From contig NC_060114.1 in the NCBI RefSeq assembly GCF_021155765.1, forward strand, positions 8,923,501-8,987,500: 64,000 nt of DNA. The letters are read 5' to 3'. A model generated the notes under the pieces. That model saw only the letters and a list, made by a program, of their open reading frames with translations, searched no databases and was not told where the DNA came from. The position numbers and the translations under genes were made by a program. This document shows, one piece after another, positions 1 through 64,000 of the stretch. This stretch comes from Diprion similis. Its lineage: Eukaryota > Arthropoda > Insecta > Hymenoptera > Diprionidae. Position 1 is the stretch's first letter, and each line of letters starts with the position of its first letter.

Positions 1-120
1 CAATAATGTACCACGCCAGAAGTTTCGAGAGCGGACTTGGTACGTACGTACATATCTATATCGATTTTTCAATCTTTAGTAAAACCTATTCGCCTGTCGT
101 ATTTTTTATTGCCTATCAAG

Positions 121-656
121 TTAACCCCTTGACTGGCACGACAAAACTCACTTTTTTGTGCCATTTGTGGTAGAGGCAAAATATTAATGAATCTTTATGA
201 AACTGTATACACAAATGTTTTTGGGTTCGCTGGATTTGAATCCCAAAGTTCAAATTGGCGGACCCAACATGGCGGACAAAAAGTTCAAATTTGATCGAAT
301 TCGATCACAAAACTCTACCCAGGGGTGTTCAGAGCCGCTGATTACGAATCTGAAATCGAATTTTGAAAATTCAAGATAGTGGATCTAATATAGGAAGCAA
401 GGAGTTCAAATCTGATCGAATCCAGTTGAAACAGTTTTCGTCCACCATATTGGATCGGCCATTTTGAATTTTGAAAATTTGATCTCAAATTTGAATTCAG
501 CAACCCAAAAAAACCCCAGAGTTATAAATTTCAAAACGATTGATTAAGTCGTTTCAAAGATATTGATGAAATATTTAGAGGACGTCAGACGTCCTCGCCA
601 GAAGCGGCACGTCTTTTTTGAACGTCTATAGACGTCCTTGCCAGTCAAAGGGTTAA
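121..656. mobile_element. Non-autonomous piggyBac-like MITE with TTAA ends
   Basis: TTAA at 121-124 and at 653-656 flank a 528-bp body whose ends are inverted repeats. The left end reads CCCCTTGACTGGCA (125-138). The right end (639-652), reverse-complemented, reads CCCTTTGACTGGCA, one mismatch in 14. A TTAA target duplication followed by CCC is the hallmark of the piggyBac superfamily. The interior has no transposase-sized frame, so this is a non-autonomous copy. The right subterminal part repeats GACGTC-type words (581-586, 589-594, 631-636). The 60-codon frame at 197-379 lies inside and looks accidental. Confidence 0.85.
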
Positions 657-738
657 AGTGATAAAATCAGTCAACCAACAGCTTTGCTAGCTTCGAAAGA
701 GTACCCACGGCTGGCTGTCTTTACCAATCTTCAGTGAA

Positions 739-764
739 CGTTTACGTAAACGGATCAGCTGATC
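739..764. promoter_or_regulatory. Two abutting perfect palindromes
   Basis: CGTTTACGTAAACG (739-752) and GATCAGCTGATC (753-764) are each perfectly palindromic and touch end to end. The first contains two inverted GTAAAC cores of the forkhead type. The second contains a CAGCTG E-box. They lie just after an initiator-like TCAGT (731) and about 140 bp before the 56-codon ORF, so a core-promoter role is plausible. This is inference from motif shape only. Confidence 0.4.
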
Positions 765-904
765 AATCTTTTCGGCGCCGTGTTGTTTCTGCAAACTGGA
801 TTCTTCGACACTATCGACTTTGAAGAAGTTTCCAAATAAATTCCTTGCAGTCGGTTTAAGTGCCTATTCGTTTATGAAAATATTTCTACAGACCGAATAA
901 TGAG

Positions 905-1075
905 ATGGAAATAAATAAAGTTGGAGAAAATGTAATTACCGCTAGTATCGTCTTCGCAGATTCAGACGAGAGGATTGAATCACCGTATAATCATATTTAT
1001 GGCCGTGTACCGATACCGACGAGAGGTGTTATGCCGCCAACGCCGCGTGCCATGTACATCGGAGAATGGGATTGA
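905..1075 (+). CDS. Possible small gene or terminal exon, 56-codon ORF of unknown function
   Basis: An open frame runs from ATG 905 to TGA 1073-1075 and encodes 56 residues. It ends in a Pro-rich stretch (VPIPTRGVMPPTPRAM) and the C-terminus YIGEWD. It is open upstream to an acceptor-like TTTCTACAG ending at 891, so it may be a terminal exon rather than a complete ORF. AATAAA-like signals follow near 1088 and 1118. Upstream lie an initiator-like TCAGT (731) and two abutting palindromes (739-764). I do not recognise the protein. Codon usage is denser in G+C than the flanks, which favours a real coding segment, but it could be chance. It would be convergent with STT3A. Confidence 0.35.
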   Translation: MEINKVGENVITASIVFADSDERIESPYNHIYGRVPIPTRGVMPPTPRAMYIGEWD

Positions 1076-2282
1076 GAGAGGACGGAAATAAAAATGCAAA
1101 ATAGTGTTAATAATAGAAATAAATTTTTTTTTTTAAATAAACAGAAAGAAAAAGAAAATCGAAAAAAAAAACGAAAAACACTTGACCGATATTTGTATAC
1201 GTACTTACCAACAAGTATCTAAACACTGACACAAGAACACGGGACACACAATTGTATATTGTTAATATACCACATAAATACTCAATATTTTATATATTAC
1301 TTAATTTTGAAACCGTGTTTTTTTTAGTTTCGTTTACATCGCGTGTTCGCATTTTTTTTTAGACATATCGGTAGTAATTCCTAAGTTAAAAATATACATA
1401 TATATCTACCCCTTACCTTCGCCTTTACCGGCTGTCCCATTCCCAAAATAATTGCAATTAAAACCTACGTATAGGATGTATATACATAAATAATTAAAGA
1501 TTTGAAGAAAAAAAAAAAACAATAATAAACACCCGACGGAAATAATTTTTTTGTATCGAATTGCATAATCGGATTCATACAACTTCCTTACCTTGAGACG
1601 CTGAAGGCGAAGAATTCCTTGGAATGGGCAATTGACGATTTGTCTACCCAAATCATCAGTATCAACAAATCAAGGTATTTGCTATTAATTTTTTCATTCT
1701 TAGTTCATCCATCCAGTGTTAAAAGGAAAAATAAAACTTCAAAAACTTACCTGTAATGAATGAATTTGTTATGTTTCTGTAAAAGGAGAATACAGGAAGG
1801 GAAAAAATAGTAATATCGATATCGATAACAAATAATAGATAAATAATTCATCTCGTACGCTTAAGTGTTTCCCATGCTTTTTATAAAAATTTATACTTTA
1901 TACATTATTATTTTTCATCGCGTATGCAATTATGTATTTAGTTAGGTATTTAATTCGACGCCCGTTGAAAAACGCGTTACTCCTAAGTCGATTTTCGATC
2001 TCTGTTGCTTTCCCATTCTCTCTTACACTCGCTCTTATTCGCTGTCTATTTCTCTCTCTCTCGCTCTCTCTCTCTCTTTACTATCTACCGAATATAAAAG
2101 AAAAAGTTAACGACTAAAGCTCCGTTTTTCAACATTTGTATGGAAATTAAACCGATGTTTAGGTCATGTGCATGCTTTTCTTTTGTGTATACGTATTGTA
2201 TATCTTCTTCTCTTAATCTTCTTCGCCTTCTTCTTATTATTATAATTACTCTTAGTATAGTAGAACGAGCTTCACCTCGACT
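1076..2282. other. AT-rich 3' side of STT3A, convergent with the small ORF
   Basis: No convincing coding frame. The stretch holds poly-A and poly-T runs (about 1125-1170, 1318-1360), a CT microsatellite at about 2050-2078 and A/T-rich DNA. The STT3A 3' UTR should lie at its right end on the minus strand. The frames at 1406-1651 (minus) and 1932-2117 (plus) are low-complexity and have no recognisable family. Confidence 0.6.
2050..2078. repeat. CT microsatellite
   Basis: A nearly pure CT dinucleotide tract interrupted by one CG step, on the 3' side of STT3A. Confidence 0.85.
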
Positions 2283-5447
<3,165 letters not shown>

Positions 5448-6399
5448 GATTTACCTGAAAATGAATTTAAGGCGCTGTCAAAGGATGATGAAGGATTATA
5501 ACCTGTCTTTGAAGCGGAGGTTATGTCGTCGGCAAGGGAAGGGAGGGGAACGAAGCGTGGATAACGGCGACCCAAGGGTTGACGAACTTTAGTGCCGCGT
5601 CGAGGGTCTTTTTTTACCTCGTAGAGTGGCAGATATTCAAAAAACTAATGTTTTTGCGTGTTTATACACTGAATCGAAAACACCGACAGTATCGCAAATG
5701 TTCGAAGACTTATTAATTTCACCGGCCGGTCAAAGTCGGCGGGTGCCAATTTGGCAATTGGTTGGCGTGATTTGATTCGTGGATACGAAACTATCGGCTC
5801 GGGATACGAATGTTGAGTTATGTAGACTCTGGATGAACAGATACTCACGTCGATTGTAACGCAGGTTGATTTTTGGCGACAGTTGATCGGGAAAGAAATA
5901 TCCCGCGGTCAGTTTGCGTAGAATAATTATTATTGTTGTTTACGATAATCGGCCAACCTGCAACCACGTCACACCGGAATGTACCATAGACGTTGACTGA
6001 ACTAAGCCATAGATTTATAAAGCTGGAGTAAGGAAGGCGGCTCTGAAAAATAGTCTATATGTAGTTTTCAGTGGGGAATTTATGCCCGGCATATTGGAGT
6101 AAAAATTGTCGAACGGGGTTGGGTTGGTAACACTAACTAATAACTAACAAGTGAGATATCGATGCGTTTGGGAAGGTGGTCGTAGTGTTTGACGAGATTC
6201 CAGCAAGTTCGAGAACCCTCGGCTGGTTGTTTCCACGAAACATGGCCGGATATTATTCCGCTGCTGATGTAGTGAAGATTTAGTGTTGAAAAAGAAACAA
6301 CGGACGAGAAAAAATAATAGCCGTTGGATAGTCTATCGTTTTAAACTCCGAACCTAGACACGCGGCCGCGTATCTGCAGGTCGTTAACGCGGCGAAGAA
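5448..6399. promoter_or_regulatory. Head-to-head promoter region of STT3A and hyd
   Basis: The two start codons lie 952 bp apart on opposite strands, so both 5' UTRs and core promoters must fit here unless noncoding exons lie elsewhere. A CAG/GTAAAT junction just upstream of the STT3A ATG (about 5451-5460) could be a splice site of a 5' UTR intron. No TATA box stands out. The region is more GC-balanced near 6360-6399 (GCGGCCGCG), as expected of a broad housekeeping promoter. The frames at 5383-5592 and 5645-5848 look accidental. Confidence 0.6.
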
Positions 6400-9300
6400 A
6401 TGTCTTCGATCCATTTCGTCGTCCACCCTTTACCGGGAACGGACGACCAGCTGAACGACAGGTACGTTATGTATGCCTATGTCTCTACGTTTTTCCGACG
6501 CCGCTGCCCTTTGACGAGCGCTCGATGCCTCAGTTATTCACACTTTCCTGCTTCTCTAGCTTTCCATCCACGTCCTTCCGATCCCTAATTGCCCACTGCA
6601 CGCGGCCACCATGTTCCAAAACGCTCAGAACACGATGTCCAACGTCCTCGAAGCTCGACCCGACCCTTCTGCTTTTTTTTCACTATTTTCAGAGGCATCG
6701 GCAAGACTGTCAGACAGCTACATTTGGTTTTGCAGCTGATCAACCAACCTGAGAGCGAGAAGCCAGTTGGTGATTCGATGCAAAGTTTGCAACTTTTTCC
6801 TCATGGCATCGGAACCGATTGTTATCTCATTTTTGTTGAGAGTCGAATGCTTGCTTGATTTCAAAAGCGCAGGACTTTTAAACATTCCGTTAGTCATATA
6901 ATAGCCTGTTTTCTGATCAATGTTTTGATAAAATCTTTTCATCCTAAAACTGATCAGAAGATCAGATTACCTACTGGTTTGTGAAAATTGTCGTAGATCC
7001 AACTTTGCCAATTAATTTTCACCAAGAATTATTGAAATTTCTACCTGTTTCCATTTAATTTTTATGACAATCGCAGCTTTTATCGCATGAAAGCCAGACA
7101 TTTTGAAAATGTTGTGTATAATTTTTACTTTCCTCTATAAAGTGTTGTTAACTATGTCAATGAAAACAAATTCTAGAATTTCATACAATTGATATAATGC
7201 GCTTATGGATGTTAAATTTTGGAGCTTGTTGAGCGAAATATTTATTAGCAAGATATCGAAACCCTGAAATGAAATATTTATTAGCAAGATGCTGAATCCC
7301 TGAAGCCAGTACAGAATGTTTAACCACATGCGAAATTTCCTAACTTTTTAAATGTCACCATTGATAGAATGAACAACTATTTTTCTATTGCCAGGCTGAA
7401 AGAAGTCGCCGAGAAAATAAACAGATATGGATTTATGACACCACCAGCGCTTAGCGGACTGAAGGGGTCGGTTAAGCGTATAGTTGTCGGTCCAACTCAC
7501 ATTGCCCTGTTAATGGAAGACAACAGAATTTGCCGTGTAGCATTCACCGTTCTGTCAGACAGGCTAGATTTGAGCAAAAATGAACCCAACAGAAAGTGAG
7601 TATATTCGAACTCTTTTCTTCCTCCACATAAGGTATTAACTGGAGAGGAAAAAACTTTTTTGACACAGTATGTGTAAAATTAAATTTTTAGCATTGTTTT
7701 CCCCATGTAAAGTACAATTTTATAAATAGTATGAGGTAAATGAAAGCCTTTAAATTTCGCTAACAAGGGTATCATATACAACAAAAATGTCTCAAAATAT
7801 AGTTTATAATTTATTTTTTTAATTCGAAAAGCAACTACTAATATGAAAAAGTGAATAATGAATATTTGTTGTGTGAATTGTTGATGTAGTTAATATAAAA
7901 TATAATTCATTTTTGGAATTCAAAAGGCAACTATCATGTGGGAAAAATGAATATTTGAGAAATAAAAAAACATTCATTGTTCCAAAATTCAAAACGAATT
8001 TAAAAATAATGAATAATTCTTCGAAGCACGAACAAAAGCCACGTGGGAAACTCGGGCTCAGCACCGAGCGGAAGCGGAGGTGGAGGTAGCGGTGGAAGAG
8101 CAGGATTGCCACGCTCCAGGGCAAGAATAATGCGTAACAGTTCGGCAATAAGAGGTGGAGGCAGCAGCGGCGGAGGAGGAGGAGCCGGGCGCAGTGGACC
8201 GCCAGGCGTTATAATGGGCGGTGCAAGTGGCAGCAGTTCAAGACCGATCGTCTCAGTTCCGGCACCGTTTGTTCCGGAAGATTTGATCTCCCAGGCGCAA
8301 GTGGTCTTGCAGGGAAAAAGCAGAAACCTAATTATCAGGGAGCTACAGGTGGGTGACGAGGTATCCAAAACCACGCGCTCTTTTTTTTTCTGTCGATTCG
8401 GAAGAGTTATTTCGCGAGTTGTCGAGACAAAAGTCGCCGGAAAGTATTAATAAACTTTCCTCATTTTCCATTCTAGCGTACAAATCTTGATGTCAATCTC
8501 GCCGTCAACAATCTTCTATCTCGGGACGACGAGGAGGGTGACGACGCCGAAGATGCGGCCGACAGCTACGTTCCTGAGGATCTGATCTCCCTGCTCGACG
8601 GTGGTTTCAGCAACGAGCATTCCGTCATCATAGATGCAGACTCCATGTTCTCAGAAGACATGTTCGGCTACGCGGGGATCAGGAGGCGAGTATAGGCAAT
8701 GGAAATGTTTCTTCCACTTACAGCAAACTCACCAACTAACCGCTGTATTATTTTGCAGTCGTGGTAGCTCTTCGCGCAGACTCGGCAGTGACAGGGATGG
8801 CGAACGATCGGCAGATCGGGACAGGGATCGAGATAGTTTCAGCCGCTGGAGAGATCGCCAGTATTACGGCCCTCGCAGGTGGCTGGAAACAGCCCTCAAA
8901 GATTCATGGGAAAAGGATCCAGGTAACATTGATTTTTCAAGTAAAGCGACCAGGATTCATACCGATAACTGGGAATTTTTTTGATCTAGTGCAATTTTGA
9001 TATCTTGTAGTCTGTGGTATTTTTTCTTATTCATAATAGCTAGCTCTAGTTCATTAGAAAACCAGTTGGGAAAATTACTAAGTTTAGTCGTTATCTTTGG
9101 TACATATTTTTCCAATACTTTTAGTAAAGTAGATATTTATGCAATCTACAGCTTCATTGAACTGTAAATTTTCATCATTAAAGTTGAGCCAAAGTTGTTG
9201 CCTTCTTAAAGTCATAAATATACTGGAAAAATTCCAATCTAACTTACAGTTTCGAGTGGCCAGACACAGTAGCCACAGAATGTGAATTATCACAGTCAAT

Positions 9301-12300
9301 TATCGGATTATGGTTATGTTCTATATTAGTATTTCATACGTTGGTAATAACTAAATCTAATACATTATCGCTAACATTTTTTAAGCTATTGATTTGCTTA
9401 ATTTTGAATAGTTTGCAATATTCAGATGAATGATCAGCTGCTTCTCGAACATTGTCGTCCAAATGATGGCCACGAGCAAAGGAATAATTATCATTAGTTA
9501 TCCAGTCAAAACCTGGTATATTAAAGTCAACAACTAGAATTAACTTACTGATATTGTTAACATTAATGTAAATTGATATTGAAGCTGGAAGTTTGAATTG
9601 AAATTGACATACCAGTCGACTGGGGTGTTTGGGGATATGTACACTGCACCGAGTATCAGGAGGTCATTTCCGAATAGTATTTTTATAAGTAAAAATTCAA
9701 AAACATTATCAACAATGATAATAGTAATAAATTTAAGATTATGTTTGATAACAATAAGGATACCTCCACTGCTCGATTTCCGATTCGTAAACACAGACCT
9801 ATCACACCCGAACATATTACAGTTACGTGAACCTAGTTTGGAGTTCTTAATTTCCTCTGTGATCCAGGTTTCGGTGATTATCCATCACCGATGTAGTTTT
9901 TATTTCTAAAAACGCAGTGCACGACTTCGGATGAGAAAAGCATAACTATAAGTGGCCTGTGTTTGCCAGCAGTAAATAACACTCCAAGACGTGTAACTGT
10001 AATGCTGTTAGGTGGAAACCTCACAATCCATGAAATAGTATGATGGTTTTTTGTAGATCTGATCTTTGGACATCTATTGAAACTTGAAAGTTCAATACAA
10101 TGAAATTCTTTTCTTTGATCTTCCTCAATCCAAGTTTGGAAAGTACTTCAGACCTGCCATTTTTTCAGTTATATCAGAATTATTATCATCCATCATCAAT
10201 TCTAATCTCTCAAAATGCTTGTTGAGTAATTTCCAAAGAATCTTTAAGTTTTGATCCAACCCATCAGCATCAAACAGACCGATTTTCACATTTTAAATTG
10301 GGTCGCGTGCTTGAGGAAAGAAAAACAATAAAATGATCCAAGGTAGGTCAACGTAGAAAAGTCTGATTTTTCCTATCGTGGAATCCGTTTTAGGCCAGAA
10401 CCTTGGAAACATTGATGAATATTTTTTTTTATGTGTTCCCCAACTTTCATCTTAAATTTGATATTCAATTTAAGAGCTTGCAGTTTTTCATAGGAACCAA
10501 AAACTCGTTTTTCTTTTGAAATGTAGTGCGAAGGGCATCGCAGTAGGATATACAATTGATATTATCAATCACTAGCAGCCAGTTGCGGTTCTGCTCGCCA
10601 ATATTTTCAAATGCTTTTTTTGGCAAAGCTAATCAACATAGCCATATGCTCTTGCGGACCTGTTTGTAGAACTCGTTGAGATCTTGAAATGACTATAATT
10701 TTTATATCCGTTTGCAGCTTGCTGATAGTTTTGTATCGCTTCATTCAACCTTTTTCGTCTCTTCCAGATAACAAAAAAAAGGAACTCGCATCGCAGAGTC
10801 CTTTATGGATGTCTGAAGAGCTTGAATGGTGGCATGAGCGCTGTGGTGAACCAGCACCTCGATTTGTCCAAATTGCCGCTCTCTACAGTGAACTAATTGC
10901 AGTTTCATCTACTGGGCAGCTCTATCAGTGGCGATGGGCGGACCCTGAGCCTTATAAACATCCGGAAGTGAGTGGCGATCAGTTTTCGAATGTGTTTTAG
11001 AGCTTTTTGCACCATCGCTTGTCTTCTGATCTCAAACATTCATTCCTAGAACCCAAACGTTCATCACCCAAAGAGCATTCCGCTTGGTGTGTTTGGCGAG
11101 AAGATCGTCAACATTTCGGCCACAGCTATTCGGTGCTCCGTCAGCACAGAGAGCGGCAAGGTTGCCACATGGCTGGACGACCTTTTAGGACATGTCGCCT
11201 CGCGACTCGAGCATCCCGCTCAGGCATTCACCGAATTCACGCTTGACAGAATTGTCTCGCTGCACACTTGCGCTCTCTACACAGTCGCCAGACTCGAAAG
11301 TGGTGGTCTTTATTGGTGGTGAGTTGAGTTTTCGATGTTTTACTTACTTGCTGAAACGTTTACATGATTAATCAAGCGAGAAGCCGTGTCATAGTGATTC
11401 TGGAGTAATTAAGTTTTCAAAATATGAATATGTTCTGCCTCCATATGATTCACAGCGTTTCGGTCATTCCTAAAATTACGAGACAAGAATACTTCCGAAT
11501 TGTGAATCATTACAGTAACGTTACTAACTTGAACCCTGTGCCAAAAGGCACGGCAATTGTGGTCCGATGCACTGACCGAACCCTGATTACTCCTTTCTCA
11601 ATCTTTGTGTCGTTTTTTTCATTTAGGGGCGTCCTGCCATTCGCCCAGCGAAAAAAGCTGTGGGAAAAATACAAGGCGAAATCTAGAAAGCACAGACCTT
11701 CGACGGTCTTGTCGACAGACATAAGTTACGGGACACACGTGTGCATGAAAAACAGTCCAATTTATCAACCAGGAGCAATAGGTAAGTCTCAACTTTGTTC
11801 CTCACAATCCGAAACAAATTCAATACCGATCTGTGAAAATCCACGTTCTTCGTTCTGATAGGATTCACGATCGCGAACGGAGTGCCAAAAGTTGGACAAC
11901 TCTTATCGGCAGCTTGGAACTTGGACGCAACGTGCAGATTCAAGATCCTTCCAGCCGGCGTTTTGATACCTCCCAATCCGACCGAGAAACGGGAAGTTAT
12001 TCCAACCACAGGCGCCGCCAGTGGACCCAGTAAAACTAACCACAAGGAAACAGCTGATCGTCTCGACATGCCACCACCGCCTTCGCCCGCCTCAAGCACG
12101 TGCAGCGACACAGGCAGCATCACGACCAGTCACAGTTAATTCTTTTATAATCATCTCGTTCTATTAAAGTTTTCGTTTTTTTTTTCTTTATTTTTTTTAT
12201 CTTCACCGTTCGTGACTTCAAAAAATGATAAAAATTACCGGGTATTTTCAGAACGACAGAAACGAATGGCGCCCAGAGGGGAAGGAGAGCCGGAAAAAAA

Positions 12301-15300
12301 AGACGAAGAGGACTGGCAGCTGAAAGATGTCGTTTTCGTCGAAGATGTTAAAACTGTACCAATTGGTGCGTTTCAATCCTAGGCTTTTTTTCTTATAAAC
12401 TATTGTCAAAGGTTTCGTTTCGCTTAACATCTTTATTTACTGCCCTCTTTTCTCTGTTACACAGGTAAAGTTATAAAAGTTGATGGATGCTACGTAGCGG
12501 TGAAATTCTTCTCAAAGGATTCTAAGGAGAAGGAAAAAGAGACGAAAGAGAAGGACTTCAGTACTTCAGATTTCAAGGATCTGACCGCCGAAGAACTCAT
12601 CAAACTACTCGCGGACTGCCGACTCCTCCGAAAAGATGAACTACAGGTATACTTCCCACAAGTCTTGATGATAAGTCAACGATGTAAAAATATTAGCAAC
12701 TAAAGATGAAGTCTCGCTTTCTTGAACCCGATTTTTTCATTCTTTTTGCCTCCAGGTGATAAAATCACCATTGAATTCCCGTGCTCCAGACTGTTTTCAA
12801 AGAACGCCAAGGCGAGTGAATCTCGTTGAAACGTCGAACGAGAATTTATTGACTATTTCGACCGACGGTCAAGGTAAGTAATGTGATCACTAATCATTGT
12901 TAGTCAAACAAGAAAGTTCCATTATTCTGATTTTACAACACGGTAACCGATTTGTAAATTCTTACTTCTATCCTCGTTTGTTATTCAGGCATACACGCGA
13001 TATTGAAGAACGGAAACAAGCTCACTTATGTTGTCTACAATCTCAGCACAGGAAGATACGTTCAAGATTGTTACATACCGTCCGATATTTCCTCATTTCT
13101 CGGACTACAGCCACAAAGTATCAGTCTCACCAGCGCTGGCGAGGTAGAAACGATTTTACTTACACTTATTATATATTTTCTAATAGTGTTCAACTATTTT
13201 CGTCGACTTATTTCTAACCGATACTACGAAAACGAAAGAAAAATACGCTGATAACTCCCGTTTTATTCAGAACACCGAATGTTCGATGATCTTGCGAGAT
13301 GGAAACAACACGATTTATCCGATAGCTAAGGACTGCGCTGAGGCGATAAGAGACCCAAACTGGTTGGACCTTGTTCCGGTGCATTGCATAGGTGCGTCGA
13401 CCATTCCAATACCCAGCTGCACAAATTCCTCGAACTTGAAAAACCAGGTCGCGGTGATAGCCCTGGTCTTTGACAATCTTCTACTTCTGCCAAGGATATT
13501 GAGATGTGATTTTGACGGGGTTAAGCAAATTTTTGCCAACCTGGAACAAGATCAGAGTAAGTAACGGTGCTGCAACTCTTCATTCGAATATAAAAATAAC
13601 AATTCGTTGCTTTCAAAAGTGTTTTTTCACCAAGAACTGAGTAATCAACAAATTTTTAACTCTTCGCTTTCAGAGACAATCTCGTCACAGATTCAGACAA
13701 TCTTGACAGAACGATGTGACGGCAATCGAAATATTTTCCACGCCTGCGTCAATATGTGCTCACCGACGTCAAACAAGGAGAACGAGCAGGGTAAGAATTG
13801 AATGCTTTGAAACGACTGAACAGAAATGTTTCATCGTTACTTTATCTTCTAAATCGATGTTTGTTTCTCTTCGATTAAAGGCATTGAACGCGAACTAGTC
13901 GCGAATGCGGTCGACGGCAATACTGCGCCCATCGAAGAACCCATTCCAACTCTCAGCTGGCCACCCGAAGCCTTCGACAACACCTCCGGGGAGGAAGACA
14001 GCCTACTCAGTATCGGTGCAGCCAGTATCTCCATGATGAACAAATCCGGTATTCTGTTTTAAATTATCAACAATGTTGTTTTTTTTTTTCCATCTTCACT
14101 ATTTACTTGATGATTCATTTGGCGGAGATTTGATACCGATTCAGTGATCACAAAAATTCGTTGACAAATATCCAGTTCAAGTAAAATCAAGCTTATTTTA
14201 CAGTTTCTTTTTCTCCCTTGTACAGTTTCGTTTATATTTTTTTCCCTGCCCAGGTGCCAGTTCGACATCGACCAATACTTATGTCATCGATTCAGTCGAG
14301 CGGCGCAACAATGCTCTTCTAATACTGAAATACCTCTGCGAAAGTCCAGTCCTAGGACAGCACTTGAAGGAACTGCTTGTCGCCAGGTTTGCATCTCTTT
14401 AATCTTTTCTCTTCGATGCCTAAACAAGTAAACAAACAAGTATCGAAGCTTTGATAGCTGAATTTCTGCCTCACAATTTACAGGGACGCTCAAGGTCAAA
14501 CTCCGCTGATGCTCGCCGTGTCCGTGCGTGCCTATCACGCAGCCCTAATTCTGCTGGACACAATACAGCGTGTCGGTCGCGATGGCAAAGACTGTTCGGC
14601 GATGATCCTACAGCCAGACGCGAGCCCCGATTTGTCGCCTCTGTTCGTCACCTGCTGCAACGACACCTGCAGTTTCACTTGGACTGGAGCCGAGCACATT
14701 AATCAGGTGAGAGTTGAACGGGTTGAAAGTTGAGCCAAATTATGCAGAACAGACTTGACGGCAAAGCATTTTTGCTCATTTTTTAGGACATATTCGAGTG
14801 CAGAACGTGCGGTTTGACCGGCTCTCTCTGTTGCTGCACGGAGTGCGCGCGAGTCTGCCACAGAGGCCATGACTGCAAGTTGAAAAAAACATCACCAACT
14901 GCTTACTGCGACTGCTGGGAGAAGTGCAAGTGTCGCGCCCTCATTGCTGGCCACCAAGGCGCACGATATGACCTTCTTTGTCGCTTGGTGACGAACACCG
15001 ACCTGGCCACCAAGATAAACTCACGGTATGAAGATCGCAGCAAGAAATAAACTTTTCGGCGCACGTGATTTATTCGTCGAATACGTTTTTTTCGCTTCAT
15101 TTGTAAAAACATAATCGTTTGTTGATTTCAGAGGTGAAAGTATACTGTTATTCCTTGTGCAAACAGTGGGAAGACAGTCGGTTGAACAGCGTCAGTACAG
15201 ATCGGCACCGAGGCAAAGATCGACCTCGGCTAGTCGCAAGACACCGTCGTCAGATGGTAAATTGTGATAATGATTGATAATTGTAGTGAAAATTAATTAT

Positions 15301-18300
15301 AACGGATGTTCATTGTTTTCGTTTTTCGAGGAGTTCAGAGACTATTTATCGTGTATTATTATCGTAATATTTTTTTTCATGATGAGTTGAAATTCGAGAC
15401 AGCAAAGTGCGTTTTAAGGGAGGTTTCTACTTTGTTGGGTCAAAAAATAAAAAGTATGAGGAGTCACTTATGGTCGCGTGCCGGTGATGATTTTCTTTGC
15501 TTAAGAGAACGATTGCTCATCTAGTGGGTGCAGCAGCATTTCGGCAAGCAAAGAATATCATCGCTGGTGTAACGACATACGTGGCTCCTCCTACTCTCAG
15601 AATCATGTTTTGTCAAACTTTCAAAAATATTATCTTGTTTATTAAAGACTGCTTAGTAAACGCACCAAATATCAATATTCTATATTTAATATTTTTTGCC
15701 CAAAATATTGATGAAAAAATCGAACATCTTTTGGCCCAACAAAGTAACAACCTCCCCTAATTTAACACAAATCAGAAGAGTATACGTTCCACACAGTGTT
15801 CCTCTCAGGTTTGGGTGCTGATGCAGACATGCCGGATCACGATTTGGAACCTCCGAGATTCAGCCGCCGAGCCTTGGAGCGGCTGCTCAACGACTGGCCC
15901 GCCGTTCAGTGCATGATCATGTCCGGCGTTACTGAAAGTCCCACGAACGATCAGCTTTTCGGAGATCAGGGACAGACCTGCAGGCAGAGTGGCACCGCTC
16001 TCCTAGACAAGTTCACCCATTCTCTTCTGGTGAAATGCAGCGCCGAGGTGAGGAATTGTTGCCGGAGTTTTTCTCGTCTCACAGAGATCATTTGACTAGT
16101 GAAAAACCAATTTGTATGAAAATTATAGCACCCAAAGGTCGTCATCAGGACAGTAAATTGCCAAAGTAGCAAGATTCAATTCTGAGTCGATTTCAAGAAA
16201 ACTTAATGATTCGATGAGAATCGTATCTCATTACTTCGGCAAGTTGATGTTTCAGTGACAGCGTAATGTCAACTTCATGAAAAGCAATTTCACTGCTACC
16301 GGGACGTCTCCTTGGACGTCAGAGAAGCATTATTTGTAGACAATTGTTGACTGTTCGCCGTTTATTCCTAGATGCTGGACACGCTTCTGACAACGTTGAT
16401 CAGGGAATTGCAGAACGAAAGCGTGCCGGGTCGTCAGGAAGAAGCGAACAATGTCGCTCGACGATTCGTCAGATCTGTTGCAAGGATATTCGTTATTTTC
16501 ACCATAGAAATGGCGCCAAATACTACTAAGCGAAGAAGGTTCGTCATATTTGCTTAATAATCAAGAAGAAGTTTGACGTCATATTTTGGTAGACATTTTG
16601 AAAAACCAGCCAATGTTCATTGACTGTCTTTTTCCTTTCAGCGCGAGTCAGGCTTCTCAACCACTAATGAAGTGCCGACGTGTTTTTCAAGCACTGATCA
16701 AACTAGCCGTTGAGGAACTCTGCGAAACTGCCGATTCCCTCATCGCGCCAGTTCGACTGGGAGTCGCGCGTCCAACTGCACCTTTCACTCTGACCAGCTC
16801 AGCAATCGAGGTGATCAATGGATCAGAGGAGCTTTTTTCCATCGAGCCGTTGATTCCGCACAGCGGAGTCAGTGCCCAGGTGCTAGACAGTGCTCTTCAA
16901 GCGCAGCAAGTGAACAACAACATCGCAATAGCCAGAGAAGTTTCTGCAATGGACGAAGCTGAGGGTGGTGAAGGTAGCTAAAACTAACTTGGTAGCCGTT
17001 GGACAATCACGAATTAACATTTTAGATTCGATAAATGCTCAACGAAAGTTTCACCCTCAGAAGTACCCATGGACATTGACGGCGACATAAGCGAACACGA
17101 GGAGTCTGGCGTTCCTGGAGCAAACGTCAGCCAGCCACTAGGTGAGGTGGACAATAATGTTGGTGGAGTTGGTGAGGAGCAGGCAGGCGACGGAGAGTCT
17201 GACACAGAGTTGGACCTTCTTGCTGAGGCGGAAACTGAGTCCGACTCGGACGACAATCACAGCAATCAAGATGCAGCTTCTGCTCAGCGCAGCGTGCAAA
17301 CTGGTGCCACTGCTGGATCAGACGGAGGTATGGGATCCATTCTTTTGTTCCCCGAGGACGAGTCCGGAGAATCTAGTCAACAGGAAGATGACGAGAGCGA
17401 GGCCGGCGAAACTGATGAACAGGACAACGAGGAGTTTCAGATCGGCGACGAACAGCTTGAACGTAGAAGGTAATTTGCTAATCGTTTTTGGGACGAGACA
17501 TGATGTGTCGATTTTCGATTCTGCTGTTTGTTGACATACCGACTTTAAAGAATCAAGATTGATTGATATACAACTTTTCTTTCACGTTTTGAGAATGTTA
17601 GGCTCGAATTTTGGCTTTTTGTTCAAAGATTATGATATGTTTTACCAAGATTTGTAGGAAAAATGACAACTGCAGTCTGTCTGTGCGAATAATTGTTCAC
17701 ATTCTCTAATTTGTGTTATTTCAAGTAAAGTAAATATTCAGGATGTTACTTAGCTCAGATACAATATTAACACTTTTAGAGTTCACTTTTTTATCCGCAA
17801 ATCGATCTCTGGTAGTTTTTTTCAGTCAAGAAGACGTGTGTCTACAATAGAAGTCTGAAAGTTGAATTCGGGAATTTTTGTATTGAAACTAAGTGATAGA
17901 TATTTTTATTGACAGTAACACCAAAAAATTTGCACAGCTACATGTTTTACGGTGCCCAAGATATCTCAAAACCGTTCAATCAATGTACTTCAAATTAGGA
18001 GACAGTATTTTTAGATAATTTACACTCTTTGTCTCAAAGTCCGAAAATTTTTTTATTATCCAAGTGACAACCGTTTGAGGTCGAAATTCGATTTGTTGTT
18101 TAAAATTTTCAACAACTTTATCCAATCAACAATATTAAAAAATTCACGACATAGAGGTTGAATCACCCAAGAACACTATTTCCAAACTTGAAGTAAGTTG
18201 ATTGAGCCATTTTCAAGATATTGTGATTACTGCCAAACATGTCAGCGAGTTAAACGTTTGACGTTATTGTCAATAACAGTACTTCTTGTTCATAGATTCT

Positions 18301-21300
18301 GATGACAAAAAAAACACAATATACATGAATCTAGACTTACAAACTTTAGAATAAAACGAACTCCAATAGAAATGAATAATCTGTTGTCGAGATATAAATT
18401 TCCCAAATTTATTCATTTTTTCAGCCATTCGCTTGTTCATAAAACCTTAAAGAAGTAGTAAATCGTAAGATTTGTCAATTGTTTTGATTGTGAATCAATC
18501 CATACACGACGCATTAGATCAGAGGTCGATGTTCAAAAAGATATGCGATCGTTCGTTTCAGCGGGTCGTCTGGTCACGCGCACAGAAATAATTTGGCACC
18601 AGTCTCAATGCAATGGGCGATCCGCAACCGAGAGTCGAGCACCCGAACGGCAAATCTCAGGGTGACCGGTGGGAGTAACCTGGTATTCATAGACCCCTCG
18701 TCTCTCAGACGATCGACGGCAACGTCCGCGGTGACAGCGGCGCAGGAGCCGATAACTATGGGAACAACCGCCAGCTGCCTAGCGAGAGCCTTCGGAATAG
18801 TTATTAGGCAGATCGCAGACCTTCTCACCATGATGCAGGACTACAAAACCCATGCGCCTGCCCTTCCCAGGCTAATGGAAATCTCCTATCAGGACGCCAC
18901 CGGCCTTCAGGTAAACTAACATCATAAGAACCAAAGTGATTCGTCATCCGTAAAATATGTTTGATCTTGTGTTTTGATTAGTTGAAAAGAAAAATATAAT
19001 CTAACATGCATAGAAGATGTTTTCAACCATGGAATGGACATTTTTTGGTCCAGAAGATCAATGCGAGGAAGCATTCATGGCAGTAAATGTGAGGCTGAAG
19101 TTAGTAACATTAACGGAAAAAAAACACTGTTTTGCAGATTCTAATCTTATGAAAAGAATTTCTCTAATTACGATAAAATGAGTTTTGAGTTGAATTTACT
19201 CACAAACGAACCTGCTAAAATTCATCTTATTTATTTCAAACTTTTCATTGAAACCACAATCCATGAGCATTTTTCTCAGGAATCTCGGGCATCGTCGAGA
19301 ATGCGAGACTTTATTTCTTATACCGAGTAAAACTAATGAAACACATTGAGCTTGTCGAGAAATATTACGAACTGGTAACATCGTGTTTTTGTGTTCTTAG
19401 CTTTATCTTGAAGGCCATTTGAAGCCAACTTGGGATTGGCTGGTGACGGTGATGGATGCCACTGAGGCGCAGTTGCGATTCGGTGTCTCGCTGACGCGCA
19501 GTGCTGACCCAGCACACCCAGAACATCCTCTGAATGTCGCGCCTTCCTTAGCAGGCGGAAATTTTACAGGGCTACTGAACTCAGCCGCACTTTCTCTCAC
19601 ACTGCAAAGCAACACATCGAGGAATCAGCGCAGCGGTATTACAACCACCTCCAATAATTCAGCGGGTCACGCATCGACCAGAATAAACGTTGGATTCACT
19701 GGAGTCGGCGAACCGCCGAGAAGCAATCGAGATCGAGAAGGTTCACAGTTTGTTTATTTGATTGTTATTTGTGAGGAAAATGAATTTTATCAATACCGTA
19801 TTGTGAAGTTCCAATTGATTGTGAACTTTTTTTTTTTTTCTTTTTTTTGCTCCGTTGTGGTTTGGTTTTTGTGACGGCTACACGATTTCACCGAACTATA
19901 GTAAGGAATTTTCTCGAAAACGAGATCAAACCATATCCCTGCATTCCAGCATTTCTACAACCATATTTTATGCCACAAATTTGGTGTTAGAATTATGAAA
20001 TTACAAATGGCCGCTTCAAAATAGTAAATTGAAAGTAGAAAGTTTCTTTTCTTTCTCACATCTTCAACCTAATTTGAAAGTTTGTGGGGTTTCTCGTGTA
20101 GAATACACCGAATTTATCTTCTTTCTACCAATTTCAGTCACCAATGCAACTAAAAGCATAATATCGAAAATTGGTTGAAGTTGGCGAAATGCTAGATTAA
20201 ATCTCACAGCAAAGTGTGATAGAGCAAAAATTTAATTATCTTCACATACTCAATATTTCCAGTTGAAATTTCAGAGTATTAGATATAAATAAAAAATGAT
20301 GAAGTACAACAAAATTAGCTTCATGCTTCTAGGAATCTTATCCATTTTTCAGAATTCATCTATCACAACTAACACAAAAGTTGTGTTCACATTAGTCAAC
20401 AACAATAAACTTTGAACTGAAGTAAAACCTAAGGTATTCGGAGTGTCGAAAGGAAATCAAGTCCCATTTTGAAAATTCGAGTCTTAGTTTTGCCACAGTT
20501 GTTTGGAAAAATTCCATGCATTGTTCCGATTCAACAACCCAATAGTCACTTCAACCTCTCGATGTTTCACCTTTCAGGCGGCGACGCGCACTCGGCGAGA
20601 CGAGAATTCCTTTCCTACTGCCTGTCCCTGATGCGAGCTCACAATGGCGAACACAGAGATAGTCTCCCGGTGCTCGATGTCTCTGCCCTGCGCCATGTCG
20701 CCTATGTATTTGATGCCCTCGTCTACTACATGAGGTCCGGATCTGAGCCACCGTCAACCAGAGGCGACAGCCACAAAGAGTCTGTCTCCTTCTCCGCCTG
20801 GAACGATCAGGCAAGTACTACTTCTGTGTTGGGCAATCTGTTTTTCCCCATGCAAAACACCATCAATTTTTCTTTTTTTTTTTTTTTAACGTCGGATGAC
20901 TACAAAGGTTACAAGCAATTGAAGTTAAGAAATTTTAGACTGTTGTTCGGAAATGTTTACTTTGTCATTTAAGAAACATACAATAAAAATGCATTATATG
21001 TACAAGCATTGAAAGTTTCGGAAACACATGTTTCCATGACATTTCCTACAGATTTTTCTCCATATTGATTTCGTGTCCAATGAGGGCAGAAACACAAAAA
21101 TAAAAACACATTAGATCATAACTTTATAAGAGGCTGTTTATTCACTTCTTGAAATCGTGAAATTATTGATACCTTGCAATCTCTATTTGACATCTAATTC
21201 GTAAGCGAAGAGATGAATTTTTTTTTCTTATCTACTAACAGGAAGTGCCGAAAACTCAAAGACCAGGGTTTGAATTCAGAAACGTGACAAAACTGATGAA

Positions 21301-24300
21301 CGTGTTTTTAATAAACTGTAATTCCTGAAGTCCTGAAAATTGAAGGAAATTAAACTTCCGCTGGATAAAATTTTCAAAAACCTTAAAATGCTGGTCAAAA
21401 GTTGGCGAATCATTCCAATCACACATTTGACACTCACATTTTCCATTTTTTTTACAATGATAGGACGAGAATGACAACGAGGAGGCGGAAGACGGAAACT
21501 CGACAGCCTCAACAGTGATGGAAACGGACTCCGTCGATTATCCGGACCTGCTCCAGGTGCCGATGTGCGTAACGTCGAACGGTGCGAGCTCGACAGCCAA
21601 AGGTCGAAAGCATCCGTTCCTCCAGCGATCTGACTCGACTCTCTGCTTGGGTTGCCCGCCGCTCGACCCCTTCGATACGATCATGAGCGAGGCCCTGCCG
21701 CTCGCCGATCAGCCTCATCTTCTCCAGCCGCATTCAAGGCGGGAGGATCTCTTCGGTGTTCCAAGACAGCCGATCAACGCTGGCAGTTCAGCCAGCCAAA
21801 ATCCCCTTGAGGGCCTTCCGACTAGGCTCGGACTCTCGGCCAGACTTGCGGACAACTCTCCGTCAGCCGCCACTCCGTCTTTCAGCCAGGTTATTCAGGG
21901 CCCGAGCGCTCTGGCTTCTAGCAGCTCCAACGTCCAGAGTGCCAACGCCGGTGATGCGGAGAACAGACGAAATTTAAATGCTGGCGGTGAACATCCTGGA
22001 ACCAGCAAGCTGACGGTGAGATTAGAATTCCAATCCTGGAAAAACCTGCAAATTTTTGGAAAGACAGAGAATTTTTTAAAATACTTGCGAGTGTAGTTGG
22101 AAATTGTGAGAATCAAGGCGTTCAATGTGATCTATAAGTTTTCTTTAACTGTTACTGTTAATCGTTTGAAACGGTTGAAAGTTGGAGAATCTTTAAAATT
22201 AATTTCTGCGGCAACTCTGTACACGTTATTTGATAACAAAGAACTTGTTCCATGAAATTCCCGAAGTGCTTTGAAATCTCCTGTTCGTACAGGTGCAGAG
22301 TTTCAAAAGTAATTTGTTAAACAATGAAAAAACGAAGAAAAAAATTACACCATTGCTCAACAACTTTTGAAAATGACACCTTTCTTTTTCTCAGGAAAAA
22401 CCAAAGGGTTTTAATCAGTCCGCGGAAAATCAGCCTTCGGCTGTGGTTACGGAGCAGATTGATCGGGCGCCAATAATCGTTTCTCCTAGTGGTCAAGGAA
22501 TGGAGAGCGTCGTACCCGGCAACAACAGCAGCAAGGGGAAGGATGTATTATGCAAGAGTGGACGAAGCGTGATAGTGAGAGCAGGAACAGTCTCGGTGAG
22601 TTCAGGACTTTGGAATCAACCAAAAACCGATCGAAGCGACGAGTTCTCGAGGAAATTTACCGCTTTTTTCTTTATTTTCCACCACTAGGAATCCAGTGTA
22701 AATAAAATTGGCGCCCCGGAAGTTTTGGTTGTGCCGACAGCCGAGGCGCAGACGGTTTCCGAGGAAGTCGATCCTGCTGCCTCTAATCAGGAGATATCGG
22801 CCCATGAGACGGTCGAGACGAGTCCTGTCGAGTCTTCCAGAGCCTTGACGACCATCGGTACAAACATATCGCACAACATCCTGCTGGGAAGATGGAGGCT
22901 GTCGCTCGATCTGTTCGGTCGCGTTTTCATGGAGGACGTTGGCCTGGAAGCCGGTTCAGTCGTCTCCGAACTCGGTGGCTTTCCTGTCAAGGAAGCCAAA
23001 TTCCGCAGAGACATGGAAAAGCTTCGCAATTCGCAACAAAAGGACATCACACTATCCAAAGTATGATTTTTCTATTTTCACCATTTAATTGTCGCAACTT
23101 TTGTATAATCACTTTTTTTTCCTTCATTTTCTGAACACAAAAGGTAAATTTTGAGTTTTCCGTGTAATTTTTTCCCCCCTTCTGCATTTATTTATAGGTC
23201 GAACGGGATCGTACTCAGCTTCTAATCCAGACCATGAAGGAGCTTAATACGCAGTACAATTTGTTCAACAGGCGAGCCTCGAACACGCCGCCATTGGCTG
23301 TCAATAGGGTCAAAGTCACATTCAAAGACGAGCCTGGCGAGGGATCCGGAGTTGCTAGGAGCTTCTACACGGCCATAGCCGAGGTATGCGCTATTGAAAT
23401 ATACCCCAAATACTCATTCGAATAACCGGCCGTCGTTTTTGGATTCTATTCTCCGGTTTTTCACCTTTAAGGCTCTGCTGGCTAACGAAAAACTGCCAAA
23501 TTTGGAGGCTGCACAAGTTGGATCGAAATACACACAGTACAACGTTCTGCAGAAACTGAAGAGTAGAGACAGAGACCGAGATTTAAGGCGTCAGGTGAGG
23601 AATTTGGTGCTTTCGCCTATTTTATAGGTCTTTAGTTGGAAATTGTTCAGGAAAAGGAAAACTCGTGATTAATCCATTCTCCAGATGTCGGAATTTTTAA
23701 AAAAATTTTACTTTGATTTTGTTAGTCAAATCACTCAAAAATTATTCCACCGATAAAAAATTTATAAAATTTTCTAAACCGAGTGAAGCTTCGTCGGGTG
23801 TAATTAAAATCATCAAACTAGGTGCGGCAAGTTGAAAAGGGTGCAAACAGTTTCCACGACTGAAGAGCAATATCAGATGTTCTTATTTTCGGTGTTTCTG
23901 TATAATTGAAAAAGTTTAAAACGATCATGTTCCCCAGAATCCAAGGTCGTCAGGCAAGTGCCGAGAGGCCAGGAGAGCGCTCTCCTTTGAGGCTCGATCA
24001 TTCCATCCCACAGCGTCGACGGAGGGTCCCAGTGGTTCGAACTCTGGCGGTTCATCTTCCAACACTCACCCGTTGCCTGTCAGTCATCCAAGCAACGATC
24101 ATTTGACGATGCATCAACAGCAGTTGGGTGACAGGCTGTATCAAAAAGTAATCGACAAACATTTAAAATTTGTGTATTACAAAATTTCACAGTATATTTT
24201 GCTTTCCAAATGAAAGACATTGTACAGAAAAAAAACGAACAAAGTCCCTGACGTTAAAGAAAAAAAAAATATCACTTTCAAATTGATCTCTCACATTCAG

Positions 24301-26951
24301 GTACACACGCTGCGCCCAACACTGGCTGAAAAAATCACTGGAATGCTACTGGAATTGTCGCCTGCGCAGCTGCTGATGCTCCTGGCGTCAGAGGACGCGC
24401 TTCGACAGAAGGTCGAAGAGGCTTTTGAGCTGATTCACAGTCACAATCAAGATTTGGCCAGCGAAGCACTCCTTGACCTCGACGTCTTCAGTCTGACGGA
24501 GAGGTGCGGTGGTAATAAAAAAAAACTAGAGGCCAGCATACTCGACGATATCGAGGACAACGCACCACTATTTTATTCACCGGGTAAACGTGGATTCTAC
24601 ACGCCCAGACAGGGAAGGGCCAGCTACGAGAGGTTGAATGCCTTCAGAAATGTCGGAAGGTGAGTCGAAGACTAAACGAACTGAATCTTTGTATTGATAA
24701 AAGAAAACATGTCCAATTTTTTTTGTTTGTTCAAAATAGAAAAACGGTAAATAATTGTGCAATTTTTATTCCCGTTTATTTTGAATTTCACTACTTTTGT
24801 GTTAAAAAAATGTTCTAGTTCTAAACCTACTGTACTTCCTTCAAGTTTCGTTTAATTGTTGGAACGAAACAAAAATTAATAATCCAATTACCAATTTTTT
24901 TCACGAGCAGAGAACAGAGAAACGCTCAATAATTGGGCAACCCTTAATCTTTTATTCGTCTGAAAATATGTGACAAGCAGTGGAACGTCGCCGATTTTCT
25001 GATGCATAGATATTGTCATAGTTTTAGACCTGTGGTATTTGTTTAAATTGTTGTATGATCGTAAAAAGAAAGAAACATGACCTCCCTAATTACCTATTTT
25101 ATATTTCTCTGCTTTATACTCCTAGGAAAGTTTTTTTTCTTTACTGCAAAGACCATATTATTTCGATTTCTCGATGGAAAAAACTCAATACTTTTTCGCT
25201 CTTGCTGATTGCAGATTAATAGGTCTTTGCCTCCTCCAAAACGAATTGTGCCCGATATTTCTCAATCGTCATGTAATCAAGTACATTCTTGCTCGACCGA
25301 TAAGATTCCACGATCTCGCGTTTTTCGACTCTGTGATATATGAGAGCCTGCGACAGCTGGTCGTCGACGCCGAGACGAAAGACAGCAACAGCTTGTTCTC
25401 GGAGCTAGACTTGACGTTCAGGTGAGTAACTCATTATCATATAATTTCGTTCAATTGAGAATTGATCCACTGAACTTGTTTTTCTATTCCAGCATCGATT
25501 TGTGTCCCGAGGAAGGAGTCGGCTCTCTGGAACTTATACCGAATGGCAGGGAGATCGAAGTGTCGGCCAGCAACATTTACGACTACGTTCGCAAGTACGC
25601 CGAGGTTCGGATGGTCAAGGTGCAGGAGAAGGCGTTGGAAGCGATGCGTGAGGGCGTTTTTGACGTTCTTCCAGAAGGCGCCCTTGACGGACTAACATCC
25701 GAGGATCTCAGGCTTCTGCTCAATGGCGTCGGTGACATAAACGTGTCTGTTCTCATATCCTACACATCGTTCAACGACGAGTCTGGAGAGTCGACGGAGA
25801 GGCTCGTCAAATTCAAACGTTGGCTTTGGTCCATTGTCGAGAAAATGTCGCACGTCGAACGACAGGATCTGGTGAGTCTAGTATTAGCTTCATTGTTTAA
25901 GGATGTTGGGTCAAACCGCATTATTCATACGTTAAAAAACGTTTTTCTCCTCTAAGAAAAAAAAAACAACGTTAAAAAAGTCTTCATCTGTGTTATTTGT
26001 GCCGATGACGGTGAACACAAATGAACAAACAATCTCATTAGGTAGGAGAAATGATGTTGACCAGAATCGATCAACACAAATCAAGATATCAACAACTTTA
26101 GAAACGGTTTTACAATCAGAACGTTCGAAACGATTTAACTCTGGTGTTTTTGATTGGTTTCAAATGTTTTTCGAATCATTTCGCTCACTGACCGAATTTC
26201 CACGAATTGTCTGAAAAACATTCAAGTATAATCTAACATTCTATCATAGTTTCGACGCGCAATTGTAACTGTTAATAAAAATTTGTTACGCGATGCTCAC
26301 ACAAATCTATTTTTATCTACTCTAGAGATGACTAATTGTGAAAAGAATTTCAGGCAATCTGGAAATCTCTATTCCTTAACGAAATGAGCCAAAAACATTA
26401 GAACCTGATCAACAGCACGAGACTTTCTCGCCGCTTTTCAAATTGTTCATATTCTAACTAACTTGTGTCGTTCGAATTAGCTAAGAATCATTTATATGAC
26501 AATATCGCAGATATTTTTTCATTCGTTTATTCGTAATCATTGTTACAAACAAAAAAACTGCTAAAGGTTTTTTAGGCGGGGGTTTCTCTACTAGTATTTC
26601 CAACTTCTTTAACTGATATAGGAAATCATTTTCTATTTGAGGAAAAACGTCGGGAGTAATTTGGCGATTTTGACATACGAGGAGAATTTGCAGAGGTGAC
26701 GTTTCCCTAATACAATTTGATTTCTCCTTCCCTTCCAGGTCTACTTTTGGACCGGATCTCCCGCACTTCCCGCCAGCGAAGACGGATTCCAGCCGATGCC
26801 AAGCGTGACGATTCGGCCGGCGGACGACGCGCATTTACCAACTGCAAACACGTGTATATCTCGTTTATACGTTCCCCTGTACAGCTCGCGTCACGTTCTT
26901 CGTCACAAACTTTTACTTGCCATAAAAACGAAAAATTTCGGATTCGTATGA
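6400..26951 (+). CDS. hyd: Hyd/UBR5, HECT-type E3 ubiquitin ligase
   Basis: Giant E3 ubiquitin ligase (Drosophila hyperplastic discs, human UBR5). Exons: 6400-6461, 7395-7595, 8027-8348, 8477-8685, 8759-8922, 10768-10967, 11050-11318, 11627-11781, 11862-12134, 12252-12365, 12465-12646, 12756-12873, 12989-13143, 13271-13556, 13674-13790, 13881-14048, 14254-14386, 14484-14706, 14787-15025, 15132-15256, 15809-16047, 16372-16538, 16642-16973, 17061-17469, 18562-18910, 19401-19740, 20578-20810, 21464-22015, 22395-22595, 22689-23060, 23198-23383, 23472-23594, 23938-24147, 24301-24659, 25215-25421, 25493-25871, 26739-26951. The sum is 8586 nt (2861 aa) with all phases consistent. Domains: N-terminus [15 protein letters not shown] near 171-215, RCC1-like propeller repeats, UBR box near 1118-1190, acidic region, MLLE near 2470-2535, and C-terminal HECT with catalytic Cys near 2830 in [12 protein letters not shown], 31 residues from the end as in human UBR5. 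Exon 23/24 and 26 junctions are the least certain. Confidence 0.95.
6462..7394 (+). other. hyd intron 1 with a 36-bp tandem duplication
   Basis: AT-rich intron between the N-terminal exon and the exon starting [11 protein letters not shown]. It contains two copies of a 36-bp unit starting GAAATATTTATTAGCAAGAT at 7235 and 7271. Several acceptor-like TTTTCAG sites exist (for example near 6690), but no exon consistent with the family was found. Confidence 0.6.
7596..8026 (+). other. hyd intron 2
   Basis: AT-rich sequence with no recognised element. The short minus-strand frame here and across exon 3 is antisense to the Gly/Ser-rich exon 3 and is a shadow. Confidence 0.6.
8477..8685 (+). other. 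hyd: hyd exon 4: second half of UBA domain, GC splice donor
   Basis: Encodes [19 protein letters not shown] and following, completing the ubiquitin-binding UBA domain begun in exon 3 ([17 protein letters not shown]). The exon must end at AGGAG/GCGAGT, a GC donor: the nearby GT at 8690 would put the next exon (CGTGGTAGC) out of frame with an immediate stop. The GC donor leaves AG, which joins T of exon 5 to give Ser, matching the R-S-S/R-G-S run of the family. Confidence 0.8.
9075..9885 (-). pseudogene. Degraded non-LTR retrotransposon endonuclease in hyd intron 5
   Basis: On the minus strand, conceptual translation shows the landmarks of an APE-type endonuclease: ITETWITEE (from about 9880), [28 protein letters not shown], then after a frameshift near 9540 [11 protein letters not shown] (about 9533) and LDLVITN (about 9350), followed by linker-like sequence to about 9080. 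These are the ETW, Gly-rich, YxPP, DFN and LDLV blocks of Jockey/CR1-like ORF2 proteins. There are frameshifts and stops, and no reverse transcriptase follows, so this is a dead fragment. It lies antisense within the 1.85-kb intron 8923-10767. Loss of the RT side while EN is kept is not the usual 5' truncation. Confidence 0.8.
9886..10767. other. Rest of hyd intron 5, possible further retroelement remnant
   Basis: A 60-codon minus-strand frame at 10373-10555 (reading through [20 protein letters not shown]) and broken neighbours lie just upstream, in minus orientation, of the endonuclease fragment, where a retrotransposon ORF1 would be. I cannot assign them to a family. Confidence 0.35.
14787..15025 (+). 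other. hyd: hyd exon 19: UBR box zinc finger
   Basis: Encodes the N-degron-binding UBR box. The Cys/His pattern runs [37 protein letters not shown], nearly identical to human UBR5. All expected zinc ligands are present, so the N-degron pocket looks intact. Confidence 0.95.
15417..15757. mobile_element. Fold-back MITE with TA ends in hyd intron 20
   Basis: The left end AGGGAGGTTTCTACTTTGTT (15417 on) and the right end, reverse-complemented, GGGGAGGTTGTTACTTTGTT (from 15757 back) are inverted repeats flanked by TA on both sides. The inner parts are also complementary: the left ATGAGGAGTCAC...GATGATTTTCTTTGCTTA pairs with the right AAGCAAAGAATATCATCG...GTGGCTCCTCCTACT. The right arm carries about 130 bp of extra AT-rich DNA. 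No coding capacity. TA duplication suggests a Tc1/mariner-type MITE. Confidence 0.75.
17470..18561 (+). other. hyd intron 24 containing an inverted-repeat element
   Basis: 1.09-kb intron. Its middle (about 17905-18277) is occupied by the fold-back element listed separately. The rest is AT-rich with no other recognised feature. Confidence 0.6.
17905..18277. mobile_element. Imperfect fold-back element in hyd intron 24
   Basis: Left arm AAGATATCTCAAAACCGTTC, then AATCAATGTACTTCAAATTAGG (about 17958-18000), is imperfectly complementary to the right arm around 18125-18235 (reverse complement CAATATCTTGAAAATGGCTC, then AATCAACTTACTTCAAGTTTGG). Outer ends resemble TTATTGACAGTAAC (left) and the palindrome GTTATTGTCAATAAC (18263-18277, right). 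No coding capacity. The half-element at about 39855-39990 in the downstream gene is similar. Confidence 0.6.
19741..20577 (+). other. hyd intron 26
   Basis: AT-rich, with a T-rich tract near 19830-19850. The donor GAAG/GTTCAC is weak, but it is the one that keeps frame with the exon beginning GCGGCGACGCGC. No repeat or gene recognised. Confidence 0.55.
20811..21463 (+). other. hyd intron 27 with GC donor
   Basis: Begins CAG/GCAAGT, a classical strong GC-AG donor, and ends GATAG before GACGAGAATGAC. Otherwise AT-rich, with a T-run at about 20871-20887 and nothing recognisable. Confidence 0.7.
23938..24147 (+). other. hyd: hyd exon 33, lacks Met: Ser/Arg linker before MLLE domain
   Basis: 210 nt, open throughout in phase 0, between TTCCCCAG and GTAATC. 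It encodes 70 residues, from [20 protein letters not shown] to GDRLYQK. The end matches the human sequence leading into the MLLE (PABC) domain, which continues in exon 34 as [20 protein letters not shown]. Two out-of-frame readings of the same DNA are shadows. Confidence 0.85.
24660..25214 (+). other. hyd intron 34
   Basis: AT-rich intron splitting the HECT domain between NVGR and [13 protein letters not shown]. Nothing else recognised. Confidence 0.6.
25872..26738 (+). other. hyd intron 36 with a dispersed repeat
   Basis: Contains, from 25989, TGTGTTATTTGTGCCGATG, later AAGATATCAACAACTTTAG and GGTTTTAC. The same words in the same order recur from 47971 in the downstream gene. No coding exon fits here. 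Confidence 0.5.
26739..26951 (+). other. hyd: hyd terminal exon with HECT catalytic cysteine
   Basis: Encodes the last 70 residues, [20 protein letters not shown] through KTKNFGFV and TGA at 26949-26951. The thioester-forming Cys is in [12 protein letters not shown] long, frame-shifted minus-strand reading over the same DNA is a shadow. Confidence 0.95.
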
Positions 26952-27520
26952 AGTTGTTTTTGTTGCTAAATATCATTTTTTTTCTTTTTTCTTTTTTCTT
27001 TCTTTCCAAAACTGCTTTTTTCCTCTTCTCGGTTCATCTCGCTTTTCGTGGAGGTAGAATAAAAACGAAAACTTATTTTCTTTCATCTTCTCTGTGTTTC
27101 CCTCGCTCTCTTTATCTCTATTTATCTTTCTCTCTCTCTCTTTCACTCACACTTTCTTTCTGTTACTGGAAGCAGTGAAACCAGCAACAAACAAACTTAT
27201 GAGCGATAATACAAACTGGGGTGACATTGTCGCTGCTGGATTGCGCATGAATTAACTAACAATATTATATTGTTAAACAAGGAACAAAAAACCAAAACGA
27301 ACTAACGGTAAACAATTACACATACATAAAAAAAAAGCAAGAAAAGTTTAAAGTCAAAATAAAACAAAACAGGACATAAACAAGTTATTAACAATGTTGT
27401 TATTATACTTTTTGTTTCTCCAATTTCTCTTTCTATCTCTTTCTCTATCTTTTCATCTTTCTCTTAGGCAAATTTATAACATTTATAAATTTATAAGGTG
27501 TAATTATGAATTATTGTTTC

Positions 27521-27575
27521 AATTATTATTATTATTACTATTATTATTATTATTACTATTATTATTATTATTATT
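27521..27575. repeat. ATT trinucleotide microsatellite
   Basis: A run of ATT/TTA units with a few ACT interruptions, in the hyd 3' flank. A second shorter run lies at about 27682-27702. Confidence 0.9.
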
Positions 27576-30126
27576 GTTCGAAAAGTAATTGACATCCGCC
27601 TGCAGTGCGTCCTTCATTCTTGGTATGTAATAAGGTTTTATTTACCTTGACATGTTATAGTTATATCACTATTTAGGGTGGTATTATTATTATTATTATT
27701 ATACATACATACATACAACATAATATAGTGATGAAGCTCCTCATCCCCAAAACCAACCCCTCACAAAAAAAAATAAAATAAAACTTTCTCAAGTATATCA
27801 CATCGCTTTCCCTCCGTCTCTTTTAACTCAAGCTGCTCAAGTATCGATTCTATACATAAAGTATTTTATCGATTGTGACTTTGAGCTTTTTTTTTCGTTT
27901 TTCTAGCATAATATGCAAAGGAAAAATGAAATTCTTCGACGACGATGATAATAATAATAATAATAAACTTTCAAAGTATAATTGGAAATTCTAAAGGTAA
28001 TTGGGACAGGAAAAATAATTTAAAAAATAAACTTATGAGAGAAAGGAAAACAAAATATATATTCATTATAATAAACGTAGTAGTAGTTGTAATAACAATA
28101 ATAATAATAAAAATAATAATAATAATAATAACGACTCTAGGAAGAACTATTATAGATTTTAACTGTGGAAAGAAAATTTCTTTTTGCATCATATTTATTA
28201 CTGATCGTAATGAAAGTGAAAAAGAAAAAAAAAAGAAAAAAACTTATATTATTATTCTATGATTATTATCACGATAGTAGGTCAAATAACTACGAGTATA
28301 CATGATAATGATGACAATTTATACAGCAAAGAACGGAAAAAAAGGAAAGAATGCAAAACAAAACAGTGTTTGCAGAATTTCAAAATACTACGTATATTAT
28401 ACATATACTTTTAAGGTGTTTCAATAGAAGAAAAGAAAAAAAATATAAACAAAAAGGAAATTTCGTTTTTCTTTCACGTTCTTACTTTTATCTCGGATTT
28501 ACTAATCATACCCAATCAATTAATTTATTTATTAATTAATCACCCCTGAATTTATTTCATACTCTGCTTGAAAAAAACACTGCAGATTTTTCAAGAGAAA
28601 ATACGGAAAAAAAAGTGAACGAATCTTGCAATAAGTACAAATTTTTTCAAATGTTCAAAGAAAGTTTTTCTACTTTCGGGACATTCATCTACGTGTTGTA
28701 AAAGAAAAGGAATCGCAAATTTTCCTTTCTCAAGAAAATAATAATTTTTATGTAACGTACCAATCAGAAGGCCAACGATACACGATCATTCGACAATAAT
28801 CGTTCATCTCTTTGCAGTTAAAAGAGAGAGAAAAAAAAAAAACTTTGTTCAATCGGTAGGTATAGAATTTTATGCAGTTATTATTATCATTGTACGCATG
28901 TATGTATGTGTTTCTTATGTATAATTTGTACAACAATAATACGTCGTTGGCAAAAGGTTAGGGATATTTTGTCGCTTTAGTTTTTCATATCATTCAAACT
29001 GTCGGTGGTATCGATGTGTTTTATTCGTTTCAAAATTCATTCCTATGTTGTTGTAGAATAATGATAATCATGATGATGACGATGATGATGATGATAATCA
29101 CAATAATAATAATTATTATAATATTGTATTTATTTATAATACATATATTTACTATTTACACAAGGATTGAAAAACTTGTCATCATTGTCACAATTTTTTC
29201 TCTCTAATAATCGATCTCTCAGTCTCAGGTCAAGCTCTCTTTCGCTCTCGCTCGATTATTGAAACAATAATTGAAAATGACAGAAAGCTGATTGATTGAT
29301 AAACAGCACGGCACGTCGCTAGTTCATTTTGCTTTACTTCGTTCTCTCGGGGATGAGTCGTATGGCAAGGTGGGAAAACTCTTGACAATTTTACTTCATG
29401 CTTCCTGTTCGTTTTTGTTTTTTTATTATTTATTTATTTTTTTTTTCTTCGGTTTTCCCATAAGCTGCCTATTTGCTCGTTTTTTTTTCGTTTTTTTTTT
29501 TTCAACTTTTTTGTCTTTCCTTCGAAAATGATGTAAGACTATTATTATTATTATTATTCATTTTTTCTTCCATTCGACAATTTGCAACGAAGAAAAAAAG
29601 ATACGAAGAATATGTAACAATGAAAAAGGCAATGAATTGAATAAATAGAAAACGAGTTAACTAATATAATATTACATATATCGACTTTGTGGACGTTACT
29701 CGCGCATGCTTCTAAATTTTTCTCAGAGGGCAGGGAGTCGTTGAAGTCGTTTCAAATTTTTCTTACATATGTTACAACGGCATTGATTGTTGCGGCGAAC
29801 GAAGCTAAGAAAATGAAAACAATTAGAGGGAGGATAATGCGTTTTTCATTTTCGTTTCAAATTTACACAGTCGTTTTGAATATTGTATAATTATAATAAT
29901 ACACATGCAATTCTGTACGTGTAAAAAAAATGCAAAATTATCTCTGTATCTGTCGGTTTGTTTTGTATAGTTGTGTGTATGTGTGTACGTGTGTGATGTA
30001 TACTCAAAAATTCTGCTCTCCTGCAAACCCACCAACGCAACTTTCGTTCCGGCGGACACATTAGATTTTTCTAGTAATTTTTACTGAATATTTCAGTGTA
30101 CCGTTCATTTACTTCAGACTATGAGA

Positions 30127-30128
<2 letters not shown>

Positions 30129-30158
<30 letters not shown>
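30129..30158. repeat. TA microsatellite
   Basis: An alternating TA tract of about 30 bp. Confidence 0.9.
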
Positions 30159-30163
<5 letters not shown>

Positions 30164-30753
30164 GTATCAATTTTTCTAGAGTTACAGCACATTTCGCAAC
30201 TAAGACTTGATTAAATTTGCAGCAAATTTGACGTTGTCTAATTTGCCAATGAAGAAAAAAATTTATCGTTTCATCACTTCTGGCGAAAAATAGTTTATAT
30301 GCTAACAAAATTCACTCGATGCTTGCCAGAAACCTCAAAACTTTTTGTTGAATATAACTTCCAAATTATTTCCGGAGAATGTTGCTCGGGTTGTCAAATT
30401 GTTGTATGTATGTGTATAAGTATATATATTATATTCCTAAACGATAATAATTCGATAGAATGAATTGGTAAGAATAAAAAAAAAAAAAGTTTAACGATGG
30501 TATTTAATTTAGGAAATTTGAAAACAAAAAGAACGGAACGAAAATATCTAGAGAAAAAAAAAAACTAAAAAACTTGAATCGAAATCTAAGAAATGTGTGG
30601 AATTCAAAAGAAACAAAGAACGAAAGAAAACGAACGAACTACAAGAACAACAGACTTAATATAATTATAATAATAATAATAATGATAATAATAATAAGAC
30701 AATAAAAATAATATCATCTAATGCTATACGTATCATATAATAAATCTCGTTTT

Positions 30754-30754
<1 letters not shown>

Positions 30755-30795
<41 letters not shown>

Positions 30796-30955
30796 GTATA
30801 TATAATTTATACATATATACACATATATATATTTATATATATATATATATATATCTATATATATACATAAATTTCTAAAAATTGTTAAGTTATATACAAT
30901 AATTATATTTATTATTAATAATTAATTAATCGATCAATTAATTAATTAATTAATT
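30755..30955. repeat. TA and AATT simple-sequence cluster
   Basis: Interrupted TA repeats (30755-30870) followed by AATT/TTAA units (about 30917-30953) just past the 3' end of bun. Confidence 0.85.
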
Positions 30956-31170
30956 CATGTATGTATCAATTTTTTTTTTCGGTTGGTAAATATTTGTATG
31001 TTTTTTTTCCATTTGCTTAGTTTAATGTTTTCTTCTTCTCTTGATTGTTAAACGTACTTACATCAAAGTGTATTCATTTGTAATGGAAACTAATTTATAT
31101 GCATATGTATAGTAGTAATGCGTCTCTCTCCGTAGCTTGTCTATCGTATATCGTTCTACACAGATTTTAT

Positions 31171-34100
31171 CTATTGACCATTTCCAGAACTGTTTTGGGG
31201 TAATTGTTGCTGCTGCTGTTGTTGTTGTTGTTGCTGTTGCTGTTGCTGCTGTTTGCCCGATTGCGTCGACTGAGTATTGCTGAGTTGTGACAATATCTCT
31301 GGCGTCGCGTGCGATTTCAGTATCGAATTCTCCGCCTCCAATTGATTTATCCGGTCCATTAATTCCGCAATCTTCTCCTTCAGCACCTCGACCTCCTCCC
31401 GCACCGCGAACATAAGGTGACTTTTGACCAAATCCTGTTCGCAATAATCAATTTCCTTATCATTCTTATTATATATGTGTAAAGGGCATACGAGTATATG
31501 CAGGTTCAAAATGCCTTTTGCAAATATTTTATTAATATTTTATGGATGAGTAGGTACCATTAAAATACCAAGAACCTGTATCGGACCTCAGCTCCAATTG
31601 ATTTTTGAAAAATGAAAGAAAAAAAAAAAGAAAAAAGACATAAAATAACTTTTGTCGCCAGGATTAACTTGACGAATATTTTTAAAAATTTAACCTGTTA
31701 TTTAGAAAGGCAAAAGCTTATTTACACACAATGGAAAGATTTTTAGCTATTTCTAGCCAACTATTTCTGTTCCAGAAAAACTGAATTGTGAAACAAGTTT
31801 CAGCTAGATTATTGCAAATCGTACTCTTATACATACGTATACAAAGAATGTATTTGAGAACATCACTTATTCCAGGAAAAATATACGATTTTTATTTTTT
31901 AAACTACGGTGTACCACTACGAAAATTTTTATAGAAATACAAGTTCACAATTTTGTTCAAATAGAATCGCGGTGAAGAAGAAAAGTTTAAGAGGGAATAA
32001 TGTTTTTATCATGAATTTATTAAGCTAAAAATCTATGTATTTATAAAAGCTCTTTACTAACATATTAAAGCTTCAAACAAATCGGTGAAGTCAATCCTGA
32101 GAAGAAAATGGTTTTACATTTTTTGGTGCTTCTTTTTTCCTCAAATCTAATCAAGATTCAGATCTGATACTTTCAGTATCTTAGTATTTTAATAGTCCCT
32201 TCGTATCCATAAAATGTTATTAACGTTTAGACCGCCAGTGATTTTAATGTATATTTAAACAACCCACATTCATATTATTTGACTATAGCTAGGTCTGTGT
32301 ACTGGCCAAGCAGCGATCCAAAGGTTGAGATATTCGCAAAAGGCATTTCAACCCCGTTTATGGCCTTTGTGCTCGTCAAATTTCATAACTTCTTTTTCAG
32401 ACACGAGGTTGAAATTAGTCACGTATTATTCTTGTTAACGATGCATTTTTAAGATAAAATCACGTTTCTTCTTAACTTTAAAGTTGTTTGAAATTCGTCA
32501 AGCATAATATTTGATTAGCTTAATATACTTACATTTTGAAAAGCTAATTAACTACTTTGTAGTCATTCGAAAATTGCAACATGACGAATTTTTCCCTTCA
32601 CTGTTTTCTTAAATCAACTTTATTAACTTCAACTCGTTCTGACTCTAAAAAGCTACTCGATTATTGTAATTTTGTAGTGAACTGAAAGCCTGACTGAAAA
32701 CCCACAGAGACTAAAAAGAATCCTTACCATAGCTTGTTCGATTTTGTTGTCAATGGCGACTGCGCTGGTCCCGGACATACTGTAAATTAAAACGAGCAAA
32801 GTAGTAGCAATGAAAGCGACTGTGATATCAATTGAAGGATTTTCATTCAATATGTGAGCACTGAAAATTTAGAAGAAGTAGGAACTTTTTTTTTTTTTTT
32901 TTTATTAGAAAATGAACACAATTCCCATGCTTTCCAAATTTTCACTACATACTCAAGAATGAAATTAGTTCACCGTTGTCATCCTTGTATCTGATTACTC
33001 ATCAGCCAAAATCTTTCTCACCTTTCATTGTCTTCGAGGGCGTGATGTTCGTCAGTGCCCTGAGTGACTTCGGCGAGGGATTCGAGCAGAGTTGCGTCAG
33101 CGGATTGTGGAGGCACGACAGTAACAACAGGAGCAGCAATACCGACAGCAGGATCCTGTTCGTTATCGGAATGATGAAACGAAATGACATTCTGGCCCGA
33201 TGACTGAGACTGAATCTGTGCCTGCGGCATAACTGGCGTAGCGGAGACGTGGATATTTGGCGCAGCCTGTTGCTGCTGAATGTTCTGCACGCTCTGCATA
33301 CCTGCCATCGATTCGGACATTTGCTGCTGCTGCTGTTGCTGGTGAGGTGGTGGAACTCCAGTGACCATGATGTTCGGAGTTTGAGCTGCTGGTGAAGACG
33401 CAGCGGCTGGATGTCCTTGCACAACCGGTGTCTGGACAGTGGGTGTCTGGCATACGTTCTGCTGCGGCTGTGGAGCTTGTGGACTGACTGTAACATAGTT
33501 TTCCTCCTTAGCAGGATGCTGCTGAAGGTTTTGCTGGTTCGTCGCTATCGTGATTCCGTTGTTGCTGCTGTTCCCGGTTTGCGCGATTAGCGGAATTGAG
33601 CCCTGCGGCATGCTCTGAGGCTGGCCAAGGTTCCCGGGGTGTGACGCAGGTGCTAGATTCGCTGGCAGAGTCGCGCCCTGCGCCGCGCCTCCGCCGTGCT
33701 GATTCTGTGTTTGCTGCGACATTTGTTGCTGCTGTTGCTGAAAGTACTGAGGAGGAATCTGCTGCTGAGCAGAGTTTGACTGCTGCTGTATTTGCGGCTG
33801 GTTCGGCTGCTGCTGCTGCTGTTGCTGAGAGAGCGACGTACTATTCACCGAGTATGCGGCACCCCCAACGATCTCCTGGTGCGATATTGGCCCGTTGGAA
33901 TCCACACTTTTCGCGCCCTCGGTATCCGGCTGCTGCTGTTTCATACCCTCGGGGACAACGATGCCGCTATCGGTGATGCCGTACGATATACAGACCTCGT
34001 TCGGCCCTGAGAGCTTGATAGAATTAATTGCCGTTGTCTGGTTAACGGAGGTGTGGTCGAGGTAGTCCATGCAGGTCCATCGGCCACGCTTGAAGGGTTC

Positions 34101-34811
34101 CGTGCTCTCGATCTTAACGACTTTGAAGCGTTCGTTGCGTCCATGCGAATGGACCTCGCGTATATCAGGATCTTGCTTCGCGCCGCCTGATAGAAGGTTT
34201 ATTATGTTCTTGTCCGTCACGGAGCCGATATCCAGGGCATTGATGTTGTTCTCGCTGGTTGAACTGCTAGCACCGCCGCCCTCGGATGGGACGATAGCAA
34301 GGCCGTACTGAGAGCTCGTCGGGATGACAGGCGCAGTACCGAGGGCAGCGTTGCTCGTGTTGAAAAAGACATCTTCCTTGGAGAAGGTGTCCTCCGAGTA
34401 GCTCGGCGTCTCGATGTCGATATCAGTCACTCTCGAGTGTTCAACAGAATTGTCTTCGGTATGCGACTCGTCCAGATCGTCATTCGAATCCTCGCCGGCG
34501 TCGTTACTCATTCTACAGCCTACCGTCACACTGGTTATCTGAAACGACGACGTCTTCTTTCTGCACTGACCGCCCGACGACGCTGATGTGGCGACATTGT
34601 TCTGGACAGGGGTCGACGTCGTCGGGCCTGGTACCAACGGCTGGAGGAACTTGTCAGGCTCACCGATCCTGATCGTCTCTGAGGTTGTGCGATGCAGGAC
34701 CGAAGAGGGTGACGAGGACAATTTTTTACTATTACTACTATTGCTAACGCTGTTGTTAACGCTATCTGCCAAGTGTTTGCTGTGCGACTTTCTGTGCACA
34801 TTATCTGCCAT
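31171..34811 (-). CDS. bun: Bunched, TSC22-domain protein, long isoform
   Basis: Leucine-zipper regulator of growth (Drosophila bunched; vertebrate TSC22D family). Minus-strand exons are 33022-34811, 32728-32779 and 31171-31434: 2106 nt, 701 aa, phases consistent. The long N-terminal exon carries the two motifs typical of long isoforms: [12 protein letters not shown] near residues 85-97 and [12 protein letters not shown] near 242-253. It is then mostly Gln/Ser/Pro-rich. Exon 2 (52 nt) encodes [16 protein letters not shown], and exon 3 continues [19 protein letters not shown], together the TSC box, followed by a heptad zipper and a C-terminal poly-Gln run. In flies the long form binds Madm through the second motif to promote growth; whether that holds here is inference. 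Shorter isoforms starting near exon 2 are possible. Divergent from the PHD-SPOC gene. Confidence 0.93.
31204..31253 (-). repeat. CAG/CAA repeat encoding about 16 Gln in bun
   Basis: A mixed CAA/CAG tract in the last bun exon, just after the leucine zipper. Further Gln runs are coded in the large exon near 33325-33350, 33722-33742 and 33808-33830. Codon mixing should limit slippage. Confidence 0.9.
31435..32727 (-). other. bun intron 2
   Basis: 1.3-kb AT-rich intron interrupting the TSC box. No gene or repeat recognised. Confidence 0.6.
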
Positions 34812-37668
34812 TATTATAGATTAGTTTGTTTATTAGAAACATTCGCATTCTACAATTCTCTCCAAGGAAGAGGAGGAGGCGGTGGAGGTCGAGGCTCTGG
34901 CATCGACTGTCGTAGTTAGACTTTTTCCCCAGTCGCATGTTAACACCATTGTGTTTCTTGCGGTCTTGTTCGGCTCTCGGCGCCGTCGACGACGACGACT
35001 CTAGTCCCGGTTTTTCACCCAGGAACTATTTTCTTCTATTGCTACTTATCTCGTTCTCCCTCTCTGTCTTCCTTACTGTCGAGAGTTGCGACGGAGACGG
35101 TCGTCGTCGGGTTTTTCTGCTCTCAAGTTTTTCAATGATCCTTTTTTTCGTTCTTTTCCCTATCACGTAGGGGTGGATGAGGGGGTGTATTTGTTCTATT
35201 TCTCCTTCTTTTGTTTGAAAAACTCGCATAAACCGCACGAGTATAAATTGCCGACGGAACCGAGAAGAGACGTCACAACGAAAGGAAAAATCAGGATTAT
35301 TATCGCGGTTTTCGGAGGGTGTTTATTCTACCCATTTTTCGCCACACGATTTATCGTCTAGCCACACACAGAAGTACACAGCATATGCATGCCATACGAC
35401 ATAACACAACACAATCACTAACTGGCTGCGAGGGATGTGTGTTGACAGTTCTTGGTCATCTCTAATCCCTGTTCCTGGTTTTCTCGACACGGTTTCTCTT
35501 TCGCAGCCCCCTTAAAATCCGAGGGGCATCAGTTGATCGGCTAGATTACCGTCTCCGACGGGATTATCACGACTTTGGTATTTGCATCGTCTTATTCCTC
35601 CTCCTCTTCTTGTTTGCTGCACTGCTGCTGCTGATACTCTGCACACTAATCTATCTTCCTTTTGCTGCAGTTTCTTCCACACAAACGGCCCCTTATGCAC
35701 CCCGTAATTGTCAGATTTTACTCGTACCTGGTGCTCTGTTTATTATTTGACTTGTGGACTTGCGGTAGATCCACCGCAAACCGCGCCGAGGTGTTTGACT
35801 TTTTGCGAATTAGACAGGTTACATTTTACATGGTTTTTCTTATTTTTTTTATTTTTTCGCGCTCTCTCGCTCTCTCTCTCTACGTATAGAAAACAAATGC
35901 GGATGAATATATATGAGTGTGTGTGTGGGTATAGATATATGAATATATATATCTATACTAATGTCGTTAATGCGTGTTTCTGCGTGAAATCCTTCTTCTC
36001 TTCTCAATTCCCTTCGTCACCAACGTTCATCTTTGTTACTGTATTATTTATACTGTTGGTTTATTATTTTTTTCTTCTATTTTTCCTTCTCTCACTCTGC
36101 CTTTGCAGTGGCAGACAGGCAGCAGCAGTGAGCAACAGCGGTTTAAAAATGGCTGCCATTCACTCAGGCTCGCAATGAAACATATATTACACGAATGTAC
36201 GTAGATCGTCTTCAAATACAGCCTTCAGGACCCAAGATGCGTACTAAATAAAATTTTCACTAGGGAACTAGTAACGTTCTTTACTTACTTATTCCACCTA
36301 CGAAATTAATCGACACAATGCGACACAGCTCAAAAACTGTGGCTCTAAACTCCGTGTCTGCAACTTTCGTGTTTTATAATATTTGAATATAGTAGTGCTA
36401 GTGACTTGTAATAATAAAATAATAATACATATCATGGTTTCCTGTAATGTGAAGATCTTGTAATACGTTTTTTAGACTCTTGATTAATGGTACTTATATG
36501 TACAATGTGTTATACTTTGTCTAGGGATATTCGGATGGTTAGGCAGTTTCCTTGAATGATTTAGTTACCGAATACCAACATTTGGAGTTTGGTTAGTTGG
36601 TACTAATGTTAGGGAATATAGCATATTTGAATTCGGTGCAGCTGATTGTATTATTCTTGTGGGTCCAATGACCTCACTACGGTTGTGACTTATAACGGCG
36701 GGCGAGCGAAGAGCAGACTGATGTAGCAGTTCGCCTTTCTTACCAATCGAAGAAATCCGCCGCTGTTTTATTGTAGAAATCCGTCTATTCGAAATTCCTG
36801 TAGTCAATGACTGAAAGGAGGCGCGCAATGCGCGGCGGGAAATGCGCTTGGGTTGGTGAAATGACCAGCAGGCGGCGCAAGCGAGCGACCGTCGTGTTAA
36901 TTTGGAGCGCCGCGATGTGGTTACGCTGAAAATAGAAAGAGAAACGAGAGAGAAACGTTGAAACAGAGCGAAAATAAAATAGCGGAGGGTAAAACTGGAC
37001 CCCGCGGAGCACCGCAATCACGGTGGGCTTGATGTATATCTGACAAAAACGGCCTGCACAGCAATTCCAGGATCGACGGGACGTCGTTGAGCGGTCGCGT
37101 TTCTTCGTTGGAGCCGCGCTCGGCGGGTGAGTAAATCGAAACCTTGCGGCGGCGGCTCGATGCCGAGTCTCTCTCCTCTCATTCCGGGCGTTTTCTCAAC
37201 GCGACGCGCTTGCAAATCACGATTTTGCCTCGCCTCCGAATCGCTTTTCGCCTCCTGCGTCCCCGATCAGCGCTCGACGAAACAAGATGGCCGTAACCAA
37301 TCCTTGTCCTCCTCGTGCCGTCTGTTTATTTATACGCAGACGGCTCGTTGTCTTCTAATCGCGCCATGCCGCCTGCAAATTCTCGGCTCGACTCCACCAG
37401 CAGAAACCAAATCCCGCCTCTCCGCTTAATCCTGACAACTTCGCCTTCCCCCCCTGCCCGCCATGTTTTGTAAACAAATTACATACAAACACCAAACAAA
37501 GGGTATACGAACACTTAGGAAGCCTCTCACCTGGGTTTCCACGTTCTAGGCGTTGTAATCGATTAGGTGCATGGTTTTCTGACCGAACGAACATCCTTTG
37601 CTTTTTAGCGAACGACAGAGCAAAAACGACCCCGGGTTTTTGAGTCGCCTCGACAAGATAGACGCAAG
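34812..37668. promoter_or_regulatory. Divergent 5' region between bun and the PHD-SPOC gene
   Basis: 2.86 kb between opposite start codons. The bun side (34812-35800) is rich in CT and GAC/GTC repeats, typical of a long 5' UTR. The right part (36660-37660) is more GC- and CpG-rich, with several CGCG words, as in a promoter or first noncoding exon. A CT tract (35862-35880) and CAG units (36110-36140) occur. Frames here (for example 36565-37017 minus, Arg/Ser-rich) match no known family. Confidence 0.55.
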
Positions 37669-40600
37669 ATGTCCAGCTCGTTCATACTTGAATCGAAGGA
37701 AAAATCAAAGAAGGACGACACACTTGTAATTGTTGTGAATGACGACGGGACCATTTCCGTCGATCATGAAACACTGCAGAACATAATAAGTAAGATTGTC
37801 TACTTTATATCTGGTGCAAGGTTTGCAGGAAAACTGAAGAAATTGTTTGAAATGTTCTCCACATCTCTCTCATTATCCATGTGTTTTAGTTAATCAATCC
37901 AACGCGAATGTGAGCGTAGTAAGGCTCGGTCAAGGAGAAGCAGATGCTGAAAATGGTGACATCACATTGACTGTCGATCCACCAGCTTATGCACCCGAAG
38001 GAGCTGCCTCAGGCGCTACGCCTGGGAGTACGGACGCTGGAGTCGGTGGGCTGGTTGATCCCTTCATGGAGATGGATCCCGAGCAGCTGGAAAGGCTCGA
38101 AACCGCATTACAGAGTGAAGAGGCCAAGCAAATTTTAGGAGAAAATGTAACAGCCATGCTCGGTAAGTTTGCATCCACCCTCATTTTTCTTTGTCTCTTT
38201 GTCATTTTGTACATCTTTGACTTGAGTACTGTACCTCCTTGCTCAGGAATTGAAACATTTATACAATGAGACAGAGAACAGGTTCTCTACAGAACTATCA
38301 TATCTATAAGTATTCGAATTTTTATAATTCGTAGTGTTTTGATTAAAGAGCTGTTCAAAAACTCGGATATTGATTGACTTATTGGCTTTCACTTTGCCAT
38401 ATCCTCGTTTTTTTGCCAAGAATTATGAAAATGAAAAGAGTAAAGAAAACTTGTATATACCAAATGAGACAAAAAAATAGCTGGAAACCTGAACTCTTAT
38501 CCAAACATTCCATCATCGCTTAGCGCGAATGTCTCTTCCGCTCATCTTCCTTAAATTGTGTAAAAAAAAGTGTGTTTTTTTTTTTCATGCAACATTAAAC
38601 GTGTCTCGTACAGACATGTTGTCCGTAGAAGAAGAGCAGAATTCACTGAAGTACAGTATACAGCTGGATCACTGCTACACCAGCCGAAAATCCCCCTCAG
38701 ATCCAAAACCTAGTGATCCATTACCTATTGCAGAATCGCCTGATATTAACGATGCTCCGTACACCTCGTCCTCTTCCTCCTCGTCATCCTCGATTCCTGC
38801 ACCAACGCCTCCACCCATCTCCCTTTCCTCTCCCACGCTAACCGGCTCTCAGGCCTTGGCGGCAGCAGTGGGGAAATCGAAACTGACTAGACCTGTGAGT
38901 TGAGATTTTATTTCATCGAATCTTTCTTGTCAAGAAATTAAAGGTGAAGAAGTTAGACTAGCGATTGCGACTTTTTCTCATTCGACTTTCTATAAACAGG
39001 TTCGGGGTCCAGGCAGACCTCGACGAGATGGAAGACCACTGGGACCGACTCCGCAGACTCCGAAAGTAACCGGTAGCGGAGCAACTCGAAATGCGATCAG
39101 CCCTCTCCACCAGGGAGTGAATAAAGGTGCCCTAGTGCCGCTCATTAAGCCTCTGAATATGAACGATGTCCGCAGTAAGAGTTCACGTGATTGATTTTTG
39201 TTTGTTTATGGTTATGTTGTGTATTGAAATTGTGGCACCTCTCTTCATCGTTCATTGCCCACCCTATCATCCAACAAATTCATCATCACAAATCTTTTTC
39301 TCATCGACAATGAACAGAAAATTCCAATCTTTTGTATTCTGTTATATTAAACTCCTATTTTTAATGACACAGTTCCTGCTGCGGCGACACCGGAAACTGC
39401 GGATGATGTTCCGCCGTCCTCATCTTCGGAATCTTCTGAATCCGAACCACCGTCCGATGATGACTCGGACTTCGGGCCTCGGGGACCACGGAGAGGCGGG
39501 GTCAGGGCTCGAGGAGGTCGCAAGGGTCTTACCACCAGAGGTGGAAGCCTTGCCGCGACCAGACGCAGAGGCAGCAACAAGCACATGGATATGGAACAGG
39601 TGCGGAGGCTTGATATGGAGATGGCGGCGGCTGTTGACGCGATGAAGAGTCCCGAGAAGGAGGATAAAGTCGGTGAGTTTCGTTACTGTATCGACACAAG
39701 GATAAAGTATTGAATAGTAAAAAGCGGATAAACTTTGAGGATGTATATTTCAAAGACTGGTAATTCAATTCGATCAGGGTTTCTTTTACCCGAAAATATG
39801 TAGGTCCGACTTCGTTGACAACTCTTTTTTTTTATCAGAATCGATTGAAGGAAGCACTGTTATTGTGAATAATGGATCACCCATTTGGCTCAGTGAAAAG
39901 TGTTGTAATACCTGCAATATCTCGAAAACTGCTGAACCGATTTATTTCAAATTTGAAAATGGTATTCTTGGATAGTTTATCCTTTTTGTGACAGTGCCAA
40001 TTTTTCTTTGGTTGTATTTTTATTTTATTTTTTTACCAAGTAATAAAAGAAGTTGTAGATTTTTACGAAAAAATGTATCGCTGGCTTGGAATCATTACCT
40101 AAAGTGTTCCAAAAATTCTATTGCAAGACATTAAGTAACATTTTATCTCGTTTTGAATAGAGGAAAGACTGCTGAGCCCCGGCAAGGCGAAAAAAGGTAT
40201 AAAGACGATGGGAGCAAAGAAGAAGGAAGAGCTACCAGCTCCTCTCATTCCACCGCCTCAGACTGCGGCAGCAGAGGTGGAGCCGACAGTGCCAGAGAAA
40301 CAGCTTGTTACGACAAACCAAGTGAAAGCAAACTTGATCAACGCAAACACGATAAAGGGCGACATGATACTGACGAAGCCGGGCCAAATGCGGAACAATC
40401 AAAAGGTGATATTCGTGCAGAAACAGGTCATGATGAAGGCGAGCGAGCTGAAGAACCTTGGGATGAGGAAATCCCTAGTTGTATCAAAGCCGGCGGCCAA
40501 TCTCCTCGGCCAGGTCAACTCCAAACTACCCGTTGGCAAAGAGATGAAAACATCGCAGCAGCTCCTCGCCAAGGTCGCCACCCCTATAGCTCCAACAACA

Positions 40601-43600
40601 CCAACCATCCAGAGCAAGGTCACTGTCCAGCCTGCACAACCCATGCAACAGCAGCAGCAGCTGTCGACATTGCAGACGCAGCAGATTCCGCAACCGCCAC
40701 AGCAGCAGCAGCAAACGCTACAGAAAATCACTGTCGTACAAAATGTGACCCCTGTCGCCAAGGTCAAAACGCCTGAGGCCAAAAAAGACAAGAAGAAACT
40801 CGAGGTTCTTGCAGATATCGCGCCAAAAGTCGAGGTGGAGCCCGTCAAACTTCCAGAACCAAAAACACCCGACGGTTTGTAGTTTTTCTTAAGTTTTTCA
40901 CACTAAATTGTTCAGGGATTATAGTGTAATGGTATTTTTCAGGCCTTGGAAGTGCCTTAAATTCTCTAAAACTGCGTAATCTGTTCTAAAATAATTCTAA
41001 AATTCTACAAGACTTTGATATATCGTTCTTAGGCCTGAAAATATTCTTGAATTCATTCGTTGAATATCCTTTGGGTACTTCTGTTATTCGGGCCTGGGAA
41101 GTGTCCTAAATTATCTAAAACTGCATATTCTGCTCCAAAAAACTTCTAAAACCCACCGAAAAAAGTTGGATTCATCACTCCAAGTGCGAAAATCTAGCTA
41201 CTCACTTTTCTGCTTCGGCTTTTTGTTTTCCGAGCAGCTAAAAAACACCAAAAACGGGAGCACAGAAAATCACCTTCGCATTTTGTGGACGCTCTGGGTC
41301 CGGCGCTGTTCTCGACTCCAGACATAATTCGGCGGGTCGGTTCAGGCGGGGAGCCAAAAACTTCTGAAGTCATCGCTACAACGAGTCCGGTGCAAAAGTC
41401 TGCGCCTGCAGCTGCAATTGTCATCTCTCCGAGTTCAGGAACATCCACGAACCTGATAGTCGCAGGTTCTACCGTTCATTCAATGTCGGCGAGTTCAACA
41501 GCGACGATTTCGACACCGGCAAATGCAACTGAGGCGGATAAAATGGAGCAGAGTAACGAAGAAGATAATCAAATGAAATTGCTAGGCGAAAATCAGGCCG
41601 ACGCGATTCCTCGAGACGATGAGAAAACTGAGGCTAAAGCTCCGCTCGTCGAGGAACTTCAGCCTTCTTTGGACGCCGGTGGTGATTTTCATTTTTCCCA
41701 TTATGTCAATTTTACTATTTGCTGATTTTTTTTCCTAACGCAAGTCTTTAAACGATATTAATTACTTGATAGTTACTATTGTCAATTCTCTATTCCTTTC
41801 CTTTGCATTTTGCGTGAGTAATCTTCTCACTTTCTGATGTTCTCTGATCCTTTTACTGTACAGAATATTTCACTTCACACTAAATGACTTCGTTTTCTGC
41901 ATGACCACTGCTGCGCATAATTTGGTGTGGTACTAAGGGAATTTTCATTTCTCTATTTGTTTTTTTATGCACTATGATGAAAAATTCAAACAAAATTTCG
42001 TTAACTCTGTTTTTATTGTCGTTATTATTACCGTGATCGTCGTTATTTTTTCATTAGCTTCGCACGCAGCTCGGAATACTGAAGTATCTTCAGCATCCGT
42101 AGAACAACATCACCCTGTTCCCAAAACAGTTGTACCCGAATCCAGTAAGTGTTGGTATTCTTTTTTCTTTCTCTTTCTTCTTTTTTTTTTCTTTACATTT
42201 TTGTCTAATCATCTAATCTGTGTTCTTCTTTGACTTTCCACGTTTTTACTTACTCTATATTCTGTGTGAAAAATTTAAAAATCGCTTACAGAAACATCGC
42301 TTTTTTCATAATATCCTTTATATTTATTCTTTTGCGGTTTTTCATTAATTTCAGGTGGAATCGAAGGTGAAGAACATTTACTGGCAACGCTTGAAATGGA
42401 GGCAAGTAAGCACGAAGAGGAATTATTGGCAGAGGCTCTGCTTCTTCAGGAAGCCTTAGGCGTTGATTTGGCGGATCACGTAAGTCTGAAATAAAACAAA
42501 AATTTAATAAGAACACCACCATTCAATTTCTTCTTTTACCGTGAAGATAGTTCTGAAAAAAGAACCTTCAAAGTACCTTTCATCTGGATTAATTACTCAT
42601 AACTTTGTAACAAACTGAGAAACCAGTTTTCGTGGTCTGAAACGCAATTTTTCTTTGTACTAATTTATTTCACTCGATTGCACTTCATTTCTTCTGTGTC
42701 TTTCTCATTATTTTCATTATTATTAACCTAGCCTTCTTGCTTTATTCATTTTCTTTCATGTTTCTGAAGGCCACTCTGGGTGATCAAGCTTCGCCGGTGA
42801 CAGAGGCACTTTTGCCAACAGCAGCACCGTTTGCTCCGCTGTCAGAAACGACCACTGGCGAACAGCAAGAGCAGCATCGACACCAAATAGCGTCGCCGGG
42901 CAGATCGGTACCCTCATCGCCAACAGTTGCAATGCGGCCCGTCATATCATCGAGTGACGTGACAAGCAACAAGAACAAAATTGTCCGGGATGACAAGGAG
43001 CCCGTTCAAATCGTTCGTGGAGGTCGCATTATTACTCTGCCACCGATTGAGGCCCCTGCCACCAGAAGCAAGCGACTTCAGACGAAGAGCGAAAACGTCG
43101 TTACGGCAACTACGCCAACGCCCACGCAAAAAAAAGTCGAAGCCGGAAAGAAAAGCGAGAAGACAATGTGAGTGGCTTGAAAGTTTCTTTCACCAATCTG
43201 TCGAGGATTTTTATGAGTCGAATCACGTGGATCGTCACGTTGTTAGATTCATTAGCTTTTCCAACAAATTTTTGTGATTTATTCTTGGTTATTACATCAA
43301 GTTTTTGTTCTTTATTTTTTGCTTTTTCAGCAAATCTAATACCCCATCAACTTATTGACATTTATATTTTTCGCTTTTCTAGCAAATTTTGTCTTCCGCC
43401 TCGAGAAGCGCCTTTGCAACAGAGCAGAGACGAGGTCGAGTCTGAGATGGACGAGGACGACGAAGACAATGAGAATTCGGATTCCGAAGATGACCCCGAT
43501 AGGCTTTGGTGCATCTGCAAGAGACCACACAACAATCGATTCATGATATGCTGCGACGTCTGTGAGGATTGGTTCCATGGAAAATGCGTTCACGTCAGCA

Positions 43601-46600
43601 AGGCAATGGGTAAGATTTGAATGTACCAAACTTCTCTGCAAAACAAGTTCGATTCACCTCTAGAAAGCGACCAGAACTTTAAACCTGGAAAAACAGTCCG
43701 CGTTCGCAAACTTATTATGAGCTCGTGTTTCAGGTCAACAAATGGAGGAAAAGGGCATTGAATGGGTCTGCCCTAATTGTGCAAAGAAAAAGTCAGATGA
43801 CACCAAGGAGACGCTTTCCGCGCCCTCACCTAAGGGCCGAAAAACCTCCTCGGACTTGACGGCAGCTGCCTCGCCTGCAGATCTTCCACAGAGTGTCTCG
43901 TCTCCCGTCCACGCAGCCACGGCTTCGTTGACCAGCTCTGCGGGCTCACCTGCTTGCATCGCTACATCGCCGGTCGTCCCAAGCGCCAACGTCTCCGGGG
44001 TGACACAGTGTGTCGTCTGCAAGAAGGAGGCTAGAAACTCTAGCATTTACTGCTCGGACGCCTGCATTTTGACGCATGCGCAGGAATCTCTGACAAAAGA
44101 CAAGCCGCCGCAGGCTGCTTTGCCGCATCCCAAATCTGCAGTTAAGTCAACGACGCAAGAAAATATTAAGAGCAAACCTGACGCCAGGGTCATCGTCTTC
44201 GAGAGGAGATCCGGAAAGGTTTTGACCGGTGAGACATGATGTGACTATTTGAAAATCGCAACAATTTCGTGACACGAAGTTGTTGGTGTCGTCTGCTTAT
44301 AATCATCCAATCAAAATCTAAAGTCAATTTTGGTCTTAATCCACGCACATATTCTTAGCTCAGAGCTGACTAAACTTTGGACTCGAACGATCTAGCAGTA
44401 TTCGAGTTATTCCAATAACAAAATCAATTGCGTATGATGATGTTTTATGTGCTCAAACTGGAAGTTCTTCGGCTAATCCACCAAGAGGAGCCGGATTAAT
44501 CGCGTTTTTGAATATCTATTTTATTGGAAACATACTCAAATCTTCATTTTAGAACATTTTATCAATTGCATCTGTAATAGAACGAAATTAATCAACTTGT
44601 CCTCACCCCCTTCTGTTTTTTATTTTTTCTGTACTAAAGGCGCGGACGCACCAACAACATCGAACCTAAAGACATGGCTCAAAGAGAATCCTACATACGA
44701 AGTTGTCCGACCTAACAATCTGAATGCGCTTCAAATCGGTGGAAAAACAGTAACGGCCATATCAACACCTGGACTGAGTGGGAAAATTGTGAGTATTTGA
44801 TTTTTCTGACGGTGATTCATTGATTTTCAAATCTGAACTTTACCATTGGCGAAACAGGTATATTTTCAGGTATAATAAATTTTTTTTGGGGGGCGCTCAA
44901 AGTTGTAAAGCTAAACCTAAAACTGATCGCTGGTCAAAAAATCTTTCAGACGAAAATAAATCAGCATCTATTAGCTAAAAGTCAACAAGGTCAGGCAAAG
45001 ATGGTCTATGCAAAGGTGGCGGGTTCGAAGCAGACGGTCCTGGCAGCCAGCAACAGTAAAAAAGTGACAATAGTATCGAGCGGAGGAAACTCGCAGCTTT
45101 CCAGTCCGTCGGTGCAGTCGAAGCCACAAGTTGTTCCAGCTCGACAGATGCTGCTGACGCAGATGTCAAGGAATCCGACACAGCTAGCTTCGAAGCAAGT
45201 TTCGTCACCAAAGCAAATGGGGCAGCAGCAACTGATCAAGAGTCAGGCAACTACGACGTCAATGACGAAGCAGCTTGCTGTTAAAAAAGCAGACGCCAAG
45301 GCCTCAACTTCGTCTCAGCAGCAGCCGAAGCTCCAAGCAACGGTGGCGAAGCGGCCGGAGACCGAGCCAATTAGACTGAACATCAGGAAGACGCTGGCGG
45401 AGCTATTGTCGAGCAGAATAAAAGAGGCAGAGGACCTGCGACTCGCCGAGGACGAGATAACTGAGCTGGTACTGAATATCGAACTCGAGATGTACAAGTT
45501 CTTTCGGGACACGGGTGCCAAGTACAAAGCGAAGTACCGCAGTCTCGTCTTCAACATCAAAGATACCAAGAACCTGACGCTCTTCAGGAAGATCGCCGAT
45601 CGATCGCTGGCGCCTGACGCAGTAGTGCGACTTAGTCCTGATGAGATGGCAAGTCAAGAGCTCGCCGAGTGGAGAGAAAAGGAGACGAAGCACCAGCTTG
45701 AGATGATTAAGAAGAATGAACTCGACCTGATGGCGCAGGCCAAGTCGATCGTCGTCAAGACGCACAAGGGCGAGCTGATTATAGAGAATGATGGAGGCGT
45801 CGAGCGCGTAGATCCAAAGACGCCGGTTCAGGACATTGTAACGGCACTGAACAGTGGAGACGGTATCACTTCATCAACAGCCGGTGACGAGGAGAAAGCC
45901 AAAGAAGAGGAAGGCAAGTTAAAGGTAAAGCATGAGGCGAAGAAGACGACGTCGCACGTCGGAGAGAAGAAGAAGGAAAAGGAAAAGGAGAAGGAGAAGG
46001 AAAAACAGGAGAGGAGTCGGAGTCGAGGCAGACGACATCACAGCAGGGATTCGGACAGCCGGAGCAAAACGAGGGAGAAGAGTAGGGAACGAGAGAGGAG
46101 GTCCACAAGGTCCAAGGAGACCAAAAGAGACAAAGATCGAGAGAGGGAGAGGGAGAGAGAAAGGGACAAGGACAGGGACAGGGACAGGGACAGGGAACGC
46201 GACAAGGAGAGGGAGCGGGAGAAGATTAAGGAGAAGGACAAGGACAAGCACAAGAAGAGCAACAGGAGCAGCAGTACTAGAAATCGAAGCAGAGGGAGGC
46301 ACAGGTACTTGAATTGTTGCACTTTCGTATTATTCCACTATTATGTTTAATGCAAGGAGGACAAGTCGGGTCATGGGATTTTTGTCTCCTTCCAAAGTCG
46401 TAGAACACAACGGTCGTCACTCGCACATTGATTTTTCAAAATTGTAAAGCGTAGTCCTCCGTAAACCTTGAGATAATTGATATTATTATTTTTAATAATC
46501 TCGCTTGAAGAATTGTGTTTTTTTTTTCTCTTCATTTTGTGATTACACTGGAACATTTATTTTTATGTTCATCGTCAATTCAATACTGCCATTTGTTGAT

Positions 46601-49600
46601 CACAATGAAAATCGGGATGCAATATTCTAAAATCAAATATTCAACCATGCTAACATGATATATTATCGTATAAGCTGGATGAAAAATCCACCGAAATTCA
46701 ACACGTTTAAGGATATACCAAACGTACAGTCCACTCATAAAGCTGTAAGAACAGAAATATCATATAATCTAGATTTGAAAGTGCAGCTGAACTTTGTCAA
46801 GTTGAATTTAATTTATATTTTCTATTTGACTAGAAAAATATTTTCAGTGAGATCTTAATAAATGACGACTGGCAAATCAGTACCTTAATAAAAAAATATT
46901 TCACTGTTATTTAAAATCTGATGTTGCAGATTTGTAGAGATTTCAGTTGAGAACCAAAAAAAAGAACCAAAAACTAGGGCTGTTTCTTAAAATCGTTCAC
47001 ATGATGCGGTTTTTTCATTGACGAAATGATTTGATAAATTGACTTTTCAGTCATCAATATTTGTGCTGTGTAGCTGAAATTTATGGTTTTTTTAGTAACA
47101 ATTCTGTGCCAAGGGAATATTGATTCAACTAAATTCAACTCGACCAACTTTGGTTGCACTTTCAAACCTTTCTTATATCATATTTCTATCGTTACAGCTC
47201 TTTGACTAGAGTGTGCGTTTGATACAGCCCTCAATCGAGTTTCTACTTCTTTAGCGTACTGTGGAAAAAAGCTGACAAACTTTCTTTTAGGGATTACAAC
47301 TCGAAAGACAGTGTAACAAAGAAGGAGGATGATCGCAAAAAGGAGGTCGCGGAGTCTCGAAAGGAGCCGAGCCCAGCGGCGCAAGAAAAAACAATGCCGA
47401 TTGAGGACAGACTGTGGCGTCACATAGAGGACGAGACAACAACGAATAACACAATGGACGGGAACGAGTCGGACGTTTCGGACCGAGAGCCAAGCTCCAC
47501 AGTGACGATAAAGACGCCAGACTTCAACGAGGAATTGGAGAGGGAAAAGGAGGAAGAAGAGACAGTGGAAGCTGCAGAGACAAAGCTCGAGGAGCAGCAG
47601 CGTCGGCTGGAAACCCGAGACCCTGAACCCGTTCTGCAGACTGTCTGGCGAGGCTTCGTCAATATGGTTGACGTTGCCAAGTTCTTCATTACCGCTCAGG
47701 AAGTCAGTGGACAAGCGCGCGACCTTACCGAGGATTTGCCTGACACCGTCGACGTCGTCGGTCGCATCAGTCACGAGACGGTTTGTAACGATGATACGTA
47801 CATATATGGTTCTGTTTTATTACATTGACCAGGGTGTCTATTGCCTGGCAGAATCTGAAAACCCTGGAATACTTGGGGAATTTTGTTTCTTTATCTGTGG
47901 ATGAACGGCTTGAGCACCGTTTGAATTGAAAGTTAGGAAAAGGGAAAACATTGCTTAAACAATCTCGAGCTGTGTTATTGGTGCCAATGCCCATGTACAT
48001 GAACGAAACAGCATCCTTACTGTGTAATAGAAATGATTTTGAAGGACTTTGAATGACAGAAGCTAAGATATCAACAATTTGAGGTAAGGTTTTACTGTTA
48101 GAACATTCAAAATGCTAGTTTTCTCGTTCAAAATATTCAATATTGTCTAAGGAACGAGTGCTTAGAGACAGCTTATTCCAATTTCGACTAACAATAAGAC
48201 CATTAGGTGTGTTATAATATTAGTAGATAGTATTATATCTATTCGTATATATTATTTATAAAATTTTATTCAAAACGTTCTTTAGAAATTTCAATACTCG
48301 ACAAAACGAGCCCAAAAAACTAGAATCTAAAATCCTTTCTTTTTCTCTAATTGTAAAACCTTTTTCTTAAACTGTCGACACCTTAGCCTATGTTGATAAA
48401 AATTTGCTCAGAATCATTCGTGTGATGTAATATCGATGTTGTTCACCATCATTTGCACAGTACAAACTGAAATTTTTTCAAAAGGTATTGCTTTCTTCTT
48501 TCTAAATCTTGGTGCATCCTTAATCACTCTATTCGCATTGATATATTAATTGTGATATGATCTCTGCATCGGTCGAGTCATTCAACTACTGTCTCCGCAG
48601 GTCTGGGACTACATATCAAAGATGAAACGAACGGGTTCAAAGGAGATCCTCGTGATCCGATTGACAGCGGCCAACGATGAGGAGAAAATCCCTTACATAA
48701 CGCTCTACAGCTATCTGAACAGCCGGAGCCGTCTCGGCGTTGTCGGCAACGTGTCGAAGAACATCAAGGACTTCTACATAATGCCTTTCTCGAGCCAGAG
48801 TGTCGTTCCGCGGGTTTTGTTGCCGCTGGACGGCCCGGGTTTTGAGGAAAACCGGCCGCATCTTCTGCTCGGCATAATCGTGCGGAACAAGAGGAAACGG
48901 ACGATGACGCCGATCGGCGGCAACGTGCCGCCGAAAATTATGCGCAAGGAAACGGAAATTGGGCGCAGTTACACACCGCCGATCCTCGATCCGCCGGAAA
49001 CCGCCGTTTCAACGACTCCTTCCACCGCTTCGCCAACAACTCTACTCGCACAGGCAGCTTCTGGCTCACTCAGCGACAACCCGGGATGGTAAATAAGCGC
49101 TTCAATCACTACCACTCGGTTTTTCAGATTCAATTTGCTTTTTGTCACTTGTTTTAGTCAAATAGTCACTTTGGCCAAGTCTTCAATCAAAAAGAAGAAA
49201 AATTTTGTATTAACATCCCGTTTTAAATGTCGTAGAGCTGGTAAATATCTAATCACTTTTCTCGCTTCCGCTAACTCTTTCAGATCCAAGTCGTTTATTG
49301 GCACAATTTTAATCCAAACAAAGATAAATTTTTTGTTTACACTCCGTCTTACACGTATAATTTGTGTCTTGATTCAAAAGACAATAGAGAACTCATTTTA
49401 TGATTCCCTAATACATAACTGTGGTCTGTATTATATTTTAAAGTATCTTCTTGGGCATTTGATCGATTTTAGCAATAACAGAAATACTATAACTAGGTTG
49501 AAGTATAGTGCAATCTGTACTTATTTTTTTTCTTACAATCTTAGTCATACTTTTTCTAAACTTATTAATTCATTCATTCAAAATTGGAACCAAACAATCC

Positions 49601-51821
49601 CAAAATAATATGTTAGTTATATTACAATATAAATATGATAACTGAAGATAAATTCATTCGTATCTTTATAAGCATCGTAACTTTTCAGTAATCTCATGGT
49701 CAGTTTTGTTTATAATAAAATCTCACTCGTCCTGCAATTTTTAAAGGTCATCGCCATTGCCAGCTCTGGACAAGCAAAACGTCGTGACGCAACTGACCCT
49801 GGAAACTCTGAACAAGGCCCACGTTGGAATGTCTAGAGCCTCCATAGTAGACAGTGCCAAGATGGCGAAAATCGTCCCAGAACTCTCAGCCAAGATTCAG
49901 CTTGCCGACGACATTCCTGATCCCGATGATGGCGATGAGCCTTACAGTCCCGGCCAGATGGATGAGGACATACATCAGGACGACGATTCCGGACGGTTTG
50001 GAACCTCCGTCTCTGCTTTGGATGACATCGCCAAGTCTCAACAGCGCGGCGTCGCTCTGTCCAACGATTTAGCCGCTGTCGCTAGTCTGCAGGCGCTCGC
50101 TGTGCCCTCCAAAAATTCCAATGAACTCCAGAGGAAGATGGACGAACTTAATAGACAGATCGAAGAACAGAAACAACAGATACAAAGCATCAGTTCGTCT
50201 TTTCTCGGCGATGCTGCTGCCACTTTACCGGTGAGGAATATTACTGCTCTTCTGCCGACGTTCTTTTTCGATTTCGTCCTGAAAGTTGTATCGATTAAGT
50301 TTTCGAACATCATCATCATTGTATTGAGTTCATACTTTTAATTAAATTCGAACATTCTGCAATTGAAATTCTCGCATTTTCGATCAGATTCAGCTTTTAT
50401 TTCGTTTCTTCTGCGTTTCTGAGGTCGAAAACTTCCAATCTTCGTAACATTTCTGAAGATGTCGCGACGACATAGATTTTCTGTTAAACTGTTTCTCAAT
50501 TAGGTGTCCTGAATGAGCCCGTCTATTTCTCTTTTTTTCGTTGCATATTTTGAGGGATCCATTCAAGTTTAACTACAAACTATTCTTAAATTTTGAAAAT
50601 TGTGAGCGTTATTTCCAGTTCCTGAACGCTTATAGCATTCTTGAGTGTTTGATCAAAAGATACAGAAAAATTACAATAAAAGTTGTATATCATAACAAAA
50701 ATTCTTTCCTTCGAGTAATTAATACATTTCTGTCTTTCCAGGGTCTTGGCCTAGATCCGCCGTGTCTCAACGATTCCGAGGAGGCTTACAGTCCGACGGA
50801 CACTCGATCATTCACCCCACCGCCTCCAGGACTATCCAAAATATCCCAACCGATCCTGGACAAAGTTTCGAACATAACGATTCCCGCCAATCTGCAGGAA
50901 ATCTTGGCCAACGTTAAGCGGCAAGAGATAACTAAGGTCGACCCTTACCTGCCGTCGAAGCCGAGTGCAACTTTTCTAACCTCGGTGAATGCGGCGGCGT
51001 ATCAAAAGCCTGAGAAATATGTGCCGAACGCGTACAGCAAAGGCATGAATCAGATAAGTGGAATGGGAATCGGGACATCTTCTTCTTCCTCGTTCTTCGA
51101 ATCGCAACCAGAGGAGCGTAAAAAAGAAAACAGAAGCACGCTTGGTTCGCTCAGCGATCTCGACCTGATAAAAAAAGCCGAGGAGGAACTCGCAGCTGTT
51201 GCGGAACTCGCAGCGGTTGCGGAAGCCGCGGCCGCTGCTACCGTCTCAAATTCAAACTCCAGTTCCTCCCCGTCGTCGTCGATGTCGTCGAATTCTTCCT
51301 CTTCTTCATCGTCCTCCTCGTCCTCCTTGACCAAGACAACGACGACCACGACGACGACGACGAGGTTTCAAGTCCCACCGCCATCCTCGCAGCCTCATCC
51401 TCACATTCCCTTACCGTCGCCGTCAAATTCCCATCAGCAGCAACGAAGCCCGACGACAAGTTTTAGCCCGGAACCTTCACCTCCGGCCTCGCTGAGGCCG
51501 GATTCCGGAACTGCTTCTTCCACTCCAAGGAAAAACCTGACTTTCGATCAGCCCAAGCCACCCGGCCTCGAGGACGAGGACTTTTCTCTCGGTTTCCCAG
51601 CCGTCACACCGACGCCGATTGGCAGCGCCGGATTATTCGTAGAAGAAACCGTCGCGTCGAAAAGTAAAAGTGGGAAATTTTTGCCTAAAAGCGGCGTCGT
51701 TCTGAACGTTAAACGCAAAGTCGGCGACGAGGCAACGATATCACAATCCGCTTCGCCAGCCGCCTCATCAAAGACCCCGAGAACTAAGTCCAGGTGGGGA
51801 CAGGGACCAGGCGATAAATAA
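37669..51821 (+). CDS. pps: PHD-TFIIS-SPOC protein (PHF3/DIDO1/Pps family)
   Basis: Nuclear regulator of RNA polymerase II transcription. In the family, SPOC binds the phosphorylated CTD and the TFIIS-like domain contacts Pol II. Exons: 37669-37789, 37890-38162, 38614-38894, 39000-39174, 39373-39672, 40161-40874, 41238-41678, 42058-42144, 42355-42479, 42770-43167, 43383-43609, 43734-44228, 44640-44788, 44950-46304, 47291-47780, 48601-49088, 49747-50230, 50742-51821. Sum 7683 nt (2560 aa), phases consistent. Domains: AT-hook-like RGPGRPRR in exon 4, PHD near 1013-1065 (LWCICKRP to CPNC), a second Cys cluster CVVCKKEARNSSIYCSDAC, TFIIS central domain near 1400-1525 (RKTLAELL), an Arg/Glu/Asp repeat tail, SPOC near 1825-1975 (VWRGFVNMVDVAKFF), and a Ser/Ala/Pro-rich C-terminus ending RWGQGPGDK. 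Orthology to fly pps rather than a DIDO name is inferred from architecture. The exon 7 donor could be 3 nt later. Confidence 0.9.
39673..40160 (+). other. pps intron 5 with a half fold-back element
   Basis: From about 39855 (ACTGTTATTGTGAATAATGG) to about 39990 the sequence resembles one arm of the element in hyd intron 24, sharing AATATCTCGAAAACTGC, CTGAACCGATTTATTTC and GGTATTCTTGGAT. The rest is AT-rich. Confidence 0.5.
40938..41160. repeat. Diverged tandem duplication, period about 149 bp
   Basis: CAGGCCTTGGAAGTGCCTTA at about 40942 recurs as CGGGCCTGGGAAGTGTCCTA at about 41091, and both are followed by AATT.TCTAAAACTGC and a TTCTAAAA stretch. Lies in pps intron 6 (40875-41237). Confidence 0.65.
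41679..42057 (+). other. pps intron 7
   Basis: AT-rich intron. The donor choice is ambiguous: GCCG/GTGGTG ends the exon at 41678, and GGTG/GTGATT at 41681 also keeps frame. Nothing else recognised. Confidence 0.55.
43383..43609 (+). other. pps: pps exon 11: acidic stretch and PHD finger
   Basis: Encodes an Asp/Glu-rich run then DRLWCICKRPHNNRFMICCD, CEDWFHGKCV. The last ligands come from exon 12 (EWVCPNC). The Cys4-His-Cys3 set is complete, and the Trp of DWFHG, used by methyl-lysine readers, is present. Confidence 0.93.
44229..44639 (+). other. pps intron 12
   Basis: AT-rich intron without recognised elements. Confidence 0.55.
44950..46304 (+). other. pps: pps exon 14: TFIIS central domain and Arg/Glu/Asp repeats
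   Basis: The largest exon. It encodes the TFIIS-M-like helical domain (IRLNIRKTLAELLSSRIKEA, then YKAKYRSLVFNIKD and NLTLFRKI), then a highly charged tail of alternating R/E/D/K from about 45940 to 46290. The GA-rich DNA makes long antisense open frames of Leu/Ser that are shadows. Confidence 0.92.
46705..47236. mobile_element. Fold-back MITE in pps intron 14
   Basis: The left arm GGATATACCAAACGTACAG (about 46711), CTGTAAGAACAGAAATATCA (about 46742) and TTTGAAAGTGCAGCTGAA (to about 46815) is inverted at the right as rc GGCTGTATCAAACGCACAC, CTGTAACGATAGAAATATGA and TTTGAAAGTGCAACCAAA (about 47118-47232). The arms are about 100 bp at roughly 75-80 % identity by eye, with about 300 bp between. 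No coding capacity. Element ends and target duplication are not resolved. Confidence 0.75.
47781..48600 (+). other. pps intron 15 with a dispersed repeat
   Basis: From 47971, TGTGTTATTGGTGCCAATG and later AAGATATCAACAATTTGAG repeat the order of words seen in hyd intron 36 from 25989. The remainder is AT-rich. Confidence 0.5.
48601..49088 (+). other. pps: pps exon 16: C-terminal part of SPOC domain
   Basis: Encodes VWDYISKMKRTGSKEILVIR and YLNSRSRLGVVG, ending in HLLLGIIVRNKRKR, the second half of the SPOC fold begun in exon 15 (WRGFVNMVDVAKFF). The basic residues KRTGSKE and the later SRSR lie where family members bind phosphoserine of the Pol II CTD. Confidence 0.88.
49089..49746 (+). other. 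pps intron 16
   Basis: AT-rich. A long open frame continues past the donor into the intron (49135-49608) but has no recognisable similarity and is Ile/Leu/Phe/Lys biased, as expected of AT-rich noncoding DNA. Confidence 0.55.
50231..50741 (+). other. pps intron 17
   Basis: AT-rich intron that happens to be open in the frame of exon 18, so intron retention could extend the reading frame. No element recognised. Confidence 0.55.
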
Positions 51822-54350
51822 TCCATATATCGATTTAGCAACAGATCGTTCTCAGTGCGTTTACGAGTGTTGTGTTGTTGCGATTGATCGACGGCATCGC
51901 TTCTACCGTTTTTTAATAGTGCTTTTCATCGATATTTTTTTTTTTTCGTTTCGTTCTTTTCATTATTTGCATGTCGATTGTGTGTCATTTTTCCTTGACG
52001 TCGTCGTCAATAAACGAACATTATCCAGGGATTTTTAATGCTACATCGGATGAACCGCGTTCGGAATATGAATTGATCACATCCATTCTACAATAAATGA
52101 GTGGGGAGTCTGCCAATTTCCAAATACCGGTTATTCTTCTTTTACACACACACATACACACACACACCATATTTTTTATCACTAATTTAGTAATTATAAT
52201 GATGATGATAATAATAATAATTAATATTTTTATTATTCTCGTTATTATCATTATACTTATGCGATATAAAGTAATTAATTTTTTCGTTTTTTACTTTTTT
52301 GTTTCCTTTTTATACGACTATAAAATTGCTCAGGATGTTTTTCACGATTTTTGGTTTCTCTTCACTTTGCAATTCTTCATTTTGCCTTGTTTCACTTTCA
52401 TTTCTGTTGTACTTTTTCTCGGTTTTTAACCCTGTTTGCGCACTGATTTCTATCTTTTTGTTTGACTGGGTTGTTCAACAAGAAGAAACAAATATTTCGA
52501 CCATATACGTGATTATTTTACACCTGTCGCCGCAGAACTGTCACGGAAATAATTTAAAAAATGCGAAAATGGTACAAAGTTGAAAAAACAATATTGATAA
52601 TAACCATAACTATAAGCGATTGTATACAAATGAGTAAGAAAGAGAAAAAGTTTGCAAAATAGAAAATTAACTCCCTTGGTGAAAATGTGGAGAGTTGAAA
52701 GCGGGGATGAAAATAATTAAAAAAGTGAAAAACATTGGAAAGCGAACTGACGTCTTTTTTTTTGTGTCAGATTCTTGTTAACATTCTTGTAAATACCAAA
52801 GCTTAAAGACGAAGGTGACAAGTGCGGCTATTGAGCTGCTTGCGTATTAATTAATCAATTAATTCAATAACCAACTAATTGATTGGACAATTTCATTGTT
52901 TTATAATTTCATTCATTAAGTCGTTGATGATAATTCGTTAAACTTATAATATAGCATACTGTTGTAGGTGTATCTATAGATAGAGGTCCGAGAGAAAAAA
53001 GAAAGAAAAAGGCGTGGTAACAAAGAAGAATATAAGAGTGTAGTAAACAAAACATGTGTGGTGTAAATATAATGACTTTAGGAGAAAAAACTGATATTGA
53101 ATATTATACATATACTATGTGACAAAAACATTATAATAATAGTAATAACGGTGTAAAGTAAGCATAGATCTGTTCCTTTTCCTTGTCTACTTGTCGTTTC
53201 CATTATTGTTTTATTCTATTTTATTATTATTATTATTATGATTAATAATATTTTTGCATACCAGTTTTCGTACATGATAAGTGATAAATAAAATACAAAA
53301 AAATAAAAGAAAGTGAAGGAAAAAGATAAAAACAGATGATGACAATATTGTCTGAAATAACGATAGATAAAATGGAGCGAATGGGAATGAATATAAATAT
53401 TACTCCAGCAGTATATTCTATGTATAAGGTATTTGAGACATGATTACCTTACGGATATTAATGGATACTTAGCTGCGTGCATATTACAGCTCTTATCACT
53501 ATAGAAAAACATGATAACTATAAGAATGTACCTATGTATGTATGGACACTATGTCAGTTGTGTGTAAATAATATCTAATGATAATAATTATAATGAAAAT
53601 TTAATATTGGTACGGATTGATAATATCACGTTAATATACATACCTATATCGATACGAGGGTATGTTTCACTTTGAGTGAAGATAGAGGGGAAAGAAGGTG
53701 TCGAGATTTTTTTAAATTTAGGTGTATCTATAATGTTATCATCGTCTTCGTCGTGGCTGTACAAAGAAAATTTAGAAGGTGAAAATTAAATTGAGAATAA
53801 AAAATAAATGACTACAAAACAAAACTGTTGAACAAACGAAAATTTATATTATAAACAAATCGTATGCTATTTCATATATTTGAATATGAAAGTGAAACAG
53901 AAAAAAACGACAAGACGTTGGAGAAAAAAAAACAATTTTGCGTAATAATATTGTTTGACGATTTTTGGTTCTTTTTTACCTATCTTCACGCTGCTGCCTC
54001 TTCCTTGCACACAACTTTGTAGATTTTTGATTAATATGACTATTATTATTGTTATTGCTTTTACAACCAACTAAAGTCTGCTAGAAAGCACCAGTGTGAA
54101 TGCGAGATACTGGTAAATGAAAAAATTGATAGGTGAATAGATGGTATAATTAAATATAGAATATGATACTACATTTACATGATGATATGAGAGAGTTTAG
54201 TATACAATGTGGTGTATAGATATGAGGTATGGAGAAAATGTAATGAACTATCATTAAAATGTACGGATATATGTATAAGTATTATATGAGAAATTTAATA
54301 AATGAGTAAGTAAAATTTCAATGAATGTTTTCAACAGAGATATGGCTGAA
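51822..54350 (+). other. AT-rich 3' region of pps
   Basis: Downstream of the stop at 51821 the DNA is AT-rich with CA (52145-52168) and TTA (53218-53240) microsatellites, several AATAAA signals (for example 52009-52014 and 53285-53290) and three TGTAAATA words (52788, 53062, 53563). No coding frame of interest. It ends where satellite homology begins. Confidence 0.6.
52145..52168. repeat. CA microsatellite
   Basis: ACACACACATACACACACAC-type tract in the pps 3' flank. Confidence 0.9.
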
Positions 54351-55300
54351 AAAATGATTTGTACTTAAATCTTATTGAGGAGGGCACAAAAGAATTGTTT
54401 GCAGCAGCTTTTGAATTGGTCAAATTTTTCGCCTAAAATCCAAAAGGATTACCTTACTTTTTTTTAGTTCAAAAATCTTTGGTCTCGAAATCTATTCGTA
54501 TGACCCTCCGTAGACTAATTGCGATCCCCGAAATGCATGAAACCTGCCGAAAAAAAGTGTGTGACCAACAGCAGAAAAATGAGGAACGAGAGACCAGCAG
54601 CGGATATCTTACGAAACAGCTTGTTCGTTGCAAGGCTGTAACTTTCGGTGCGATGCTCGCAGCGGATTGGGACTGCGCTTAATCGATTTCTCTTGCAAAA
54701 TTACGTCGGAGTAGGGCCTTGAAGATTTGAGTACAGCACTTTTGAAAACCGTTGAAATTTTCGCCAAATATCCAGAAGGGTTAACCTTACTTTTTTAGTC
54801 ATGTTCGGAGCCGAAAATTTTTCGTCTCTGAAAAGATTATTATGACCCTTTCTAGGGTAATTGGACCCTCGGGAACTCAGAGAACACAGCGAAAACCTAG
54901 TGGGACGAATAGCAAAGGAGTTACGAAGAAACACCAGCTGCAGAGAAATGAGAAAACAAATTGTATCGTTTTTTGGCTGTTACTTTTCATTCGTTGCTCG
55001 CAGCGCATTCGGACTGCGCTCAATCGATTTTTCTCGTAAAATTACGTTGAGATGGTGCCTGAAAGAATTTATTGCAGCACTTTTCAAAGTCGTCGAAATT
55101 TTCGCAAAAAATCCAAAGGGGTAACTTTTTTGCCTTACTTTTTTAGTCATTTTCGAAGCCGAAAATTTATCGTCTCGGAATCGATTTTCATGACCATCTC
55201 CAGAGTCATTCGCCCCCCAGGAACCCAAAAAACTGCTCAAAAATAGCGTGAGACCAGCAGCAGAGAAATGGCGATGAGAATCATGAGTTTTTCGGCCGTA
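54350..55300. repeat. Diverged edge monomers of the satellite
   Basis: The first two to three units share the unit order (GCAGCACTTTT, CTTACTTTTTTAGT, TATGACC, ACCAGCAGC, GGGACTGCGCTTAATCGATT) but carry many substitutions and indels compared with units after 55600. This is the pattern expected at an array boundary, where unequal exchange no longer homogenises copies. Confidence 0.9.
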
Positions 55301-58300
55301 ACTTTTCAGCTATCGCTCGCAGCGTATTGGGACTGCGCTTAATCGATTCCTTTCGAAATTACGTCGAAATAGTGCCTCAAGAAATTTATTGCGGCACTTT
55401 TCGGAATCGTCGAAATTTTCGCCAAAAATCCAAAGTGTTTAGACTTACTTTTTTGGTCATTTTCGGAGCCGAAAGATTCTCGTCTCGGAATCGATTTGTA
55501 TGACCTTCTCTAGAGTGATTCGACCCCCAGGAACTCAAAAAACACAGCAAAACAAGCGTAGGACCAGCAGCAGAGAAATGGCGATGAAAATCAGGCGTTT
55601 TTCGGCCGTAACTTTCCAGCTATCGCTCGCAGCGTATTGGGACTGCGCCTAATCGATTCCTCTCGCAAAATTACGTCGGAATAGTGCCTCAAGAAATTCA
55701 TTGCAGCACTTTTCGGAATCGTCAAAATTTTCGCCAAAAATCGAAAGGGGTTAGCCTTACTTTTTTGGTCATTTTCGGAGCCGAAAATTTCTCGTCTCGG
55801 ATTCGATTTGTATGACCTTCTCTAGAGTAATTCGACCCCCAGGAACTCAAGAAACACAGCAAAACAAGCGTAGGACCAGCAGCAGAGAAATGGCGATGAA
55901 AATCATGCGTTTTTTGGCCGTAACTTTCCAGCTATCGCTCGCAGCGTATTGGGACTGCGCGTAATCGATTCCTCTCGCAAAATTACGTCGGAATGGTGCC
56001 TCAAGAAATTCATTGCAGCACTTTTCGGAATCGTCAAAATTTTCGCCAAAAATCGAAAGGGGTTAGCCTTACTTTTTTGGTCATTTTCGGAGCCGAAAAT
56101 TTCTCATCTCGGAATCGATTTGTATGACCTTCTCTAGAGTAATTCGACCCCCAGGAACTCAAAAAACACAGCAAAACAAGCGTAGGACCAGCAGCAGAGA
56201 AATGGCGATGAAAATCATGCGTTTTTCGGCCGTAACTTTCCAGCTATCGCTCGCAGCGTATTGGGACTGCGCCTAATCGATTCCTCTCGCAAAATTACGT
56301 CGGAATAGTGCCTCAAAAAATTCATTGCAGCACTTTTCGGAATCCTCAAAATTTTCGCCAAAAATCGAAAGGGGTTAGCCTTACTTTTTTGGTCATTTTC
56401 GGAGCCGAAAATTTCTCGTCTCGGATTCGATTTGTATGACCTTCTCTAGAGTAATTCGACCCCCAGGAACTCAAGAAACACAGCAAAACAAGCGTAGGAC
56501 CAGCAGCAGAGAAATGGCGATGAAAATCATGCGTTTTTCGGCCGTAACTTTCCAGCTATCGCTCGCAGCGTATTGGGACTGCGCCTAATCGATTCCTCTC
56601 GCAAAATTACGTCGGAATAGTGCCTCAAGAAATTCATTGCAGCACTTTTCGGAATCGTCAAAATTTTCGCCAAAAATCGAAAGGGGTTAGCCTTACTTTT
56701 TTGGTCATTTTCGGAGCCGAAAATTTCTCATCTCGGAATCGATTTGTATGACCTTCTCTAGAGTAATTCGACCCCCAGGAACTCAAAAAACACAGCAAAA
56801 CGAGCGTAGGACCAGCAGCAGAGAAATAGCGATGAAAATCATGCGTTTTTTGGCCGTAACTTTCCAGCTATCGCTCGCAGCGTATTGGGACTGCGCCTAA
56901 TCGATTCCTCTCGCAAAATTACGTCGGAATAGTGCCTCAAGAAATTCATTGCAGCACTTTTCGAAATCGTCAAAATTTTCGCCAAAAATCGAAAGGGGTT
57001 AGCCTTACTTTTTTGGTCATTTTCGGAGCCGAAAATTTCTCGTCTCGGAATCGATTTGTATGACCTTCTCTAGAGTAATTCGACCCCCAGGAACTCAAAA
57101 AACACAGCAAAACAAGCGTAGGACCAGCAGCAGAGAAATGGCGATGAAAATCATGCGTTTTTCGGCCGTAACTTTCCAGCTATCGCTCGCAGCGTATTGG
57201 GACTGCGCCTAATCGATTCCTCTCGCAAAATTACGTCGGAATAGTGCCTCAAGAAATTCATTGCAGCACTTTTCGAAATCGTCAAAATTTTCGCCAAAAA
57301 TCGAAAGGGGTTAGCCTTACTTTTTTGGTCATTTTCGGAGCCGAAAATTTCTCATCTCGGAATCGATTTGTATGACCTTCTCTAGAGTAATTCGACCCCC
57401 AGAAACTCAAAAAACACAGCAAAACAAGCGTAGGACCGGCAGCAGAGGAATGGCGATGAAAATCATGCGTTTTTCGGCCGTAACTTTCCAGCTATCGCTC
57501 GCAGCGTATTGGGACTGCGCCTAATCGATTCCTCTCGCAAAATTACGTCGGGATAGTGCCTCAAGAAATTCATTGCAGCACTTTTCGGAATCGTCAAAAT
57601 TTTCGCCAAAAATCGAAAGGGGTTAGCCTTACTTTTTTGGTCATTTTCGGAGCCGAAAATTTCTCGTCTCGGAATCGATTTGTATGACCTTCTCTAGAGT
57701 AATTCGACCCCCAGGAACTCAAAAAACACAGCAAAACAAGCGTAGGACCGGCAGCAGAGAAATGGCGATAAAAATCATGCGTTTTTCGGCCGTAACTTTC
57801 CAGCTATCACTTGCAGCGTATTGGGACTGCGCCTAATCGATTCCTCTCGCAAAATTACGTCGGAATAGTGCCTCAAGAAATTCATTGCAGCACTTTTCGG
57901 AATCGTCAAAATTTTCGCCAAAAATCGAAAGGGGTTAGCCTTACTTTTTTGGTCATTTTCGGAGCCGAAAATTTCTCATCTCGGAATCGATTTGTATGAC
58001 CTTCTCTAGAGTAATTCGACCCCCAGGAACTCAAAAACCACAGCAAAACAAGCGTAGGACCAGCAGCAGAGAAATAGCGATGAAAATCATGCGTTTTTTG
58101 GCCGTAACTTTCCAGCTATCGCTCGCAGCGTATTGGGACTGCGCCTAATCGATTCCTCTCGCGAAATTACGTCGGAATAGTGCCTCAAGAAATTCATTGC
58201 AGCACTTTTCGAAATCGTCAAAATTTTCGCCAAAAATCGAAAGGGGTTAGCCTTACTTTTTTGGTCATTTTCGAAGCCGAAAATTTCTCGTCTCGGAATC

Positions 58301-61300
58301 GATTTGTATGACCTTCTCTAGAGTAATTCGACCCCCAGGAACTCAAAAAACACAGCAAAACAAGCGTAGGACCAGCAGCAGAGAAATGGCGATGAAAATC
58401 ATGCGTTTTTCGGCCGTAACTTTCCAGCTATCGCTCGCAGCGTATTGGGACTGCGCCTAATCGATTCCTCTCGCAAAATTACGTCGGAATAGTGCCTCAA
58501 GGAATTCATTGCAGCACTCTTCGGAATCGTCAAAATTTTCGCCAAAAATCGAAAGGGGTTAGCCTTACTTTTTTGGTCATTTTCGGAGCCGAAAATTTCT
58601 CATCTCGGAATCGATTTGTATGACCTTCTCTAGAGTAATTCGACCCCCAGGAACTCAAAAAACACAGCAAAACAAGCGTAGGACCAGCAGCAGAGAAATG
58701 GCGATGAAAATCATGCGTTTTTCGGCCGTAACTTTCCAGCTATCGCTCGCAGCGTATTGGGACTGCGCGTAATCGATTCCTCTCGCGAAATTACGTCGGA
58801 ATAGTGCCTCAAGAAATTCATTGCAGCACTTTTCGAAATCGTCGAAATTTTCGCCAAAAATCGAAAGGGGTTAGCCTTACTTTTTTGGTCATTTTCGGAG
58901 CCGAAAATTTCTCATCTCGGAATCGATTTGTATGACCTTCTCTAGAGTAATTCGACCCCCAGGAACTCAAAAAACACAGCAAAACAAGCGTAGGACCAGC
59001 AGCAGAGAAATGGCGATGAAAATCATGCGTTTTTCGGCCGTAACTTTCCAGCTATCGCTCGCAGCGTATTGGGACTGCGCCTAATCGATTCCTCTCGCAA
59101 AATTACGTCGGAATAGTGCCTCAAGAAATTCATTGCAGCACTTTTCGGAATCGTCAAAATTTTCGCCAAAAATCGAAAGGGGTTAGCCTTACTTTTTTGG
59201 TCATTTTCGGAGCCGAAAATTTCTCGTCTCGGAATCGATTTGTATGACCTTCTCTAGAGTGATTCGACCCCCAGGAACTCAAAAAACACAGCAAAACAAG
59301 CGTAGGACCAGCAGCAGAGAAATGGCGATGAAAATCATGCGTTTTTCGGCCGTAACTTTCCAGCTATCGCTCGCAGCGTATTGGGACTGCGCCTAATCGA
59401 TTCCTCTCGCAAAATTACGTCGGAATAGTGCCTCAAGGAATTCATTGCAGCACTCTTCGGAATCGTCAAAATTTTCGCCAAAAATCGAAAGGGGTTAGCC
59501 TTACTTTTTTGGTCATTTTCGAAGCCGAAAATTTCTCGTCTCGGAATCGATTTGTATGACCTTCTCTAGAGTAATTCGACCCCCAGGAACTCAAAAAACA
59601 CAGCAAAACAAGCGTAGGACCAGCAGCAGAGAAATGGCGATGAAAATCATGCGTTTTTCGGCCGTAACTTTCCAGCTATCGCTCGCAGCGTATTGGGACT
59701 GCGCCTAATCGATTCCTCTCGCAAAATTACGTCGGAATAGTGCCTCAAGAAATTCATTGCAGCACTTTTCGAAATCGTCAAAATTTTCGCCAAAAATCGA
59801 AAGGGGTTAGCCTTACTTTTTTGGTCATTTTCGGAGCCGAAAATTTCTCATCTCGGAATCGATTTGTATGACCTTCTCTAGAGTAATTCGACCCCCAGAA
59901 ACTCAAAAAACACAGCAAAACAAGCGTAGGACCGGCAGCAGAGAAATGGCGATGAAAATCATGCGTTTTTCGGCCGTAACTTTCCAGCTATCGCTCGCAG
60001 CGTATTGGGACTGCGCCTAATCGATTCCTCTCGCAAAATTACGTGGGGATAGTGCCTCAAGAAATTCATTGCAGCACTTTTCGGAATCGTCAAAATTTTC
60101 GCCAAAAATCGAAAGGGGTTAGCCTTACTTTTTTGGTCATTTTCGGAGCTGAAAATTTCTCGTCTCGGAATCGATTTGTATGACCTTCTCTAGAGTAATT
60201 CGACCCCCAGGAACTCAAAAAACACAGCAAAACAAGCGTAGGACCGGCAGCAGAGAAATGGCGATAACAATCATGCGTTTTTCGGCCGTAACTTTCCAGC
60301 TATCACTTGCAGCGTATTGGGACTGCGCCTAATCGATTCCTCTCGCAAAATTACGTCGGAATAGTGCCTCAAGAAATTCATTGCAGCACTTTTCGGAATC
60401 GTCAAAATTTTCGCCAAAAATCGAAAGGGGTTAGCCTTACTTTTTTGGTCATTTTCGGAGCCGAAAATTTCTCGTCTCGGAATCGATTTGTATGACCTTC
60501 TCTAGAGTAATTCGACCCCCAGGAACTCAAAAAACACAGCAAAACAAGCGTAGGACCAGCAGCAGAGAAATGGCGATGAAAATCATGCGTTTTTCGGCCG
60601 TAACTTTCCAGCTATCGCTTGCAGCGTATTGGGACTGCGCCTAATCGATTCCTCTCGCAAAATTACGTCGGAATAGTGCCTCAAGAAATTCATTGCAGCA
60701 CTTTTCGAAATCGTCAAAATTTTCGCCAAAAATCGAAAGGGGTTAGCCTTACTTTTTTGGTCATTTTCGGAGCCGAAAATTTCTCATCTCGGAATCGATT
60801 TGTATGACCTTCTCTAGAGTAATTCGACCCCCAGGAACTCAAAAAACACAGCAAAACAAGCGTAGGACCAGCAGCAGAGAAATGGCGATGAAAATCATGC
60901 GTTTTTTGGCCGTAACTTTCCAGCTATCGCTCGCAGCGTATTGGGACTGCGCGTAATCGATTCCTCTCGCAAAATTACGTCGGAATAGTGCCTCAAGAAA
61001 TTCATTGCAGCACTTTTCGGAATCGTCAAAATTTTCGCCAAAAATCGAAAGGGGTTAGCCTTACTTTTTTGGTCATTTTCGGAGCCGAAAATTTCTCGTC
61101 TCGGAATCGATTTGTATGACCTTCTCTAGAGTAATTCGACCCCCAGGAACTCAAAAAACACAGCAAAACAAGCGTAGGACCAGCAGCAGAGAAATGGCGA
61201 TGAAAATCATGCGTTTTTCGGCCGTAACTTTCCAGCTATCGCTTGCAGCGTATTGGGACTGCGCCTAATCGATTCCTCTCGCAAAATTACGTCGGAATAG

Positions 61301-64000
61301 TGCCTCAAGAAATTCATTGCAGCACTTTTCGAAATCGTCAAAATTTTCGCCAAAAATCGAAAGGGGTTAGCCTTACTTTTTTGGTCATTTTCGGAGCCGA
61401 AAATTTCTCATCTCGGAATCGATTTGTATGACCTTCTCTAGAGTAATTCGACCCCCAGGAACTCAAAAAACACAGCAAAACAAGCGTAGGACCAGCAGCA
61501 GAGAAATGGCGATGAAAATCATGCGTTTTTTGGCCGTAACTTTCCAGCTATCGCTCGCAGCGTATTGGGACTGCGCGTAATCGATTCCTCTCGCAAAATT
61601 ACGTCGGAATAGTGCCTCAAGAAATTCATTGCAGCACTTTTCGGAATCGTCAAAATTTTCGCCAAAAATCGAAAGGGGTTAGCCTTACTTTTTTGGTCAT
61701 TTTCGGAGCCGAAAATTTCTCGTCTCGGAATCGATTTGTATGACCTTCTCTAGAGTAATTCGACCCCCAGGAACTCAAAAAACACAGCAAAACAAGCGTA
61801 GGACCAGCAGCAGAGAAATGGCGATGAAAATCATGCGTTTTTCGGCCGTAACTTTCCAGCTATCGCTTGCAGCGTATTGGGACTGCGCCTAATCGATTCC
61901 TCTCGCAAAATTACGTCGGAATAGTGCCTCAAGAAATTCATTGCAGCACTTTTCGAAATCGTCAAAATTTTCGCCAATAATCGAAAGGGGTTAGCCTTAC
62001 TTTTTTGGTCATTTTCGGAGCCGAAAATTTCTCATCTCGGAATCGATTTGTATGACCTTCTCTAGAGTAATTCGACCCCCAGGAACTCAAAAAACACAGC
62101 AAAACAAGCGTAGGACCAGCAGCAGAGAAATGGCGATGAAAATCATGCGTTTTTTGGCCGTAACTTTCCAGCTATCGCTCGCAGCGTATTGGGACTGCGC
62201 GTAATCGATTCCTCTCGCAAAATTACGTCGGAATAGTGCCTCAAGAAATTTATTGCAGCACTTTTCGAAATCGTCGAAATTTTCGCCAAAAATCGAAAGG
62301 GGTTAGCCTTACTTTTTTGGTCATTTTCGGAGCCGAAAATTTCTCATCTCGGAATCGATTTGTATGACCTTCTCTAGAGTAATTCGACCCCCAGGAACTC
62401 AAAAAACACAGCAAAACAAGCGTAGGACCAGCAGCAGAGAAATGGCGATGAAAATCATGCGTTTTTCGGCCGTAACTTTCCAGCTATCGCTCGCAGCGTA
62501 TTGGGACTGCGCGTAATCGATTCCTCTCGCAAAATTACGTCGGAATAGTGCCTCAAGAAATTCATTGCAGCACTTTTCGAAATCGTCGAAATTTTCGCCA
62601 AAAATCGAAAGGGGTTAGCCTTACTTTTTTGGTCATTTTCGGAGCCGAAAATTTCTCATCTCGGAATCGATTTGTATGACCTTCTCTAGAGTAATTCGAC
62701 CCCCAGGAACTCAAAAAACACAGCAAAACAAGCGTAGGACCAGCAGCAGAGAAATGGCGATGAAAATCATGCGTTTTTCGGCCGTAACTTTCCAGCTATC
62801 GCTCGCAGCGTATTGGGACTGCGCCTAATCGATTCCTCTCGCAAAATTACGTCGGAATAGTGCCTCAAGAAATTCATTGCAGCACTTTTCGGAATCGTCA
62901 AAATTTTCGCCAAAAATCGAAAGGGGTTAGCCTTACTTTTTTGGTCATTTTCGGAGCCGAAAATTTCTCGTCTCGGAATCGATTTGTATGACCTTCTCTA
63001 GAGTGATTCGACCCCCAGGAACTCAAAAAACACAGCAAAACAAGCGTAGGACCAGCAGCAGAGAAATGGCGATGAAAATCATGCGTTTTTCGGCCGTAAC
63101 TTTCCAGCTATCGCTCGCAGCGTATTGGGACTGCGCCTAATCGATTCCTCTCGCAAAATTACGTCGGAATAGTGCCTCAAGGAATTCATTGCAGCACTCT
63201 TCGGAATCGTCAAAATTTTCGCCAAAAATCGAAAGGGGTTAGCCTTACTTTTTTGGTCATTTTCGGAGCCGAAAATTTCTCATCTCGGAATCGATTTGTA
63301 TGACCTTCTCTAGAGTAATTCGACCCCCAGGAACTCAAAAAACACAGCAAAACAAGCGTAGGACCAGCAGCAGAGAAATGGCGATGAAAATCATGCGTTT
63401 TTCGGCCGTAACTTTCCAGCTATCGCTCGCAGCGTATTGGAACTGCGCCTAATCGATTCCTCTCGCAAAATTACGTCGGAATAGTGCCTCAAGAAATTCA
63501 TTGCAGCACTTTTCGAAATCGTCAAAATTTTCGCCAAAAATCGAAAGGGGTTAGCCTTACTTTTTTGGTCATTTTCGGAGCCGAAAATTTCTCATCTCGG
63601 AATCGATTTGTATGACCTTCTCTAGAGTAATTCGACCCCTAGAAACTCAAAAAACACAGCAAAACAAGCGTAGGACCGGCAGCAGAGAAATGGCGATGAA
63701 AATCATGCGTTTTTCGGCCGTAACTTTCCAGCTATCGCTCGCAGCGTATTGGGACTGCGCCTAATCGATTCCTCTCGCAAAATTACGTGGGGATAGTGCC
63801 TCAAGAAATTCATTGCAGCACTTTTCGGAATCGTCAAAATTTTCGCCAAAAATCGAAAGGGGTTAGCCTTACTTTTTTGGTCATTTTCGGAGCTGAAAAT
63901 TTCTCGTCTCGGAATCGATTTGTATGACCTTCTCTAGAGTAATTCGACCCCCAGGAACTCAAAAAACACAGCAAAACAAGCGTAGGACCGGCAGCAGAGA
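54350..64000. repeat. Satellite array of 312-bp monomers, truncated by the window end
   Basis: The anchor CGTATTGGGACTGCGC recurs at 55323, 55633, 55944, 56257, 56569 and then every 312 bp to 63745. Two diverged anchors lie at 54663 and about 55004, giving about 30 units. Unit spacing at the left edge is irregular (341, 319, 310, 311, 313) and sequence divergence is high there. Inside, copies differ at only a few sites. Each unit includes ATTTTCGG-AG-CCGAAAAT, an interrupted palindrome. The short 62-codon frames that recur are by-products of repetition and are not conserved in all units. The array continues beyond 64000. Confidence 0.97.

Follow-up and report, generated by a model that had tools for sequence, protein, structure and literature searches.

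Satellite DNA of the kind described here, scattered along chromosomes, is already known in other animals. In Drosophila melanogaster the 1.688 satellite has a unit of similar size, ~360 bp; in the sawfly Diprion pini, satellite subfamilies were reportedly described by Rouleux-Bonnin et al. in 1996. The 312-bp family of Diprion similis can be likened to both, by description only: it is a diprionid sawfly satellite with subfamilies and, like the euchromatic copies of 1.688, it consists of tandem repeats near genes, with homogenisation reduced between distant arrays, but the euchromatic 1.688 arrays mostly comprise no more than six repeats, whereas 312-bp arrays extend over tens of kb (PMC10048060). 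TCAST and the euchromatic satellites of Tribolium castaneum are likewise found close to genes, scattered through insect euchromatin (PMC5844308, PMC10048060), though mainly as single repeats rather than in long arrays; TCAST1 is, moreover, also a heterochromatin satellite, whereas the blocks sampled here are made of other families. The Tyba satellite of Rhynchospora resembles the 312-bp family in that its arrays, tens of kb long, are spread over the full length of chromosomes, but Tyba co-localises with CenH3 in these holocentric plants (PMC10048060), and Hymenoptera are listed as monocentric (PMC4359364). Satellites of Crassostrea gigas are dispersed along chromosome arms (PMC10048060), but as short arrays and monomers tied to Helitrons; the 312-bp arrays are long and no carrier was found for them. 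A literature search, with thin coverage of subscription papers, found no description of the 312-bp monomer.

The window (the whole stretch of 64,000 bp that was analysed) is C10:8,923,501-8,987,500 in an assembly of 60 contigs and 269,008,206 bp. It holds part of a gene called pps in the preliminary description, followed by a satellite array:

43510..51821, + strand: 3' part of a pps-type gene (PHD 43,510-43,605; TFIIS_M 45,361-45,705; SPOC 48,598-48,888)
54393..64000, + strand: 312-bp satellite array, left part, reaching ~C10:9.018-9.020 Mb (TRF, BLAST, probes)
54393..55626, + strand: decayed left edge, four units 72.6-94.6% identical to the array consensus (BLAST)
55627..64000, + strand: homogeneous interior, units ~98-99% identical to the consensus (BLAST, self-matches)

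The predicted combination of PHD, TFIIS_M and SPOC domains is compatible with a pps-type protein, and four of seven ORFs in the window have Pfam matches. The last ORF of the gene stops at 51,821, 2.57 kb short of the array. TRF reports a repeat at 54,996-64,000 (period 312, 28.8 copies, 97% matches, score 16,876); BLAST with the consensus finds the first recognisable unit to the left of that call, at 54,393, and from there rightward the units are 72.6, 81.9, 84.0, 94.6 and then ~99% identical to the array consensus. The end of the window cuts the array: C10:8,987,501-8,997,500 is array throughout, and so are probes at 9.000, 9.006, 9.012, 9.014, 9.016 and 9.018 Mb (99.1, 98.5, 95.8, 98.2, 96.6 and 88.8%, respectively), while C10:9,020,001-9,030,000 contains no 312-bp array. 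The array is therefore ~40-42 kb long; ~41 kb corresponds to roughly 130 units, and the units are diverged at both ends (by BLAST on the left, by the edge probe on the right). The preliminary description of this DNA had seen an apparently non-coding array beginning about 2.5 kb after the pps stop codon, with a near-identical interior and diverged edges, and all of this stands; its ~30 head-to-tail units are a real array of period 312, but the count stops at the window's end.

Several tests bear on what the monomer might encode or form. The longest open stretch in the six frames of the array (the part in the window plus the array stretch L009) is only 109 aa, each frame having 132-312 stops, and this rules out a coding array. 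The repeat is satellite DNA by the ordinary definition: a long head-to-tail non-coding array with a unit of more than 60 bp. A search of Rfam for an RNA or ribozyme at E <=10 returned two matches (E 1.6 and 4.2), both far under gathering scores; self-comparison of the monomer, with a two-part structure in mind, gave merely short weak matches; and the palindrome TTTTCGGAGCCGAAAA, present in the consensus of the window, is broken in some other arrays. The single-strand fold of the monomer is ordinary (z -0.39; 34 of 100 shuffles equally good).

How widely is the monomer distributed? The conserved 16-mer core CGTATTGGGACTGCGC has 16,098 exact matches genome-wide (7,848 forward and 8,250 reverse), and its reversed control has none in the assembly. 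The core is found in 206 of 270 aligned monomers, which suggests a family of ~21,000 copies (~21,100), amounting to 6.6 Mb or 2.4% of the assembly; these figures are rough, because the fraction of monomers with the core rests on few loci. Arrays were located from the matches listed for the core and for rarer variants, together with probes, same-strand matches less than 50 kb apart being merged. Among the matches listed, in which early contigs are favoured, there are at least 100 separate clusters on 11 of the 14 chromosome-size contigs (10.9-28.0 Mb each, 264.5 Mb in total): 16 on C1, 13 on C2, 24 on C3, 10 on C4, seven on C6, nine on C8, five on C9, nine on C10, one on C11, four on C12 and two on C14. 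(A technical note: of 100 clusters, 30 were read as sequence and 41 rest on one listed match, two of the 41 being among the 30.) Fifty are on the plus strand and 50 on the minus strand, and there is no order in the orientation of neighbouring arrays (32 of 68 alike vs 33.6 expected; 43 of 89 vs 44.0 in a larger set). None of the matches listed falls on C5, C7 or C13; three complete listings, of rare variants only, yield 39 arrays on 11 chromosomes, again with none of the 39 on these three contigs. The probability of that absence is 0.0024, for contigs picked after the fact; the overall chi-square p is 0.045. A further 40 probes of 600 bp on C1, C2, C4 and C10 fell twice in 312-bp arrays, at C4:20.0 and C10:5.5 Mb. 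Many separate arrays lie along the chromosome arms, as would be expected of a dispersed euchromatic satellite.

The genic context of the arrays was checked on C10. Six 10-kb stretches between C10 arrays (9.02-9.27 Mb) have no match to the 312-bp satellite or to either of two others, of 279 and 148 bp, that are taken up below. Five of the nine ORFs from five of these stretches match Pfam (a carboxylesterase, an ion channel, a class I tRNA synthetase and two pieces of Syf1). Ordinary genes occupy the DNA next to the C10 arrays and between them; on this contig arrays lie among genes, again as would be expected of a dispersed euchromatic satellite.

These observations speak directly to the suggestion that the array marks or borders the centromere of C10. 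A pericentromeric or heterochromatic satellite was one of two readings offered by the preliminary description, and a pericentromeric or centromeric one has its attractions: thousands of copies, a unit about two nucleosomes long, a homogeneous interior with decayed edges, and five clusters within C10:8.78-9.49 Mb. But a centromeric satellite should form one main block per chromosome, and what most chromosomes have is several or many arrays, spread along their length, with genes between the arrays of C10. Probes of C10 at 3.5, 4.5, 6.5, 7.5, 8.2 and 8.7 Mb have no satellite match, and near 2.5 Mb, ~6.4 Mb away from the array beside pps, C10 has a 279-bp satellite. With clusters on 11 of 14 contigs and ordinary genes around the C10 arrays, a single centromeric site per chromosome is not supported, and we regard a pericentromeric or centromeric role for this array as highly improbable. 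The same evidence disposes of one half of the check that had been proposed (thousands of copies, at one site per chromosome): the thousands are there, the single site is not. The satellite family itself, which confinement of the monomer to the pps locus would have denied, is borne out by the matches to the core; the other reading offered, a local array in euchromatin, fits the copy beside pps but understates a family that is genome-wide.

The large blocks of satellite that were encountered are of other families. The 279-bp satellite fills the samples taken at both ends of C8 and at the starts of C12 and C15; the 148-bp satellite fills those taken where C14 and C16 begin. Exact 19-mer counts are 24,613 for the former (~6.9 Mb) and 109,002 for the latter (~16.1 Mb), so that each exceeds the 312-bp family in bases. 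The 40 probes already mentioned met the 279-bp satellite at C1:14.5 and C10:2.5 Mb and the 148-bp satellite at C4:0.5, 2 and 4 Mb, and 33 of them met none of the three. Occurring as they do at sampled chromosome ends, on unplaced contigs and in long stretches, the 279- and 148-bp satellites would be better candidates for heterochromatin or the centromere than the 312-bp family. (On C17, 60 bases resemble the 279-bp unit by eye. C1, C2 and C13 begin, and C10 ends, with TTAGG-type repeats.) Kinship of the 312-bp satellite with the other two is not claimed: a 31-column match between the 312- and 148-bp units is weak, being equalled by 2 of 300 shuffles and, on retesting with three consensus sequences, by 2-93 of 500 under two local scoring schemes and 78-341 of 500 under a third, more lenient one; the match between the 312- and 279-bp units is equalled by 147 of 300 shuffles (3-235 of 500 over all schemes).

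One can turn the argument round and propose that the many arrays jointly constitute a holocentromere, as Tyba does in Rhynchospora: the 312-bp arrays would be distributed centromere units, and the 279- and 148-bp blocks ordinary heterochromatin. The arrays are indeed tens of kb long and lie along chromosomes, comparable to Tyba arrays of 20-25 kb (PMC10048060), and, if the proposal were true, distributed centromere units would sit in an insect order that is taken to be monocentric. That view is itself an objection, Hymenoptera being listed as monocentric with CenH3 (PMC4359364; the same source describes hymenopteran CenpC as lacking the CENP-C domain); so are the existence of separate 279- and 148-bp blocks and the absence of arrays from C5, C7 and C13 among the matches listed. 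Both the holocentromere and this division of labour between the satellites appear extremely improbable.

Are the copies within an array more closely related to each other than to copies elsewhere? An alignment of 270 monomers in nine locus groups answers plainly that they are, as concerted evolution would have it. Divergence within groups is 2.4-4.5%, except in a mixed array at C1:0.117 (10.3%); between separate arrays it is 6.9-18.0%. For 245 of the 270 monomers the closest other monomer belongs to the same group, and 19 of the 20 exceptions listed are between two stretches of C3:2.54-2.56 Mb, which are 2.7% apart and probably belong to one array. The neighbouring C10 arrays at 8.98, 9.14 and 9.30 Mb are 9.4-17.0% apart. 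A 23-mer private to the array beside pps occurs 108 times genome-wide, always forward, and the 100 of these 108 places that are listed are all within C10:8,979,043-9,013,697. Almost all of the arrays sampled form homogeneous subfamilies of their own. Private variants of this kind bear on another possibility, that the arrays are artefacts of assembly, made of collapsed or misplaced repeats. The round sizes of C15-C17 (125,000 and 250,000) speak for it, but each array examined has its own variants and unlike flanks, and the 312-bp register and the lag structure are consistent; there is very little likelihood that the arrays arose in this way.

Comparison of 30 arrays (eight from longer loci, two probes and 20 short fetches) extends the picture. 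They are on average ~12% apart, 11.8% within chromosomes vs 12.3% between (p 0.21); for 4 of the 30, vs 3.2 expected, the closest array comes from the same chromosome; and on a tree the chromosome labels need 20 changes vs 21.1 when shuffled (bootstrap unsettled). Arrays on one chromosome have no tendency to resemble each other. In the same tree ten arrays, from C1, C2, C3, C4, C8 and C10, form a single group with good support (97/97, with the bootstrap unsettled). The array at C10:9.49, like the mixed one at C1:0.117, is internally more variable. The arrays are not wholly isolated: a 22-mer of the array at C10:9.30 has 177 matches and is common at C10:8.78-8.81 Mb, occurring elsewhere too, and the arrays at 8.78 and 9.30 Mb pair in the tree (support 96/82); one C1 array and one C4 array are merely 1.9% apart.

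Within the array beside pps, traces of recent change are found. Exact self-matches of 1,106 bp (offset 12 units, from 59,897) and of 2,502 bp (offset 14 units, in L009) show recent multi-unit duplication. Nine sites distinguish the array of the window from seven others: five interior units have the derived allele at eight or all nine of these, while the edge unit at 54,998 has the family-wide allele at seven of nine and the right-edge probe at five of nine. (In the two units furthest to the left, decay is too advanced to show a preference for either allele: 2 vs 2 of six, 4 vs 3 of nine.) The edge alleles and the exact duplications fit expansion and conversion inside arrays, with the edges lagging; that array ends homogenise less has been noted in review (PMC10048060).

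All of this makes it very probable that the array belongs to a 312-bp satellite DNA family that is non-coding, dispersed and largely euchromatic, rarely seeded and locally homogenised. As to the route of spread, we infer that monomers would occasionally found an array at a new site, for which circles, break repair or transposon carriage might serve alike; unequal exchange or conversion may then enlarge and homogenise each array in place, less effectively at its edges.

Transposon carriage of the arrays, for instance on a Helitron, would account for dispersal over 11 chromosomes and is known for other dispersed satellites (PMC10048060). Nevertheless, seven flanks of six arrays, a small sample, have no mutual BLAST match at E <=1e-4 and reveal no carrier or insertion mechanism; the sole insert seen, in L025, is enclosed by an array and resembles a retroelement that landed in it; and decayed single units near two arrays (L019, 66-77%; L021, inverted, 68%, by BLAST) suggest old seeds. 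We consider transposon carriage unlikely.

Does a dispersed satellite of this kind do anything? Selection of the 312-bp family for gene regulation or for production of small RNAs, as has been proposed for TCAST and 1.688, would sit well with arrays that adjoin genes and with the satellite transcription in Hymenoptera, Diprion pini included, cited in PMC2220036. On the other hand, the monomer has no Rfam family and no folding signal, and a conserved box was sought in it to no avail: conservation along the unit is weakly uneven (p 0.11-0.18 for eight arrays; best uncorrected p 0.024 for 30). A selected function of this sort is unlikely, and most likely the 312-bp satellite has no sequence-specific job; at most, its arrays might act as small, local islands of chromatin close to genes.

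A satellite may have thousands of copies in an assembly without this being enough to call it centromeric. The ~100 sequence-resolved clusters could instead be put to use in measuring how a satellite is seeded, expands and is homogenised in gene-bearing DNA, and the same clusters could serve as a test of whether it affects the genes next to it, in an order whose males are haploid.

The two satellites that we take to be better candidates for heterochromatin or centromeres than the 312-bp family have unit lengths of 279 and 148 bp, and each fills sampled stretches and probes on several contigs (C1 to C14 being of chromosome size):

279-bp satellite: both sampled ends of C8 and the starts of C12 and C15, sampled stretches filled
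279-bp satellite: C1:14.5 Mb and C10:2.5 Mb, probes filled
148-bp satellite: starts of C14 and C16, sampled stretches filled
148-bp satellite: C4:0.5, 2 and 4 Mb, probes filled

The former was seen in samples L048, L050, L052, L058, L070 and L090 (stretches taken from outside the window) and has 24,613 exact 19-mer matches assembly-wide; the latter was seen in L049, L051 and L078-L080, and its assembly-wide count, 109,002, corresponds to about 16 Mb. The unplaced contigs C15, C16 and C17 all start with satellite and have round sizes (125,000, 250,000 and 125,000 bases), which suggests that they are cut or capped pieces of the assembly. Another tandem repeat, with a unit of ~191 bp by eye, occupies L077 (C2:7,000,001-7,000,600), where the self-match is near-perfect at 382 bp. 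The starts of C7 (L055) and C11 (L057) share, by eye only, a similar stretch with TTAGG-like pieces in both; it is possibly subtelomeric.

For the 312-bp family, the complete listings, which sample rare variants, place none of their 39 arrays on C5, C7 or C13, contigs that were chosen after the fact and make up 14.4% of the length (P 0.0024). Within one 312-bp array lies an insertion of ~0.8 kb (L025:8313-9160), T-rich at its start, that looks like a retroelement tail in reverse.

On C10, two arrays in opposite orientation lie one on each side of the window array:

C10:8,783,891-8,808,559, 312-bp array
C10:9,290,001-9,311,330, 312-bp array

These two have a subfamily variant in common (tree support 96/82), which hints that the satellite occasionally spreads along a chromosome.
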